Of a DNA stretch of 64,000 nt, positions 1-64,000 are shown in pieces. The DNA comes from Erwinia amylovora. GTDB lineage: Bacteria > Pseudomonadota > Gammaproteobacteria > Enterobacterales > Enterobacteriaceae. A model generated the notes under the pieces. That model was not told the origin of the DNA. It searched no databases and was given only the letters and a program-made list of their open reading frames with translations. Each line of letters opens with the position of its first letter. The first letter of the stretch is position 1. The translations under genes were made by a program, and so were the position numbers. The stretch lies in assembly GCF_017161565.1 (NCBI RefSeq), contig NZ_CP066796.1, forward strand, positions 1,984,001-2,048,000. Direction: 5' to 3'.

Positions 1-639
1 CAGCCATTTGGCTGACAGGCCGTAACGCCCCGGGTGGGCGACTACCGACCGACCACCGGATTGATGAATGGCATCAATGGCTTGCTTAATTGTACACCAC
101 TGCGGCGGGACATAGCCGGTTTTACCACGTGCCAGATAATTTTTGAAAACCTGCTGCATATTGTCGGCTTTGCCGGCCGCAATAAGGAAACGCGCAAAAT
201 GCCCGCGCGTGACGGCCCCCCCTTCGGCGAGCGCCAGCGCCCCGTCCAGCGCGCCGGGAATATGTGCTTTTTCCAGCCGCCCGGCGATTAACCGGGCGCG
301 CGCCAGGCGACGTTCAGCCTGCGCGGCAAGCAGCGCGACCATCTGCGGATGAGCGATATCAATCCCCAGCCCGACAATATGGATCTCATGATTCTCCCAC
401 AGCGTGGATATCTCCACACCGTCGACCAGCCGCAGCGGAAGCTGATGGCGCATCATCGCCTCACGCGCCGGGGCAATGCCGTCCGTGGTGTCATGGTCGG
501 TAATTGCCAGTACGCCTACGCGCTGCTGCACGGCGCGCAACACCAGCTGTTCTGGCGTCAGTAAACCATCGGAGGCGCGAGTATGGCTGTGAAGATCGTA
601 GACAGGAAAAGCACTGACTGGGGATGCAACGGCGGTCAA
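1..639 (-). CDS. rnm: RNase AM (PHP-domain 5'-3' exoribonuclease), 3' end outside window
   Basis: Reading leftward, the frame gives VYDLHSHTRASDG, ITDHDTT and EIHIVGL near the N-terminus and VVAHPGRYGLSAKWL at the window edge, all matching the PHP phosphoesterase YciV/TrpH, now known as RNase AM, which trims 5' ends of rRNA and degrades short oligonucleotides. The HSH and DHD residues are metal ligands of the PHP fold. About 213 of roughly 290 codons are present; the C-terminus lies to the left of position 1. I place the start at a TTG (637-639) because it is preceded by GGAG at good spacing and no ATG lies in frame nearby. It is divergent from trp, as in E. coli. Confidence 0.9.
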   Translation of the reverse strand, partial: MTAVASPVSAFPVYDLHSHTRASDGLLTPEQLVLRAVQQRVGVLAITDHDTTDGIAPAREAMMRHQLPLRLVDGVEISTLWENHEIHIVGLGIDIAHPQMVALLAAQAERRLARARLIAGRLEKAHIPGALDGALALAEGGAVTRGHFARFLIAAGKADNMQQVFKNYLARGKTGYVPPQWCTIKQAIDAIHQSGGRSVVAHPGRYGLSAKWL

Positions 640-707
640 AACAACTCCGGTTACGCGAGGACATAGTGCAACATGATAACGCGATTTCTGCTAAGTGAAA
701 AAGAGTA

Positions 708-744
708 TTGACTTTTTTAACGCGAACCAGTTAACTAGTACACA
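708..744 (+). promoter_or_regulatory. trp promoter and TrpR operator
   Basis: A -35 TTGACT (708-713) and a -10 TTAACT (731-736) are separated by 17 bp. The -10 is embedded in CCAGTTAACTAGTAC, which closely matches the TrpR operator of E. coli, so tryptophan-loaded TrpR should block polymerase binding. Confidence 0.85.
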
Positions 745-769
745 AGTTCACAAGCAAGGTATCTGTCTC

Positions 770-820
770 ATGGCGTATTTATTCAACTCAATCACTGGCT
801 GGTGGCGCATTTCTCCCTGA
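770..820 (+). CDS. trpL: trp operon leader peptide
   Basis: Sixteen codons, MAYLFNSITGWWRISP, with tandem Trp codons (TGG TGG) ten codons after the start. Ribosome stalling at these codons when charged tRNA-Trp is scarce selects the antiterminator. It lies between the trp promoter and an intrinsic terminator, in the same arrangement as E. coli TrpL, although the sequence outside GWWR differs. Confidence 0.9.
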   Translation: MAYLFNSITGWWRISP

Positions 821-866
821 CGGGCGAAGCGGTCATGCACGGTCAGTACGTTGTGCAGATACTCAG

Positions 867-891
867 GCCCGCATAATGCGGGCTTTTTTTT
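867..891 (+). terminator. trp attenuator
   Basis: Stem GCCCGCA/TGCGGGC with a three-base loop followed by eight T residues, 46 bp after the leader stop codon and 23 bp before trpE. This is the terminator hairpin (segments 3:4) of trp attenuation. Confidence 0.92.
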
Positions 892-914
892 GAGCAAAAT
901 ACAGAGAACATCTC

Positions 915-2477
915 ATGCCAAATGCCAAACCTGGAGTGAAATTGATCACCGCCAGTGCGCCGTACCGGGAAGATCCCGCTGCGGTTTTCCATCAGCTCTG
1001 CGCGGCTCGTTCAGAAACGCTGCTACTGGAATCTGCCGACGTCGACAGTAAATGCAATCTGAAAAGCCTGCTGATTGTTGACAGCGCTCTGCGCATCAGC
1101 GCACTGGACAATCGTGTGCAGATCCAGGCACTGTCGGCCAATGGCCGTGCACTGTTGCCATTGCTGGATGCCGCATTGCCCTTATCCGTGGTCAACCATG
1201 TGGGTACTGATAGCCGTGAGCTGGTGTTTCCGCACAATGAGGAGATTCAGGACGAAGACGCTAAACTGCGCGCCCTGTCAGTATTTGATGCGCTGCGCCT
1301 GATCCCTCAACTGGTAAATTCTCCGCACCAGGAGCGTGAAGCAATGCTGCTTGGTGGGCTGTTCGCCTATGACCTGGTCGCCGGCTTCGAAACGCTGCCG
1401 GAGATTGCCAACCAGCAGCGCTGCCCGGACTACTGCTTCTATCTGGCTGAAACGCTGCTGGTTATCGACCACCAGGCACGGAGCGCTCGCCTGCAGGCCA
1501 GCCTGTTTACCCCGAACGCGTCTGAGTTCCAGCGTTTGCAGAGCCGCGTAGAACAGCTGTGCGGCATGATGTCTCAACCCGTCAGCGCCTTACCGGTGCA
1601 AACGGTGGACAGTATGCAGCTTAGCGTCAGTCAGAGCGATGAAGAATACTGCGCCGTTGTGCGCCAGATGCAGGAAGCGATCCGCGTAGGTGAAATTTTC
1701 CAGGTTGTGCCTTCGCGCCGTTTCTCTTTGCCTTGCCCTTCCCCGCTGGCCGCTTACGACACGCTGAAAAACAGTAACCCCAGCCCGTATATGTTCTTTA
1801 TGCAGGATCGCGACTTCTGCCTGTTCGGCGCCTCGCCGGAAAGTTCGCTGAAGTACGAAGCCGCCAGCAATCAAATCGAAATCTATCCGATTGCCGGAAC
1901 GCGCCCGCGTGGCCGTCACGCCGATGGCTCGCTCGATCGCGATCTCGACAGCCGTATTGAGCTTGAAATGCGTACCGATCATAAAGAGATGGCCGAACAT
2001 CTGATGCTGGTCGATCTGGCGCGCAACGATTTAGCACGTGTCTGCCAGCCCGGTACTCGCTATGTTGCCGACCTGACCAAAGTCGATCGCTACACCTTCG
2101 TTATGCACCTGGTCTCACGCGTTGTCGGTCAGCTGCGTAATGAAATAGATGTGCTGCACGCGTATCGCGCCTGTATGAACATGGGTACGCTGAGCGGTGC
2201 GCCGAAAGTGCGCGCCATGCAGCTGATTGCCAAAGCCGAAGGCACACGGCGCGGCAGCTATGGCGGCGCGGTCGGTTACTTTACCGCCAGCGGCGATCTC
2301 GACACCTGTATTGTTATCCGTTCGGCTTACGTTGAAGACGGTATGGCAACAGTACAGGCCGGCGCCGGGGTGGTACTGGACTCCAACCCGCAAGCGGAAG
2401 CGGATGAAAGCCGCAATAAAGCCCGCGCGGTTCTGCGCGCCATCGCCTCTGCTCATCACTGCCAGGAGATTTTCTGA
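915..2477 (+). CDS. trpE: Anthranilate synthase component I
   Basis: 520 aa, the normal length of TrpE. It converts chorismate to anthranilate using ammonia passed from the TrpG amidotransferase. The [11 protein letters not shown] segment near residue 35 is the conserved site of tryptophan feedback inhibition. The C-terminal chorismate-binding half carries [36 protein letters not shown] and [12 protein letters not shown]. The stop TGA shares one base with the trpG ATG (TGATG), so the two subunits are probably translationally coupled. It is the first enzyme gene behind the attenuator. Confidence 0.98.
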
Positions 2478-3070
2478 TGGCCGATATTCTGTTGCTTGAT
2501 AACTTTGACTCATTCACTTACAACCTCGTCGACCAGCTGCGTACCTTTGGCCACCAGGTGACGATTTACCGCAATAACGTCCCGGCAGAGACGCTGATTG
2601 CTTGTCTGCAACAGATGGAAAGTCCGGTGTTGATGCTGTCGCCCGGTCCCGGCGCCCCTGCAGACGCGGGCTGTATGCCAGAACTGCTCCGGCAGCTACG
2701 AGGCCGCCTGCCGATCATTGGTATCTGTCTGGGGCACCAGGCGATAGTGGAGGCATACGGCGGCCACGTCGGTCAGGCGGGGGAAATCCTGCATGGCAAG
2801 GCCTCCGCCATCAGTCATGACGATCACGGCATGTTTGCCGGGCTGAGCAACCCGCTGCCGGTGGCGCGCTACCACTCACTGGTTGGCAGCGCGATCCCCG
2901 CCGGACTGACCGTTAATGCCACTTTTAACGATATGGTGATGGCGGTGCGCGATGACGCTAATCGCGTCTGCGGCTTCCAGTTCCATCCGGAATCCATTCT
3001 GACCAGCCAGGGCGCGCGTCTGCTGGAGCAAACCCTCGCCTGGGCGCTGGCGTCATCAAGGAGCCATTGA
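2477..3070 (+). CDS. trpG: Anthranilate synthase component II (glutamine amidotransferase)
   Basis: 197 aa class I glutamine amidotransferase that releases ammonia from glutamine for Trp[15 protein letters not shown] marks the N-terminus; the oxyanion strand is LSPGPGAP; the nucleophile Cys is in GICLGHQAI; and the His-Glu pair is in FQFHPESI. The protein ends at residue 197 with a real TGA, so it is separate from the phosphoribosyltransferase, unlike E. coli, where the two are fused as TrpGD. The stop overlaps the trpD start by one base. Confidence 0.97.
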
Positions 3071-4068
3071 TGAATACCATTTTGGAAAAATTATACCAGT
3101 CCGCGGGGCTGACTCAGGCGGAGAGCCACCAGCTGTTCGCCGCCATCATCAGCGGGCAGCTGGCTCCCGTGCAGCTGGCCGCCGCGCTGATCGCCATAAA
3201 GGTGCGCGGTGAAACACCGCAAGAGATTGCCGGAGCGGCGACTGCCCTGCTGGAAGATGCGAAACCCTTCCCGCGCCCGGATTACCCTTTTGCCGATATT
3301 GTTGGCACCGGCGGTGATGGCAGTAACAGCATAAATATCTCCACCGCCAGCGCCTTTGTTGCGGCAGCATGCGGATTGAAAGTGGCCAAGCACGGCAACC
3401 GCAGCGTTTCCAGCCAGTCCGGATCTTCAGATCTGCTGGCAGCGTTTGGCATCAGCCTGGATTTACCGGCTGAACAGGCTCGTCAGGCGCTGGATGAGTT
3501 GAACGTCTGTTTTCTGTTTGCCCCGCAGTATCACAGCGGTTTCCGCCATGCGATGCCGGTGCGTAAGGAGCTGAAAACCCGCACTATCTTCAACGTCCTC
3601 GGTCCGTTGATTAACCCGGCGCGCCCGCCGCTGGCGGTGATCGGTGTCTACAGCCCGGAGCTGGTGCTGCCAATTGCCGAGACGCTGAAAATGCTGGGTT
3701 ACCAGCGTGCGGCGGTCGTGCACGGCGGCGGAATGGATGAAGTGGCGCTGCACAGCGCAACCCAGGTGGCTGAACTGCGCGACGGCGATATCACCTGCTA
3801 CCAGCTGACGCCGGATGACTTCGGGCTGTCTGATCACCCGCAAGAGTCGCTGGCCGGGGGTTCGCCGGAAGAAAATCGTGACATTCTGACGCGTTTACTC
3901 CAGGGTAAAGGCCAGCTGGCTCATGAAGAAGCCGTGGCGGCTAATGTGGCTCTGCTATTGAAAATTTTTGGCCATGAAGATTTACGGCACAACGCCCGAC
4001 AAGCGCTTGAAACCATCCGCAGCGGCAAAGCCTGGCAGCATGTGGTCGCACTGGCAGAAAGAGGATAA
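3070..4068 (+). CDS. trpD: Anthranilate phosphoribosyltransferase
   Basis: 332 aa; transfers phosphoribosyl from PRPP to anthranilate. The PRPP-binding glycine-rich motif GTGGDGSNS and the KHGNRSVSS motif are present, as is the later GGGMDE. I use the ATG at 3070 that overlaps the trpG stop; an in-frame TTG one codon earlier is less likely. It is a free-standing TrpD, corresponding to the C-terminal half of the E. coli TrpGD fusion. The gap to trpCF is 2 bp. Confidence 0.97.
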
Positions 4069-4070
4069 TC

Positions 4071-5432
4071 ATGCAGCAAACCGTACTTGATCGCATCGTG
4101 CGCGATAAAACCGACTGGCTGGCGGCTCGCCAGCAGCAGCAGCCTCTGGCCTCGTTTCAGCATGAGATTGTCCCGGCTACGCGCAACTTCTACGAGGGGC
4201 TGAAGGGCGCCCGTACCGCGTTCATTCTGGAGTGCAAAAAAGCCTCGCCGTCCAAAGGATTGATCCGTGAAGACTTTGACCCGGCGGTGATTGCCGGCGT
4301 CTACCGGCATTACGCCTCCGCCATCTCGGTGCTGACCGATGAGAAGTACTTTCAGGGAAGCTTTGACTTTCTCCCCATCGTCAGTGCAGCAGTCAGTCAA
4401 CCGGTACTGTGTAAAGACTTTATCATCGACCCGTATCAGATCCATCTGGCGCGCTATTATCAGGCCGACGCCATTCTGCTGATGCTGTCGGTACTGAATG
4501 ACGAGCAGTACCGCCAGCTGGCCGCCGTGGCACACAGCCTGAATATGGGCGTGCTGACGGAAGCGATCAGCGATGAAGAGCTTGAGCGCGCCACCGCGCT
4601 GGGCGCAAAAGTGGTCGGCATCAATAACCGTGATTTACGCGATCTGTCAATCGACCTCGACCGTACCCGCCGTCTGGCGCCGAAAGTGGCACAGGGCGTG
4701 ACGGTCATCAGTGAATCAGGCATCAACAGCTATGCCCAGGTGCGCGAACTGAGTCACTTCGCCGACGGCTTCCTGATAGGTTCGGCGCTGATGTCGGAAG
4801 ACAACCTTGCCGCTGCGGTCAGGCGGGTGATTATCGGTGAGAACAAAGTCTGCGGACTGACCCGCCCGCAAGATGCGCGCAGCGCGCTGGAGTGCGGGGC
4901 TATCTATGGCGGGCTGATCTTTGCCGCCGGATCGCCGCGCCAGATTGACGCCGCACGGGCGCAAGAGGTCATGGCCGCCGCCGCACTCAGGTACGTTGGC
5001 GTGTTCCGTAATGACGGCCTGAGTGACGTTGTCACTATCGCGCGGCGGCTCAACCTGCACGCGGTACAGCTGCACGGTGATGAAGATCGCGAGTTCATTA
5101 GCCAGCTACGAGCCGCATTGCCTGAAAACGTGCAGATCTGGAAAGCCTTCAGCATCAGCACCAGCCTGCCCGCTCGCGACTGGCCGCACGTCGATCGCTA
5201 CGTATTTGACCAGGGAAATGGCGGCAGCGGTAAAGCGTTTGACTGGTCGCTGTTACAAGGTGAAAAGTGGGATAACGTCCTGCTGGCCGGCGGCCTGAGT
5301 GCGGACAACTGCCTTCTGGCCGCACAGCAGGGCTGTGCCGGTCTCGACTTTAATTCCGGCGTGGAGAGCGCTCCCGGAATCAAAGATGCAGCAAAAATGG
5401 CTTCCGTGTTCCATACGTTGAAAGCCTACTGA
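4071..5432 (+). CDS. trpCF: Bifunctional indole-3-glycerol-phosphate synthase / phosphoribosylanthranilate isomerase
   Basis: 453 aa with two TIM barrels. The first (about residues 1-255, TrpC) shows [15 protein letters not shown] with the catalytic Lys, [13 protein letters not shown] and VISESGI. The second (about 256-453, TrpF) begins [12 protein letters not shown], where the Cys is the catalytic residue, and ends in the phosphate-binding GLDFNSGVE. The two activities perform consecutive steps from phosphoribosylanthranilate to indole-3-glycerol phosphate. The fusion is the normal state in enterics. Confidence 0.97.
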
Positions 5433-5446
5433 TCAAGAGAGATAAC

Positions 5447-6637
5447 ATGACACGTTTAAATCCTTATTTTGGTGAGTTTGGCGGCATGTATGTGCCGCAG
5501 ATCCTGATGCCTGCCCTGCTGCAGCTGGAAGATGCTTTTATCAGCGCGCAAAGCGATCCGGCATTTCAGGCTGAATTTACCGACCTGCTGAAAAATTATG
5601 CTGGCCGTCCAACCGCGCTGACACTGTGTAAAAACCTGACCAAAGGCAGCAAAACGCGCCTTTATCTGAAGCGTGAAGATCTGCTGCACGGCGGCGCGCA
5701 CAAAACCAATCAGGTGCTGGGCCAGGCACTGTTGGCCAAGCGCATGGGCAAAAACGAAATTATTGCTGAGACGGGTGCCGGTCAGCATGGCGTTGCCTCG
5801 GCGCTGGCCTGCGCGCTGCTTGGCCTGAAATGCCGTATCTATATGGGTGCGAAAGATATAGAGCGCCAGTCGCCTAACGTATTTCGTATGCGCCTGATGG
5901 GTGCGGAAGTGATCCCGGTGCACAGCGGTGCTGCCACGTTGAAAGATGCCTGTAACGAGGCGCTGCGCGACTGGTCCGGCAGCTACGAAACCACTCACTA
6001 TATGCTGGGTACGGCGGCTGGCCCTCATCCGTTCCCGACCATCGTACGCGAATTCCAGCGCATGATTGGTGAAGAGACTAAAAAGCAGATCCTGCAACAG
6101 GAAGGCCGCCTGCCGGATGCGGTCATCGCCTGTGTCGGCGGGGGTTCTAACGCCATCGGCATGTTTGCTGACTTTATCGATGAATCCGGCGTGGAGCTGA
6201 TTGGCGTGGAACCGGGCGGTCATGGTATTGAAAGCGGCGAACATGGCGCTCCACTCAAGCACGGGCGAGTCGGTATTTATTTTGGCATGAAATCACCGAT
6301 GATGCAGACATCTGACGGGCAGATTGAAGAATCTTACTCGATTTCAGCCGGTCTCGACTTCCCTTCCGTCGGCCCGCAGCATGCTCACCTCAACAGTATC
6401 GGCCGGGCGAACTACGTATCAATTACCGATGACGAAGCGCTGGATGCCTTTAAAGCGCTGTGCCGCAGCGAGGGGATTATCCCGGCGCTGGAATCCTCAC
6501 ATGCGCTGGCCCATGCGCTGAAAATGGCGCGCGAAAATCCTGAAAAAGAGCAGCTGTTAGTGGTCAATCTTTCCGGCCGTGGTGACAAAGACATCTTCAC
6601 CGTGCACGACATCCTTACCGCTAAGGGAGAAATCTGA
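5447..6637 (+). CDS. trpB: Tryptophan synthase beta subunit
   Basis: 396 aa PLP enzyme that condenses indole with serine. The PLP lysine is in [13 protein letters not shown], the indole-tunnel and carboxylate-binding residues are in [11 protein letters not shown], and the PLP phosphate loop is [10 protein letters not shown]. It forms an alpha2-beta2 complex with TrpA. The stop overlaps the trpA start (TGATG). Confidence 0.98.
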
Positions 6638-7443
6638 TGGATCGTTACGACCTCTGTTTTAAACGTCTGGCCGCAAAGCAGGAAGGGGCGTTTGTCCCCT
6701 TCGTCACCCTCGGCGACCCGACGCCCGAACTGTCGTTACAGATTATCGATGCGCTGGTGGCGGGCGGTGCCGATGCCCTTGAGCTGGGTATTCCCTTTTC
6801 TGACCCGCTGGCAGATGGCCCCACCATCCAGAGTGCGAATCTGCGCGCCTTTGCTGCCGGGGTAACGCCAGAGCAGTGTTTTGAACTGCTGGCGGTTATT
6901 CGGCAAAAATACCCACAGCTGCCCATTGGCCTGCTAATGTACGCCAACCTGGTCTTCTCCAACGGCATTGATAACTTCTATGCCCGTTGCCAGCAGGTTG
7001 GCGTTGATTCGGTGCTGGTAGCCGACGTGCCGGTTGAGGAGTCTGCGCCGTTCCGCCAGGCGGCCATGCGCCATAACGTTGCACCGATTTTTATCTGCCC
7101 GCCAAACGCCGGTGACGATTTACTGCGCGAAATCGCCTCTCACGGCCGGGGTTATACTTACCTGCTGTCGCGCGCCGGGGTGACCGGTTCAGAAACCCGT
7201 GCCAGTCTTCCGCTCAGACATCTGGTGGATAAACTGCGCGAGTATCATGCTGCCCCCGCGCTGCAGGGCTTTGGTATTTCAGAAGCCTCACAGGTGCAGC
7301 AGGCGATTGCGGCCGGGGCGGCCGGGGCTATCTCAGGTTCTGCCGTGGTCAAAATCATTGAAAAACATCTGGCCGATCCTGCGCTGATGCTGTCTGAACT
7401 GACCGCCTTTGCCGCCCGTCTGAAAGACGCTACCCGAAGCTGA
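6637..7443 (+). CDS. trpA: Tryptophan synthase alpha subunit
   Basis: 268 aa TIM barrel that cleaves indole-3-glycerol phosphate to indole and glyceraldehyde 3-phosphate. The catalytic Glu is in [17 protein letters not shown], whose second Asp is the other catalytic acid; the phosphate-binding loops GFGISEA and ISGSAVV are conserved. It is the last gene of the trp operon and is followed within 10 bp by a hairpin. Confidence 0.98.
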
Positions 7444-7451
7444 AGCTGACG

Positions 7452-7484
7452 ATGCCTTATCTGAGCGATAAGGCATTATTTTCT
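7452..7484 (+). terminator. trp operon terminator
   Basis: Perfect 9-bp stem ATGCCTTAT/ATAAGGCAT with a 7-base loop, followed by TATTTTCTTTCC. It begins 9 bp after the trpA stop. Confidence 0.8.
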
Positions 7485-7593
7485 TTCCGTTTGTTGCGCC
7501 TGAAATTTGCAATTATCACCTTTGTCGACAAAAATTATTGCGTACCGCCATTTGTCGGTAAAACGCAATGTGAATGATAACAGGGAGTACGCT

Positions 7594-7908
7594 ATGAAAT
7601 GGTTTAAAGTCTTGTCAGGTGTCGTGATTGCCGCCGTGGTCGCCTTATCAGTCAGTGCCTGTGCACCGACGGCGACTAAAGAAGGAACGGGGGGTTATAT
7701 TGACGATACGGTGGTGACCACCAAAGTCAAAACGGCTTTACTGGGTGATAAATCACTCAAGTCGACTGAAATCAATGTCGAGACGTTCAAAGGCCGTGTG
7801 CAGCTCAGTGGCTTTGTGATCTCACCTCAGGCGGCAAACCGCGCGGTGCAGGTTACCCGTGGCGTTGCCGGGGTGAAATCTGTGGTCAACAATATGCAGA
7901 TTAAGTAG
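7594..7908 (+). CDS. BON-domain lipoprotein
   Basis: 104 aa. Hydrophobic signal segment (residues 3-20) ending at a lipobox VSAC, so it is probably a lipidated periplasmic protein. A single BON domain follows (about residues 38-104: TKVKTALLG, VQLSGFV, GVAGVKSVVNNMQI). BON domains bind phospholipid or periplasmic surfaces; OsmY and DolP carry two. I choose ATG 7594 because of the upstream AGGGAG and because the signal peptide starts there. In E. coli this position between trpA and ompW holds yciGFE, which are absent. The exact function is unknown. Confidence 0.88.
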   Translation: MKWFKVLSGVVIAAVVALSVSACAPTATKEGTGGYIDDTVVTTKVKTALLGDKSLKSTEINVETFKGRVQLSGFVISPQAANRAVQVTRGVAGVKSVVNNMQIK

Positions 7909-7923
7909 TCAGCAACAACGCTT

Positions 7924-7953
7924 AAAAAGGCGCGATTATCGCGCCTTTTTTTC
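7924..7953. terminator. Bidirectional terminator between BON lipoprotein and ompW
   Basis: AAAAAGGCGCGA-TTA-TCGCGCCTTTTTTT: an 8-bp GC-rich stem flanked by A and T runs, so it can terminate the BON gene rightward and ompW leftward. Confidence 0.9.
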
Positions 7954-7956
7954 CAA

Positions 7957-8589
7957 TCAAAAACGGTAACCGGCGCCGATGAAGAATACCCACGGGTCGA
8001 TACGGGTATCAATGCTCTGTCGGGTTTCTCCGGCGTTAAAACTGACCTTAGTGTCAATATCCATGTACCACACAGAGGCGTTCAGCATCCATTCAGGGGT
8101 CAGCTGGTAATCCAGTCCCACCTGTCCCGCCATGCCCCAGCTGTTTTTCACGCTCAGATCGCTTAGACCGGCATCACGCCCCGTCTGGTTAAAATCAGCG
8201 TGGTAGAACAGGGTGTAGTTAACTCCGATACCCGCATACGGCTGCCATTTACTGCCATCATCCATAAAGTACCACTGCGCCATCAGCGTTGGCGGCAGCT
8301 GGCGCACCGTGGCCAACGTCCCGGTCGGCCCCAGACCGACTTTGTGACGGAACGGCGTGGCTGCCAGCAACTCCACGCCAAAATGGTCAGTAGCCATCCA
8401 GGTAAAGGTCACACCAGGCTGGGTGTTGTTATCCACCCTGAATTCGCCCAGCCCCAGCACATCGTCAGATCCGCTGGTTGGCCGCACGGTAGCCGAACCT
8501 GCACGCATAAAAAAATCACCGGCCTGATGGGCCGATGCGACCACGGGCATCACCGCGCTAACCGCCAACGCTAATGCTTTCAACTTCAT
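7957..8589 (-). CDS. ompW: Outer membrane protein OmpW
   Basis: 210 aa, close to the 212 aa of E. coli OmpW, an 8-stranded beta-barrel with a hydrophobic channel. A Sec signal peptide (MKLKALALAVSAV...ASA) is followed by HQAGDFFMRAGSATVRP, which is diagnostic of the family, and the protein ends with the aromatic GAGYRF typical of Bam substrates. An in-frame ATG lies 8 codons upstream, but the signal peptide and AAAGGAGTGGT Shine-Dalgarno support the start used. A perfect FNR box lies about 150 bp upstream. Confidence 0.96.
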   Translation of the reverse strand: MKLKALALAVSAVMPVVASAHQAGDFFMRAGSATVRPTSGSDDVLGLGEFRVDNNTQPGVTFTWMATDHFGVELLAATPFRHKVGLGPTGTLATVRQLPPTLMAQWYFMDDGSKWQPYAGIGVNYTLFYHADFNQTGRDAGLSDLSVKNSWGMAGQVGLDYQLTPEWMLNASVWYMDIDTKVSFNAGETRQSIDTRIDPWVFFIGAGYRF

Positions 8590-8735
8590 TACCACTCCTT
8601 TGCTTAGATTCATTCATTTTGCCTGGGCAAGACCTTCTGCAGAGCCTTATGCCAAATTTCGCGACATATATTTACGCTGTTTTCACCAGCCGGTCATGTG
8701 AAAAAACCCCTAAAAAGAGCTTATAATACATAGCG

Positions 8736-8749
8736 TTGATTTAGATCAA
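8736..8749. promoter_or_regulatory. FNR binding site upstream of ompW
   Basis: TTGATTTAGATCAA is a perfect match to the FNR consensus TTGAT-N4-ATCAA. It lies in the 358-bp gap between divergent ompW and yciC. OmpW of E. coli is FNR-activated, so oxygen-responsive control of ompW is the simplest reading; an effect on yciC cannot be excluded. I see no gene in the rest of the gap. Confidence 0.8.
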
Positions 8750-8947
8750 TTTCTATCAGATGCGGAACAAACGGCCCGTTTCGCATCTGCAAAACAGCGA
8801 GCAATATGCGTTAACCGGCGCATTGTCCTGTCAGTAATTGCCGTTAAAACCTTCTTTAAGCGAAAGTTATGTCAATCTGAGTGCCAGTACCCCACCTGAA
8901 CATGTACAATCGCCGGGTGTTTAAACCGGCCTTTTCAAGGAGAGTAC

Positions 8948-9685
8948 ATGTCTATCACGGCGGGTTCGCTATACCGTGACACGGGGAATTTTTTCCGCCA
9001 CCAGCTGGTCACCATCATGTTGATGGCGCTGCTGACTTCATTTATCACTATGCTTATCGGTAAGGCGCTGACGCCGGGAATCGATCAGATGCAGATCCTC
9101 GGTGATGGTGCGGCTGGTTCTGCCAGCAGCCTGATGGAGATGGTGCGCAACATGTCGCACGAGCAGCAGCAGGTGCTGTTACGCGCTTCAGCCGCCGGAA
9201 CCTTTGCCTCGCTGGTGGGGAATGTGCTGCTGCTTGGCGGCATGCTAAGCCTGGTCCCATTGGTTTCGTCCGGACAGCGGGTCAGCGCTCTGCGCGCCAT
9301 GGGTGCCGCTGCCCCTGACCTGCCTCGCCTGCTGCTGCTGACCTTCCTGATGACGCTGGTCATCCAGCTTGGCTTTATGGTGCTGTTGGTGCCCGGCGTT
9401 CTGCTGGCGGTGACTCTGGCTCTGGCGCCGATGATTATGACTACTGAGAAAGTCGGCGTTTTCGCGGCGATGCGTGCCAGCTTCCGCCTGTGCTGGAGCC
9501 AGATGAAACTGGTGGCGCCGGCGGTCACTCTGTGGATGGCGGCAAAGCTTGTTGTCCTGCTGCTGGCCTCGGCGTTGCTGGTGCTGCCGCCGGACGTTGC
9601 CTCGGTGCTGCTGAATGCACTGAGCAACCTGCTTTCAGCCGCACTGATTATCTATCTGTCCCGGCTGTATATGCTGTTACGTTGA
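8948..9685 (+). CDS. yciC: UPF0259 inner-membrane protein YciC
   Basis: 245 aa with about six hydrophobic segments, including a first one at residues 18-42 (LVTIMLMALLTSFITMLIG). It matches YciC in length and in the neighbouring genes yciB and yciA. The biochemical role is unknown. AAGGAG precedes the ATG. Confidence 0.93.
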   Translation: MSITAGSLYRDTGNFFRHQLVTIMLMALLTSFITMLIGKALTPGIDQMQILGDGAAGSASSLMEMVRNMSHEQQQVLLRASAAGTFASLVGNVLLLGGMLSLVPLVSSGQRVSALRAMGAAAPDLPRLLLLTFLMTLVIQLGFMVLLVPGVLLAVTLALAPMIMTTEKVGVFAAMRASFRLCWSQMKLVAPAVTLWMAAKLVVLLLASALLVLPPDVASVLLNALSNLLSAALIIYLSRLYMLLR

Positions 9686-9761
9686 TTGTGAATGAGTGCC
9701 CCGACCGGGGCATTTCATGGCATATTGATATTTCGAATTAGCCCGTTATCTGGAAGCCGCT

Positions 9762-10298
9762 ATGAAGCAGTTACTCGACTTTCTCCCCCTTGTGGTGTTT
9801 TTTGTTTTCTACAAGCTGTACGACATTTTTGTCGCATCCGGCGCGCTGATTGTCGCTTCGGCTGTGGCGCTGGCCATCAGTTGGCTGCTGTATCGCAAGC
9901 TGGAAAAGATGGCGCTGATTACCTTTGCCCTGGTGGCTGTTTTTGGCACCCTGACAATTGCCCTGCATAATCCTGATTTCATTAAGTGGAAAGTGACCAT
10001 CATTTATGGGCTTTTTGCTACCGCCCTGCTGTTCAGCCACTGGTTTATGCAGCAGCCTCTGATCCAGAAAATGTTGGGCAAAGAGATCCAACTGCCTGCA
10101 TCTGCCTGGCGCCGCCTGAACCTTGCCTGGGCGCTGTTTTTCCTCGCCTGCGGCGTGGCTAACATTTACGTTGCGTTTTGGCTAACCCAGGATACATGGA
10201 TGAACTTTAAAGTCTTTGGCCTGAGCGGCCTGACGCTGCTGTTTACCCTGTTGAGCGGCATCTATATTTATCGTTTGATGCCACAAGAAGAAAAATAA
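9762..10298 (+). CDS. yciB: Inner membrane-spanning protein YciB (septation protein A family)
   Basis: 178 aa, very hydrophobic, starting [18 protein letters not shown], with five predicted membrane helices. YciB (IspZ/IspA family) is linked to cell-envelope synthesis and interacts with elongation and division proteins in E. coli. It is 76 bp downstream of yciC, same strand, in conserved order. Confidence 0.95.
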
Positions 10299-10303
10299 AC
10301 GCC

Positions 10304-10331
10304 CCCCCTCCGACAAGCCTCTTGTCGGGGG
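10304..10331 (+). repeat. Intercistronic hairpin yciB-yciA
   Basis: CCGACAAG-CCT-CTTGTCGG perfect 8-bp stem extended by C and G runs. There is no T run, so it is probably an mRNA-stabilising or weak terminator structure. Confidence 0.6.
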
Positions 10332-10370
10332 ATTGAAGACCACACCAGCAAACCATTCAAAGAGCATATA

Positions 10371-10799
10371 ATGAACGAACAACAGAGAACCCCGCAAGGC
10401 GAGATGGTGCTGCGCACGCTTGCCATGCCGGCAGATACCAACGCTAACGGAGATATTTTTGGCGGCTGGCTGATGTCACAAATGGACATGGGTGGCGCAA
10501 TTCTGGCTAAGGAGATTGCCGGAGGGCGTGTCGTTACCGTTCGGGTAGACGGCATGACGTTTATGAAGCCGGTGGCGGTAGGCGATGTAGTTTGCTGCCA
10601 CGCACGCTGCGTGCGTACCGGCACCAGTTCCGTCACCGTTAATATTGAAGTGTGGATCAAAAAAGTGTCATCGGAACCGATAGGTCAACGCTACTGCACC
10701 ACCGAAGCGGTATTTATTTATGTCGCGGTCGACAGCCAGGGAAAACCGCGCCCGTTGCCAGAGGGTAAAAGCCACTTTAGCGCAGACCCGCAACGATAG
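10371..10799 (+). CDS. yciA: Acyl-CoA thioesterase YciA
   Basis: 142 aa single hotdog-fold domain that hydrolyses a broad range of acyl-CoAs. The catalytic segment NANGDIFGGWLMSQMD carries the conserved Asp, and GRVVTVRVDGMTFMKPV forms the CoA-side strand. It ends convergently with tonB across a hairpin. Confidence 0.96.
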   Translation: MNEQQRTPQGEMVLRTLAMPADTNANGDIFGGWLMSQMDMGGAILAKEIAGGRVVTVRVDGMTFMKPVAVGDVVCCHARCVRTGTSSVTVNIEVWIKKVSSEPIGQRYCTTEAVFIYVAVDSQGKPRPLPEGKSHFSADPQR

Positions 10800-10813
10800 T
10801 TCCTTGAGGTTAA

Positions 10814-10847
10814 CCTCCGGGAGCTGCCGATATTTAGCGCCCGGAGG
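10814..10847. terminator. Hairpin between convergent yciA and tonB
   Basis: CCTCCGGG at 10814-10821 pairs with CCCGGAGG at 10840-10847. The loop is 18 bases and there is no long T tract, so termination is likely but not certain. Confidence 0.5.
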
Positions 10848-10872
10848 ATTGAACGACGTGGAGCGTACCGCG

Positions 10873-11580
10873 TTAGCTGATGCTGGAACCGCCGTTAAGC
10901 TTGAACTGAATGTTCATACTCAGGTCTTTAGCGGGTTTACCCGCTTCATAACGCCACCTGCGCATCGCCTGTTTTACTTCACGTTCGAACAGATTGCGCG
11001 GCTCTGCCGACAAGATACGAATGTTGTCCACCTGTCCCGAACTGTCCACGTCAAACTGCACGCGCACTCGCCCCTCGATGCGTAAGGCAAAGGCGCGGGC
11101 GGGATAAGACGGCTTACCCACGCTCAACGCACGCGGTCCGCTTGACAGCGCGCTGGAAGGCGTTGGCGACTTTTTCGGTGCGGTAGACGGTTTAGCCTGT
11201 TCTGCCGGCCGGGTTTCCAGCGGAGCGGCCGGACGGGGCTTCACCTCTGGCTCAGGCTTCACCACCTCTTTCTTCTTAGGTTTTGGCTTCGGTTTAGGTT
11301 CAGGTTGAGGAATGGCTACCGGCTCTGTTTTTACCGGTTCAGGTACCGGTTCTGCTTTCGCTACAGGTTCAGGTGCGACGTCATGCGGTGCAGCCTGTGG
11401 TTCTGGCTGCGTTTCAGGTGCCACCATCGAAACGCTAATTGGCTGAGACGCTTTTGGCATTTCCACTGCCTGATGGAATGAGGCATACAGCATTGCCCCA
11501 ATGACCGCGCCATGCAATGCGATCGAGCCAAGCAGTGGCAGCGGTGAGCGGCGAGGTAAATCAGTTATCAGCGTGGTCAT
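10873..11580 (-). CDS. tonB: Energy transducer TonB
   Basis: 235 aa. N-terminal anchor with the conserved S-x3-H face (LGSIALHGAVIGAMLYASFHQ); a long Pro-rich spacer with EP repeats and a KPKPKPKKK stretch (about residues 60-120); then the C-terminal domain (SGPRALSVGKPSYPARA, ALRIEGRVRVQFDVDSSG, MRRWRYEAGKP) that contacts TonB boxes of outer-membrane receptors. It couples the ExbBD proton-motive force to uptake of iron complexes and cobalamin. The frame extends 14 codons upstream to a TTG, but that TTG lies inside the promoter, so I use the ATG encoding MTTLITDLPRRS. Confidence 0.95.
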   Translation of the reverse strand: MTTLITDLPRRSPLPLLGSIALHGAVIGAMLYASFHQAVEMPKASQPISVSMVAPETQPEPQAAPHDVAPEPVAKAEPVPEPVKTEPVAIPQPEPKPKPKPKKKEVVKPEPEVKPRPAAPLETRPAEQAKPSTAPKKSPTPSSALSSGPRALSVGKPSYPARAFALRIEGRVRVQFDVDSSGQVDNIRILSAEPRNLFEREVKQAMRRWRYEAGKPAKDLSMNIQFKLNGGSSIS

Positions 11581-11609
11581 AATCTTTCTGTTCATCATGT
11601 GAGGTGACG

Positions 11610-11639
11610 ATTTTAAATGCAAATAGCAATCAGTTTCAA
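11610..11639 (-). promoter_or_regulatory. tonB promoter with probable Fur box
   Basis: On the minus strand, TTGAAA (11639-11634) and TAAAAT (11615-11610) with an 18-bp spacer. The spacer and -10 read CTGATTGCTATTTGCATTT, nearly the same as my recollection of the Fur-repressed E. coli tonB promoter. Iron repression is therefore likely. Confidence 0.7.
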
Positions 11640-11782
11640 CAAACGCGCGGCGATAATCGCTGTTTTACAGCTTAAAGTTCATCAAATTGGCCTTAAGGAC
11701 GGCTGAATAATCTTTATTTGCACAAATGTTAGCGATCGCTTAACGTAAAGCCGAATTTCATCCCCGACAGGAGTTGTCAACA

Positions 11783-12079
11783 GTGTTGTATGTCATTTAC
11801 GCGGAAGATCATGCTGACTCTCTGGCGAAACGCGCCGCCGTGCGCCCGGCGCACGTTGCCCGCTTACAGTTACTGCGTGACGAAGGGCGGCTGATCATTG
11901 CCGGCCCGATGCCGGCAGTTGACAGCAACGAACCGGGCGCTGCGGGATTTAGCGGTTCAACCATTATTGCCGAGTTCACCTCGCTGGCAGCGGCACAACA
12001 GTGGGCACAGGATGACCCGTACATCGCTGCGGAAGTTTATAAGCTCGTCACGGTCAAACCATTTAAACGGACATTTTAA
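11783..12079 (+). CDS. yciI: YciI family protein
   Basis: 98 aa, the same length as E. coli YciI, with [37 protein letters not shown] and GSTIIAEF. YciI-like proteins have a ferredoxin-like fold with a His-Asp pair and an unknown substrate. I choose a GTG start at 11783: it aligns with the E. coli N-terminus and has AGGAG about 10 bp upstream. An in-frame TTG three codons earlier is the alternative. Confidence 0.93.
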
Positions 12080-12098
12080 ACCGTCGCCGTCCGGGCGG

Positions 12099-12302
12099 CT
12101 ACGCTTGCCGGGCCTGATGACAGGACCAGAGAATGTGGCTGATAAACAGGATCGCGCGGCGTTGTTGCCGGCTTAGCTGATGGCGGAATGAATGCATACG
12201 CCCATAGCGACGTGACTGCCCTTCTCACCAGCGCGCCCGGCGGCGCTGAACCTGTCGAATCATGCGCCAGCGTGCCACTTCGTCTCCGCCTGGTCTTATC
12301 AC
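12099..12302 (-). pseudogene. yciY: yciY-like small gene interrupted by an in-frame TGA
   Basis: On the minus strand one frame reads EVARWRMIRQVQRRRARW, then TGA (12227-12225), then EGQSRRYGRMHSFR and further Arg/Gln-rich sequence to TAG at 12101-12099. This matches my recollection of E. coli YciY (57 aa), with RWRM, RQ, RR, RW, EGQSRR, HS aligned, and with Leu at the position of the TGA. The start is uncertain: GTG 12302 or GTG 12278. A single T-to-G change in a TTA codon would create the stop. The frame also runs about 11 codons past the E. coli end. YciY's function is unknown. The rest of the 390-bp gap between yciI and cls holds no other gene I can support. Confidence 0.7.
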
Positions 12303-12469
12303 AGCCTCTGCCAGGACATCTGTTTAAGGAAAATTTGCGGGCCAATACAGACCGTTACTGCACTCTGTAAGGTCCGCTGTCTTTCAACAGTTTGCCGCTT
12401 TAAGGTTTTCAGCGCGATTAACTGCACGTAAACTCACGACTCTGATGTGTGAACGGGACTATTCACTTA

Positions 12470-13930
12470 ATGACCACTTTTTACACTTTGATCAGCTGGC
12501 TACTGGTATTCGGTTACTGGTTGCTGATTGCCGGCGTCACCTTGCGCATCCTGATGAAGCGCCGCGCGGTGCCATCTGCTATGGCCTGGCTGCTGATTAT
12601 CTATATCCTGCCGCTGGTCGGTATTATCGCTTATCTCTCTCTGGGCGAACTTCATCTGGGTAAACGTCGGGCCGAACGGGCGCGTACCATGTGGCCGTCT
12701 ACCGCCCGCTGGCTTAACGAATTGAAGTCCAGTCACCATATTTTTGCCAAAGAGAATAGCGACGTTGCCCAACCGCTGTTTCAGCTCTGTGAAAAGCGTC
12801 AGGGGATTGCGGGAGTAAAAGGTAATCAGTTGCAGCTGCTGACCAGTACCGATGACACGCTACGCACGCTGGTGCGCGATATTCAGCTGGCTCGCCACAA
12901 CATTGAGATGGTGTTTTACATCTGGCTACCGGGCGGGCAAGCTGACAACGTAGCGGAAGCCCTGATGGCGGCCGCACGCCGCGGTGTGCATTGCCGCCTG
13001 CTGCTTGACTCCGCCGGCAGTGTAGATTTTTTCCGTAGCCCTTGGCCGGCGATGATGCGCAATGCCGGAGTAGACGTAGTGGAAGCGCTGCGCGTCAGCC
13101 TGCTGCGCGTGTTTCTGCGCCGCATGGACTTACGCCAGCACCGCAAAGTCGTGCTTATTGACAATTATATTGCTTATACCGGCAGCATGAATCTGGTCGA
13201 TCCACGCTATTTCAAACAACATGCCGGGGTTGGTCAGTGGGTAGACCTGATGGCGCGAATGGAAGGCCCGGTGGCGACAACAATGGGCATTATCTACTCC
13301 TGCGACTGGGAGATCGAAACCGGCAAGCGTATTCTGCCGCCCGCGCCCGACGACAATGTGATGCCGTTCGAGCAGGAGAGCGGCCATACCATTCAGGTTA
13401 TCGCTTCTGGTCCTGGCTTCCCGGAGGATATGATCCACCAGGCGTTGTTAACGGCCGTTTACTCGGCGCGTGAGCAGCTGATCATGACCACCCCCTACTT
13501 TGTTCCCAGCGATGACCTGCTGCATGCTATTTGTACCGCTGCCTGGCGCGGCGTTGAGGTCAGCATTATTGTGCCCCGCCACAATGACTCGTTGCTGGTG
13601 CGCTGGGCCAGCCGGGCCTTCTTCGATGAACTGCTGGCCGCCGGAGTTAACATCTATCAGTTCGAGGGCGGGCTGCTACACAGTAAAAGTATTCTGGTCG
13701 ACGGCCAGCTAAGCCTGGTCGGCACCGTCAATCTGGATATGCGCAGTTTGTGGCTCAACTTTGAGATAACGCTGGTGATTGATGACAACGGATTTGGCAG
13801 CGACCTGGCCCGCGTTCAGGAGGATTACATCGCCCGCTCCCGCCTTCTTGATGCCAAACGCTGGGCGCGCCGTGCATACTGGCAGCGCATCGTTGAACGA
13901 CTGTTTTACTTCTTCAGCCCGTTACTGTAA
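12470..13930 (+). CDS. clsA: Cardiolipin synthase A
   Basis: 486 aa, identical in length to E. coli ClsA. Two N-terminal membrane helices (residues 3-26 and 33-58) precede two phospholipase-D HKD motifs, HRKVVLID (about residue 224) and HSKSILVD (about 404). It condenses two phosphatidylglycerol molecules into cardiolipin and glycerol at the inner membrane. The start [10 protein letters not shown] aligns with E. coli; an upstream ATG seven codons earlier is unlikely. kch, its E. coli neighbour, is not here. Confidence 0.97.
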
Positions 13931-13976
13931 AACGAGCCAAAATGCACCTGCCCGCAGCGGCAATACAGGAACTATT

Positions 13977-14300
13977 ATGGATTTAAACAACCGCCTGAGC
14001 GAAGACGAAACGCTGGAACAGGCATACGATATTTTCCTTGAGCTGGCGGTCGATAATCTCGACCCTGCCGATGTGATCCTGTTTAATCTTCAGTTTGAGC
14101 AGCGCGGCGGCGCCGAGCTGCACGATCCCGCCGAAGACTGGTCAGATCATGTCGACTTCGACCTGAACCCGGACTTTTTTGCTGAAGTGGTGATAGGCCT
14201 GGGCGAAGCAGACGGTGAACCGATTAACGATGTGTTCGCCCGGGTGCTGATTTGCCGCGAGAAAGACCATAAGCTGTGCCACATTTTGTGGAAAGAGTGA
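13977..14300 (+). CDS. yciU: Putative dsDNA-mimic protein YciU (HI1450 family)
   Basis: 107 aa, very acidic (DEDETLEQ-like start, [19 protein letters not shown]), matching YciU/HI1450, whose surface charge imitates DNA and which binds HU-type proteins in Haemophilus. It starts 46 bp after clsA and is likely co-transcribed with it. Confidence 0.93.
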
Positions 14301-14318
14301 AACGGCGGTGATGTCGAA

Positions 14319-14339
14319 CGTGGCTGCGCGGCAGCCACG
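14319..14339. terminator. Hairpin after yciU
   Basis: Perfect 9-bp stem CGTGGCTGC/GCAGCCACG with a GCG loop, 18 bp after yciU. No T run follows, so it is a probable but not classic terminator between convergent yciU and oppF. Confidence 0.5.
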
Positions 14340-14352
14340 TGAATGATGATAC

Positions 14353-14394
14353 GCGGTCAGGTTGGCCAGACAGGCATGCGGGCAACCTGACCGC
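14353..14394. repeat. 12-bp inverted repeat between yciU and oppF
   Basis: GCGGTCAGGTTG at 14353-14364 is repeated inverted at 14383-14394 (CAACCTGACCGC) around an 18-base loop. It lies just after oppF on its strand and probably protects or terminates the opp transcript. Confidence 0.6.
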
Positions 14395-14409
14395 TGGATT
14401 ATCCGCGCA

Positions 14410-15411
14410 TCACAGAGGATCGACCTTCAGGCAGGAGACCGCATGGCGGAAACTGCCCTCCAGCAGCGGACGCGTAACGGCACATTCCGGCCCGGCTATC
14501 GGGCAGCGGGTGCGGAAAACGCAGCCAGAAGGGGGATCTATCGGTGACGGCAGTTCCCCTTCCAGTAGCTCAATGGCTTTATTTTTCTCCAGATCGGGAT
14601 CGGGGATCGGCACGGCCGACATCAGCGCACGGGTATAAGGGTGCTGCGGGTTCTGGTACACCTCTTCATAGGTGCCCAGTTCCACCGGGTGACCCAGATA
14701 CATCACCAGCACGCGGTCAGAGATATGCTTGACCACCGCCAGATCGTGCGCAATAAAAATCAGTGACAGCCCCATCTCACGCTGCAAATTCTGCAACAAA
14801 TTGACCACCTGAGCCTGAATTGATACATCCAGCGCCGAGACTGGCTCATCGCAAATGATCAGTTTAGGTTCCAGGATCAAAGCGCGAGCGATGCCGATAC
14901 GCTGGCATTGGCCACCGGAGAACTCATGCGGATAGCGGTTAATCAGATTAGGTAGCAGCCCCACTTTCATCATCATCGTTTTCACGCGCGCTTTCACCTG
15001 CTCATGCGCCATGTCCGGATGGTAGGTACGCAGCGGTTCTGCGATGATATCTCCGATGGTCATACGTGGATTAAGCGATGCCAGCGGATCCTGGAATATC
15101 ATCTGGATATCACTGCGCGCGGCGCGCCACTGTTCGGCACTTTGCCCAAGCAAATCGCGCCCCAGCCACGCCACACGCCCGTCAGTGGCTTTCACCAGTC
15201 CGATAATCGCCCGCGCCAGCGTGGACTTGCCGCAGCCGGACTCGCCAACGATCCCCAGAGTTTCCCCTTCATATAAACGCAGACTGACGCCGTCTACCGC
15301 CTTCAGGGTCTTGGGGGCTTGCCAGAACCACTGCCGCCCCTCTTTGATATCGAAATGCACTTTCAGGTCGGCAATTTCCAGCAGGATCTTTTTCTCCGCC
15401 ACGCTATTCAT
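14410..15411 (-). CDS. oppF: Oligopeptide ABC transporter ATP-binding protein OppF
   Basis: 333 aa ABC ATPase: Walker A GESGCGKST, signature FSGGQCQR, Walker B LIICDEPVSALD, and a C-terminal cysteine-rich loop (CVFRTRCPIAGPEC) typical of Opp/Dpp ATPases. It pairs with OppD to power peptide uptake. The start overlaps the oppD stop by 4 bp. It is the last gene of oppABCDF. Confidence 0.98.
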   Translation of the reverse strand: MNSVAEKKILLEIADLKVHFDIKEGRQWFWQAPKTLKAVDGVSLRLYEGETLGIVGESGCGKSTLARAIIGLVKATDGRVAWLGRDLLGQSAEQWRAARSDIQMIFQDPLASLNPRMTIGDIIAEPLRTYHPDMAHEQVKARVKTMMMKVGLLPNLINRYPHEFSGGQCQRIGIARALILEPKLIICDEPVSALDVSIQAQVVNLLQNLQREMGLSLIFIAHDLAVVKHISDRVLVMYLGHPVELGTYEEVYQNPQHPYTRALMSAVPIPDPDLEKNKAIELLEGELPSPIDPPSGCVFRTRCPIAGPECAVTRPLLEGSFRHAVSCLKVDPL

Positions 15412-16424
15412 ACCAGCTCCTCCACGGGTTTAAAGCAGGCACGCAGTCGGCCAGGTGCAAAAGCCTCAAGCGGTGGAGTGGTGGTGCACACATCCATAGC
15501 ATGTGGGCAGCGCGGCTGGAACGGGCAACCGGCCGGCAGGCGCAGCAGGTTGGGCGGGTTACCAGGGATGGTGACCAGCGACTCCCCGGCTGGCGCATTA
15601 AGGCGCGGCACCGCGTTCAGCAGGCCGATGGAGTAAGGATGCGTCGGCTGATAGAAGACATGGCGCGCATCACCGTATTCCATGGTGCGCCCGGCATACA
15701 TCACCAGCACGCGGTCGCAGATGCCCGCTACCACGCCCAGGTCATGGGTGATCATAATTATGGCGGTATTAAATTCGCGCTTCAGTTCGTTCAGCAGGGT
15801 CATGATCTGTGCCTGAACGGTGACGTCAAGCGCGGTGGTCGGCTCATCGGCGATCAACAATTTAGGTTTACACAGCAGCGCCATGGCGATCATCACGCGC
15901 TGCCGCATGCCGCCGGAAAATTCGTGCGGGAACATGTTCATGCGTTTGCGCGCCTCCGGCATCTTGACCGCATCCAGCATGCGCACCGACTCTTCAAACG
16001 CCTGAGCGCCTTTCAGGCCTTTATGCAGCTGCAACACTTCCATCAACTGCTCACCGACGCGCATGTAAGGATTCAGCGAGGTCATCGGATCCTGGAAAAT
16101 CATGGCGATCTGCTCGGCGCGCAGTTTATTGAGCTGCTTTTCCGGCAGATTGAGGATTTCAGCACCATTGAATCGCGCCGTACCGCCAATGTGGCCATTG
16201 CTGGCCAGCAGCCCCATCAGGGCAAATGCGGTTTGCGACTTGCCGGAACCGGACTCACCAACAATGCCAAGCGTTTCCCCGGCGCGCAGACTGAAGTTGA
16301 GGTCGTTGACCGCCGTCACATCACCGTCCGGGGTGCTGAACGTCACGCGCAGATCTTTCACATCCAGCAGCGGTTCGCTTCCCTGGGTTTTCGCCATGTC
16401 TGGCTTTAATTCAATTACGCTCAT
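15408..16424 (-). CDS. oppD: Oligopeptide ABC transporter ATP-binding protein OppD
   Basis: 338 aa: Walker A GESGSGKSQ, signature FSGGMRQR, Walker B LLIADEPTTALD, and the C-terminal CPFQPRCPHAMDVC cluster. It is the partner ATPase of OppF. I use the second in-frame ATG (MSVIELK), which aligns with E. coli OppD. Confidence 0.98.
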   Translation of the reverse strand: MSVIELKPDMAKTQGSEPLLDVKDLRVTFSTPDGDVTAVNDLNFSLRAGETLGIVGESGSGKSQTAFALMGLLASNGHIGGTARFNGAEILNLPEKQLNKLRAEQIAMIFQDPMTSLNPYMRVGEQLMEVLQLHKGLKGAQAFEESVRMLDAVKMPEARKRMNMFPHEFSGGMRQRVMIAMALLCKPKLLIADEPTTALDVTVQAQIMTLLNELKREFNTAIIMITHDLGVVAGICDRVLVMYAGRTMEYGDARHVFYQPTHPYSIGLLNAVPRLNAPAGESLVTIPGNPPNLLRLPAGCPFQPRCPHAMDVCTTTPPLEAFAPGRLRACFKPVEELV

Positions 16425-16435
16425 CGGCAAACTCC

Positions 16436-17344
16436 TTAACGATCTTTCGGGTCGAGGGCATCACGTAAACCATCGCCGATAAAGTTAAAACAGAACAGGG
16501 TAATCACCAGGAACCCGGCCGGATAGAGCAGCAGCCACGGCGAGACTTCCATGGAATTGGCCCCGTCGCTGAGCAGTGCGCCCCAGCTGCTTAACGGCTC
16601 CTGGGTGCCAAGGCCAAGGAAGCTAAGGAACGACTCAAACAGGATCATGCCCGGCACCAGCAGCGAGGCGTAAACCACCACAACGCCCAATACATTAGGC
16701 ACAATGTGGCGCAGCACGATGTTGAAGGTAGAGACGCCCCCCACCTCGGCGGCTTCGATAAACTCTTTACGTTTCAGGCTTAATGTCTGACCACGCACGA
16801 TACGCGCCATATCCAGCCAGGAAACCATGCCAATGGCCACAAATATCAGCAGGATGTTCTGGCCGAACAGGGTGACCAGCAGGATCACAAAGAACATAAA
16901 CGGGAATGAGTTGAGGATCTCCAGCAGGCGCATCATCATCGAGTCGGTTTTTCCACCGATGTACCCCGCCAGGGTGCCGTAAAGCGTACCGAGCACCACC
17001 GCCACCAGCGCGGCGGCCACGCCGACCATCAGCGAGATGCGCCCGCCAATCGCCACGCGCACCAGCAGATCGCGCCCGGAGGAGTCGGTCCCCATATAGT
17101 GACCGGAGGTCATGTCCGGCGCGGCCGACATCATCGCCCAGTCGGTATCGTCATAGGCAAACGGCGACAGCATCGGGGCCAGCACCACGAACAGCGTTAC
17201 CAGCAGCAGCACAACCAGGCTGGCCAGCGCCGCGCGGTTGTGAATAAAGCGACGGCGTGCATCCTGCCACAGGCTACGCCCTTCGATTTCGAGCTTTTCG
17301 CTGAATTTATCCAGGGCTTCGCTGTTTTTATTACTTAACTTCAT
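16436..17344 (-). CDS. oppC: Oligopeptide ABC transporter permease OppC
   Basis: 302 aa, equal to E. coli OppC. It has six membrane helices and the EAA cytoplasmic loop (EFIEAAEVGGVSTFNIVLRH) that contacts the ATPases. The ORF extends 22 codons upstream, but MKLSNKNSEALDKFSEKLE is the conserved N-terminus. Confidence 0.97.
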   Translation of the reverse strand: MKLSNKNSEALDKFSEKLEIEGRSLWQDARRRFIHNRAALASLVVLLLVTLFVVLAPMLSPFAYDDTDWAMMSAAPDMTSGHYMGTDSSGRDLLVRVAIGGRISLMVGVAAALVAVVLGTLYGTLAGYIGGKTDSMMMRLLEILNSFPFMFFVILLVTLFGQNILLIFVAIGMVSWLDMARIVRGQTLSLKRKEFIEAAEVGGVSTFNIVLRHIVPNVLGVVVVYASLLVPGMILFESFLSFLGLGTQEPLSSWGALLSDGANSMEVSPWLLLYPAGFLVITLFCFNFIGDGLRDALDPKDR

Positions 17345-17357
17345 TGCCAGCTCCAGA

Positions 17358-18278
17358 TCAGTAACGAATTTTCGGATCGATAACGGCGTACAGCACGTCA
17401 ACAATCGCATTGAACAAAATGGTTAGTGCACCGACCAGAATGGTCAGGCTTAACACCAGCGAGTAGTCACGGTTAAGCGCGCCGTTAACAAACAGCTGGC
17501 CGATGCCGGGCAGACCATAAATGGTTTCAATCACCATCGAACCGGTAATAATGCCGACAAAAGCAGGCCCGAGGTAGGAAAGCACCGGCAGCAGCGCGGG
17601 CTTCAGCGCGTGACGCAGCACGATGCGGTGCATCGGCAAGCCTTTGGCACGGGCGGTACGGATAAAGTTGGAGTGCAGCACTTCAATCATTGAGCCACGG
17701 GTGATACGCGCGATGCTGGCAATGTAGGCCAGCGACAGCGCCACCATCGGCAGGATCATGTATTTCAGCGCCCCGCCGTTCCAGCCACCGCCGGGCAACC
17801 ATTTCAGGGTAATCGAGAACAGCAGCACCAGCAGCGGGGCCACCACAAAGCTTGGGATAACGATGCCGGTCATCGCTACCCCCATCACCGCGTAATCCCA
17901 TTTGCTGTTTTGCTTCAGCGCAGCAATCACCCCGGCGCTGACGCCAAACACCAGCGCAAACAGAAATGCCGCCGCGCCCAGCCTGGCTGAAACCGGGAAT
18001 GAAGCGGCTACCAGGTCGTTAACCGAATAGTCTTTGTATTTAAACGACGGGCCGAAATCCCCGTGCGCCAGCTGCTGAAGATAGTTGAGATACTGCTTCC
18101 ACATCGGGTCATTGAGATGATATTTGGCTTCAATATTAGCCATCACTTCTGGCGCCAGCTGACGCTCGCCGGTAAAGGGGCTGCCGGGTGCCAGCCGCAT
18201 CATAAAGAAAGAGATGGTGATCAGAATAAAGAGCGTCGGGATCGCTTCGAGAAAACGACGCAGAATAAATTTTAACAT
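17358..18278 (-). CDS. oppB: Oligopeptide ABC transporter permease OppB
   Basis: 306 aa permease with six helices, starting MLKFILRRFLEAIPTLFIL; EAA-like loop RTARAKGLPMHRIVLRHALK. It forms the channel with OppC. It lies 85 bp after oppA, separated by hairpins. Confidence 0.97.
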   Translation of the reverse strand: MLKFILRRFLEAIPTLFILITISFFMMRLAPGSPFTGERQLAPEVMANIEAKYHLNDPMWKQYLNYLQQLAHGDFGPSFKYKDYSVNDLVAASFPVSARLGAAAFLFALVFGVSAGVIAALKQNSKWDYAVMGVAMTGIVIPSFVVAPLLVLLFSITLKWLPGGGWNGGALKYMILPMVALSLAYIASIARITRGSMIEVLHSNFIRTARAKGLPMHRIVLRHALKPALLPVLSYLGPAFVGIITGSMVIETIYGLPGIGQLFVNGALNRDYSLVLSLTILVGALTILFNAIVDVLYAVIDPKIRY

Positions 18279-18301
18279 TGCCCATACCTGCTGGCGTTAA
18301 G

Positions 18302-18356
18302 CCGCAGCGGCACAGCCGCTGCGGTGACATTGCGTTAAACGGGCAGCGTGCTGCCC
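18302..18356 (-). repeat. Two hairpins between oppA and oppB
   Basis: CCGCAGCGG/CCGCTGCGG (18302-18324) and GGGCAGC/GCTGCCC (18341-18356). Such structures after a highly expressed binding-protein gene usually attenuate the downstream genes and stabilise the oppA message; that role is inferred. Confidence 0.6.
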
Positions 18357-18363
18357 GACCTGC

Positions 18364-19995
18364 TTAGTGTTTGATAATATACAGATTTTTATCGCGTATA
18401 TTATCCAGCGGGTCTTTCCCGTCATAGCCGCCAACCCAGGGCTTCACCAGACGCAGATTTTTATAGTAATAGACCGGAACGATGCCTGATTCATCATCAA
18501 GCACTTTCTCTGCTGCGCTATAGTCGGCGGCGCGTTGGCCTTCATCTTTCGCCTGCAGAGTCGCCTTCACCGCTTTGTCAAAGGCCGCGCTCTTGTAGTG
18601 AGAGGTATTGTTGCTGCTGTCTGAAAGCAGCATATTCACGAAACTGCTGGGTTCATTGTAATCTGCACACCAGGCCGCACGCGCAACATCGAAGTTGCCC
18701 TGATGGCGGGTGTCAATATAGGTTTTCCACTCCTGGTTTTGCAGCTTCACATTCACCCCGAGATTCTTTTTCCAGATCGAGGCAGCGGCAATCGCCAGCT
18801 TCTTGTGCAGATCGGAGGTGTTGTACAGCAGGTCAAAGGTCAGTGGCTTATCGGCGGTGTAGCCCGCTGCCGCCAGCAGTTTTTTTGCTTCTTCGTTACG
18901 CTTGTCCTGTGACCAGCTGAACCACTCCGGCGTGGCCAGCTTAATGCCGTCGGTATAAGGAGGCGTAAAGCTGTAAGCCGGATCTTCACCCTGCGCCTTC
19001 ACTTTGTTCACCAGAATATCGCGGTCAAGACCCAGTTTTAACGCGGTGCGCACCCGCACATCGTTGAATGGCGGCTTCTGGTTGTTTATCTCGTAATAGT
19101 AGGTACAGAGATAGGGTTCAGCGTGAATTTCAGCGGGGATCTCTTTTTTCAACTTCTGATACAGCTCAATTGGCAGATAGTTAAACGTCATATCGCTGCT
19201 GCCGCTGCGATAGCGGTTGGTATCGGTGACTTCAGACGAGATTGGCAGGAAAGTGACCTTGTTCAGCACGGTATGGGCGTTATCCCAGTACTGCGGGTTG
19301 CGCTCCAGCACGATCCGTTCATTGACCACCCATTCTGCCGGTTTAAACGCGCCGTTGCCGACGAAATTCGCCGGCTGGGTCCATTTCTCACCAAACTTCT
19401 CTATCGCCGGTTTGTAAACCGGTGACATGGATGGGTGGATCAGCAGCTTGTAAAAATAAGGTACGGCGTCACTGAGCGTCACCTGTAACGTATGGGGGTC
19501 AATGGCCTTAACGCCGAGGGCATCCGGCGACTTCTTGCCGGCGATAATGTCATCGACGTTCAGCAGATGGCCATACTGCAGATAGCTGGCATAGGGCGAA
19601 GCGGTTTTCGGGTCAGCCAGCCGCTGCCAGCTGTACACAAAGTCCTGTGCGGTCACCGGCTGGCCGTCGGACCATTTCGCCGTATCGCGCAGATGGAAAA
19701 TCCATACCTTGCCGCCCTCTTTGCTTTCCCAGCTTTCCGCCACGCCGGGGATGACTTTGCCATCAGTATCGGCAACGGCCAGGCCTTCCAGAATGTCGCG
19801 GTTGATATTCGATTCCGTTACGCCTTCGATCTTGTGCGGATCGAGCGACTGCGGTTCCGCGCCGTTACCCTTGACCAGCTCCTGTTTATCCGCCAGCTGC
19901 ACGCCAGCCGGAACGTTAGCGGCCCACGCCAGGTTGCCGGTCAAAGCGGCCATAACGCCTGCGGCGATCAGCGTAGTCTTGGTGATGTATTTCAT
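18364..19995 (-). CDS. oppA: Periplasmic oligopeptide-binding protein OppA (copy 1, oppB-proximal)
   Basis: 543 aa, the same length as E. coli OppA, with a Sec signal peptide ending LAWA-AN and the SBP family 5 fold (NGAEPQSLDPHKIEGV, WKTYIDTRHQGNFDVARAAWCADYNEPSSF). It delivers peptides of 2-5 residues to OppBCDF. It sits directly upstream of oppB, so it is the canonical gene. A GGAG-containing leader precedes the ATG. Confidence 0.97.
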   Translation of the reverse strand: MKYITKTTLIAAGVMAALTGNLAWAANVPAGVQLADKQELVKGNGAEPQSLDPHKIEGVTESNINRDILEGLAVADTDGKVIPGVAESWESKEGGKVWIFHLRDTAKWSDGQPVTAQDFVYSWQRLADPKTASPYASYLQYGHLLNVDDIIAGKKSPDALGVKAIDPHTLQVTLSDAVPYFYKLLIHPSMSPVYKPAIEKFGEKWTQPANFVGNGAFKPAEWVVNERIVLERNPQYWDNAHTVLNKVTFLPISSEVTDTNRYRSGSSDMTFNYLPIELYQKLKKEIPAEIHAEPYLCTYYYEINNQKPPFNDVRVRTALKLGLDRDILVNKVKAQGEDPAYSFTPPYTDGIKLATPEWFSWSQDKRNEEAKKLLAAAGYTADKPLTFDLLYNTSDLHKKLAIAAASIWKKNLGVNVKLQNQEWKTYIDTRHQGNFDVARAAWCADYNEPSSFVNMLLSDSSNNTSHYKSAAFDKAVKATLQAKDEGQRAADYSAAEKVLDDESGIVPVYYYKNLRLVKPWVGGYDGKDPLDNIRDKNLYIIKH

Positions 19996-20169
19996 GATTG
20001 ACCTACTCCTGTGTTATTTGTACCAACATGTGCCAGGCACCGTGGCTGTCCCCTGTCGGGAAAACTTCACCGGGCAACGGAACGCGCCAGCCCGGTTTGT
20101 TTTTTTATATGCGCGAATGAGCGCTATTTGCTTGCTATCACCATTACGCGTCTGGCAAACGCCCCGCGC

Positions 20170-21795
20170 TTAGTGTTGAGTGATATAGAAATATTTAACG
20201 TCCATATGATCTTGTGGATCCTTACCGCTGTAGCCGCCCACCCAGGGTTTAATCAGTCGGGCGCTAACGCGGTAATAGACCGGAACCAGGGCAGAATCTT
20301 CATCCAGCCGCTGCTCGGCCTGCTGGTAGATTTGCGCCCGCTGCACATCATCGGCAACGGTAAGCGACCGTTTCATCAGCTCGTCAAAGGCTGCGCTGCG
20401 GTAAAATGTGGTATTGGTTGAGGCATTGCCGATCATCATATTAAGGAATGTGGATGGCTCGTTATAGTCAGAGCACCAGGTGGCGCGCGCCACGTCGTAG
20501 TTACCCTGGTGACGGCTATCCAACAGGGTTTTCCACTCCTGATTCTGTAAGGTGACCTGCGCCCCGAGGTTTTTATTCCACATTGATGCGGCAGCAATCG
20601 CCTGCTGTTTGTTGACATCTGAAGTGTTATACAGCAGAGAAAAGCGCAGCGGATGGGTTGCGTTGTAACCCGCTTCTGCCAACAACGCTTTGGCCTGCTG
20701 ATTACGCTGCGGCTGGCTGAGCGTGAACCACGCCGGAGGCGTTAACGCGGCGCCATCGGTATAAGGTGGCGTCAGACTGTAAGCCGGGATCTGTCCCTGC
20801 CCCATGATTTTTTCTGCAATAATCGAGCGATCCAGCGTCATCTTCACCGCCGTGCGCACCCGCGCATCGTTAAACGGTGGCCGGCGGTTGTTCAACTCGT
20901 AATAAAAGGTACAGAGATAGGGGCTGACATGAACCTGCGCGCCCAGCTGCTGTTTAAGCTGCTGAAAGCGATCCGGCGGCAGTGCACTGTTGCTGATATC
21001 GATCTCTCCGCTGCGGTAGCGGTTAACATCGCTGGTTTCCGATGAAATGGGCAGAAAAGTGACCTGCTCGATCGCCGTTTTGCGGTTATTCCAGTAATGC
21101 GGGTTGCGCTTCAGCACAATCTTTTCATTTATCACCCAGTCACTTAACGTGTAGGCTCCATTTCCCACATAGTGCGCGGGCTGCGTCCACTTCTCGCCCC
21201 AGGTTTCAATAGTACGGCGGTTCAACGGTTTAAAGGCGGTATGCGCCACCATGGCAAGGAAATAAGGCACTGGTTCAGCGAGCGTCACTTCAACATGATG
21301 CGCATCCAGCGCGCGAACGCCCAGCGCGCTGGCAGGCAGTTCTCGCGCAAGGATCTTGTCGGCATTAAGCAGATGCGCGGCCTGGGCAAAGCTGGCATAG
21401 GGCGAAGCGGTTTCAGCACTGACCAGTCGCTGCCAGCTGTAGACGAAATCGGCGGCGGTCACCGGCTCACCGTTGTTCCAGCGCGCGTCGGAGCGCAGCG
21501 TGAAAGTCCACACCTTGCCCTGCTGGTTCTGCCAGCTTTGCGCCACGCCGGGGACCAGCTTGCCGTTGTTATCAGTGGTAACCAGCCCTTCCAGCAGGTT
21601 CAGGGTTATATCACTTTCCGGCACCCCTTCGCTTTTTTGCGGATCCAGTGAAGATGGCTCCGTGCCGTTATTAATCACCAGCTTCTGACTGTCACTCAGA
21701 CTGACTCCCGCCGGGATATCGGCAGCAAGCGCCTGCATACTCAACAGCATTCCTGTTCCCATCGCCGCCAGACAGCGTGATTTGGTCTTATTCAT
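20170..21795 (-). CDS. Second oligopeptide-binding protein (OppA paralogue)
   Basis: 541 aa, closely related over its whole length to the neighbouring OppA (same NNGTEPSSLDPQKSEGVPES, WSDYNEPSTF-type and KPWVGGYSGKDPQDH motifs), with its own signal peptide ending ALAADIP. It is the promoter-proximal gene of the opp cluster, 174 bp before copy 1. Tandem SBP paralogues usually share one permease and widen the substrate range, like MppA or OppA in E. coli. It is not MppA by position. Confidence 0.95.
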   Translation of the reverse strand: MNKTKSRCLAAMGTGMLLSMQALAADIPAGVSLSDSQKLVINNGTEPSSLDPQKSEGVPESDITLNLLEGLVTTDNNGKLVPGVAQSWQNQQGKVWTFTLRSDARWNNGEPVTAADFVYSWQRLVSAETASPYASFAQAAHLLNADKILARELPASALGVRALDAHHVEVTLAEPVPYFLAMVAHTAFKPLNRRTIETWGEKWTQPAHYVGNGAYTLSDWVINEKIVLKRNPHYWNNRKTAIEQVTFLPISSETSDVNRYRSGEIDISNSALPPDRFQQLKQQLGAQVHVSPYLCTFYYELNNRRPPFNDARVRTAVKMTLDRSIIAEKIMGQGQIPAYSLTPPYTDGAALTPPAWFTLSQPQRNQQAKALLAEAGYNATHPLRFSLLYNTSDVNKQQAIAAASMWNKNLGAQVTLQNQEWKTLLDSRHQGNYDVARATWCSDYNEPSTFLNMMIGNASTNTTFYRSAAFDELMKRSLTVADDVQRAQIYQQAEQRLDEDSALVPVYYRVSARLIKPWVGGYSGKDPQDHMDVKYFYITQH

Positions 21796-22354
21796 CAGGC
21801 ATTAACCCCTTTGTATAAAAAGCCTGCACTGACACGGCAGTGCATCAGCAAAACCTTGCACATCCGATGCCAACCTTTGCTGATTTATTGAAAATTATCA
21901 GAAATGTCTTAGTTTGCCTAATGCCAGATGATAAAAATGTTAACCCTTTTTTTTTAACATGATAAAGGTCAGGGGAACAGGGTTATTTATCATCAAAAAT
22001 TAACAGGTAACGCATTGAATTAACTCATAAATAGCAATTTTATTTACCTGTGGTACAAATATCACGCACAATATGTACAGAAGATAAGCGCATTAACCCG
22101 GACGTGCTCGAATGCGGACAAACTTAGCAACAAACACATTTTCATCCAGCAGTTAACGCCGCGCAGTCGTCAATTAAACCTGCAATGTGTGATGTGATTG
22201 AAATAACATTTGCATCTGTGCCTGGCTAAGAAAGGTTTTTTGCAGTAATGACACTAATGATTGTCACAGGCAATTAAGAAACATGAATAATTGCACCCCG
22301 ACAGATCATTTAAGCAGCCCTTTGCACTGTTAAAGTGCAGAATTGAGATTCAGG
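21796..22354. other. Long AT-rich intergenic region upstream of opp
   Basis: 560 bp with no ORF I would support. It must hold the opp promoter (minus strand). A 7-bp inverted repeat ATGTTAA/TTAACAT (21937-21943 and 21954-21960) flanks a T-rich spacer and could be a regulator site. Regulation by Lrp or GcvB, known for opp in E. coli, cannot be confirmed by eye. Confidence 0.5.
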
Positions 22355-22381
22355 CAAAAAAAAAGCGCATTAAATGCGCTT
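22355..22381 (-). terminator. ychE terminator
   Basis: On the minus strand AAGCGCAT-TTA-ATGCGCTT is followed by a run of nine T residues. Confidence 0.9.
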
Positions 22382-22411
22382 GGTGTCCATTCTGTAAGAA
22401 TTAAACACTAA

Positions 22412-23059
22412 TCAAGTCACCAGCCCCGGAAACATTGCGCGGATGCCGGTCACCATAAATTCGATACCCAGAGCCATTAGCAACAGGCCCATGATACGTG
22501 TCACCACATTGATCCCGGTTTGCCCCAGCGCCCTGACCATCAGGGGTGCTGCGCGGAACAACAGCCAGCAGCAGCCGGCAAACAGGGCAATGGCCAGGCT
22601 GAAACCCAGCAGATTTTGCCAACTGTAATAACGCGTGCTCCAGACAATGGTAGAGCTGATAGCCCCCGGCCCTGCCATCAACGGTAGTGCCAGCGGCACC
22701 ACGCCGATACTTTCGCGATTGGCGGTTTCGGTTTTCTCCTGCTTGTTCTGTTTATCTTCACCCAGTTTGCCGCTGATCATCGACATGGCGATAGTCACCA
22801 CCAGAATACCGCCGGCAATGCGAAACGAGTCAATCGAAATTCCAAAGATGTGCAGGATGCCGTCCCCAAGAAACAGCGCGGTCCAAAGAATGATAGCCAC
22901 CGACAGGTTGGCTGTCAGATTGGTTTTATTACGTGCCGCCGGGACTTGATCACGGGTCATACTGATAAAAATCGGGATAATGCCAATCGGGTTAACCAGC
23001 GCGAACAGGCCAACAAAAAATTTGATATAGCCAGAGAGATCTAACAAAACAGGGTTCAC
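22412..23059 (-). CDS. ychE: MarC-family inner membrane protein YchE
   Basis: 215 aa with six hydrophobic segments, identical in length to E. coli YchE and containing FALVNPIGIIPIFISMT, SIDSFRIAGGILV, MISGKLGEDKQNKQEK and ESIGVVPLALPLMAGPGAIS. MarC-family proteins are integral membrane proteins of undefined transport role. It is divergent from adhE, as in E. coli. Confidence 0.96.
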   Translation of the reverse strand: MNPVLLDLSGYIKFFVGLFALVNPIGIIPIFISMTRDQVPAARNKTNLTANLSVAIILWTALFLGDGILHIFGISIDSFRIAGGILVVTIAMSMISGKLGEDKQNKQEKTETANRESIGVVPLALPLMAGPGAISSTIVWSTRYYSWQNLLGFSLAIALFAGCCWLLFRAAPLMVRALGQTGINVVTRIMGLLLMALGIEFMVTGIRAMFPGLVT

Positions 23060-23421
23060 AGCGCGCTCCTGTGGCGAGGACAGTTTGATGGCGGCTAATG
23101 TAATGTAAATCCACGATGGTGACTATCCCTGTCGACCGGAATATCAGCGGCTTACGGCGTCGTTTAGCCGAGGCTGAATGGTATCAGCTAACATAATTGA
23201 TGATCTGCATCATCTTTAAGCCGCCGCGCAACGGCTATGCTCACAAGCATCAAAGTCACTCATAAACCTGATAAAAGTCATCGTCAATCTGCTGATGCGC
23301 TGACTCGTTAAGTCGACCTTTGACAACCGAGACGCCGATCACCGGGTCTTCCGGCCAGGTCAGCAGAGACGAAGGTTTTTCTGACAGGTTTCCTCATAAA
23401 GTCTTACTTCAGGAGAGCATG

Positions 23422-26115
23422 ATGACCGTTACGAATGTTGCTGAACTCAACGCGCTGGTTGAACGTGTGAAAAAGGCCCAAAGCACCTACGCCACCTTCA
23501 CTCAACAACAGGTCGACAAGATTTTCAGGGCTGCGGCGCTGGCGGCGGCAGATGCCCGCATACCCCTGGCTAAAATGGCGGTGGCTGAATCAGGCATGGG
23601 CCTCGTCGAGGATAAAGTAATCAAAAACCACTTCGCTTCGGAATACATCTATAACGCTTACAAAGATGAAAAAACCTGCGGCATTGTGGCCAGCGATGAC
23701 ACCTTTGGCACCATCACCATCGCGGAGCCTGTCGGCATTATCTGCGCCATCGTCCCCACCACTAACCCCACCTCAACGGCTATCTTTAAAGCGCTGATTG
23801 CCCTGAAAACGCGTAACGCGGTGATCTTCTCGCCTCATCCGCGTGCCAAAGATGCGACCAGTCAGGCGGCAAACATTGTGTTGCAGGCAGCCGTTGCTGC
23901 CTGAGCACCAGCCGATATTATTGGCTGGATTGACAGCCCTTCCGTTGAACTGTCCAACCAGCTGATGCACCACCCGGATGTCAATCTGATCCTCGCTACC
24001 GGGGGGCCGGGCATGGTTAAGGCGGCATACAGTTCGGGCAAACCGGCCATCGGCGTCGGTGCAGGCAATACCCCGGTGGTGATTGATGAGTATGCAGATA
24101 TCAAGCGCGCCGTGGCCTCTGTCCTGATGTCGAAAACCTTCGATAACGGTGTCATTTGTGCTTCTGAGCAGTCGGTAATTGTCGTCGATGCTGTCTATGA
24201 CGCGGTACGCGAGCGTTTCGCCAGCCACGGCGGCTATCTGCTGCAAGGGCCGGAATTGCAGGCAGTGCAGGAGATCATATTGAAGAACGGTGCGCTGAAT
24301 GCGGCCATTGTCGGCCAGCCAGCGACTAAAATCGCCGACATGGCCGGCATCCGCGTCCCGGATAACACCAAAATTCTTATTGGAGAAGTGAGACGGGTTG
24401 ATGAGGCGGAACCGTTTGCTCACGAAAAACTGTCACCCACGCTGGCGATGTACCGGGCCAAAGACTTCAGCCAAGCGCTAACGCTGGCAGAAAAACTGGT
24501 GGCAATGGGCGGTATCGGGCATACCTCCTGCCTGTATACCGATCAGGATAATCAGCATCAACGCGTGCAAACCTTCGGCATCAGAATGAAAACGGCGCGT
24601 ATTTTGATCAATACGCCAGCCTCCCAGGGGGGAATTGGAGATCTGTACAACTTTAAGCTCGCGCCATCGCTGACGCTGGGCTGTGGTTCGTGGGGCGGTA
24701 ACTCAATCTCTGAGAACGTGGGTCCCGCACACCTGATTAACCGTAAGATCGTTGCCAAACGCGCAGAGAATATGCTGTGGCACAAGCTCCCGAAGTCCAT
24801 CTACTTCCGCCGCGGCGCGTTGCCCATCGCTCTTGAAGAGGTGGCAACCGACGGTGCGAAACGCGCGTTTATTGTTACTGACCGCTTCCTGTTCAATCAG
24901 GGCTATGCTGACCGGGCGATCGCCGTTCTTAAGGCCCACGGCCTGGAGACTGAGGTGTTTTCAGATGTGGCAGCCGATCCCACGCTGGGTATCGTACGCA
25001 AGGGTGCAGAGCAGATGCACTCATTTAAACCCGATGTGATTATCGCCATCGGCGGCGGTTCAACGATGGATGCGGCAAAAATCATGCGGGTGCTGTACGA
25101 ACATCCTGAAACCCACTTTGCCGATCTGGCACTGCGCTTTATGGACATCCGCAAACGTATCTGCCGCCTCCCGAAAATGGGCGTAAAAGCGAAGCTGATT
25201 GCCGTCACCACCACCCCGGGTAGCGGGTCTGAGGTTTCCCCGTTCGCGGTGGTCACCGACGATGCTACCGGCAAGAAATATCCGCTGGCAGACTACGCGC
25301 TGATGCCCGATATGGCGATTGTTGACGCCAACCTGGTGATGGATTTACCCCAATCCCTCTGCGCCTGTGGTGGCCTGAACGCGGTCACTCACGCGCTGGA
25401 AGCCTATGTTTCCGTGCAGGCTAACGAATATTCAGATGGCCAGGCTTTGCAGGCGCTGAAACTGTTGCAGGAATATTTGCCGGCCAGCTATCAGCAGGGG
25501 GCGCAAAACCCGCTGGCGCGCGAACGGGTGCATAACGCGGCCACCCTTGCCGGGATTGCATCTGCTAATGCCTTTCTTGGCGTGTGCCACTCGATGGCGC
25601 ACCAGCTCGGTTCAGAGTTTCATCTCGCGCATGGTTTAGCCAATGCCCTGCTCATCGGTAACGTGATTCGCTACAACGCCAACGATAACCCCACCAAGCA
25701 AACCGCTTTTAGCCAGTATGACCGTCCACAGGCGCGTCGTCGTTATGCAGAAGTTGCCGATCATCTGCGCCTGAGCGCGCCATCCGATCGCACCGCGCAG
25801 AAAATCGACAAACTGCTGGCATGGCTGGATGGCTTGAAAACCGCGCTGGGCATGCCGCAATCCATTCGTGAAGCGGGCGTGCAGGAGGCCGATTTCCTGG
25901 CAAAAGTCGACCAGCTGACCGAAAATGCTTTAGACGACCAGTGCACCGGAGCTAATCCCCGTTTCCCTCTGATTAACGAGCTGAAACAGGTGTTGCTGGA
26001 CAGCTACTACGGCCGTAAATTCACTGAAACTGCGGCTGATCGGGTCGTGGCCGTCACGCCGCCGCTGGCTGCGAAAACCGCTGAAAAAAAAGCAAAGAAC
26101 TTGAGTCAGGTGTAA
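23422..26115 (+). pseudogene. adhE: Bifunctional acetaldehyde-CoA/alcohol dehydrogenase, nonsense-interrupted
   Basis: The frame matches AdhE (891 aa in E. coli) end to end. After QAAVAA, codon 161 is TGA (23902-23904) where E. coli has Gly, and the same frame then continues ADIIGWIDSPSVELSNQLMHHPD with no indel. A GGA-to-TGA change explains it. The aldehyde dehydrogenase Cys (GVICASEQS) remains. In the alcohol dehydrogenase half the iron ligand Asp487 (GGLDAVTH) is Asn here (codon AAC, 25378-25380), while the three His ligands are kept; GGGSPMD has become GGGSTMD. The start MTVTNVAELNALV has AGGAGA 5 bp upstream. A 716-aa fragment could still begin downstream, but loss of AdhE function is most likely. 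Confidence 0.9.
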
Positions 26116-26155
26116 CCGACTCAGGTTTGCTGGCCTCCCCCCGCTCTGCCGCTCT

Positions 26156-26179
26156 CCCCGTCCGGCCGGGCGGGGTTTT
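26156..26179 (+). terminator. adhE terminator
   Basis: GC-rich palindrome CCCCGTCCGG/CCGGGCGGGG followed by TTTTA, 40 bp after the adhE stop. Confidence 0.75.
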
Positions 26180-26336
26180 ACGTTTCACTGCCCCCAAACG
26201 AGTGGCGAACACCCGCTTATATCGACCTTTCACTCCCCCGGGTTCCCTTATGCGGCAACAACCCTGTTCGCACAACACTCACTGCAGCCTCTCTCCTTGT
26301 TTGAGCAGTTTCAATTTTTAAGATATCGCTCACCAA

Positions 26337-26356
26337 ATAAACAAAACTCATACCAG
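26337..26356 (+). promoter_or_regulatory. Putative gal regulator site, galT side
   Basis: ATAAACAAAACTCATACCAG matches 17 of 20 bases with a sequence before galB (31833-31852). It sits in an AT-rich 390-bp leader, 213 bp before the galT start. Operator function is inferred from the shared sequence only. Confidence 0.5.
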
Positions 26357-26482
26357 TATAACGATTTTATGGCAGACAAATCCTGGTCTCATCCCTAACG
26401 TGTTAAGGGAAGCGAAATACAAAAAATTCATATTGTATTGTTTTAGAAAGCAAAAAAAATATAACTCTTACTCCTGAGATCG

Positions 26483-26498
26483 GGTTAATGTTTTAACC
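26483..26498. repeat. Inverted repeat upstream of galT
   Basis: GGTTAA-TGTT-TTAACC, followed four bases later by GGTTAG, about 70 bp before the galT start. The position suits a promoter-proximal operator. No gene is seen elsewhere in 26180-26568. Confidence 0.45.
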
Positions 26499-26568
26499 AA
26501 ACGGTTAGTTACGGATGCTGGCATGCCAACCCGATACCCCTATTGATAAAAAAATCAGAGCGTTCCCT

Positions 26569-27948
26569 ATGAGCAATCACGATATTATCGATGTGAAAGA
26601 ATGGATAGATTCACGCCCGATATCAGGTTACCAGTGGCTGGTCCTCATTCTGTGCTTCATTATCATTATGTTTGATGGTTACGACGCGGCGGCCATGGGC
26701 TTTATTGCGCCAGCGCTGATTGAAGACTGGGGCATAAGCCATGCGGAGATGGGGCCAGTGCTTGGTGCTGCGATGTCAGGCGTGGCGCTGGGTGCACTGA
26801 TCGCTGGCCCGTGGTCGGATAAGTTTGGCCGCAAAAAAATCCTGCTTATCTCTATGGCCTGCTTTGCCTGCTTCAGCCTGATGAGCGCTTTTGCCCGCTC
26901 CCCGCTGGAGATGGGTTTGCTGCGCTTCCTGACCGGCCTCGGGCTGGGCGCGGTGATGCCTAACTGCGTTACCCTTGTCTCTGAATACATGCCGGAACGG
27001 CGCCGCAGTCTGATGATCACCGTGATGTACAGCGGCTTCAATATCGGTTCCGGGCTGGGTGGATTTATCGCCGCCGGGATATTACCCGATTATGGCTGGC
27101 AAGCCGTTCTGGGGCTTGGTGGCGCTATCCCACTGCTGATGCTGCCATTGCTGATTTGGGTCCTGCCGGAATCGGCCATGTATCTGGTGGTGCGTAGCGT
27201 CAACCGCGACAAAATTGCTGCCGCGCTGCGGCGTATCGGTGGCCAGTTCCATGCGGGTACGGCTTTCGTGCTTAACGCACCGGTGATACCGAAAAAGGCA
27301 CAGGTTCTCCAGCTGTTCACCCCCGGATATGCCGCGGGAACTTTAGTCCTCTGGCTGACCTATTTTATGGGAATGTTCGTTATCTATCTGCTGAACGGCT
27401 GGCTGCCGACCATTATGCGCTCCGGCGGCGTCACGCTGGAGCGGGCAGCTATCGTCGCGGGCCTGTTCCAGCTGGGGGGTACCCTTGGCGGTTTACTGGT
27501 TGGCGCGCTGATGGACCGCCTCAGGGCGAAGTATGTTATCGGCCTGTTTTATTTACTGGGCAGTCTTTGTCTGGTTTCTCAGGGGATCTGGAGCTTCGGC
27601 CCGGCATTGCTGGCACTGCTGGTGTTTCTTGCCGGCGTCTGCATCAACGGCGCCCAGACGGGATTACAGGCATTTTCACCGATGTTTTATCCCACTGAGA
27701 TGCGCGCCACCGGCGTGTGCTGGATGCACGGCATCGGCCGCAGCGGGGCAATTATCAGCTCTTCCCTCGGCGGCGTGCTGCTTGGCATTTTCCCCGGCCA
27801 GACGGCAATTTTTATTGTTTTGTCGCTCCCGGCATTATTGGCGGCGCTTTCCATCACCCGACATCACCCCGCACAGGTTGCGCGCCAAATCACAGGTATT
27901 GACCTTGACTGCCTGCCGCCCCTGATGCGTACCCCAAACGATCGCTGA
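26569..27948 (+). CDS. galT: MFS aromatic-acid transporter (probable gallate importer)
   Basis: 459 aa, twelve hydrophobic segments. MFDGYDAAAMGFIAPAL in helix 1 is the signature of the aromatic acid:H+ symporter family (PcaK, BenK, GalT), and GPWSDKFGRKKIL is MFS motif A. It starts 16 bp before the gallate dioxygenase stop-start cluster, so gallate is the likely substrate. I use ATG 26569 (MSNHDIIDVKEW); an upstream in-frame ATG at 26515 would add 18 polar residues. It is probably the first gene of galT-galA-lactonase-dehydroquinase. Confidence 0.88.
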   Translation: MSNHDIIDVKEWIDSRPISGYQWLVLILCFIIIMFDGYDAAAMGFIAPALIEDWGISHAEMGPVLGAAMSGVALGALIAGPWSDKFGRKKILLISMACFACFSLMSAFARSPLEMGLLRFLTGLGLGAVMPNCVTLVSEYMPERRRSLMITVMYSGFNIGSGLGGFIAAGILPDYGWQAVLGLGGAIPLLMLPLLIWVLPESAMYLVVRSVNRDKIAAALRRIGGQFHAGTAFVLNAPVIPKKAQVLQLFTPGYAAGTLVLWLTYFMGMFVIYLLNGWLPTIMRSGGVTLERAAIVAGLFQLGGTLGGLLVGALMDRLRAKYVIGLFYLLGSLCLVSQGIWSFGPALLALLVFLAGVCINGAQTGLQAFSPMFYPTEMRATGVCWMHGIGRSGAIISSSLGGVLLGIFPGQTAIFIVLSLPALLAALSITRHHPAQVARQITGIDLDCLPPLMRTPNDR

Positions 27949-27964
27949 AAAGAGGTTACCACTT

Positions 27965-29224
27965 ATGGCAAAAATTATCGGCGGGCTGGCTGTTTCTCAC
28001 ACTCCGACCATAGGCTTTGCAGTCGACCATCATAAACAGCAGGAGGAAGGCTGGGCTCCGATCTTCGATGGCTTTGCCCCGATGCAGCGCTGGCTGGAGG
28101 AGAAAAAACCCGACGTGCTGCTTTACGTGTTTAACGATCACGTCACCTCTTTCTTCTTCGATCACTACTCGACCTTTTTGCTGGGTATTGACGAGCAATA
28201 TGCCGTCGCGGACGAAGGCGGTGGCCCGCGCGATCTGCCGTCGGTCAGAGGCCATGCCGCGCTGTCACAGCATATTGGTGCCAGCCTGATGGCCGACGAA
28301 TTTGATATGTCATTCTTCCAGGATAAGCCACTGGACCACGGTCTGTTCTCGCCGCTGTCAGCGCTGATACCGTATCAGGACGGCTGGCCGATGCAGGTAG
28401 TGCCCCTGGCAGTGGGCGTATTACAGTTCCCCATCCCGACCGCCCGGCGCTGTTACAGGCTGGGCCAGGCGCTGAAGCGTGCGGTAGAAAGCTTCCCACA
28501 GGATCTGAAGGTGGCGATAGTGGCAACCGGCGGCATGTCGCATCAGGTTCACGGCGAGCGCTGTGGCTATAACAATCCACAATGGGATGCTCAGTTCATC
28601 GACCTGCTGGTCAATGACCCGCAGCGCCTGACGGAGTTAACGCTGGCCGAATACGCCACGCTGGGCGGCCTGGAGGGTGCGGAGGTGATAATGTGGTTGA
28701 TCATGCGCGGTGCGCTGTCGGCCAACGTGCAAAAGCTGCATCAGGATTATTACCTGCCGTCGATGACCGGGATTGCCACCTTGATCCTCGAAAATCAGTC
28801 ACGGGAAGCCCCGGTGGATGTGCACCAGCGTCAGCGGGATAAAATCAATCTTCAGCTCAACGGCGTGGACAAGCTGCCGGGTACTTACCCGTTCACCCAG
28901 GCTCGCAGCCTGAAGGCGATACGTATCAATCGCTTCCTGCACCGGATGATCCAGCCCGAGTGGCGTACACGTTTTCGTACTGCGCCGCAGTCGCTGTATG
29001 CTGAAGCCGGGTTGAGCGCGGAGGAACAAGCGCTGATCAATCAGCTCGACTGGCGCGGCATGATCCATTATGGCGTCAGTTTCTTCCTGCTGGAAAAACT
29101 CGGGGCGGTGGTCGGCGTTTCCAATCTGCATATCTATTCGGCGATGCGCGGCGAGACGCTTGAACAGTTCCAGCAGACGCGAAATCAACAGGTTCTTTAT
29201 TCCGTAGCGGGGAAAGCAGACTGA
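27965..29224 (+). CDS. galA: Gallate dioxygenase (class III extradiol)
   Basis: 419 aa, the size of Pseudomonas GalA and Sphingobium DesB. The N-terminal two-thirds is a LigB-like catalytic domain: Fe(II) ligands His12 (AVSHTPTIGF), His59 (FNDHV) and a Glu near 240 (GAEVIMW), with the acid-base His193 (GGMSHQVHG). The C-terminal third is a LigA-like domain fused in one chain, as in gallate dioxygenases and unlike the two-subunit LigAB. It opens the gallate ring with O2 to 4-oxalomesaconate. Its TGA overlaps the next ATG. Confidence 0.93.
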   Translation: MAKIIGGLAVSHTPTIGFAVDHHKQQEEGWAPIFDGFAPMQRWLEEKKPDVLLYVFNDHVTSFFFDHYSTFLLGIDEQYAVADEGGGPRDLPSVRGHAALSQHIGASLMADEFDMSFFQDKPLDHGLFSPLSALIPYQDGWPMQVVPLAVGVLQFPIPTARRCYRLGQALKRAVESFPQDLKVAIVATGGMSHQVHGERCGYNNPQWDAQFIDLLVNDPQRLTELTLAEYATLGGLEGAEVIMWLIMRGALSANVQKLHQDYYLPSMTGIATLILENQSREAPVDVHQRQRDKINLQLNGVDKLPGTYPFTQARSLKAIRINRFLHRMIQPEWRTRFRTAPQSLYAEAGLSAEEQALINQLDWRGMIHYGVSFFLLEKLGAVVGVSNLHIYSAMRGETLEQFQQTRNQQVLYSVAGKAD

Positions 29225-30060
29225 TGTTTACTCAACCAATTATTGACTGCCATCATCACGTATTCGATCCGGCTCGATTCCCCTGGTCGGCGGAGAGCGC
29301 TTACAACCCGCAAGGGCACGAGCTGGCCACGCCGGACTACTATCGCGCGGTGATGACGGCGTACAACATCCGGCATTCGCTGATCGTCGGCCCGACTTCG
29401 GGCTATAACACCGATAACCGCTGCCTGCTGGATACCCTGCGGCGGGGCGAGGGGCGTTTCAAAGGCATCGCCGTGGTGCACAGGGATACCAACGTGCAAA
29501 CGCTGGCAGATTTGCAATCACAGGGCGTGGTCGGCATTGCGCTAAATGTGGCGATGCTCGGCACCGACCCTTTTTTGCACCTTGATCAGCTGATGTCCGA
29601 CCTGGCCGACCTGAACCTTTTTGCCCAAATCCAGGTACAGGATGACCAGCTGTTGGCGCTGCTGCCGCTGCTGGCCCGCACCCGCACCCGGATCCTGTTT
29701 GACCACTGCGGCCGCCCTGATGTCAGCGCCGGGCTGCGGCAGCCGGCATTCCGGGCGTTGTTGTCGCTGGCGGGCGGCGAGCGCTGCTCGGTGAAGCTCT
29801 CTGGCCTGGCGAAGTTTTCGCGCCAGCCTTATCCGTTCAGCGATGGCCACCCTTACCTGCTGGCGCTGCTGGATGCCTTCGGTGCTGAAAACTGTATGTG
29901 GGGTTCTGACTGGCCATTCCTGCGCGCCAGCGAGCGGATGGATATGGGCACCCAACTGCTGCTGGTTGATCAGCTGATCCCCGATGACAAAACGCGCCGT
30001 CAGGTGCTGTGGGAAACGCCTGAACGACTGTTTAACTTCGCATCTGAAGGAGCGTTATGA
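29224..30060 (+). CDS. Amidohydrolase-family lactonase, probable 2-pyrone-4,6-dicarboxylate hydrolase
   Basis: 278 aa TIM-barrel amidohydrolase-2 protein: DCHHHVFD metal motif at the N-terminus, DHCGRPDV in the middle and CMWGSDWPF with the catalytic Asp near the C-terminus. This pattern matches LigI-type 2-pyrone-4,6-dicarboxylate hydrolases. The ring-cleavage product of gallate can cyclise to this pyrone, so the enzyme would return it to 4-oxalomesaconate. It is translationally coupled to galA on one side and overlaps the dehydroquinase start by 4 bp. Other lactones (for example muconolactone-like) are possible substrates. Confidence 0.8.
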
Positions 30061-30485
30061 AAACCATTTATGTTCTTAACGGGCCGAACCTCAACCTGCT
30101 CGGCACCCGTGAACCTGAAACCTACGGTTCAGCGACGCTGGCAGATATCGAAACGCTGTGCCGCGACACGGCGGCGGAGCTGGATGTCGACATTGTGTTT
30201 CGCCAAACCAATCATGAAGGCCAGATGGTGGAATGGATCCAGCAGTCGCGTACCCAGGCTCAGGCGCTGGTGATCAATCCGGCGGCATGGACGCACACCT
30301 CAGTGGCAATACGTGACGCCGTAACGGCCGTTTCTCTGCCGCTGTGGGAGGTTCACATCACCAACGTGCACAGCCGGGAACCGTTTCGCCATCACTCTTA
30401 CCTGTCGGATGTGGCGCAAGGGGTGATTTGCGGCTACGGCATTCGCGGCTATCGCTATGCGCTGCTTGAAGCGGCACAGGATTAG
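30057..30485 (+). CDS. aroQ: Type II 3-dehydroquinate dehydratase
   Basis: 142 aa, normal for the dodecameric type II enzyme. [17 protein letters not shown] holds the catalytic Tyr and Arg loop; [29 protein letters not shown] and [17 protein letters not shown] hold the Asn, Glu and His residues. It interconverts 3-dehydroquinate and 3-dehydroshikimate. Its place inside a gallate operon suggests a catabolic role in making dehydroshikimate from quinate-type substrates, rather than aromatic amino-acid biosynthesis; this is inference. Confidence 0.9.
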
Positions 30486-30524
30486 CGGCTCATCCCCCGG
30501 TGGTTCGGTTGAGCGATCCGCCGG

Positions 30525-31793
30525 CTAAATTGGCTTAAGTCGCCTTTCTCCCGCCGGGTCAGGGGCATCTCTGCCCTGCCCGCATACCTCGCGCAGACAG
30601 CCGATCAGCGCTTGCGCCGCCGGGGAATGCAGGCAGCCAGCACGCACCGTCAGGCCGATAGCCCGTTCGGTGTTAGCTAACGCCACCGGCAGTGCCACCA
30701 GCGCACCACAGGCCAGTTCGACCTCTAACTGGTGAGCGGAAACCGCCGCCAGCATATCCGACTGCATCAGCAGGCCGCGTACCAGCGCCAGATCGCCGGT
30801 TTCCACCACCGGATTGGCCGCCGGGATACCCATCGCCCGGAAGCTGTCATCTAACAAATGACGGGCTGGCGTTGCCGATCGCGGCAAGACCCAACGCGCC
30901 TGGCGCAGATCCTGATGACTGACAGCCTTTCCAGCCAGCGGATGGTCGTGCCGCGCCAGCAGTATCATGCGTTCGGAAAACAGCGTTTCCCGCGTGACAT
31001 CCAGCGCATCCTCATCGCGGCGCAGCGCGCCGAAAATGAAATCGATATCTCCGGCACGCATCTCCGAGGCCAGCAGGGCAAAAGCGCTTTCGCTGGTCAC
31101 CACCCGCACGCCGGGATAACGCGCGGTAAGCATCACTATCGCCTGCGGCAATATGCGCGTGCGCCCCAGCGGCAGCGCGCCCACCCGCACCGTGCCTTCC
31201 AGCACCCCACATCGCGCGGCAATATCTGCCGGGATATGGCGCAGTTCGTTGAGCGCACGCCGGATACCGGCTTCAATCTCGCGCCCGGCAAGTGACGGCA
31301 TCATGCCGTGCGGCGTCCGCTCTAAAAGCGCCACCCCGGCGCCGTTTTCCAGTACCTTGAGCGCCGCGCTCACCGCTGGCTGACTTAAACCCAGCCGTGC
31401 CGCCACCGACTGCATATGCCGGGTCTGGCACAGGGTAATAAATATTTGCAGGCGGCGCACATTGAACAACCACAGTGGCTCAATATCTCCGCGCGGACTG
31501 GCGCGCCCCTGTAATTTTGCCAGCTGCAGGGGGATCTGAAGCAGTTCGTCTACTGCCCGGTGAGCGCGTGGCAGCACGCATTTACCGAAGTCTGTCAGCA
31601 TCATGCCTCCGGCATGACGTTCAAACAGCGGCACCGCTAAAGTGAGTTCCAAATCACGAATCGATCGGGTAATGGCTGACTGAGTGCGAAATAATTCATC
31701 TGCCGCCTTAGAGACGCTTCCCTGAGCAACAACCTGCCTGAATGCCCTGATTTGCATCAGGTTTACCAACTCGCCTGCCTGTTCTGACGCCAT
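30525..31793 (-). CDS. LysR-type regulator with two tandem HTH domains (GalR-like)
   Basis: 422 aa, about 100 residues longer than typical LysR proteins. Residues 12-70 form one LysR HTH (LMQIRAFRQVVAQGSVSKAAD, SAITRSIRDLE, LFERHAGGMMLT). Residues 109-170 form a second, different LysR HTH (LFNVRRLQIFITLCQTRHMQ, SQPAVSAALKVLE, LLERTPHGMMPSLAG). The effector-binding fold follows (about 195-400). It is divergent from galB and converges on the galTA operon, the usual location of a gallate-pathway activator. The start could instead be ATG 31757, which would shorten the first HTH. Confidence 0.85.
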   Translation of the reverse strand: MASEQAGELVNLMQIRAFRQVVAQGSVSKAADELFRTQSAITRSIRDLELTLAVPLFERHAGGMMLTDFGKCVLPRAHRAVDELLQIPLQLAKLQGRASPRGDIEPLWLFNVRRLQIFITLCQTRHMQSVAARLGLSQPAVSAALKVLENGAGVALLERTPHGMMPSLAGREIEAGIRRALNELRHIPADIAARCGVLEGTVRVGALPLGRTRILPQAIVMLTARYPGVRVVTSESAFALLASEMRAGDIDFIFGALRRDEDALDVTRETLFSERMILLARHDHPLAGKAVSHQDLRQARWVLPRSATPARHLLDDSFRAMGIPAANPVVETGDLALVRGLLMQSDMLAAVSAHQLEVELACGALVALPVALANTERAIGLTVRAGCLHSPAAQALIGCLREVCGQGRDAPDPAGERRLKPI

Positions 31794-31832
31794 CCTTTAC
31801 CGCCCTTTTCCGCCTGAGACCGGACCCGCAAT

Positions 31833-31852
31833 ATAAATAAAACGCATACCCG
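31833..31852 (+). promoter_or_regulatory. Putative gal regulator site, galR-galB side
   Basis: ATAAATAAAACGCATACCCG, 17 of 20 identical to the element upstream of galT (26337-26356). It lies 70 bp before galB and 40 bp before the regulator start, where a LysR protein would bind to control both. Confidence 0.55.
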
Positions 31853-31921
31853 CTGCAATCAAATGAATTATCCCGCCTGCACGCCGGGTGACAGCATGGA
31901 AAAAACGCCGAGGAGAATGCC

Positions 31922-32662
31922 ATGACCGAAAATACTGCCAACAAAACCGCGCTGGTGGTCAGCGCCCACTCTGCCGATTTCGTCTGGCGCGCCGGTGGGG
32001 CCATCGCGCTGCACCATGCACAAGGTTACCAGGTCCACGTCGTTTGTCTGTCGTTTGGCGAACGAGGAGAATCAGCGAAGCTGTGGCGCAAGGGCGAGAT
32101 GAGCGAAGAAAAGGTTAAGGCATCACGCCGCGAAGAAGCCCAGGCTGCCGCAGAGATCCTCGGTGCCAGCATTGAGTTCTTTGACCTTGGCGATTATCCC
32201 CTGCGCGCCGACAAAGAGACGCTGTTTCGTCTGGCCGACGTCTATCGCCGGGTACAGCCGCACTTTGTGCTGAGCCATTCGTTGCACGATCCCTACAACT
32301 ACGATCATCCACTGGCGACTCATCTGGCCCAGGAAGCGCGCATTATCGCCCAGGCAGAGGGTTATCGCCCTGGCGAGAAGATTATTGGTGCGCCCCCGCT
32401 GTACTGCTTTGAACCCCATCAGCCGGAACAGTGCAACTGGAAGCCGGACGTGCTGCTGGATATCACCCGCGTCTGGGACAAAAAGTATCAGGCGATCCAA
32501 TGCATGGCCGGCCAGGAACATCTTTGGCAATACTACACCCGCGTGGCGCAGCAGCGCGGCGTGCAGGCTAAACGTAATGTCGGCATCACCAGCCAGCGCG
32601 ACATCAGTTACGGCGAAGGCTATCAGAGCATCTTCCCGCGGGTAACGGAGGATCTGGCATGA
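31922..32662 (+). CDS. galB: 4-oxalomesaconate hydratase (PIG-L/LmbE fold)
   Basis: 246 aa; the zinc-binding motif of the PIG-L family appears as [14 protein letters not shown], followed by [12 protein letters not shown] and a later NYDHPLAT. Pseudomonas putida GalB belongs to this fold and hydrates 4-oxalomesaconate to 4-carboxy-4-hydroxy-2-oxoadipate. It is the first gene of the rightward gal operon; GGAG precedes the ATG and its stop overlaps galC by 4 bp. Confidence 0.9.
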
Positions 32663-33372
32663 GCATCATCGGTAAAAAAGGCGTGGTGGTGCGCCATATT
32701 GTGCGGGCCGCCGGCAAGGATATTGCATCGCTTGGCGCCGCCGGGGTGGCCACCGTTCATGAAGCACAGGAGCGTAAAGGCTTAATGGATGCGGCGATCC
32801 GACCAATCCAGCGCGACAACGCCATTGCCGGTAGTGCGGTCACCGTGCTGGTCGCGCCCGGCGATAACTGGATGTTTCATGTCGCCGTTGAGCAGTGCCA
32901 GCCGGGAGATATTCTGGTAGTGGCTCCCACTTCTCCCTGCATCGACGGCTTTTTTGGCGATCTGCTGGCTACCTCACTTCAGGCACGCGGCGTCATCGGT
33001 TTAGTGGCGGATCTCGGGGTACGTGATACCCGCACCCTGCGCGCAATGGGTTTCGCCGTCTGGTCGCGGGCGGTGTATGCCCAGGGCACGGTGAAAGAGA
33101 CGCTGGGTTCGGTCAATGTGCCGCTGGTGTGCGCCGGGCAGCTGGTTTGGCCCGGTGATGTTATCGTCGCCGACGACGATGGCGTGGTGGTGGTGGCGCG
33201 GCAACAGGCCGCAGCAGTGGCCACCAGCGCCCGTCAGCGCGGCGAGCGGGAAGAAAGCAAACGCGTCCGCCTGGCCAACGGCGAACTGGGGCTGGATATC
33301 TATCAGATGCGCGCGCGTCTGGCAGAGAAAGGGCTGCGCTATGTCGACAACCTTGAAGGTTGGGAGGAATAA
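32659..33372 (+). CDS. galC: 4-carboxy-4-hydroxy-2-oxoadipate aldolase (RraA-like)
   Basis: 237 aa RraA/HMG-aldolase fold. [24 protein letters not shown] holds the conserved glycine helix and the R-D pair that binds the metal and pyruvate enolate. It cleaves the hydrated product to pyruvate and oxaloacetate. It is coupled to galB upstream and separated by 1 bp from galD. Confidence 0.9.
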
Positions 33373-33373
33373 C

Positions 33374-34462
33374 ATGCGCCAGCGCCGGATCCCTTGCCTG
33401 CTGATGCGTGGCGGCACCTCGAAAGCCGCCTGTTTTCTCGCCGCCGACCTGCCGCAAGACCCCGGGCTGCGCGACCGCGTACTGCTGGCGGTGATGGGCT
33501 CGCCCGATATCCGCCAGATAGACGGATTAGGCGGCGCAGATCCGCTCACCAGCAAGGTCGCGATTGTCCAGCCTTCTACCCGGGCGGACGCGGATGTTGA
33601 TTACCTGTTTGCCCAGGTCGATGTCGATGTCGCCCATGTCGACTACGGCCAGAACTGCGGCAATATCCTTGCGGCGATGGGGCCGTTTGCCCTGGAGCGT
33701 GGCCTGGTCAGCGCACAGGGTGAACGCAGCGCGATACGCATTTTTATGCAAAACACCGGGCAAATTGCAGTGGCGGAGTTTGCCACCCCCAATGGCCAGA
33801 TGGATTACGATGGCGAGCTGAAAATTGACGGCGTACCGCGCAGTGCCGCAGAGATTGTGCTTAATTTTCAAAATATTGCCGGGTCAAGCTGCGGGGCACT
33901 GTTGCCCACCGGTCAGGCCAGAGATCGCATCGATCATATCGAAGTGACCTGCATCGACAACGGTATGCCGGTGGTGCTGGTGCGAGCCGACTCGCTTGGC
34001 CGCAGCGGTTATGAAAGCCGCGAGCAGCTGGACGCCGATGAAGCGTTGAAAAGTCGCCTGGAATCGATTCGTCTGCAGGCCGGGCCGCGTATGAACCTCG
34101 GTGATGTCAGCCAGCGCACGGTGCCGAAAATGACCCTGCTTGCTGAACCGCGCAACGGCGGAGCCATCAGTTCGCGCACCTTCATTCCCCACCGCTGTCA
34201 CGCCTCGATTGGCGTTTTTGGCGCGGTGAGCGTGGCTACCGCCTGCCTGATCCCCGGCAGCGTGGCACACAGGCTGGCGCGCACCGGCAGTGAAAACAGT
34301 CAGCGCCTGAGCGTTGAGCACCCCGGCGGAGAGTTCAGCGTACGACTCCAGCGAGATCACGCCGGCCAGCTTGCAGGCTGCGGCCTGCTGCGTACCGCCC
34401 GGCTGATTTTTGCCGGTGAGGTGCTGATCCCGGGTTCAGTCTGGCCCATTAGCGCGGAGTAG
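33374..34462 (+). CDS. galD: 4-oxalomesaconate tautomerase (PrpF family)
   Basis: 362 aa, the size of Pseudomonas GalD. RIPCLLMRGGTSKAACF, DVAHVDYGQNCGNILAA (Cys nucleophile region) and the second-half DYDGELKIDG and RTVPKMTLL match the PrpF/diaminopimelate-epimerase-like fold. It converts keto and enol forms of 4-oxalomesaconate. I use ATG 33374, one base after the galC stop; the frame extends upstream inside galC without meaning. Confidence 0.9.
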   Translation: MRQRRIPCLLMRGGTSKAACFLAADLPQDPGLRDRVLLAVMGSPDIRQIDGLGGADPLTSKVAIVQPSTRADADVDYLFAQVDVDVAHVDYGQNCGNILAAMGPFALERGLVSAQGERSAIRIFMQNTGQIAVAEFATPNGQMDYDGELKIDGVPRSAAEIVLNFQNIAGSSCGALLPTGQARDRIDHIEVTCIDNGMPVVLVRADSLGRSGYESREQLDADEALKSRLESIRLQAGPRMNLGDVSQRTVPKMTLLAEPRNGGAISSRTFIPHRCHASIGVFGAVSVATACLIPGSVAHRLARTGSENSQRLSVEHPGGEFSVRLQRDHAGQLAGCGLLRTARLIFAGEVLIPGSVWPISAE

Positions 34463-34466
34463 CAAG

Positions 34467-35354
34467 ATGAGGATAACCGTTATTGGATTTGGCGAGGCGG
34501 GCGGTATTTTCGCCGCCGATCTGCAGCAGCAGCCGTCGCTTCAGCTGACAGTTTGGGATGTCAAAAACACCCGGCCCGCCAGTTCGGCTGCCATGCAGCT
34601 CAAATCATCAGCCTGCGGAGTGCAGCTGGCGGCATCGCTGGCTGAAGCCTTGCAGGACGCAGAGATTATTTTCTCCACCGTCACGGCCGCAGAAGCGCTG
34701 AACGTCGCCCGGCACACCGCCCCGTTTTTGCGGCCGGGTCAAACCTTTCTTGATTTCAATTCGGTGGCCCCTGAGACCAAACGCGCTGCCGCCAGGCTGA
34801 TTGGCGCACAGGGGGCCGCTTATATCGACGTAGCGGTAATGGCCCCGGTGCCGCCCAAACGGCTGGCCACCCCGTTGCTGCTCGGCGGCAGCCAGGGTGC
34901 AACGGTCAACGACCTGCTGCAAAGTCTGGGGCTGAACAGCCGCCTGTACAGTCTGCAAGTGGGTGAAGCCTCCGCCATCAAGATGTGCCGCAGCGTGATG
35001 ATCAAAGGACTTGAGGCGCTCACCACCGAATGCCTTAGCGCGGCACGCCGTTACGGCGTGGAGCAGGCGGTAGTCGATTCGCTACATGCCAGTTTCCCCT
35101 CGCTGGGCTGGGACGACCAGCTGCCCCACTACCTGATTAGCCGGGTAGCCGAGCACGGCCAGCGCCGCGCCGAGGAGATGCAGGAAGTGGTGAAAACTCT
35201 GCATGATGTGAATGTGGCCCCGGCAATGAGCGCGGCGACAGCCGCTACCCAGCAGGGACTGGTGGACGCGCTAAAGGCCCACGATGTGACATACGCCCAG
35301 CTTACGCCGTTTACCTGGCAAGCGGCTGTGGATAAAATTCATCATGATCAATAA
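34467..35354 (+). CDS. NAD(P)-dependent oxidoreductase, 6-phosphogluconate-dehydrogenase-like (DUF1932)
   Basis: 295 aa. An N-terminal Rossmann fold (VIGFGEAGGIFA at residues 4-15; IIFSTVTAAEA; FLDFNSVAP) is followed by a helical DUF1932-type C-terminal domain (VGEASAIKMCRSVMIKGLEAL). The family resembles beta-hydroxyacid dehydrogenases. It is 4 bp downstream of galD, so it belongs to the gal operon, yet the standard gallate pathway has no NAD step. It may act on a keto or hydroxy acid leaking from the route. Substrate unknown. Confidence 0.8.
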   Translation: MRITVIGFGEAGGIFAADLQQQPSLQLTVWDVKNTRPASSAAMQLKSSACGVQLAASLAEALQDAEIIFSTVTAAEALNVARHTAPFLRPGQTFLDFNSVAPETKRAAARLIGAQGAAYIDVAVMAPVPPKRLATPLLLGGSQGATVNDLLQSLGLNSRLYSLQVGEASAIKMCRSVMIKGLEALTTECLSAARRYGVEQAVVDSLHASFPSLGWDDQLPHYLISRVAEHGQRRAEEMQEVVKTLHDVNVAPAMSAATAATQQGLVDALKAHDVTYAQLTPFTWQAAVDKIHHDQ

Positions 35355-35492
35355 TTTATACTGAGAACCAGGGCATTTAAATGACAGATGACGTGCACAA
35401 TTGCCTAACCGGCGATGGGCAGTTCCTCTTATCCGCAACCAGGCTGACAGCGCACCGCCGCTCGCCACAGAAGAAAAGTGGGAAATCATCCG

Positions 35493-35960
35493 ATGAAGAC
35501 GTATAAACGGTTTGCCAGCGGCCTGTTACTGGCCATGCTCAGTCAGGTGCACGCTGCGCAGCTCGACAATCGCCAAACCGCGCTGGTGATTAAGCATGTC
35601 GCTGCCTCCCTCAAAAACGAAAAAAGTACCGGCTGCGTGGCGGTGCTTGATGCCAGCGGCACATTGCTCGCCTTTCAGCGCTTTGATGGCGCCACGCCGG
35701 GATGCGTGGATGCCGCTATCGGTAAAGCCCGCACTTCTGCGCTTTACCGCACACCTTCGTTAAAATTTATGCAGCGTTTGCAAAATGGCGAAACCGCCGT
35801 GCTGGCCATCCCTCATGCGCTTGCGCTTGGCGGTGGCTACCCGTTGACTTTGCGACATGAAGTGGTCGGCGCTCTCGGCGTCAGTACGCCCAGCCAGCAA
35901 CTGGATAATCAGGCTTCACAGGCTGCGGCCGAGGCCCTGAACTCACCGGCCGCTGATTAA
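35493..35960 (+). CDS. Secreted HbpS/GlcG-like haem-binding family protein
   Basis: 155 aa with a Sec signal peptide (MKTYKRFASGLLLAMLSQVHA-AQ) and a DUF336 domain (about residues 28-150: GCVAVLDASGTLLAFQRFDGA, IGKARTSALY, GGGYPLTLRHEVVGALGVS). Periplasmic members bind haem or cofactors. It lies 9 bp before the dehydrogenase subunits, so it may help their assembly or the cytochrome; that is inference. The upstream 138-bp gap could hold a promoter. Confidence 0.8.
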   Translation: MKTYKRFASGLLLAMLSQVHAAQLDNRQTALVIKHVAASLKNEKSTGCVAVLDASGTLLAFQRFDGATPGCVDAAIGKARTSALYRTPSLKFMQRLQNGETAVLAIPHALALGGGYPLTLRHEVVGALGVSTPSQQLDNQASQAAAEALNSPAAD

Positions 35961-35969
35961 GGAGTTTCT

Positions 35970-36494
35970 ATGCGCGCCCTTTCACGCCGCCGGTTACTGA
36001 CCGGCACGGGGGGCCTGCTGGTGGCTGGCGCCCTGATGAAGGCTTTCTCCGTCCGCTTTATCGCCAGTCCACCGCTGGCCGCTGCCGTTACGCCGTCACA
36101 CAGCTTTATACAGCTTTCCCGCGCGCTGACCGGCATGGCGCAGCCTGATGCGCTGCTGGCACAGCGGCTTTACAGCTGGCTGTACGCCGACAATCCCCTT
36201 CTGGACACCGCGCTGGATGAGCTTAATGCTCTGCTGGCGGCCCACCCCGGTACCCACGGCGCCGCGCTGCTGACGCTGCTCGCGCAGCAGCCAGCGGCGC
36301 TACGCGAGCTGTATCAGACGCTGGTTTCAGGCTGGTATCTCGGGGTGGTTGGCCCGCTGCCGCGCCCGCAGTGCATCGCCTTTGAAAATATCGTCAGCTA
36401 TCGGCTGGTGAAAAACTCGCTGTTACCCCCAAGCTACGCGCCGGGAGAACCGAATTTCTGGACACGGCCGCCAGCAAGGAGTTCGCATGTCTGA
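35970..36494 (+). CDS. Small subunit of membrane-bound FAD dehydrogenase (sorbitol dehydrogenase family)
   Basis: 174 aa with a twin-arginine signal (SRRRLLTGTGGLLVAGAL), so it and its FAD partner are probably exported folded. The rest is helical (FIQLSRALTG, VVGPLPRPQCIAFENIVSYRLV) and ends YAPGEPNFWTRPP, typical of the FAD-SLDH small subunit. It overlaps the large-subunit gene by 8 bp. Confidence 0.82.
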   Translation: MRALSRRRLLTGTGGLLVAGALMKAFSVRFIASPPLAAAVTPSHSFIQLSRALTGMAQPDALLAQRLYSWLYADNPLLDTALDELNALLAAHPGTHGAALLTLLAQQPAALRELYQTLVSGWYLGVVGPLPRPQCIAFENIVSYRLVKNSLLPPSYAPGEPNFWTRPPARSSHV

Positions 36495-38088
36495 ATCACT
36501 TAGCGCCGATGTGGTGGTGATCGGCGCCGGTATTGCCGGTTCTCTGGCCGCGCTGAAAATGGTGAAAGCGGGGGCGACGGTGCTGATGCTGGAGTCCGGC
36601 CCCGAGATCAAACGCGATCTCGCCGTGGAAGCCTTCCGTAACTCACCGTTTAAAGGCGATTTTACCGAGCCTTTCCCCGCGCAGCCCTGGGCTCCTCAGC
36701 CGAAATTCATTCCTGACGATAACAACTATCTGATCCAGAAAGGCCCGGATCCCTATCGCGCCCAGTATCTGCGCGGCACGGGGGGAACCACCTGGCACTG
36801 GGCCGGTCAGGCGTTCCGCCTGTTGCCGAACGATATGCGTATCAGATCGCTATACGGCGTGGGGCGTGACTGGCCAATCAGCTATGAAGAGCTGGAACCC
36901 TGTTATATCGATGCCGAATACCAGATGGGGGTTTCCGGTGACAGCGACCTCGATTCGCCGCGTTCACGCCCCTACCCGCTGCCGGGCATTCCGCTGCCTT
37001 ACGGCTTTGAGCGCCTGAAGCAGCGCCTTGCGCCGCTGGGCTATGAGGTAGGGATTGGCCCACAGGCACGTAACAGTATTCCTTTCGATGGCCGCCCGGC
37101 CTGCTGCGGTAATAACAATTGTATGCCGGTATGCCCGATTGATGCCCAGTATCATGGCGGTATATCGGCGCGTAAGGCGCTGGACGCCGGGGTGAAGATT
37201 GTCGCTAATGCGGTGGTATATCGTATTGAGGCGGATGAGAAAGGGGTGATCCAGGCGGTGCATTATTTTGACCGCAACAAAACCAGTCACCGCGTTACCG
37301 GCCGTCAATTTGTCCTGACCGCCAACGGTATTGAAAGCCCGAAAATTCTGCTGCTCTCCACCAGCGAACGTTACCCCAACGGCATCGCCAACAGCTCCGG
37401 TATGGTCGGTCGTCATCTGATGGACCACCCGGGTTCTTCCGTTGAGTTTTATGCCGATGAGCCCATGTGGTCTGGCCGGGGACCGATGCGCCCGGGCAGT
37501 ATCAACAATATGCGTGACGGCAATTTCCGCGGGCAACGTTCAGCGCTGCGCATCGATGTGGCCAATACGTCACCGATACGCTATCTGACCGAACGCCTGA
37601 TACGCCAGGGTTATTACGGTCAGGCGCTGAACGATAAGTTGGCTTTCCAGTCCGAGCGCTTCGTTCAGCTGAAGTGCCTGCTGGAGATGCTGCCCGACCC
37701 GGAAAACCGCGTCAGCCTCAGTACCAGCGAGAAAGATGCCTGGGGCATTCCACGCCTTGAGGTCAGATACCGCTTTTCGAAATATGTACATCGCGGCTAC
37801 GACCAGTCGCTGGTGGACTTTCAACGCATGGTGAAAGAGATGGGCGGCAGCGATGCGGTCTACAGCAAGCGCGGTATCTATGACAACAACCAGCATATTA
37901 CCGGCACCATGATCATGGGCAGTAATGCCCACGACTCAGTGGTGGACGGGCACTGCCGCACCCACGATCACCCTAATCTGTTTATCGCCGGCACGGGTAT
38001 TATGCCTTCCGCCTCGACGGTGAACTCAACCCTGACCGGAACGGCGCTGGCGCTGCGCATGGCCGATAGCGTACTGGCGAGCCTGTAA
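36487..38088 (+). CDS. GMC-family FAD dehydrogenase, large catalytic subunit
   Basis: 533 aa. Rossmann FAD motif VVVIGAGIAGSLAALKMVKAG (about residues 8-28), RGTGGTTWHWAGQAFR, a Cys-rich loop CCGNNNCMPVCPIDAQYHGG, and C-terminal catalytic region QHITGTMIMG with NSTLTGTALALRMAD. This is the pattern of gluconate 2-dehydrogenase, sorbitol and 2-ketogluconate dehydrogenases. It would oxidise a hydroxyl in the periplasm and pass electrons to the cytochrome gene product. The substrate cannot be read from sequence. Confidence 0.88.
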   Translation: MSESLSADVVVIGAGIAGSLAALKMVKAGATVLMLESGPEIKRDLAVEAFRNSPFKGDFTEPFPAQPWAPQPKFIPDDNNYLIQKGPDPYRAQYLRGTGGTTWHWAGQAFRLLPNDMRIRSLYGVGRDWPISYEELEPCYIDAEYQMGVSGDSDLDSPRSRPYPLPGIPLPYGFERLKQRLAPLGYEVGIGPQARNSIPFDGRPACCGNNNCMPVCPIDAQYHGGISARKALDAGVKIVANAVVYRIEADEKGVIQAVHYFDRNKTSHRVTGRQFVLTANGIESPKILLLSTSERYPNGIANSSGMVGRHLMDHPGSSVEFYADEPMWSGRGPMRPGSINNMRDGNFRGQRSALRIDVANTSPIRYLTERLIRQGYYGQALNDKLAFQSERFVQLKCLLEMLPDPENRVSLSTSEKDAWGIPRLEVRYRFSKYVHRGYDQSLVDFQRMVKEMGGSDAVYSKRGIYDNNQHITGTMIMGSNAHDSVVDGHCRTHDHPNLFIAGTGIMPSASTVNSTLTGTALALRMADSVLASL

Positions 38089-38097
38089 GGAGTTCGG

Positions 38098-39411
38098 ATG
38101 AAAGGCTTCATATTACAGGTTTCCCTGGCATGCATCCTTGTGCAGAGCGGCTTTGTGCCGGCAGCGCAGAATAGCGACATCATCAGGCGTGGTGAATATC
38201 TGGCCCGTGCCGGGGATTGTACCGCCTGCCACACCGCCACCAACGGCCCGCTGTTTGGCGGCGGATTTGCGGTCAGCACCCCGTTTGGCCAGATCTGGGC
38301 GCCAAATATTTCATCTGATAAACAGTTCGGCATCGGTAGCTGGAGCGACGACCAGTTTGTGGCGGCAGTGCGCGACGGGATCAATAGAAACGGCGAGCAA
38401 CTCTATCCGGCAATGCCTTACGACTCTTTCACCAAAATAAAGCGTGCGGATGTGCTGGCGATAAAAGCCTATATTGTGTCGTTACCGGGCGTACATCAGC
38501 CGTCACCGCAGACCAGCCTGCCGTTTCCGTTTAATCAGCGCTGGGGGCTGCGCTTCTGGAAGTGGATCAACTTCGACAGCGGCGAGCTGCGGGAGGATCC
38601 GTTGCAAAGCTCCGCATGGAACAACGGGCGCTATCTGGTTGAAGCCCTGGCTCATTGCGGCACCTGCCATACGCCGCGCAATATCACGCTGGGGATGGAT
38701 AATGATAATGCCCTGGCCGGCGGTGACCTTGGCGGTTGGGCCGCCTTTAATATCACTCCGCACCAGCAGGCGGGCATCGGCAGCTGGAGCCAGCAACAGC
38801 TGGTGACCTATCTGAAAACCGGCTTTGTGGTCGAAAAGGCCAGCGCTTCTGGATCGATGGCCGAAGCGATTGAGCACAGTCTGCAATATCTCCACGATAG
38901 CGACCTTAACGATATTGCCATCTACCTGAAGAGCGTGCCAGCGCGCGGAAATAGCGCTCAAATTCGTGACCGCAGCGTCTGGGGGCGTCCTTCGAACGTT
39001 TTAAGCGCGCTGCGTGGCGCTGATGAAGAAACATGGCGGACACAGCCGGGCGCGCGGGTATTTGCCGGTAATTGTGCCAGTTGCCACGCAGCAGACGGTT
39101 CCGGTTCCGGCAAGGGCCTGCATGCTTACCCGTCGCTGTTTCACCACACCACCACCGGAGCGGAGGATGCACGCAATCTGGTATCGGTGGTGCTAAACGG
39201 CGTGCATCGCCATATGCAGCAGGGTGAGATCTTTATGCCAGCCTTTGCTGCCGAACTGGATGACCAGCAGGTGGCCGATGTCAGTAATTTCGTTATCCGG
39301 CAGTTTGGCAACCCGGCTGCGGCTGGAGTAACGGCGAAGCAGGTGAAAGCGCTGCGTAAGGATGCAAAGCTGGCATCGCCACCCGTTTATATGCAGGGTG
39401 ACACGCCATAA
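38098..39411 (+). CDS. Tri-haem cytochrome c subunit of the dehydrogenase
   Basis: 437 aa with a signal peptide and three CxxCH haem-binding sites: GDCTACHTA (about residue 40), CGTCHTP (about 190) and NCASCHAA (about 325). This is the membrane-associated electron-transfer subunit of three-component GMC dehydrogenases, passing electrons to ubiquinone. It is 9 bp after the FAD subunit and is the last gene of the island. Confidence 0.92.
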   Translation: MKGFILQVSLACILVQSGFVPAAQNSDIIRRGEYLARAGDCTACHTATNGPLFGGGFAVSTPFGQIWAPNISSDKQFGIGSWSDDQFVAAVRDGINRNGEQLYPAMPYDSFTKIKRADVLAIKAYIVSLPGVHQPSPQTSLPFPFNQRWGLRFWKWINFDSGELREDPLQSSAWNNGRYLVEALAHCGTCHTPRNITLGMDNDNALAGGDLGGWAAFNITPHQQAGIGSWSQQQLVTYLKTGFVVEKASASGSMAEAIEHSLQYLHDSDLNDIAIYLKSVPARGNSAQIRDRSVWGRPSNVLSALRGADEETWRTQPGARVFAGNCASCHAADGSGSGKGLHAYPSLFHHTTTGAEDARNLVSVVLNGVHRHMQQGEIFMPAFAAELDDQQVADVSNFVIRQFGNPAAAGVTAKQVKALRKDAKLASPPVYMQGDTP

Positions 39412-39549
39412 ATTGGCTTTGGATAAAGATCGAACGGCGGGCAGGCAGCGCGTTGCGCTTCAGGTCGCTATCGCTGATTTTATTAACGCCTGACTGAAAC
39501 AGGGTTGAAAAATCTGTTCCCATAAGGGGAGTCTGATAGCATCAAAGAT

Positions 39550-39582
39550 AAAAAAAGCCCCCAGCCGCGATGGTTGAGGGCG
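39550..39582 (-). terminator. Terminator, probably of tdk
   Basis: On the minus strand GCCCTCAACC/GGCTGGGGGC (nine of ten paired) is followed by seven T residues. It is about 170 bp beyond the tdk stop. I see no gene in the rest of 39412-39749. Confidence 0.7.
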
Positions 39583-39749
39583 TGATTAATATGCCTGAGA
39601 TCGCTGGCGGGTTAACCGTTATGCGCGGATTTACAGTGATTAATTTGCCCCCAGTGCAAAATGTTGCTCAAATAAACAGTAAGTGATGCTTATAAACGCA
39701 TTGGCTTTAGATTGAGGAAAGTTGCGCAAATAAAAATCACTTTGCCATC

Positions 39750-40367
39750 TTAGTCAGCATGTTGCTTGCCATAAATAGCCTGTAAAGAACCATTTTCCAG
39801 CGCTTCTGAGTAATGCTTACGACATACAGAAACATAACGCTCATTACCGCCTATTTGTACCTGTTCACCTTCTTTAAAAGGCTTCCCCCCCGCGTCAATG
39901 CGCAACACCATGCTGGCTTTTCTGCCGCAGTGACAGATAGTTTTTAATTCTACCAGCTTATCCGACCAGGCTAATAAATACTGACTACCCGTAAATAACT
40001 CACCGCGAAAATCCGTGCGCAACCCATAACAGAGTACAGGTATATCTAACATATCAACAACTTCAGATAATGATTTAACCTGTTCACGCGTCAGAAACTG
40101 GCTTTCATCCACCAGTACGCAGTGCACTGGTTCCCGGTGATGCTCGGCGCTTATCTCTGCAAACAGTGACGTACTGTTATTATACAACTTAGCAGGAGAT
40201 GAAAGACCGATGCGAGAACTGACTTTTGCCACGCCGAAACGATTATCTAACTCGGCGGTATACACCAGGGTTCTCATCCCACGTTCATGGTAATTATAGG
40301 AAGATTGTAACAAAGCTGTCGATTTTCCGGCATTCATCGCCGAGTAATAGAAATAAAGCTGCGCCAT
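39750..40367 (-). CDS. tdk: Thymidine kinase
   Basis: 205 aa, equal to E. coli Tdk. P-loop [11 protein letters not shown], Walker B-like [10 protein letters not shown], lasso region with zinc ligands CHCGRKA and VCRKH. It phosphorylates thymidine for salvage. It is divergent from hns as in E. coli. Confidence 0.97.
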
Positions 40368-40710
40368 CAGCCCTTACTCCGAGGTCGTTAATGATGGCTC
40401 AGTATATCATAAACCGCGTAAAGCACCGGCCGCACGGGCAAAACCAGGGGGCCAGAGGAAAGTGTATCAGTTATAACGGGAAAAGTTTTTACTAATAATA
40501 AGTGCCATCCTCCCCCTGCTGGCAGGGAAACTCTGTCTGAAATGACGTTATTTAACTGACCCTGCTATTTTCGCCCCACCTTTTTACCTGGTGGGTAACC
40601 GATTATTAGCTACAACGTGTTTCTGACGAAATTAACTATTGCAGTTCCTAAGCACCGACACTATTATTAGGCAGAATCATCCCTATCAATATAATCTTGA
40701 GAATTGGACT

Positions 40711-41118
40711 ATGAGCGAAGCACTTAAAATTCTGAACAATATCCGCACACTTCGTGCCCAGGCAAGAGAATGTACTCTGGAAACTCTTGAAGAGATGCTG
40801 GAAAAACTCGAAGTTGTGGTAAATGAACGCCGTGAAGAAGAAAGTCAGGCACAGGCAGAAGTTGAAGAGCGTGCACGTAAACTTCAGCAATACCGCGATA
40901 TGCTGATTGCAGATGGCATTGACCCTAATGAACTCCTTTCCACACTGGCTGCGGCCAAGACTCCTGGTAAAGCTAAACGCGCTGCTCGTCCGGCCAAGTA
41001 TTCTTATGTCGACGAGAATGGCGAAAATAAAACCTGGACTGGCCAGGGCCGTACTCCGGCGGTAATCAAACAGGCTATCGAAGAGCAAGGCAAGAAGCTC
41101 GAAGACTTTCTGCTGTAA
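40711..41118 (+). CDS. hns: Histone-like nucleoid-structuring protein H-NS
   Basis: 135 aa. The N-terminal coiled-coil oligomerisation domain ([17 protein letters not shown] to about residue 65) is followed by a linker rich in Ala and Lys and the DNA-binding domain [22 protein letters not shown] with the QGR minor-groove hook. It silences AT-rich DNA. The 343-bp gap from tdk contains its promoter and an AT-rich stretch (40480-40500, 40600-40700), which may support autorepression; no gene is seen there. Confidence 0.98.
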
Positions 41119-41139
41119 TTTAACTCAAAGTCCCGTTCT

Positions 41140-41166
41140 GGCGGTGGAATAATCGGCCGCTTTTTT
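41140..41166 (+). terminator. hns terminator
   Basis: GCGG...CCGC stem with imperfect middle, followed by six T residues, 22 bp after the hns stop. The stem is weak. Confidence 0.55.
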
Positions 41167-41193
41167 GCAGTTGCTTTGTCGTTGCCACCAGGT

Positions 41194-41230
41194 AAAAAAA
41201 AGGAAGCCGCAATCGGGCTTCCTTTTTTTT
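41194..41230. terminator. Bidirectional terminator between hns and the epimerase gene
   Basis: A run of seven A, GGAAGCC-GCAATC-GGGCTTCC, then eight T. It can stop both converging transcripts. Confidence 0.85.
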
Positions 41231-41247
41231 CAGGCCATCAGTCTGCC

Positions 41248-42255
41248 TTACTTGTGATAAAACTCTTTATACCAGGACACAAAGCGCGCAACCCCCTCTT
41301 TCACTGAAGTTTGCGGTTTGAAACCAATGGCCTTATACAAGGCACTGATATCCGCGCTGGTGTCGACGACGTCACCAGGCTGCATCTGCAACATGTTCTT
41401 ATCCGCTACCGTGCCCAGTGCGCTCTCCAGCGCCCCAATATAGTCCATCAAGGTGACGGGCTGGCTGTTGCCAATATTGTAAACCCGGTAAGGGGCCGAA
41501 CTGGTAGCAGGGCTACCTGCTTCTACCGTCCAGTCTTTGTCCGCCTGCGGGATCACCTCCTGCAGGCGGAAAACAGATTCAACAATGTCGTCGATATAGG
41601 TGAAATCGCGCCGCATCTGGCCATGGTTATAAACGTCGATTTTTTCGCCGGCAATTATTGCGCGGGTAAATTTAAATAATGCCATATCCGGACGTCCCCA
41701 CGGACCGTAAACGGTGAAGAAGCGCAGTCCGCTAGTCGGGATGCCATACAGATGAGAATAGGTATGGGACATCAGCTCATTGGCTTTTTTGGTAGCAGCA
41801 TACAGGGAAACCGGGTGATCGACTGAATCATCGGTAGAAAATGGCATTTTGCGGTTAAGCCCGTATACCGAGCTTGAAGAGGCGTATAACAGGTGTTCCA
41901 CCTGATTATGGCGGCACCCTTCCAGAATATTAAGATGACCCACCAGATTGGCATCTGCATATGCCAGAGGGTTTTCCAGTGAATAACGCACTCCTGCCTG
42001 TGCGGCAAGATGGATTACCCGCTGAAAGCGATGGCAGCGAAATAATTCTGCCATACCTTCCCGGTCGGCAAGATCGCCCTTAATAAAGGTAAAACTGGCG
42101 TGATGAGAAATAAGCGCCAGGCGGGCCGTTTTGAGATTCACATCGTAATAGTCATTCAGGTTGTCAAGGCCGACAACCTGGTGACCGGCGTTAAGCAGGC
42201 GTTGCGCCACATGGAAGCCAATGAAGCCCGCTGCGCCGGTGACCAGATATTTCAT
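41248..42255 (-). CDS. UDP-glucuronate 4-epimerase (extended SDR)
   Basis: 335 aa. NAD-binding GAAGFIGFHVAQRL, the catalytic SSSVYG...YAATKKANE (Ser-Tyr-Lys) and GLDNLNDYYDVNLK mark this as the UDP-glucuronate to UDP-galacturonate epimerase type, similar to Klebsiella Uge. It is 14 bp downstream of ugd, which makes its substrate. The product feeds lipopolysaccharide or exopolysaccharide. Confidence 0.88.
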   Translation of the reverse strand: MKYLVTGAAGFIGFHVAQRLLNAGHQVVGLDNLNDYYDVNLKTARLALISHHASFTFIKGDLADREGMAELFRCHRFQRVIHLAAQAGVRYSLENPLAYADANLVGHLNILEGCRHNQVEHLLYASSSSVYGLNRKMPFSTDDSVDHPVSLYAATKKANELMSHTYSHLYGIPTSGLRFFTVYGPWGRPDMALFKFTRAIIAGEKIDVYNHGQMRRDFTYIDDIVESVFRLQEVIPQADKDWTVEAGSPATSSAPYRVYNIGNSQPVTLMDYIGALESALGTVADKNMLQMQPGDVVDTSADISALYKAIGFKPQTSVKEGVARFVSWYKEFYHK

Positions 42256-42269
42256 AGTGCCCTCGTTAA

Positions 42270-43610
42270 TTATGCAATGTTGAGAGATGCTCCGCGGCCA
42301 ATTGCATAATAAACAAAACCGCGCTTGATGATTCTTTCTGGATCATACAGGTTACGACCATCAAAAATCACGGGTTCTTTGAGTGCATTTTTAATCACGT
42401 CAAAATCAGGTGCGCGGAAATTCTGCCACTCAGTGCAGATAACCAACCCATCCGCACCCTGTAACGCCGCTTCTTTGGTTCCCATCAGCTTCAGGTCACT
42501 GCGGTGGCCGTAGATACGTTGCGCTTCATCCATGGCTTCCGGATCAAAAGCATGCACGCTCGCCCCGGCTTGCCACAGTGCTTCCATCAACACCCGGCTG
42601 GACGCTTCACGCATATCATCGGTGTTCGGCTTGAATGACAGCCCCCATAAGGCAAACGTTTTACCGCGCAGGTTTTCACCGAAGTGACGTTTGATAAACG
42701 TTGGCAGCTTATGTTTTTGCGCGTCGTTGACGTCTTCTACCGCCTGCAGCAGGCGCGGCTGGTAGCCAATCTGTTCCGCAGTGCGGATCAGAGCCTGAAC
42801 GTCTTTCGGGAAGCAGGAACCGCCATAACCACAGCCAGGATAGATAAACGAATAGCCGATGCGTGAGTCAGAACCAATCCCCTGACGTACTTTTTCCACG
42901 TCAGCACCCAGGCGCTCCGCCAGGTTGGAAATTTCGTTCATAAAGCTGATTTTGGTCGCCAGCATGCAGTTTGCCGCATACTTGGTCAGCTCTGCACTGC
43001 GAATGTCCATCAGGATCATCCGGTCATGATTACGGTTGAACGGCTCGTACAGTTCACGCAGCAGTTCCACCACTTCATCATTGTCCGTGCCGATGACAAT
43101 GCGCTCCGGACGCATACAGTCGCTGACTGCTGCACCTTCTTTCAGGAATTCAGGATTGGACACCACATCAAAGCTTAGCGCAGCACCGCGCCCTTTCAGG
43201 GTCTCCTCCATCACCTGGCGTACGCGGTCAGCGGTACCGACCGGAACGGTGGATTTATCCAGCACGACCTTATGCCCTTGCATATGCTGAGCAATAGTCC
43301 TCGCAACCGCCGTGACGTACTTCAGGTCCGCTGAGCCATCTTCGTCCGGTGGCGTGCCAACGGCAATAAACTGCATGACCCCGTGATTGACGCCCTCTTC
43401 AGCATGTGTAGAGAATTTAAGGCGACCAGCCTCGTAATTCTGCATAACCAGCGGCGTCAAGCCCGGTTCGAAAATGGGGATGATCCCTTTCTTTAGATTT
43501 TCGACTTTGTTTTCGTCGACATCGATGCAAAGAACGTCATGTCCGACTTCGGCCAGAACCGCAGCCTGAACCAGACCCACATAGCCGATACCAAATACGG
43601 TGACTTTCAT
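42270..43610 (-). CDS. ugd: UDP-glucose 6-dehydrogenase
   Basis: 446 aa. N-terminal NAD fold [17 protein letters not shown], catalytic Cys in [16 protein letters not shown], and a C-terminal UDP-binding fold. It oxidises UDP-glucose to UDP-glucuronate with two NAD+. At 446 aa it resembles the longer Ugd of pseudomonads rather than the 388-aa E. coli Ugd, which sits elsewhere in that genome. It is preceded by galU, whose product it uses. Confidence 0.95.
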
Positions 43611-43637
43611 TGAATTGTCCCGGTTAGAAATAAGAAA

Positions 43638-44546
43638 TTACTTTTTGTTGCCGACAGCGCTTTCCAGCCAGGCTTTGAAATCGCTGCCCAGTGTTTCGTG
43701 ACGCACACCATATTCAACGAAAGCCTGCATGTAGCCGAGCTTGTTACCACAGTCATGGCTCACACCTTTCAGGTGATAAGCTTCTACCGTCTCTTTCTCC
43801 ATCAGCATGGCAATTGAGTCGGTCAGCTGGATTTCATCACCGGCGCCCGGAGGCGTTTTAGCCAGCAGTGGCCAGATATCTGCAGACAGCACGTAACGCC
43901 CGACAACTGCCAGATTTGAAGGGGCCTGATCGGCTTTGGGTTTTTCCACCACGCCGACCATTGGCGCGCTGTCGCCCGGGTTCAGCTGCGCGCCCTGGCA
44001 ATCCACCACACCGTAAGCGGTGACGTCAGCAACGGGTTCAACCATGATCTGGCTGTGGCCAGTTTCATCGAAGCGTCTGATCATTTCTGCCAGGTTGTCT
44101 TTCGACAAATCTGATTCGTATTCATCCAGAATCACATCCGGCAGGATAACGGCTACCGGCTCGTTACCAATCACCGGCCATGCGCACATTACTGCGTGGC
44201 CCAGGCCTTTAGCCAGCCCCTGACGCACCTGCATGATGGTAACGTGTGGCGGACAAATTGACTGAATTTCTTCCAGCAGCTGGCGTTTTACACGCTTTTC
44301 CAGCATAGCTTCCAGCTCGAAGCTGGTATCGAAATGGTTTTCAATTGAGTTCTTGGATGAGTGCGTAACCAGCACGATCTCATTGATCCCAGCAGCAATA
44401 CACTCGTTAACGACATACTGAATTAACGGCTTATCAACCAGCGGCAACATCTCTTTCGGAATCGCTTTGGTAGCAGGCAACATACGCGTTCCCAAACCAG
44501 CAACCGGGATAACCGCTTTTTTTACTTTTGAGTTATAGGCAGACAT
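43638..44546 (-). CDS. galU: UTP-glucose-1-phosphate uridylyltransferase
   Basis: 302 aa, equal to E. coli GalU. The nucleotide-binding motif is [20 protein letters not shown], with [11 protein letters not shown] use ATG 44546 ([17 protein letters not shown]) with AGAGAGG 7 bp upstream; the upstream extension of 26 codons is not conserved. It supplies UDP-glucose to the two following genes. Confidence 0.97.
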
Positions 44547-44740
44547 CAAAATACCTCTCTTTAGGCCGTTCAAGTTATTACTTGATATGTCGATTTTAAA
44601 AACGAAACGAGTATACCAGTTCAATCCTCGTGGATTTATCCTGGTTAGAACATTTCACATTAATTTAAGATAATTACCCAATTTTAAAGCGAATTCCTTG
44701 CCCTGTCAGCGTAGGCCAGGAGAAAAAAGTCTTGGGATGC

Positions 44741-45754
44741 CTATAATGTAGACAGCATGAGGCGCAAACGACCACCCGCCCCCCAGACCTGGCACTGCCA
44801 GGCCTCGCACCGCTGGCTGATTTGATTAAGATGCGTGCTGCCGAGCGTACCAAGTGGCACCCCGTTGCGGAGTTTGATTTGATGTGTGTGGATATTGAGC
44901 GTGGCATTCAAACCGGCGGAAACCAGAATCAGGTTTTTTAACCCCTGGTGATAGTAGCCCACCAACAGCGGGAACTGCCCATCGAGGTTGGCCTGGCGCA
45001 GTAGCAAATTGACTTGATTTAACAGGCCGCCCAGCTCTGGCAAACGCTGCCCCCGATCGGAGAGTTGTTCCTGCAACAGGCCGTTAAACAGTGCGCGGAG
45101 CAATAATGCAGCTAATACGCCATTGTCACCCGCACGCGTGACGTCCAGACAATAAAAAGCCAGATCTTTATCAGAAAGTGCGGCAACATCCAGCACCAGC
45201 CCGGGATGTTCGGCCATGGTAAGCTGGCGATAATTGATGCGACAGTTGGCAATGGTTTGCTGAACCGGAGGCTGAAGTTGTTTGAGTAGTTTGGCTGCTG
45301 CCTGAGGATCGCTAACCAGCGCATCCCAGTCCTGAAACAGTTGTTCATCCTCTTCTACCTTAGAAGTAAACATCGAAGGATAGAGACATTCGAATACGGC
45401 TTCTCGCAGCCGCGCCAGGTCTTTGACCGGCTTAAGCAGTACATCCTGCACGCCAAGCCGCAATACATGAGCAATATCGGCCATGTTTTCGGTGGCGGAG
45501 ATCACCAAAATCGGTATCACGCTGCCCGTACTGCGCAGATGCTCGACCAGTTTGATACCGTTCATACGCGGCATGGCCAAATCGCAAATCATCAGGTCGG
45601 GTGTCGCGCGGCCTAAGCATTGGATCGCATGCAGACCATCGTCCGCAAGAGTCACTTGCGCGCCCAGTTCACAAAGAAAATTTTCCAGCAGGGAACGGAA
45701 AACGACTTCGTCCTCAACGATGAGAATATGTTTTCCTGTTAATGGCTTTTCCAT
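44741..45754 (-). CDS. rssB: Sigma-S proteolysis adaptor RssB
   Basis: 337 aa, equal to E. coli RssB. The response-regulator receiver has ILIVEDEVVF and the phosphoacceptor region LMICDLAMPRMNG, then LVISATENMADI and KPVKDL. The C-terminal part is the PP2C-like domain that presents sigma-S to ClpXP. An upstream ATG five codons earlier is less likely. rssA, usually in front of it, is missing. Confidence 0.96.
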   Translation of the reverse strand: MEKPLTGKHILIVEDEVVFRSLLENFLCELGAQVTLADDGLHAIQCLGRATPDLMICDLAMPRMNGIKLVEHLRSTGSVIPILVISATENMADIAHVLRLGVQDVLLKPVKDLARLREAVFECLYPSMFTSKVEEDEQLFQDWDALVSDPQAAAKLLKQLQPPVQQTIANCRINYRQLTMAEHPGLVLDVAALSDKDLAFYCLDVTRAGDNGVLAALLLRALFNGLLQEQLSDRGQRLPELGGLLNQVNLLLRQANLDGQFPLLVGYYHQGLKNLILVSAGLNATLNIHTHQIKLRNGVPLGTLGSTHLNQISQRCEAWQCQVWGAGGRLRLMLSTL

Positions 45755-46304
45755 TGCTTCCCCCTGCATAAAAGATACCTCAATAGTGGCCTATAAACGG
45801 ACTTTACGCCTCTTTACATGGCTATAAATAGCATGTTATACCGACCGGGTTTTGATGTTTCTAACTCTCCAGCGCTTACGGTTCCTGATGGGGCTTCCCG
45901 GACGATGGCCTGCCCGTTGCGACGCTACTTTCTTGCCGCTGGCAGAACAGTCTGAAGACTCGCAGCCGTTGCTGTTGAGTAAACATTAAGTGAACTTCCC
46001 GCCATCCGCTTTCGCCTGAGGCGGTGTTCGGGGGGGATCGTGGGATGTCAGCCCCTTTCCCTTGCCACGGCTGCACAGTGGCATCAATCAGCTGCCGGGT
46101 AGCCAGTGAGTTGACACAATCGCCCACTCAAGGGGTCAGGCTAATGCAAATGGTCGCGCCAACATGTCATCCGTCACGGCCCGAAGTTTGTGCGTTATCA
46201 GGTTAAGACGCGCGCACGGCAGCTGCAAAAGTTTCTGACCCCGGCCGTGCCCGGTTACCATGACAAGCGAATATAAAGCATTTTTTGAAACTTCCGGAGT
46301 TAAC
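45755..46304. other. Gene-poor block between rssB and ychJ
   Basis: 550 bp where E. coli carries rssA (patatin-like). No RssA sequence is recognisable in any frame. Short open frames on both strands (45876-46127 minus, 46024-46206 plus) lack Shine-Dalgarno sites and family motifs. The minus-strand promoter of rssB must lie near its left end. It may be a decayed gene or insertion scar. Confidence 0.5.
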
Positions 46305-46766
46305 GTGTCTGAAAATTGCCCGTGCGGTAGCGGATTGCAGTATAGCTTATGTTGCGAACCCTATTTGAGGGGGCGCGCCTGGCCCGGCACGCCTGAAGCC
46401 CTGATGCGCTCGCGCTACAGCGCTTACGTTAAGCAGGATTTACACTACCTGATTGCCAGCTGGCACCCTTCTTGCCAGGCGCAAAATTTTGCCGCCAGTC
46501 TGGAAGAAAGCTTTGCCACCACGCGCTGGCTTGGCCTCAGAGTCATCACCACTGATGTCGATACTGAACAAGGTCAGGGATATGTGACCTTTTTTGCCCG
46601 TTTGGCTGAAAATCAGCAGGAAAGTTTTATTCACGAACGTTCACGCTTTCTTCGTGAGGAACAACGCTGGTATTATATCGACGGAACCTTCCCGCCAACG
46701 GGACGCAACGATCGGTGTCCTTGCGGCTCCGGAAAAAAACATAAGAAATGCTGTGGTCAGTCTTGA
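46305..46766 (+). CDS. ychJ: YchJ family SEC-C metal-binding protein
   Basis: 153 aa. Cys clusters at both ends: ENCPCGSGLQYSLCC and the C-terminal NDRCPCGSGKKHKKCCGQ (SEC-C zinc motif), with the NTF2-like core LMRSRYSAYVKQD...YLIASWHPSC in between. The function is not established. I use GTG 46305 with CGGAG 5 bp upstream because it aligns with E. coli; an ATG at 46260 would add 15 unconserved residues. Confidence 0.93.
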   Translation: MSENCPCGSGLQYSLCCEPYLRGRAWPGTPEALMRSRYSAYVKQDLHYLIASWHPSCQAQNFAASLEESFATTRWLGLRVITTDVDTEQGQGYVTFFARLAENQQESFIHERSRFLREEQRWYYIDGTFPPTGRNDRCPCGSGKKHKKCCGQS

Positions 46767-46804
46767 CCCTGATTTCCCTTTGTATCGACAGGATCACCAT
46801 CGCA

Positions 46805-47653
46805 ATGCAAGCGCAAACACTGCAACGAAAAGTTCTACGCACCATCTGCCCCGATGCAAAAGGGCTGATCGCGAAAATCACTAATATTTGCTACAAACAC
46901 GAGCTGAATATTGTGCAAAATAATGAATTTGTCGATCACCGCACCGGCCGCTTCTTTATGCGCACCGAGCTGGAAGGCATTTTCAATGATGCTACGCTGC
47001 TGGCCGATCTTGACGGCGCGTTGCCAGACGGTTCAGAACGTGAACTGCATCCCGCTGGTCGTCGTCGCATTGTTATTCTGGTGACCAAAGAGGCACATTG
47101 CCTTGGCGATTTGCTGATGAAAAGCGTTTATGGCGGGCTGGATGTTGAAATCGCTGCCGTCATAGGCAATCACGAAACGCTACGAACGCTGGTAGAGCGC
47201 TTTGATATCCCCTTTGCTCTGGTTAGTCATGAAGGACTGACGCGTGATGAGCACGACAACAAACTGGCTACTGAGATTGACCGCTACCAGCCAGACTACG
47301 TTGTGCTGGCTAAGTATATGCGGGTCTTAACCCCGGCATTTGTGGAGCGCTATCCGAACCAGATCATCAATATTCACCACTCATTCCTGCCCGCATTTAT
47401 CGGCGCACGCCCTTACCACCAGGCGTATGAGCGCGGGGTTAAGATCATAGGCGCTACCGCGCACTACGTGAATAACAACCTGGACGAAGGTCCGATCATT
47501 ATGCAGGACGTTATTCATGTTGATCACACCTATTCGGCCGAAGATATGATGCGGGCCGGTCGTGACGTTGAGAAAAACGCGTTGAGCCGTGCGCTGTATG
47601 AGGTTCTGGCGCAGCGCGTGTTTGTTTATGGCAATCGCACTATTATTCTTTGA
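46805..47653 (+). CDS. purU: Formyltetrahydrofolate deformylase
   Basis: 282 aa. An N-terminal ACT-type domain (RKVLRTICPDAKGLIAKITNICYKH) senses glycine and methionine in E. coli; the C-terminal formyltransferase-like domain has NIHHSFLPAFIGARPYHQAYERG and GATAHYV with catalytic Asn, His and Asp. It hydrolyses 10-formyl-THF to formate for PurT. ATG 46805 has AGGA 10 bp upstream. Confidence 0.96.
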   Translation: MQAQTLQRKVLRTICPDAKGLIAKITNICYKHELNIVQNNEFVDHRTGRFFMRTELEGIFNDATLLADLDGALPDGSERELHPAGRRRIVILVTKEAHCLGDLLMKSVYGGLDVEIAAVIGNHETLRTLVERFDIPFALVSHEGLTRDEHDNKLATEIDRYQPDYVVLAKYMRVLTPAFVERYPNQIINIHHSFLPAFIGARPYHQAYERGVKIIGATAHYVNNNLDEGPIIMQDVIHVDHTYSAEDMMRAGRDVEKNALSRALYEVLAQRVFVYGNRTIIL

Positions 47654-47662
47654 TGCGAAGGG

Positions 47663-47687
47663 TGCTGTTTTGTTCGACAAAACAGCA
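47663..47687 (+). terminator. purU hairpin
   Basis: Perfect 11-bp stem TGCTGTTTTGT/ACAAAACAGCA around TCG, starting 9 bp after the purU stop. No T tract follows, so it is a stable 3' end or a weak terminator. Confidence 0.6.
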
Positions 47688-47734
47688 TCATGCACAAAAA
47701 AAAGGCAAACGGATTTTTTTATCTTATTCGCTGC

Positions 47735-47762
47735 TTTACAGGGGCATTTCATTTGATATGAT
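47735..47762 (+). promoter_or_regulatory. tyrT promoter with stringent discriminator
   Basis: TTTACA (47735-47740), 16-bp spacer, TATGAT (47757-47762), followed by the GC-rich discriminator GCGCCCCGC. It closely matches the strong stringently controlled tyrT promoter of E. coli. Confidence 0.85.
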
Positions 47763-47798
47763 GCGCCCCGCTTAACCAGCGTAGCAAGTATGGCCAGT

Positions 47799-47865
<67 letters not shown>

Positions 47866-47883
<18 letters not shown>

Positions 47884-48801
47884 TTTCAAATACCACGTCA
47901 GCCTGACATTCTCTTGCACGTTTATCTTCCCCACGGGAAGGATGAGAAGCTTCGACCCGAAGGTTCGAGTCGAACGCCGTGAGACAACGCCATGCAATGG
48001 CGGCCCGTAGGGCAAGGAACGCCGTGACGCGTTATCCTTCCCCCACCACCATTTCAATTATCACGTCAGCCTGACATTCTCTTGCACGTTTATCTTCCCC
48101 ACGGGAAGGATGAGAAGCTTCGACCCGAAGGTTCGAGTCGAACGCCGTGAGACAACGCCATGCAATGGCGGCCCGTAGGGCAAGGAACGCCGTGACGCGT
48201 CATCCTTCCCCCATCCCCCTTTCAATTACCACGTCAGCCTGACATTCTCTTGCACATTCATCTTCCCCACGGGAAGGATGAGAAGCCTCGCCCCGAAGGT
48301 TCGAGTCGAACGCCGTGAGACAACGCCATGCAATGGCGGCCCGTAGGGCAAGGAACGCCGTGACGTGTCATCCTTCCCCCACCACCCTTTCAATTACCAC
48401 GTCAGCCTGACATTCTCTTGCACGTTCATCTTCCCAGGGGAAGGATGAGAAGCCTCGACCCGAAGGTTCGAGTCGAACGCCGTGAGACAACGCCATGCAA
48501 TGGCGGCCCGTAGGGCAAGGGACGCCGTGACGCGTTATCCTTCCCCCATCCCCCTTTCAAATACCACGTCAGCCTGACATTCTCTTGCACGTTCATCTTC
48601 CCAGGGGAAGGATGAGAAGCTTCGACCGGAAGGTTCGAGTCGAACGCAGTGAGACAACGCCATGCAATGGCGGCCCGTAGGGCAAGGAACGCCGTGACGC
48701 GTCATCCTTCCCCCACCACCCTTTCAAATACCACGTCAGCCTGACATTCTCTTGCACGTTTATCTTCCCCACGGGAAGGATGAGAAGCTTCGACCCGAAG
48801 G
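47866..48801 (+). repeat. Tandem 167-168 bp rtT-type repeats after tyrT
   Basis: Five full units start at 47866, 48034, 48202, 48370 and 48537, and a partial sixth at 48704 ends at 48801. The first unit begins inside the tRNA 3' end, so each copy carries a near-copy of that end (ATCCTTCCCCCACC). Each unit has two hairpins, CTTCCC(CAC)GGGAAG and CGCCAT-GCA-ATGGCG, and a T-arm-like GGTTCGAGTC. This is the same arrangement as the E. coli tyrT/rtT (rttR) repeats, thought to yield a small RNA. The units differ at only a few positions. Confidence 0.9.
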
Positions 48802-48878
48802 GTCAGGGACATTTCTTTATTGGCGCGAATTCTGCTACCATCTTTTCCTCTTTTTTACCCGGCAAAATGGCCCCAGCT

Positions 48879-49685
48879 ATGAAATTTGTTTCTTTTAATA
48901 TCAATGGGCTGCGCGCCCGCCCCCATCAACTGCAAGCAATCGTTGAACAGCATCAGCCCGATGTAATCGGCCTGCAGGAAACCAAAGTTCACGATGATAT
49001 GTTTCCGCTTGCAGAAGTCGCCAGCCTTGGCTATCACGTCTTCTACCATGGTCAGAAAGGCCATTACGGCGTAGCGCTGTTATGTAAACAACAGCCAGTC
49101 GCCGTGCGGCGTGGTTTTGCAAGCGATGACGAAGACGCGCAGCGCCGCATTATCATGGCCGATATCATGACCCCTTCCGGGCTGCTAACGGTGATTAACG
49201 GCTACTTTCCACAGGGAGAGAGCCGCGACCATCCGACCAAGTTCCCGGCTAAAGAGAAATTCTATCGCGATCTGCACAGCTATCTCGAACAGCAGCAAAA
49301 GCCTGATAATCAGCTGCTGATCATGGGAGATATGAATATCAGCAGCGGCGATCTGGATATCGGCATCGGTGAAGAAAACCGTAAACGTTGGCTCCGCACG
49401 GGAAAATGTTCATTCCTGCCGGAAGAGCGCGAATGGATGGACAAGTTAATGAACTGGGGCCTGGTCGATACATGGCGCGCACAGCATGCGACAATTAACG
49501 ACCGTTTTTCCTGGTTTGACTATCGTTCAAAGGGCTTTGATGACAATCGTGGGTTACGCATCGATCTGGTACTGGCAAGCAGGCCGCTGGCAGATCGCTG
49601 TGTGGCAACCGGTATTGATTACGATATTCGTGCAATGGAAAAACCTTCCGATCATGCCCCCATCTGGGCCGAGTTCAGCGAGTAG
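48879..49685 (+). CDS. xthA: Exodeoxyribonuclease III
   Basis: 268 aa, equal to E. coli XthA. AP-endonuclease fold with [11 protein letters not shown] (Glu metal ligand), [13 protein letters not shown] (Asp-Asn), RIDLVLAS and SDHAPIW (catalytic Asp-His). It cuts at abasic sites and degrades 3' ends. I use ATG 48879 ([12 protein letters not shown]); the frame extends back into the last tyrT repeat. It is 78 bp after the array. Confidence 0.97.
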
Positions 49686-49760
49686 TTCAGCGCCAACGGG
49701 TAAGATGTCGGACTGCAGGAAGCCAGCTCATCGGCCTGCAGCCCGACCGCGTAAGGGTGA

Positions 49761-50063
49761 TTACTTCACCATCCGCCAGATCAGATTATTGGTTCCAAGC
49801 GCGTTTTCATCACTCACGCACTGGAGTAATACGCCTTCTCTTTTTAGCACCGCCCCTTCGGTATAGTTACGGTTTTCATAGACGCAGCAGCGCTGGCATG
49901 GCGACTGAGGATCCTGATTACCCCGCGTCCACACCTCGCGCGGCATGTCCACCACCACATCGGTATTTATGCCGCTCTGGTGGCCATTGTTACTGCTATA
50001 ACCTTCGGCCAGCGCCGGAACGCTCAGTCCGAGCAATAATATTAGCGTCAGGTGCCGTCTCAT
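49761..50063 (-). CDS. ynjH: Small secreted DUF1496 protein, YnjH-like
   Basis: 100 aa with a signal peptide ([21 protein letters not shown]). The mature part contains [27 protein letters not shown], with paired Cys residues and the pattern of the DUF1496 family. Its ATG overlaps the topB stop by 4 bp. YnjH lies near topB in E. coli as well. Function unknown. Confidence 0.82.
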
Positions 50064-51985
50064 GTTTCGCTTTCCTTCTTTTGCGCCGTTTTACGGCGGG
50101 GCCTTTTCGTTTTGTCAGTTGCCGGAGCGGGCAAGCCGCGAAACGCATACGCTGCGGGCTGTTGTCGTGCCTGTTGAATTAAACTGTGCAGCGTTTCCAC
50201 CAGCGGAGACATAAAGTCCTGATAACGACACTGCTTCTCGCTGATTTTCGTCAGCGTTGATTCCCAGTGGGCGGTCATATCCGGGCGTGCTGCCATCTCC
50301 GGCAGAGAGTGGATTAGCGCGCGTCCGGCGGGGCTGGAGTGAATGTAGCGCCCCTTCTTAAACAGGAAGGAGCGCTTAAACAGCAGCTCGATTATCCCGG
50401 CGCGCGTCGCCTCCGTACCTAAACCATCGGTCGCACGCAGCACTTTCTTGAGATCTTTATCCTGAACAAAACGTGCTATACCGGTCATTGCTGACAGTAA
50501 GGTCGCATCGGTGAAGGGGCGCGGTGGCTGTGTCTGCTTCTCCAGCACTTCGCCTCGTTCGCAAAGCAGCTCATCCCCTCTGGTGACTACCGGCAGAGGC
50601 GTGCCGTCGTTTTCTTCGTCACGCTCCTTGCTGCCCAGCAGCGCGCGCCAGCCGGCTTCCGCCAGAAAACGCGCTTTGGCAAGGAACTTACCGCCGGCGA
50701 TAGCTAATTCGATTACGCATTTACGATAGATCGCATCGGGGCAAAACTGCATCAGATACTGAGTGGCTATCAGGCAATAAATCTGCCGTTCGTGATCCGA
50801 AAGAGCGACCTGACTGCTGCGCGCAGTCGGAATAATCGCATGGTGAGCATCGACCTTTTTGTCGTCCCAGCAGCGGTTCTTCTGGTCACTGTTGAAATCG
50901 CCCGGCGGGGTCAGGTTCGGCAGATGGATATTAATCGCATTCAGCACCGCGTGCCGCCCGGCAAAATGCTCATCCGGCAGATGACGGCTGTCAGAACGGG
51001 GGTAAGTAATCAGCTTATGCGTTTCGTAAAGGCGCTGGCAGGTATCCAGCACCGTTTGCGCACTGAGTCCGAAGCGTTTACCCGCCTCAATTTGCAGGGC
51101 GGAAAGCGAAAACGGTAACGGTGCCGTCTCGTTTTCACGCTTATCGTTATAGCTGGTGACATGAGCGGGCTGTCCGCCGATCCGGGCCACCACATGCTCC
51201 GCCAGCGGACGATGCAGCAGACGCCCTTCATCATCCTGGTAAGGCTCACAGGAGTCGCTCGGCTGCCACAGGGCGACAAAACGCTCGTCTGCGGGCGTAA
51301 CAATGTGGGCACGGACTTCGAAGAAGTCTTTCGCCACAAAGTTTTCAATATCTTCATCGCGACGCACCACCAGCCCCAGCACCGGGGTCTGGACGCGACC
51401 TACGGAAAGCACGCCGTCATAGCCGGCATTGCGCCCTAACAGCGTGTAGGCCCGGGTCATATTGATTCCGTACAGCCAGTCAGCACGTGCACGCGCCAGC
51501 GCGGAAACACACAAAGGGATAAACTCGCGGTTTTCACGTAGCCGCCCTATGGCCCTTTCCACCGCCTGGGGGTTGAGGTCGTTAATCAGACAACGCTGCA
51601 CTTGCGCATGTTTTTCAGCGGGTAGCGTCAGGTAATCCAGCACTTCATCGACCAGCAGCTGGCCTTCCCGGTCCGGGTCACCAGCATGAACCACCACGCT
51701 GGCCTGCGACAGCAGCCCTTTGATCACATTGAGCTGTTTGGCCACCGACGGACGTGGCTGCAACCGCCATTTTTCCGGCACAATCGGCAAATCGGCCAAC
51801 GACCAGCGGGCGAAACGGCCGTTATAGCTGTCAGGCTGCGCCTGCTCCAGCAGGTGGCCGACGCACCAGGTCACCACCTGGTCGCTGCCACAGGCAATGT
51901 AGCCGTCACCACGACGATGGGGTTTGGGCAAAACATCCGCAATGGCGCGGGCAAGACTGGGTTTTTCGGCGATAAACAAACGCAT
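50060..51985 (-). CDS. topB: DNA topoisomerase III
   Basis: 641 aa. Toprim domain at the N-terminus ([32 protein letters not shown]), then the type IA core with the active-site Tyr in [13 protein letters not shown] (about residue 330) and a basic C-terminal tail [13 protein letters not shown]. It decatenates replication and recombination intermediates with RecQ. The short tail and length are close to E. coli TopB (653 aa). Confidence 0.97.
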
Positions 51986-52003
51986 CCGCGGGGAATTTCC
52001 TGC

Positions 52004-52147
52004 TCAGGATTGGGTGACAAAAATGGCCCTTCCGGCCTGCTTCTTTCGGCTTGCGCCCATCAGTCCGGGCAAAACAGGCTGAAGGGCCGCCACGGCCTGC
52101 ACGCGCATCCGGCGACAGGCACATCGTTTATTTTCTGCGCTAATCAT
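52004..52147 (-). CDS. Possible 47-aa ORF between ydjA and topB
   Basis: An ATG starts on the base after the ydjA stop (TAAATG on the minus strand) and runs 47 codons (MISAENKRCACRRMRVQ...AIFVTQS) to a TGA 18 bp before topB. It is basic and Cys/Ala-rich, with no family I recognise. E. coli has selD here. An imperfect inverted repeat (52025-52039 with 52075-52088) lies inside it, so the space may be structural, not coding. Confidence 0.25.
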   Translation of the reverse strand: MISAENKRCACRRMRVQAVAALQPVLPGLMGASRKKQAGRAIFVTQS

Positions 52148-52708
52148 TTAAAAGTAGCTAATTAATGCGCCGCTGTCCGGCGGGACAACGTGGGTTGAAG
52201 ATTTGAGCTGCGGCGTTCCGAGGTAGAGGAAACCGACAATCGCATCCTGGGGGCGACAATGAAACGCTTCGCGTACCGGCTCTGCCTCCGTCCAGGCTCC
52301 GCTACGCCAAATACCGTTGAACCCCTGCGCGACAGCGGCCAGTTGCATCGCCATAACGGCGCATCCGGCGGAAACCACCTGCTCCCAGCGCGGGACTTTA
52401 GGATGGTCTTCGCAATGGGCTACTACGGTAATGATCATCGGTGCCCGGTAGGGCGCACGCCGCGCTTTCTCAATCGCTTTCTCATCCAGCCGTGCATCGT
52501 GCGACAATTTTTCCAGCAGCGCGCTGAAACGGTCACGTCCTTCATTTTCGATAATAATAAAACGCCAGGGCTTAAGCGTGCCGTGGTCGGGGGCGCGCTG
52601 GCCAGCAGATAAAATATGCTTTAAGGCTGCACCTGCCGGGGCTGGCTCAACCAGACGGGAGGCAGAGCGGCGGTTGATCAGTAATTCCAGAGCATCCATA
52701 GCATCCAT
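52148..52708 (-). CDS. ydjA: Nitroreductase family protein YdjA
   Basis: 186 aa, among the smallest FMN nitroreductases: [35 protein letters not shown], and [14 protein letters not shown]. coli YdjA is 183 aa; here the start carries a duplicated ATGGATGCT, so [16 protein letters not shown] is 5 bp before the first ATG, which supports 52708. Physiological substrate unknown. Confidence 0.94.
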
Positions 52709-52900
52709 AGCATCCTCCTGATAATGATTGTCTCAGGCAGAAACTAGCACAGGATGATGTTTTGTTACAGCATTGCACTTTTTCCTGCTGACAATTTCGC
52801 CCCTGCTAATTAGGATGTCAGGCATTATTGCCCGGTTTAGCGGATGCGATGTGGTAATCTTCCTCCGCACCGGGCATTTCATTGCCATTATGGAGAGTCT

Positions 52901-54754
52901 ATGCGCGTGTTATGGCGGATTATCGCTACTATCTTTAAGTGGACGTGGCGGGTGCTTAACTTCGTTCGCGAATTTGTGCTTAACCTGTTCCTGATCCTGC
53001 TGATTGTTGTCGCCCTGGGGCTTTGGTTCCAGTTACATAATGCCAGCACGCCGGCAGCCACGCAAAAAGGCGCGCTGGTCGTCAACCTGAGCGGCGTGGT
53101 GGTAGATAAACCGTCCGTCAGCAATAAGTTCAGCAAGATTGGCCGCCAGTTGTTAGGTGCCAGCAGTGACCGCCTTAAGGAAAATTCCCTGTTTGACGTG
53201 GTGGACGCCATTCGTCAGGCAAAAGACGATGCGAATATCACCGGTGTGGTGCTCGACCTGCGTAACTTTGCCGGCGCGGACCAGCCATCGCTGCAATATA
53301 TTGGTAAAGCGCTGCGTGAGTTCCGTGACGGCGGTAAACCGATCTTCGCCAGCGGAGAGAGCTACAGCCAGGCACAGTACTATCTTGCCAGTTTTGCTAA
53401 CAAAATTTACCTGTCGCCGCTGGGTAACGTTGACCTGCATGGTTTCGCTACCCACAGCCTGTATTATAAAACCCTGATCGATAAGCTGAAAGTCAGCTCC
53501 CATGTGTTCCGCGTAGGCACATACAAGTCAGCGGTAGAACCTTTCCTGCGTGACAGCATGTCACCGGAGGCGCGAGATGCTGATGGTCGCTGGATCGGGA
53601 AACTGTGGCAGAATTACCTTAATACGCTGGCCGCTAACCGCCAGATAACAGCCGATCAGGTCTTCCCTGGCGCACAGGGCATGCTGAACGGGCTACAAAA
53701 ATTTGGCGGTGATACCGCTCAGTACGCAAAAGAGAATAAACTGGTGGATGAACTGGCTTCTGCGTCGCGGGTTGAACACGAATTAGCCAAAACCTTCGGC
53801 TGGGATAAAGAAGCGAACAATTACCGCGGCACCAGCATCTATGACTATCAGGTGAAAGACAGCAGCAGCGACGGTAATGTGGCGGTGATTCTGGCCAGCG
53901 GTGCGATAGCGGATGGCGAGGAAACGCCGGGCAGCGTTGGCGGTGATACCACCGCGCTGCAAATCCGCGCCGCGCGCCTCGATCCTAAAATCAAAGCCAT
54001 CGTCTTCCGCGTTAACAGCCCGGGTGGCAGCGTGACGGCATCTGAAACCATTCGCGAAGAACTGGCGGCGGCGAAAGACGCTGGCAAGCCTGTAGTGGTT
54101 TCTATGGGCGGTATGGCGGCCTCAGGCGGCTATTGGGTATCAACGCCGGCAGATTATATTATTGCCAGCCCGAATACGCTGACCGGCTCCATTGGTATCT
54201 TCAGCGTGATCAACACCGTAGAGAACTCGCTGGAGGCCATTGGCGTCCATACCGACGGCGTGTCGACCTCACCGCTGGCAGATGTAGCCAGCACCCGGGC
54301 GCTGCCAGCGGAAGTGCAGCAGATGACGCAGTTAAGCATCGATAAGGGTTATCAGAACTTCATCGATCTGGTCGCTAAATCGCGTCATAAGACCCCCGGG
54401 GAGATTGACCAGATAGCACAGGGGCATGTCTGGACCGGCAGTGATGCGAAAGCTAACGGGCTGATCGATGCGCTGGGTGATTTTGATGATGCGGTTACCA
54501 AAGCGGCAGAACTGGCAAAACTGCACACGCCACAGCTGAGCTGGTATCATGACGAGCCAGGTTTGCTGGATATGTTGGTCAGCCAGGTCGAAGTTGCGGC
54601 ACATGCAGCGCTGCCAGCCACCCTGAAAGCGTATTTACCTGCGCCAATGCTTGATGTGATGTCGGCAATGAATAAACAACCGGGCCTGATGGATAAGCTC
54701 AACGATCCGCAAAACCGCTATGCTCTCTGTCTGACCTGCGGAGATGTGAAATAA
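52901..54754 (+). CDS. sppA: Protease IV (signal peptide peptidase A)
   Basis: 617 aa with one N-terminal membrane helix (FVLNLFLILLIVVALGLW) and two tandem ClpP-like domains. The catalytic Lys is in VFRVGTYKSAVEPF in the first domain and the Ser in SMGGMAASGGYW in the second, as in E. coli SppA. It degrades cleaved signal peptides in the membrane. ATG 52901 follows GGAGAG; the longer frame is not conserved. Confidence 0.97.
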   Translation: MRVLWRIIATIFKWTWRVLNFVREFVLNLFLILLIVVALGLWFQLHNASTPAATQKGALVVNLSGVVVDKPSVSNKFSKIGRQLLGASSDRLKENSLFDVVDAIRQAKDDANITGVVLDLRNFAGADQPSLQYIGKALREFRDGGKPIFASGESYSQAQYYLASFANKIYLSPLGNVDLHGFATHSLYYKTLIDKLKVSSHVFRVGTYKSAVEPFLRDSMSPEARDADGRWIGKLWQNYLNTLAANRQITADQVFPGAQGMLNGLQKFGGDTAQYAKENKLVDELASASRVEHELAKTFGWDKEANNYRGTSIYDYQVKDSSSDGNVAVILASGAIADGEETPGSVGGDTTALQIRAARLDPKIKAIVFRVNSPGGSVTASETIREELAAAKDAGKPVVVSMGGMAASGGYWVSTPADYIIASPNTLTGSIGIFSVINTVENSLEAIGVHTDGVSTSPLADVASTRALPAEVQQMTQLSIDKGYQNFIDLVAKSRHKTPGEIDQIAQGHVWTGSDAKANGLIDALGDFDDAVTKAAELAKLHTPQLSWYHDEPGLLDMLVSQVEVAAHAALPATLKAYLPAPMLDVMSAMNKQPGLMDKLNDPQNRYALCLTCGDVK

Positions 54755-54877
54755 CGGGCAGCGCCGTACATGTTTCAATTGTGTGACGTCACCTTAGCCC
54801 GGCCATCATTGGTCGGGCTGCTTTCACCCCTTTTTCCCATTATACTGCGCTCTTTGAGTCACTCCCTGAGTTTACCA

Positions 54878-55891
54878 ATGCAAAAGAAATCCATTTACGT
54901 CGCCTATACTGGCGGGACCATCGGCATGCAGCGCTCCGAACAGGGTTTTATTCCGGTCTCCGGGCATCTGCAGAAACAGCTGGCCAATATGCCAGAGTTC
55001 CACCGGCCAGAAATGCCTGATTTCACCATCCATGAATATCAGCCTTTGATTGACTCATCAGATATGACCCCCCAGGACTGGCAAACCATCGCCGAGGATA
55101 TAAAGCAAAACTACGATCGCTACGACGGTTTTGTCATCCTGCACGGGACGGACACCATGGCGTTTACCGCCTCGGCACTCTCATTTATGCTGGAAAACCT
55201 CGCCAAGCCGGTTATCGTGACCGGGTCACAGATACCGCTTGAACAGCTGCGCTCCGACGGGCAGCAGAATTTGCTGAATTCTCTGTTTGTCGCCGCTAAC
55301 TACCCGATTAATGAAGTCACGCTGTTCTTCAATAATACCCTGTACCGCGGCAACCGCACCACCAAGGCACATGCCGATGGCTTCAACGCTTTTGCCTCGC
55401 CCAATCTGCCCCCCTTGCTGGAAGCGGGTATCCATATTCGACGTCTCAATACCTCTCCGGCCCCTGCTGGCGATGGAGCATTGGTGGTTCACCCTATCAC
55501 CCCGCAGCCGATCGGGGTCGTTACCCTCTATCCCGGTATTTCGGCCGAAGTGGTGCGTAATTTTCTTCAGCAGCCGGTTAAAGCGCTGATCCTGCGCTCT
55601 TATGGCGTCGGTAATGCGCCGCAGAATAAAGCGTTTCTTCAGGAGCTGTGTGACGCCACCCGGCGCGGCATTGTGGTGGTGAATCTGACTCAGTGTATCT
55701 CCGGTAAAGTCAATATGGGCGGTTACGCCACCGGAAACGCGTTGGCGCATGCAGGTGTGGTGAGCGGCGCAGATCTGACCGTTGAAGCCACGTTGACCAA
55801 GCTGCACTACCTGCTGAGCCAGGATCTGACCAGCGATGAAATCCGCCAGCTGATGAAGCAAAATTTGCGCGGCGAACTGACCCCGGACTGA
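54878..55891 (+). CDS. ansA: L-asparaginase I (cytoplasmic)
   Basis: 337 aa, matching E. coli AnsA. AYTGGTIGM has the nucleophilic Thr and FVILHGTDTMAFTASAL the second Thr-Asp pair. It hydrolyses asparagine to aspartate and ammonia. I use ATG 54878 (MQKKSIYVAYTGG), not the in-frame start 36 codons earlier. It is followed 7 bp later by pncA. Confidence 0.97.
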   Translation: MQKKSIYVAYTGGTIGMQRSEQGFIPVSGHLQKQLANMPEFHRPEMPDFTIHEYQPLIDSSDMTPQDWQTIAEDIKQNYDRYDGFVILHGTDTMAFTASALSFMLENLAKPVIVTGSQIPLEQLRSDGQQNLLNSLFVAANYPINEVTLFFNNTLYRGNRTTKAHADGFNAFASPNLPPLLEAGIHIRRLNTSPAPAGDGALVVHPITPQPIGVVTLYPGISAEVVRNFLQQPVKALILRSYGVGNAPQNKAFLQELCDATRRGIVVVNLTQCISGKVNMGGYATGNALAHAGVVSGADLTVEATLTKLHYLLSQDLTSDEIRQLMKQNLRGELTPD

Positions 55892-55898
55892 GGTAACG

Positions 55899-56513
55899 AT
55901 GAGAATACGTCAGGCATTGTTGTTAATAGACCTGCAAAATGACTTTTGTTCCGGCGGGGCTTTGGCCGTCAGCGAAGGGGAACAGACCATCGCCGTCGCT
56001 AATCGCCTTGCTGCCGAATTTCAGCAACGCGGCGAGGCAGTCATCGCCACCCTCGACTGGCATCCTGCAGATCATGGCAGTTTTGCCTCTAACGCCGGGA
56101 CAATAGCGGGAACCCTGGGCGATTTGAACGGGTTACCACAAATCTGGTGGCCGGATCATTGCGTGCAGCATAGCCAGGGTGCGCAGCTGCATCCTCTGCT
56201 CGATCGCGCAGCAATCAGCCTGCTGGTGCACAAAGGTGAGAATGCAGAAATTGATAGCTACAGTGCATTTTATGATAATGGCCATCGCCAGCAGACGCGG
56301 TTACACGGCTGGCTGCATGAGCATGGCATTACGGCCCTGACTGTGATGGGCCTGGCGACCGATTACTGCGTGAAGTTTAGCGTGATGGATGCACTGGATC
56401 TGGGCTACCGGGTGACGGTGGTGAGAGCGGGCTGCCGTGGCGTCAATCTCCATCCTGATGACAGTGAAAACGCCCTGATGACGATGGCACAGGCAGGTGC
56501 CATCATCATTTAA
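55899..56513 (+). CDS. pncA: Nicotinamidase
   Basis: 204 aa isochorismatase-like hydrolase: LLIDLQNDFCSGGAL (catalytic Asp), LDWHPADHGSFAS (metal His), VHKGENAEIDSYSAF (Lys), and GLATDYCVKFS (nucleophilic Cys). It deamidates nicotinamide to nicotinate in NAD salvage. It is co-oriented with ansA at 7 bp. Confidence 0.96.
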   Translation: MRIRQALLLIDLQNDFCSGGALAVSEGEQTIAVANRLAAEFQQRGEAVIATLDWHPADHGSFASNAGTIAGTLGDLNGLPQIWWPDHCVQHSQGAQLHPLLDRAAISLLVHKGENAEIDSYSAFYDNGHRQQTRLHGWLHEHGITALTVMGLATDYCVKFSVMDALDLGYRVTVVRAGCRGVNLHPDDSENALMTMAQAGAIII

Positions 56514-56553
56514 CCGTGAGTGCGGCGGGGCCGGAACGGGCTGCCCCCGCTTT

Positions 56554-56595
56554 GGTTGCAGTAATTTATTCCTGCAGGAATAAATTACTGCAACC
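56554..56595. repeat. 42-bp perfect palindrome at the 3' end of yeaC
   Basis: The 21-bp arm 56554-56574 (GGTTGCAGTAATTTATTCCT then G) is followed directly by its exact reverse complement 56575-56595, with no mismatch and no spacer. It covers the yeaC stop codon and its last two codons (yeaC TAA at 56585-56587) and lies 40 bp after pncA. Confidence 0.95.
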
Positions 56596-56863
56596 TGATG
56601 CGAGTTACCGTCTCATCGCTGATACCGAACTCCTCTTTCAGCTGCTTTTTGCTTTTCATAACTATTTCCCCGCCCTTAGCCACACTCATATGCTGCGGGT
56701 TATCGTTATTTCTCGCCTGCCAGAGTAGCACCAGCTGCAGGCTGTGCTCTTTTTGCTCCGGCGTCAGCGCAACGCCATCGGCCCATTTGCCGGTTTCTAC
56801 GGCGGTGACCAGTCGCTGATACACTTCCGCAGTCATGCCGTCGATCATCTCATCCAGTTCCAT
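56585..56863 (-). CDS. yeaC: DUF1315 family protein YeaC
   Basis: 92 aa, small and soluble: MELDEMIDGMTAEVYQRLVTAVETGKWADGVALTPEQKE, LQLVLLWQARNND. It matches YeaC from the N-terminus; the last ten residues (DETVTRIRLQ) differ from E. coli, and the final codons sit in a perfect palindrome. I use the third possible start (ATG 56863), 5 bp after AAGGAG, which overlaps the msrB stop. Function unknown. Confidence 0.93.
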   Translation of the reverse strand: MELDEMIDGMTAEVYQRLVTAVETGKWADGVALTPEQKEHSLQLVLLWQARNNDNPQHMSVAKGGEIVMKSKKQLKEEFGISDETVTRIRLQ

Positions 56864-56872
56864 CATCACTCC

Positions 56873-57283
56873 TTAGCCGGGCGTTTTATTGCCATCGCCA
56901 TCAGTAAAACTTAGCGCCGCTGAATTAACACAAAAGCGTTCGCCGGTTGGCTGCGGGCCATCCGGGAAAACATGGCCAAGATGAGCGTCACAGCTGCCGC
57001 AGCGAATTTCAATGCGCTGCATGCCGTGGGTGTCATCCTCAAGATAGCGGATAGCCTCATCGCTCCAGGATTGATAAAAGCTGGGCCAGCCACAGCCTGA
57101 ATCATATTTAGCCCCGGAGAGGAACAGCGGTGCCTGGCAAATCAGACAATGATAAATGCCTTCGCTTTTATTGTGCAGCAGCTTGCCGGAATAAGGAGGC
57201 TCAGTACCACGCTGTTGCGTTACATAGTGCTGCATATCCGTCAAGGCGTTTTCGGGTGAAAAAGAGGTGTCTTCATTAGCCAT
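56873..57283 (-). CDS. msrB: Peptide-methionine (R)-S-oxide reductase
   Basis: 136 aa. The zinc site is formed by CLIC and CGSC, and the catalytic Cys is in [19 protein letters not shown] and [10 protein letters not shown] are family motifs. It repairs methionine-R-sulfoxide. It is divergent from gapA and forms a probable operon with yeaC. Confidence 0.97.
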
Positions 57284-57401
57284 ATTGGACTCTCTGACCA
57301 GGTTAATCTGCCATTTACAGCGCTTATTCTAACAAACACTTAACAATGTCAGGTGAATTTTTCGTATTCACCCGGCAACCTTTGCAGAGCTGGTTTAAAA
57401 T

Positions 57402-57417
57402 TGTGATGCAGATCACC
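57402..57417. promoter_or_regulatory. CRP binding site between msrB and gapA
   Basis: TGTGATGCAGATCACC, 15 of 16 to the TGTGA-N6-TCACA pattern apart from the final base. It lies about 150 bp upstream of the gapA promoter, fitting catabolite control of a minor gapA promoter or of msrB. Confidence 0.65.
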
Positions 57418-57551
57418 ATTCAGAGCATGCGTCCCTTTAGATCAGAACAAACTGCCCCAAAATCAGTCCTGCCATTGGTGAGAAAAGCGGTTTTATCTTG
57501 AATAATTCCTGTTCTGAGGTTGATTTGTCACAACGATTGACACGATTCCGC

Positions 57552-58618
<1,067 letters not shown>

Positions 58619-58687
58619 GTTATCAGCCGTATAAACTGGAACAGCTTAAGGCAGTTTAAGTTTTAAGGCTGGATGTGAAACGAACCT

Positions 58688-58712
58688 GAGGGCGACGCAT
58701 GTCGCCCTTTTT
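58688..58712 (+). terminator. gapA terminator
   Basis: AGGGCGAC-GCAT-GTCGCCCT followed by TTTT, 69 bp after the gapA stop. Confidence 0.85.
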
Positions 58713-58738
58713 GTCGCTTAACTTCTTGAGGCTGACTT

Positions 58739-59617
58739 ATGAACGAGAAAATATTCTCCCTGCCTGTGCATAACCAGTTGACCCCCTACCTTTCACAGCG
58801 ACAAATGGGCGAGTTACCGGTCATGGTCATCACCCATCCGAAAGTTCGCGCAGCCGTCGCCCTTCAGGGCGCCCATCTGGTTGCCTGGCAACCCAGTGGT
58901 GAAAAACCCGTTATCTGGATTAGCGATAAAACCCCGCTACGTGACGGCAAAGCGATCCGCGGCGGTGTGCCTGTCTGTTGGCCCTGGTTTGGCCCGGCCG
59001 GCGAGCCAGCACATGGCTTTGCCCGTAACCTGCCCTGGGAGCTTTCCGCACATGATGAGAACGACCAGTGCGTGATGCTGACGCTGGCACTGAAAAGCAG
59101 TGAAAAAACCAGGAAGTTATGGCCACACAACTTTACCCTGTTTGCCCGGTTTCGTCTGGGCGAACGCTGTGAAATTGAACTTGAAGCACATGGCGAATTT
59201 GAGTCAACCGCCGCGCTGCACAGTTACTTCGCGGTGGCTGATATCGATGGCGTTTCGGTCAGCGGCCTGGGGCCGAACTACATTGATAAAGTTAAAGATG
59301 GCCTGACAGGAACGTCTGACGACGGCGTACAGACCTATCCTCATTGCACTGACCGAATTTACACGCAGCCTGAAAACCGCAGCATTATTAGCGATAAAAG
59401 CGGAGAGCGGGTAATTGAAGTTCATCACCACCATCATAGTGACGTTGTCACCTGGAATCCGGGACCGGAGCGGTCATGCAGCATGGCCGATATGGCCAAT
59501 GAGGGTTATAAAACCATGGTTTGTGTTGAAACGGCGCATATTAGTCAGCCAATGATCAGCCGCGACGACAGGCCAGCCCGCCTGGCAACCACCTTCAGGG
59601 TTCACAGCAAAAAGTGA
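58739..59617 (+). CDS. yeaD: D-hexose-6-phosphate mutarotase
   Basis: 292 aa galactose-mutarotase-like beta-sandwich. VALQGAHLVAWQPSGEKPVIWIS, RGGVPVCWPWFGP and HGFARNLPWEL form the substrate cleft with catalytic His, and GFE-type Glu follows. It interconverts anomers of glucose-6-phosphate. A run of five His (about residues 230-234) lies before SDVVTWNPGP. It is next to gapA, as in E. coli. Confidence 0.95.
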   Translation: MNEKIFSLPVHNQLTPYLSQRQMGELPVMVITHPKVRAAVALQGAHLVAWQPSGEKPVIWISDKTPLRDGKAIRGGVPVCWPWFGPAGEPAHGFARNLPWELSAHDENDQCVMLTLALKSSEKTRKLWPHNFTLFARFRLGERCEIELEAHGEFESTAALHSYFAVADIDGVSVSGLGPNYIDKVKDGLTGTSDDGVQTYPHCTDRIYTQPENRSIISDKSGERVIEVHHHHHSDVVTWNPGPERSCSMADMANEGYKTMVCVETAHISQPMISRDDRPARLATTFRVHSKK

Positions 59618-59713
59618 AGTTTCCGTGGCGTGTCCGGCACCAACTCCTGACTGAATAACGCCGCGCAATGCTGATGCAGCAGTGCCGTCAAGCGGTTAAG
59701 GCCGCCTGAGACT

Positions 59714-60565
59714 TCAAACGACGTCCAGCGGCACCCTTACCGTTGGCGGCGGGAATGCCTGATTAATCAGGGCCAACTCATCGCTGTTAAAGGTAATACC
59801 CAGCGCCGCAGCATTATCCTTTACGTGCGCGATACTGCTGGCTTTGGGGATCGCAATAACTCCGTCATTGCGGATAACCCACGCCAGCAACAGCTGAGCG
59901 ATGCTGATGCGTTTTTGTTGTGCTATCTGCTGCAACACCGGGTGGTTCATCAGGGCGCCACGCAGCCTGCCCGCCCGGGCGAGTGGGCAGTAAGCCATAA
60001 CCGGCATGCCTTGCTGCTGACATGCCGGCAATAAGTCGAACTCAACGCCGCGCGAGGCCAGATGATAAAGGATCTGGTTGCCGGCACAGGTGTTACCGCC
60101 CTTTTCTGACCATAGCTCTTGCAGAGAGTCGCTATCGAAGTTCGAGACACCCCATCTGCGGATTTTACCCTGCTGTTGCAAAGCGTCCATTGCCCTTATC
60201 GTCTCTTCAAGGGGGATATTACCGCGCCAGTGAAGAAGATAGAGATCAAGATAATCTGTTTTAAGGCGTTTAAGGCTGCGTTCACAGGCTGCTAACGCAT
60301 CAAATTCGCCGGCATGCCAGGGGTAAAACTTTGATACCAGCCAGGCGCTGTCGCGCCGACCGATCAGTGCGTCACCGACGACCCGTTCCGCACCGCCATC
60401 GGCATACATCTCTGCTGTGTCTATCAGGGTAAGGCCCATGTCCAGCCCCGCCTGTAAAGCAGTGACCTCTTGCCGATGCTGCCCGGCCTCTTCCCCCATA
60501 AACCACGTACCCTGTCCGATAGCAGGCAGGACTGCGCCATCAGTGAAAACAACCGTTCGACTCAT
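59714..60565 (-). CDS. yeaE: Aldo/keto reductase YeaE
   Basis: 283 aa TIM barrel: GQGTWFMGE, LIDTAEMYADGGAERVVGDAL (Asp-Tyr), LVSKFYPWHA (Lys) and the NADP-binding IPKASSIAHVKDNAAALG. E. coli YeaE reduces methylglyoxal and small aldehydes. I use ATG 60565 with GGGAGAG upstream; the longer frame adds an unconserved leader. Confidence 0.95.
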   Translation of the reverse strand: MSRTVVFTDGAVLPAIGQGTWFMGEEAGQHRQEVTALQAGLDMGLTLIDTAEMYADGGAERVVGDALIGRRDSAWLVSKFYPWHAGEFDALAACERSLKRLKTDYLDLYLLHWRGNIPLEETIRAMDALQQQGKIRRWGVSNFDSDSLQELWSEKGGNTCAGNQILYHLASRGVEFDLLPACQQQGMPVMAYCPLARAGRLRGALMNHPVLQQIAQQKRISIAQLLLAWVIRNDGVIAIPKASSIAHVKDNAAALGITFNSDELALINQAFPPPTVRVPLDVV

Positions 60566-60644
60566 CAGACTCTCCCTGCTTTGTTTTGGTGCGCCGTGAT
60601 GATGCAAAGGGCCTGATATGCACTCAATCAGGGCGTCGGGATAA

Positions 60645-61433
60645 TCAGAATGTGTAGCTCATCCCGGTAAATAACACCATTTGTGCATTTTCATCCACCA
60701 TCGGGCTGTCTTTAATTTCACTGCCAGGACGTAAATAGCGACCGGACAACATGGCATTCCAGTTTTCACTTATTTTCCATCCCGCGCTCAGTTCCAGATA
60801 AGGACTCCAGCTGCTATCGGGATCGTCAGCCTCAAGGCCACTTCGTTGAGATTCATCCGAGGTGATACCGTAATAATAGCGGTTTTGAGGAGCACTGTTC
60901 CACAGCGCTCCGATGCCCGGCGTCAGGCTGAACTGACCGGATTCAAAGCGATAAAGATATGCCAGATCCCAAATCATACCGTTGCTGTTATTCAGCATGT
61001 CGCCTGCCAGCGTGGTTCGAACGATGCCCCAGTCTGCGCTATGACGATATGCCAACCCGCCCATCAGCGTCATTCGGCGCTTGTTTAGCAATTTCATATC
61101 GGCGTCATCGGCACTATCAGGATCGTAATTTTGCGGTGAACCGATTAAGGTTATTGACAGCTGATCCTGCTGGTCTTTCCACAAATAGTACCCCGCCTGC
61201 AAGCTATGAATGTAGAAGCTGTCCCCTTCATAGTTGATTACAGGCAATGGAAAGTAGCGATCCTGGCCACTTTTATACGGGCTTTGAATGTAAAGCAGAC
61301 CGGCTCCCAACGTTAAGGGATTGGCCTGTGCCACCGGAGCAACAAAGCAGCCGGATAAAAAAGCACAAAGAGTAGTAAATTTGAAATGGTTCACAACTTG
61401 TTTAATCCATAGATATAACAATCGAACTGACAT
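60645..61433 (-). CDS. mipA: MltA-interacting protein MipA (outer-membrane scaffolding)
   Basis: About 262 aa from ATG 61433; a GTG at 61394 would give a signal peptide nearer to E. coli (NHFKFTTLCAFLSGC...VAQA-NPLTL). Family motifs PVINYEGDSFYIHSLQAGYYLW, RTTLAGDMLNNSNGMIWDLAYLYRF and SWSPYLELSAGW are clear, and the C-terminus MSYTF is typical of an outer-membrane barrel. MipA joins MltA and PBP1B in murein synthesis. The start is uncertain because no strong Shine-Dalgarno is visible. Confidence 0.9.
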   Translation of the reverse strand: MSVRLLYLWIKQVVNHFKFTTLCAFLSGCFVAPVAQANPLTLGAGLLYIQSPYKSGQDRYFPLPVINYEGDSFYIHSLQAGYYLWKDQQDQLSITLIGSPQNYDPDSADDADMKLLNKRRMTLMGGLAYRHSADWGIVRTTLAGDMLNNSNGMIWDLAYLYRFESGQFSLTPGIGALWNSAPQNRYYYGITSDESQRSGLEADDPDSSWSPYLELSAGWKISENWNAMLSGRYLRPGSEIKDSPMVDENAQMVLFTGMSYTF

Positions 61434-61721
61434 TCTAAACAAGATCTGTACCCTGAGTCAGAAAATCACACAACCTGCAACACTCTGAATTAAGTTTTGG
61501 CAATGCGGGCCATCGTACAGCTCAGAAGGTTTGAAAATCCTGTCAGGGCGCAGCAGTCAAGGCTGACGCGGAGCATCGATGTAACTTTGTGCTTGAATTT
61601 CATTGAAAATTAACGCTAATTCAGGAAATTTTTTGAATGCGATCTACGCTTAATAATGAAGCGCCTGGCTCTGGCAGCAGGCGACCATCATTTTCAAAGC
61701 AGGCCTGTAAATCATGACAGA

Positions 61722-61738
61722 TTGGCATAAGGGTTGCT
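61722..61738 (+). promoter_or_regulatory. Sigma-54 promoter of yeaG
   Basis: TTGGCATAAGGGTTGCT has the -24 GG and -12 GC exactly ten bases apart and matches the consensus YTGGCACG-N4-TTGCW at 15 of 17 positions. Transcription would begin near 61749, giving a leader of about 195 nt. yeaGH is nitrogen-regulated by NtrC and sigma-54 in E. coli. Confidence 0.85.
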
Positions 61739-61795
61739 GTACTCAACCATGAATTCTTCAGGAGTGGTTATTTCTTCAGCTCCTGGTACCTGTGC

Positions 61796-61920
61796 TATAC
61801 CCGAATAATTCGGGTTGCAGGAGAGCAGCTTACCCGCGAGGCGCGAGCACTTATCAAGTCAAGTGATTCGGCTAAGCAAGCGAAGCAAATCCATCTGCAG
61901 CGCGGAGTATTTCCGGTACA
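61796..61920. repeat. ERIC (enterobacterial repetitive intergenic consensus) element
   Basis: A 125-bp element with imperfect terminal inverted repeats: TATACCCGAATAATTCGGG at the left and, reversed, TGTACCGGAAATACTCCGC at the right, each followed by TGCAG. The interior (GAGCACTTATCAAGTCAAGT) resembles the ERIC core from memory. It lies in the yeaG 5' leader, 23 bp before the ATG. Confidence 0.75.
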
Positions 61921-61943
61921 TAAACAAAAGGACGGGCAACGCC

Positions 61944-63878
61944 ATGAATATATTCGATCACTATCGTCAGCGTTATGAAGCTGCCAAGGACGAAGAGTTC
62001 ACACTGCAGGAATTCCTGACTATTTGCCGTCAGGATCGCAGTGCATACGCCAATGCGGCGGAACGACTATTAATGGCCATCGGTGAACCCGTGATGGTCG
62101 ACACCGCTCTTGAGCCTCGCCTATCACGGCTATTCTCCAACCGCGTTGTCGCGCGTTACCCGGCGTTCGAAGAGTTTTATGGTATGGAAGAAGCGATTGA
62201 GCAGATCGTCTCCTATCTGAAGCACGCTGCGCAAGGTTTGGAAGAAAAGAAACAGATCCTCTATCTGCTTGGGCCAGTGGGCGGGGGTAAATCCTCTCTG
62301 GCTGAACGGCTAAAATCGCTGATGCAGCGCGTACCGATTTATGTGCTCACCGCAGACGGCGAACGCAGCCCGGTCAACGACCACCCGCTGTGCCTGTTCA
62401 ATCCACAAGAAGATGCCAACATTCTTGACAAAGAATATGGCGTACCGCGCCGCTATCTGGGCACTATCATGTCGCCCTGGGCCGCCAAGCGTATGCACGA
62501 TTTCGGCGGTGACATCACCCGTTTCAAAGTCGTGAAAGTCTGGCCGTCGATACTGGAGCAGGTGGCTATCGCTAAAACCGAGCCGGGCGATGAAAACAAC
62601 CAGGATATTTCAGCGCTGGTAGGAAAAGTTGATATCCGCAAGCTTGAAAATCATGCGCAGAACGATCCTGACGCTTATGGTTATTCCGGCGCTCTTTGCC
62701 GGGCGAACCAGGGGATTATGGAGTTTGTAGAGATGTTTAAAGCGCCAATCAAGGTGCTTCATCCCTTGCTTACCGCTACTCAGGAAGGGAACTACAACGG
62801 CACGGAGGGCATTTCCGCCCTGCCTTTTAACGGCATTATTCTGGCGCACTCGAATGAATCAGAGTGGGTTACCTTCCGTAATAACAAAAACAATGAAGCC
62901 TTCCTCGATCGCGTTTACATCGTTAAGGTGCCTTACTGCCTGCGCGTTTCAGAGGAGATGAAAATCTACGAAAAGTTGTTGGTTAACAGCGAATTGGCTC
63001 ATGCACCCTGTGCACCGGGAACGCTGGAAACGCTGGCGCGCTTCTCCATCCTGTCACGTTTGAAAGAGCCAGAGAACTCCAGCACCTATTCAAAAATGCG
63101 CGTCTACGACGGTGAAAGCCTCAAGGATACCGATCCTAAGTCGAAATCCTATCAGGAATATCGTGATTATGCCGGCGTCGATGAGGGGATGAATGGGCTG
63201 TCTACGCGCTTTGCCTTCAAAATCCTTTCGCGCGTCTTTAATTTCGACCATGCTGAAGTGGCAGCGAACCCGGTCCATCTGTTCTATGTGCTTGAACAGC
63301 AGATAGATCGCGAGCAATTCCCACAGGAACTGGCCGAAAAATATCTTGAATTTCTTAAGGGTTACCTGATCCCGAAATATGCCGAATTTATTGGTAAAGA
63401 GATTCAAACCGCCTACCTCGAATCCTATTCAGAATATGGTCAGAACATATTCGACCGTTATGTTTCCTATGCTGACTTCTGGATTCAGGATCAGGAATAT
63501 CGCGACCCGGATACCGGCCAACTGTTCGACCGCGAAGCGCTGAATGCGGAGCTTGAGAAGATTGAAAAACCGGCCGGCATCAGTAATCCAAAAGACTTCC
63601 GTAACGAAATCGTCAATTTTGTGTTGCGCGCCCGCGCTCATAATAGTGGCCGGAATCCTAACTGGACCAGCTACGAGAAGCTGCGCACGGTGATTGAGAA
63701 AAAAATGTTTTCCAATACTGAAGAGCTACTGCCCGTCATTTCGTTCAACGCGAAAACGTCCACCGACGAGCAGAAAAAACACGACGATTTTGTCGATCGC
63801 ATGATGGAGAAAGGCTACACCCGTAAACAGGTTCGCCTGCTGTGCGAATGGTATTTACGCGTAAGAAAATCGTCCTGA
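61944..63878 (+). CDS. yeaG: PrkA-family serine protein kinase YeaG
   Basis: 644 aa, equal to E. coli YeaG. The N-terminal AAA-like domain has the P-loop LLGPVGGGKSSL (about residue 108) and an arginine-finger region; the C-terminal half is the PrkA kinase-like domain. YeaG and YeaH respond to nitrogen starvation and stress. I use ATG 61944 (MNIFDHYRQRYEAAKD); the in-frame start at 61815 lies in the ERIC element. GGAC-rich sequence precedes the ATG. Confidence 0.97.
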   Translation: MNIFDHYRQRYEAAKDEEFTLQEFLTICRQDRSAYANAAERLLMAIGEPVMVDTALEPRLSRLFSNRVVARYPAFEEFYGMEEAIEQIVSYLKHAAQGLEEKKQILYLLGPVGGGKSSLAERLKSLMQRVPIYVLTADGERSPVNDHPLCLFNPQEDANILDKEYGVPRRYLGTIMSPWAAKRMHDFGGDITRFKVVKVWPSILEQVAIAKTEPGDENNQDISALVGKVDIRKLENHAQNDPDAYGYSGALCRANQGIMEFVEMFKAPIKVLHPLLTATQEGNYNGTEGISALPFNGIILAHSNESEWVTFRNNKNNEAFLDRVYIVKVPYCLRVSEEMKIYEKLLVNSELAHAPCAPGTLETLARFSILSRLKEPENSSTYSKMRVYDGESLKDTDPKSKSYQEYRDYAGVDEGMNGLSTRFAFKILSRVFNFDHAEVAANPVHLFYVLEQQIDREQFPQELAEKYLEFLKGYLIPKYAEFIGKEIQTAYLESYSEYGQNIFDRYVSYADFWIQDQEYRDPDTGQLFDREALNAELEKIEKPAGISNPKDFRNEIVNFVLRARAHNSGRNPNWTSYEKLRTVIEKKMFSNTEELLPVISFNAKTSTDEQKKHDDFVDRMMEKGYTRKQVRLLCEWYLRVRKSS

Positions 63879-63950
63879 TCCGGCAGTCGCATCCGTTCGG
63901 GCAAGGGCCGTGCGCCCTTTCCCGGTTGGCAACCATGTTTAGGGGGAGCT

Positions 63951-64000
63951 ATGGCCTATTTTATCGATCGGCGTCTTAACGGTAAAAATAAAAGCGCGGT
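63951..64000 (+). CDS. yeaH: UPF0229 protein YeaH, 5' end only
   Basis: 16 codons (MAYFIDRRLNGKNKSA) match the YeaH N-terminus. AGGGGGAG precedes the ATG by 2 bp. The gene continues past the window; YeaH contains a vWA domain and is partnered with YeaG. Confidence 0.9.
   Translation, partial: MAYFIDRRLNGKNKSA

Follow-up and report, generated by a model that had tools for sequence, protein, structure and literature searches.

A gallate catabolic unit of Erwinia amylovora, putatively under GalR control, with a possible quinate-like branch

A region of 13 genes in Erwinia amylovora is best explained, tentatively and with somewhat less than even confidence, as a GalR-controlled unit for the catabolism of gallate to which a quinate-like branch would be attached. 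Gallic acid is a building block of plant tannins, and its esters with quinate and glucose are widespread among the defence compounds of plants, which brings them before plant- and insect-associated enterobacteria. Judged from its sequence, the gal core of the region is the gallate pathway already known from Pseudomonas putida. The unusual part is the add-on, made up of a ligI-like gene, aroQ and the hbpS-gmc block. Whatever the substrate of its dehydrogenase, genome comparison links a little-studied flavocytochrome clade to the gallate system.

The genes occupy positions 26569..39411 of the window (the whole 64,000-nucleotide stretch that was analysed, from an Erwinia-group genome). A check of its open reading frames bore out the earlier note as to all 13, each of which is open and positioned as had been described, in the order galT-galA-ligI-aroQ, divergent galR, galBCD-duf1932 and hbpS-gmcSLC; all but galR lie on the + strand. 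From the coordinates, overlaps amount to 1 base (galA/ligI), 4 bases (ligI/aroQ and galB/galC) and 8 bases (gmcS/gmcL). The matches of GalA, GalC, GalD and AroQ exceed NCBIfam cut-offs, and Pfam cut-offs are exceeded for MFS_1, LigB, LigA, Amidohydro_2, LysR (two HTH stretches), PIG-L, RraA-like, PrpF, DUF1932, HbpS-like, FAD-SLDH, GMC_oxred_C/N and Cytochrom_C. A scan for promoter-like sites (8 versus 7.4 in shuffles) and terminator-like sites (13 versus 15.1) was uninformative.

The gallate core and its candidate regulatory sites

The first gene, galT (26569..27948, 459 aa), encodes an MFS importer (Pfam MFS_1) and is followed by galA in most of the GalA loci compared. The product of galA (27965..29224, 419 aa) is a gallate dioxygenase of fused LigB-LigA type that scores 838 bits against the NCBIfam gallate dioxygenase model (cut-off 412) and, in alignment, keeps the DesB gallate-specificity residues Glu377, Asn387, Tyr391 and Tyr412. 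The LysR-type regulator GalR (30525..31793, - strand, 422 aa; Pfam HTH_1 twice and LysR_substrate) is encoded divergently to galB (31922..32662, 246 aa). The latter is named as 4-oxalomesaconate hydratase from its PIG-L family (Pfam PIG-L) and its 83% identity to the annotated galB of K. aerogenes plasmid pC9_001, there being no specific model among the NCBIfam matches. It is followed by galC (32659..33372, 237 aa), for a CHA aldolase (NCBIfam PRK09262, 384 bits, cut-off 179), and galD (33374..34462, 362 aa), for 4-oxalomesaconate tautomerase (NCBIfam OMA_tautomer, 542 bits, cut-off 440); the start of galD is placed at 33374, the mechanical reading frame beginning further upstream, at 33116. 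GalT is predicted to import gallate and GalA to open the ring, after which GalD, GalB and GalC would lead to pyruvate and oxaloacetate. The proposal that the island degrades gallate is well supported by the GalA, GalC and GalD models, the DesB residues and the GalR-type boxes considered below.

The next gene (34467..35354, 295 aa) encodes a DUF1932/6-phosphogluconate dehydrogenase-like oxidoreductase (Pfam DUF1932 and NAD_binding_2) that probably belongs to the gal core. A role for it in converting dehydroshikimate to gallate is unsupported, because the gene also follows galD in loci of Klebsiella, Raoultella, Leclercia, Kluyvera and Chimaeribacter that have neither aroQ nor the GMC genes. A literature search on the DUF1932 domain returned two unrelated listings and nothing pertinent.

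Two GalR-type boxes, candidate sites for the regulator, are present in the window, where 0.08 would be expected at up to 3 mismatches. One lies upstream of galT (ATAAACAAAACTCATACC, 26337..26354, + strand) and the other in the galR-galB gap (ATAAATAAAACGCATACC, 31833..31850, + strand), each with 0 mismatches to the shared pattern. In four genomes (G005, G017, G023 and G320), the genome-wide sites are exactly those of galT, galB and hbpS. Extra sites with 1 mismatch occur in G018 (one before an MFS gene with 27% identity to GalT and one inside a glycosidase-like gene), in G075 (before a 53% GMC paralogue) and in G074 (before a permease-like gene), with one more in each of G004 and G009; the reversed control pattern gave one match in G017 and one in G075. 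The box offers candidate GalR targets genome-wide, a prediction that is directly testable. Although the box precedes hbpS in some other lineages, it does not do so in the E. amylovora genome; its absence upstream of hbpS in the window and in Rahnella, Rouxiella and Serratia counts against the explanation favoured here.

The add-on genes and their distribution

The ligI-like gene (29224..30060, 278 aa) encodes an amidohydrolase (Pfam Amidohydro_2), presumed to be a lactonase, in which the metal ligands are kept (His-x-His, His and Asp at positions 10, 12, 161 and 229). Arg124 and Arg130 of LigI, which we take to be its substrate (PDC-binding) arginines, are absent, the alignment placing Ala at the position of the former and a Leu/Met region at that of the latter. 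The earlier description as a LigI-like lactonase holds, therefore, for family and metal ligands but not for the substrate arginines, whose loss weakens a plain identity as PDC hydrolase and suggests that the protein may act on another lactone. Its neighbour aroQ (30057..30485, 142 aa) specifies a type II 3-dehydroquinate dehydratase (TIGR01088, 199.6 bits, cut-off 169.9) that is not the housekeeping enzyme, with which it shares 52% identity, and that keeps, in alignment, the motifs and positions that are presumably catalytic.

The hbpS-like gene (35493..35960, 155 aa; Pfam HbpS-like), with an apparent signal peptide by eye, has ATG 35493 as its most probable start and GTG 35478 as a second candidate. 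It precedes gmcS (35970..36494, 174 aa; Pfam FAD-SLDH, 128.6 bits, cut-off 24.2), for a small subunit with a twin-arginine-like start by eye, gmcL (36487..38088, 533 aa; Pfam GMC_oxred_C and N), for a flavoprotein subunit with cysteines at 206, 207, 212 and 216, and gmcC (38098..39411, 437 aa; Pfam Cytochrom_C), for a cytochrome c subunit with CxxCH motifs at 41, 187 and 326. GmcSLC thus combines an FAD-SLDH small subunit, a GMC subunit and a three-haem cytochrome c, the make-up of the fructose dehydrogenase (FDH)/glucose dehydrogenase (GDH) type, and by eye looks exported. Against the PDB, GmcL scores 566 bits with glucose dehydrogenase and 528 bits with fructose dehydrogenase, GmcC scores 382 bits with GDH beta and 354 bits with the FDH cytochrome, and GmcS matches the small subunits of both. 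Gluconate 2-dehydrogenase is disfavoured, given an FAD-SLDH small subunit and structural matches to the glucose and fructose enzymes. In the tree, the island GMC protein falls in an orthologue clade apart from these enzymes, with 26 terminals and a support of 0.75.

Among gal-bearing enterobacteria, the ligI-like gene, aroQ and hbpS-gmcSLC are present or absent together, even where they are unlinked or far apart. Of 295 family genomes, 12 contain a gmcL orthologue, and all but one of these also carry galA and ligI; within the 20 galA genomes among the 295, the orthologue occurs in all 11 that have ligI and in none of the 9 that do not, co-occurrence counts that, like those that follow, are inflated by the common ancestry of the compared genomes. 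The earlier concern that the dehydrogenase block might be widespread without gal genes is thereby answered in the negative. The twelfth genome is that of Sodalis praecaptivus, in which galBCD-duf1932 share a plasmid with gmcL and no galA match was found. Similarly, the add-on parts are together in 14/14 versus 0/9 of the 23 genomes selected from 80 GalA loci, and the 10 of 60 relatives that have gmcL are the same 10 that carry the island aroQ. The combination of gal and add-on genes is found in at least five genera, and a search for the same gene order, put forward earlier as a check, found the 13 genes identically arranged in 9 of the 80 GalA loci that were retained. The unit is therefore a variant of a known pathway and not unique: the earlier view of the combination as unusual stands in that no description of gal genes with ligI, aroQ and hbpS-gmc was found in the literature searched, but the arrangement is not peculiar to E. 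amylovora.

Co-occurrence even when unlinked, together with shared GalR-type boxes, argues that the GMC dehydrogenase belongs with the gallate system. We consider it very unlikely that the add-on owes its place beside the gal genes to descent alone, its ligI-aroQ and hbpS-gmc parts having been acquired with them and having no joint function with gallate. Many of the compared genomes do have recent common ancestry, the galA, ligI, aroQ and gmcL distances are all correlated with one another (r 0.85-0.91, 23 genomes), as shared ancestry alone would give, and the gmc blocks of Rahnella and Rouxiella have no GalR-type box. However, joint presence and absence extend across several genera, unlinked arrangements included, and in the four genomes noted above the one box besides those of galT and galB precedes hbpS.

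The substrate of GmcSLC

In the favoured explanation, a gallate unit with a quinate-like branch, periplasmic GmcSLC would oxidise quinate to 3-dehydroquinate, passing electrons to the respiratory chain, and AroQ would dehydrate the product to 3-dehydroshikimate. This could enter aromatic biosynthesis; alternatively, an oxidation like that in plants, perhaps through AroE, could turn it into gallate for cleavage by GalA; the ligI-like enzyme would open a lactone, and HbpS may assist the periplasmic enzyme. No dedicated NAD-type quinate/shikimate dehydrogenase was found in the E. amylovora genome, which gave a single AroE match. Since only one AroE is present in 9 of 10 unit-bearing relatives and AroQ elsewhere (in G055 and Pseudomonas sp. 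A-1) adjoins an AroE-type gene together with a 4,5-cleavage cluster, the GMC enzyme is the likely oxidising partner. Protocatechuate intradiol dioxygenase (PF00775) had no match in the E. amylovora genome; it is present in 5 of the 10 unit-bearing relatives, in which a protocatechuate route is therefore possible.

The earlier pairing of dehydroquinase and dehydrogenase is upheld by their co-occurrence, even when unlinked, and quinate is a plausible substrate. The accompanying step from dehydroshikimate to gallate did not fare as well, none of the island genes accounting for the conversion. This gap counts against quinate, as do the ligI-like protein, left unexplained, and the closest solved relative of GmcL, glucose dehydrogenase.

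To our knowledge, quinate dehydrogenases are only of PQQ and NAD(P) types. That GmcSLC represents a new kind (a periplasmic flavin, cytochrome c-linked GMC enzyme), serving a GalR-tied route from quinate through dehydroquinate and dehydroshikimate to gallate and not protocatechuate, is a doubtful possibility. If true, quinate dehydrogenases would gain a third cofactor type and quinate a route by way of gallate, and one system could consume both halves of galloylquinic acids.

The structural matches invite a different reading, in our judgement an unlikely one, in which the sugar part of galloyl-glucose, be it glucose or a different aldose, is converted by the GMC enzyme into an aldonolactone that the ligI-like enzyme opens. 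The unit would then be directed at gallotannins, and AroQ would do no more than support the shikimate pathway. FAD glucose dehydrogenase is the closest solved relative of both GmcL and GmcC, a ligI-like protein that has lost the PDC-binding arginines may use another lactone, and two Pseudomonas homologues of this protein, encoded beside galT, carry export-like signals. On the island protein, however, no export signal is visible by eye, whereas GmcSLC looks exported, and AroQ would be unexplained though kept with the GMC genes. Furthermore, tannase (PF07519) is absent from the E. amylovora genome and above cut-off in only 3 of 60 genomes (G004, G012 and G018), does not track the unit and is rejected as its partner. 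The plasmid neighbourhoods of GMC relatives yielded no clue to the substrate.

We assign a similarly low probability to oxidation not of free quinate but of another cyclic polyol or acid ending in dehydroquinate or gallate, such as shikimate, a galloyl ester or a substituted quinate. The same regulon and co-occurrence evidence would apply, and sequence does not fix the substrate. However, oxidation of shikimate, the alternative offered earlier, would give dehydroshikimate directly and would not by itself need AroQ, and the unit has no ester hydrolase.

Relation to known systems

The ligI-like protein shares its amidohydrolase family and metal ligands with the 2-pyrone-4,6-dicarboxylate hydrolase LigI (PDB 4d8l, 4di8), which has both Arg124 and Arg130, whereas the island protein has neither. 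With the P. putida KT2440 galTAPRBCD cluster and its regulator GalR (PMC9942251), the island has GalT, GalA, GalR, GalB, GalC and GalD in common, and the element AACGCAT, named for the P. putida GalR system, recurs in the galR-galB box here. That cluster has galP between galA and galR (PMC9942251), whereas no such porin gene is among the island's 13 genes. The divergence of galR from galB is as in Pseudomonas loci; the ligI-like, aroQ, DUF1932, hbpS and gmcSLC genes are extra to the KT2440 cluster. In its subunit families (small, GMC and three-haem cytochrome) and in their order, GmcSLC resembles the three-subunit FAD fructose dehydrogenase and the FAD glucose dehydrogenase, which we take to be enzymes of Gluconobacter and Burkholderia, respectively; unlike these, it belongs to a separate orthologue clade kept with gallate genes. 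Quinate catabolism with a type II dehydroquinase is of the qui/qsu/qut type, and a catabolic second AroQ occurs there as it appears to here. In the island, however, the GMC complex would replace the dedicated NAD-type AroE partner (as in 9 of 10 unit-bearing relatives), and the ring that is cleaved would be that of gallate, whereas in the qui/qsu/qut systems it is that of protocatechuate.

Gene content and gallate core

The window lies at G000:C1:1984001-2048000 of the 3.84-Mb Erwinia amylovora genome (G000). Between adhE and tdk it holds 13 open genes (26569-39411), in the order galT, galA, a ligI-like gene, aroQ, the divergent galR, galB, galC, galD, a DUF1932 gene, an HbpS-like gene (hbpS), gmcS, gmcL and gmcC. 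This gene list, first read from the sequence alone in the earlier note, is borne out by family-model scores, GalB instead being named from an annotated homologue. The G+C content of the block (59.5%, against 55.4% in the left flank and 52.3% in the right) would fit acquisition without being proof of it. The nearest named GalA loci are those of Erwinia aphidicola, a record named Enterobacter ludwigii and Pantoea (91-92%). In the neighboring adhE (23320-26115), an in-frame TGA at 23902-23904 is present, and this alcohol/aldehyde dehydrogenase gene reads as two ORFs.

The gal core is an already known pathway. With the gallate dioxygenase model GalA reaches 838 bits (cut-off 412), and it aligns end to end with DesB, for which Glu377 is reported to set the substrate and Asn387, Tyr391 and Tyr412 to hold its carboxylate (PMC3962378). 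Because all four residues are present at the same positions, GalA should take gallate, not protocatechuate, as judged from these residues; gallate degradation, as read in the earlier note, is well supported. In a search confined to close relatives of GalA, G000 has this one match, and no intradiol dioxygenase match was found in the genome. In a Winslowiella iniecta record and in genome G023 (L039:8549-11257, L014), galT and galA occur a second time (68% and 79-80%), unaccompanied by the other cluster genes. The conjugative Klebsiella aerogenes plasmid pC9_001 (L097:8602-25345) bears the gal core and, ~7 kb beyond it, a PQQ dehydrogenase annotated to the glucose/quinate/shikimate family.

Co-occurrence of the GMC dehydrogenase with ligI and aroQ

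Of 372 GalA relatives, 80 loci were retained for comparison, and nine of these show the full 13-gene order (L017-L024 and L035, the last with galT in two frames). Thus, the arrangement, which the earlier note knew from no described enterobacterial system, does exist elsewhere and is not confined to G000. In 22 of the 80 loci ligI and aroQ lie directly 3' of galA, and the core plus DUF1932 without ligI or aroQ is found in loci of Klebsiella, Raoultella, Kluyvera, Leclercia, Enterobacter sp. JUb54, Erwinia phyllosphaerae and Chimaeribacter. Upstream flanks vary by lineage among the eight loci compared; the downstream end of the unit falls outside the sequence of most of these loci and is visible in fewer, namely the window, L062, L181 and the separate gmc blocks. 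In three Rahnella loci, aroQ and galR are separated by two additional genes (L030:12623-14978, L031:12612-14970, L033:12609-14961), resembling a glycosyltransferase and a polysaccharide polymerase. Two record labels seem doubtful: CP125156 (L096) is called a plasmid yet measures 5.37 Mb, and Enterobacter ludwigii EnVs2 (L017) has a Pantoea-like gal unit and upstream flank.

Among 23 gal-bearing enterobacteria chosen from these loci, gal-bearing Pseudomonas lying outside the sample, a gmcL orthologue (78-90% identity) is present in all 14 genomes with ligI-aroQ and in none of the nine without, where the best GmcL match is 57%. The gmc block lies on another contig or far from galA in Rahnella, Rouxiella, Serratia sp. 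M24T3 and E. aphidicola, and 0.5 Mb from it in genome G197. The orthologue (82-100%) was also found in 10 of 60 genomes, G000 included, and these are the genomes with the island aroQ, nine having two aroQ genes and G004 the island copy alone. In G004, gmcL is broken by a TAA. The unit of that genome is decayed (L185:4283-14515), its stretch showing no galD, duf1932 or hbpS.

A survey of 295 genomes sampled evenly across the family (E limits of 1e-150 for galA, 1e-70 for ligI and 1e-240 for gmcL; four best gmcL candidates scored per genome; three ligI matches running over a TAA) found galA in 20, ligI in 11 and gmcL in 12, the last being the 11 with ligI plus G086, identified by coordinates as Sodalis praecaptivus, whose plasmid carries galBCD and DUF1932 at a distance from the gmc genes. 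The earlier note had held that wide occurrence of the dehydrogenase block without gal genes would count against its reading; this was not seen, gmcL occurring in 12 of 295 genomes, of which the twelfth has galBCD-DUF1932 but no galA match. The nearest gmc block of S. praecaptivus (L129:9073-14897, 74.5%) has no annotated hbpS; its neighbors are genes for a cytosine permease and a LuxR-type regulator, and galBCD lies elsewhere on that plasmid. Fisher tests gave 6e-6 among the genomes with galA and 4e-19 for the full set, values that ignore shared ancestry; the three samples (23, 60 and 295 genomes) overlap. GmcL orthologues group together in a single clade (26 of 52 distinct sequences, support 0.75). 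Distances for galA, ligI, aroQ and gmcL correlate over the 23 genomes (r 0.85-0.91; 0/999 permutations reached the observed value for any pair), and species history contributes to this correlation. Overall, there is good support for a tie between this clade of GMC flavocytochromes and the gallate system.

A GalR-type promoter motif

The box ATAAAYAAAACKCATACC occurs without mismatch at two sites in the window, one ahead of galT (26337) and the other between galR and galB (31833), against a chance expectation of 0.08 matches at ≤3 mismatches. It includes AACGCAT, the element predicted by others for Pseudomonas putida GalR, for which 4-oxalomesaconate is given as inducer (PMC9942251). Across distinct upstream regions of the compared loci, searched with a pattern ending RCC, the box is present at ≤2 mismatches in 82/90 for galB and 43/75 for galT, compared with 0/3,820 mononucleotide shuffles. 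Upstream of hbpS it is found reversed, at 0 mismatches in nine of 26 distinct regions and at two in one; the best box in the remaining 16 has at least five.

Searched genome-wide at ≤1 mismatch in 27 chosen genomes, four (G005, G017, G023 and G320) have exactly three sites each, at galT, galB and hbpS; in G005 the galT box is 1.1 Mb away from the other two. Of the six gal-free genomes among them, five are free of sites, and the sole site in G009 has a mismatch; a reversed control pattern gave two matches in total over the 27. G000 has its two sites only. There, hbpS starts 138 bases after the DUF1932 gene, and because a terminator scan found no terminator-like site on the same strand in this gap, we would guess that hbpS is expressed by read-through from galB. 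A 53% GMC paralogue block in genome G075 (L220:5643-9409) also has a one-mismatch GalR-type box upstream.

Quinate as candidate substrate and comparison with known systems

Dehydroquinase acts between dehydroquinate and dehydroshikimate. Of the proposed backward extension to quinate or shikimate, the pairing of dehydroquinase and dehydrogenase is supported, since the two co-occur even when unlinked. Quinate is a plausible external substrate because its oxidation yields dehydroquinate; AroQ would not be needed for shikimate, the oxidation of which skips that step. AroQ of the island has 52% identity to the housekeeping copy (L182) and keeps the catalytic motifs in alignment. In two other genomes, G055 and Pseudomonas sp. 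A-1, aroQ adjoins an AroE-type gene and a 4,5-cleavage cluster. That of G055 comprises LigB- and LigA-like genes, a ligI-like gene, galC and galD, with DUF1932 and galB nearby; in Pseudomonas sp. A-1, aroQ, aroE and genes resembling a TRAP transporter lie upstream of galA. AroE of the latter is above a shikimate dehydrogenase subfamily cut-off, and that of G055 is below every cut-off among the matches listed. The Erwinia type has no such partner, nine of 10 unit-bearing relatives, G000 included, having one AroE match, whereas 13 of the 26 genus members that lack the unit have at least two. The likely oxidizing partner of AroQ is therefore the GMC complex, with quinate as its hypothetical substrate.

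Several observations do not fit this reading. The ligI-like protein, called a LigI-like lactonase in the earlier note, keeps the metal ligands but lacks the substrate arginines of LigI, Arg124 and Arg130, and hydrolysis of 2-pyrone-4,6-dicarboxylate by this protein is therefore doubtful. Homologues (58-60%) lie beside galT in five Pseudomonas loci (L066, L069, L077, L086 and L091), and the two inspected, in L069 (7143-8168) and L086 (7233-8255), open with a twin-arginine-like export signal. The L069 gene reads in two frames. GmcL has a glucose dehydrogenase as its top structural match, and an intradiol dioxygenase is present in five of the 10 unit-bearing relatives. In plants, gallate is reported to be made from dehydroshikimate by shikimate dehydrogenase (PMC13039779); by analogy, the single AroE of G000 might perform this step.

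Among the papers returned by searches of open-access literature, in which most subscription papers are lacking, none describes a gallate cluster that includes a GMC dehydrogenase or a dehydroquinase, or a flavin quinate dehydrogenase. Fructose dehydrogenase oxidizes a secondary alcohol of a six-membered ring sugar. It is among the relatives of GmcSLC, and its substrate resembles quinate in shape, a likeness that is an analogy rather than proof. What is new relative to the known gal core is the set of genes added to it: the ligI-like gene, aroQ, hbpS and gmcSLC.
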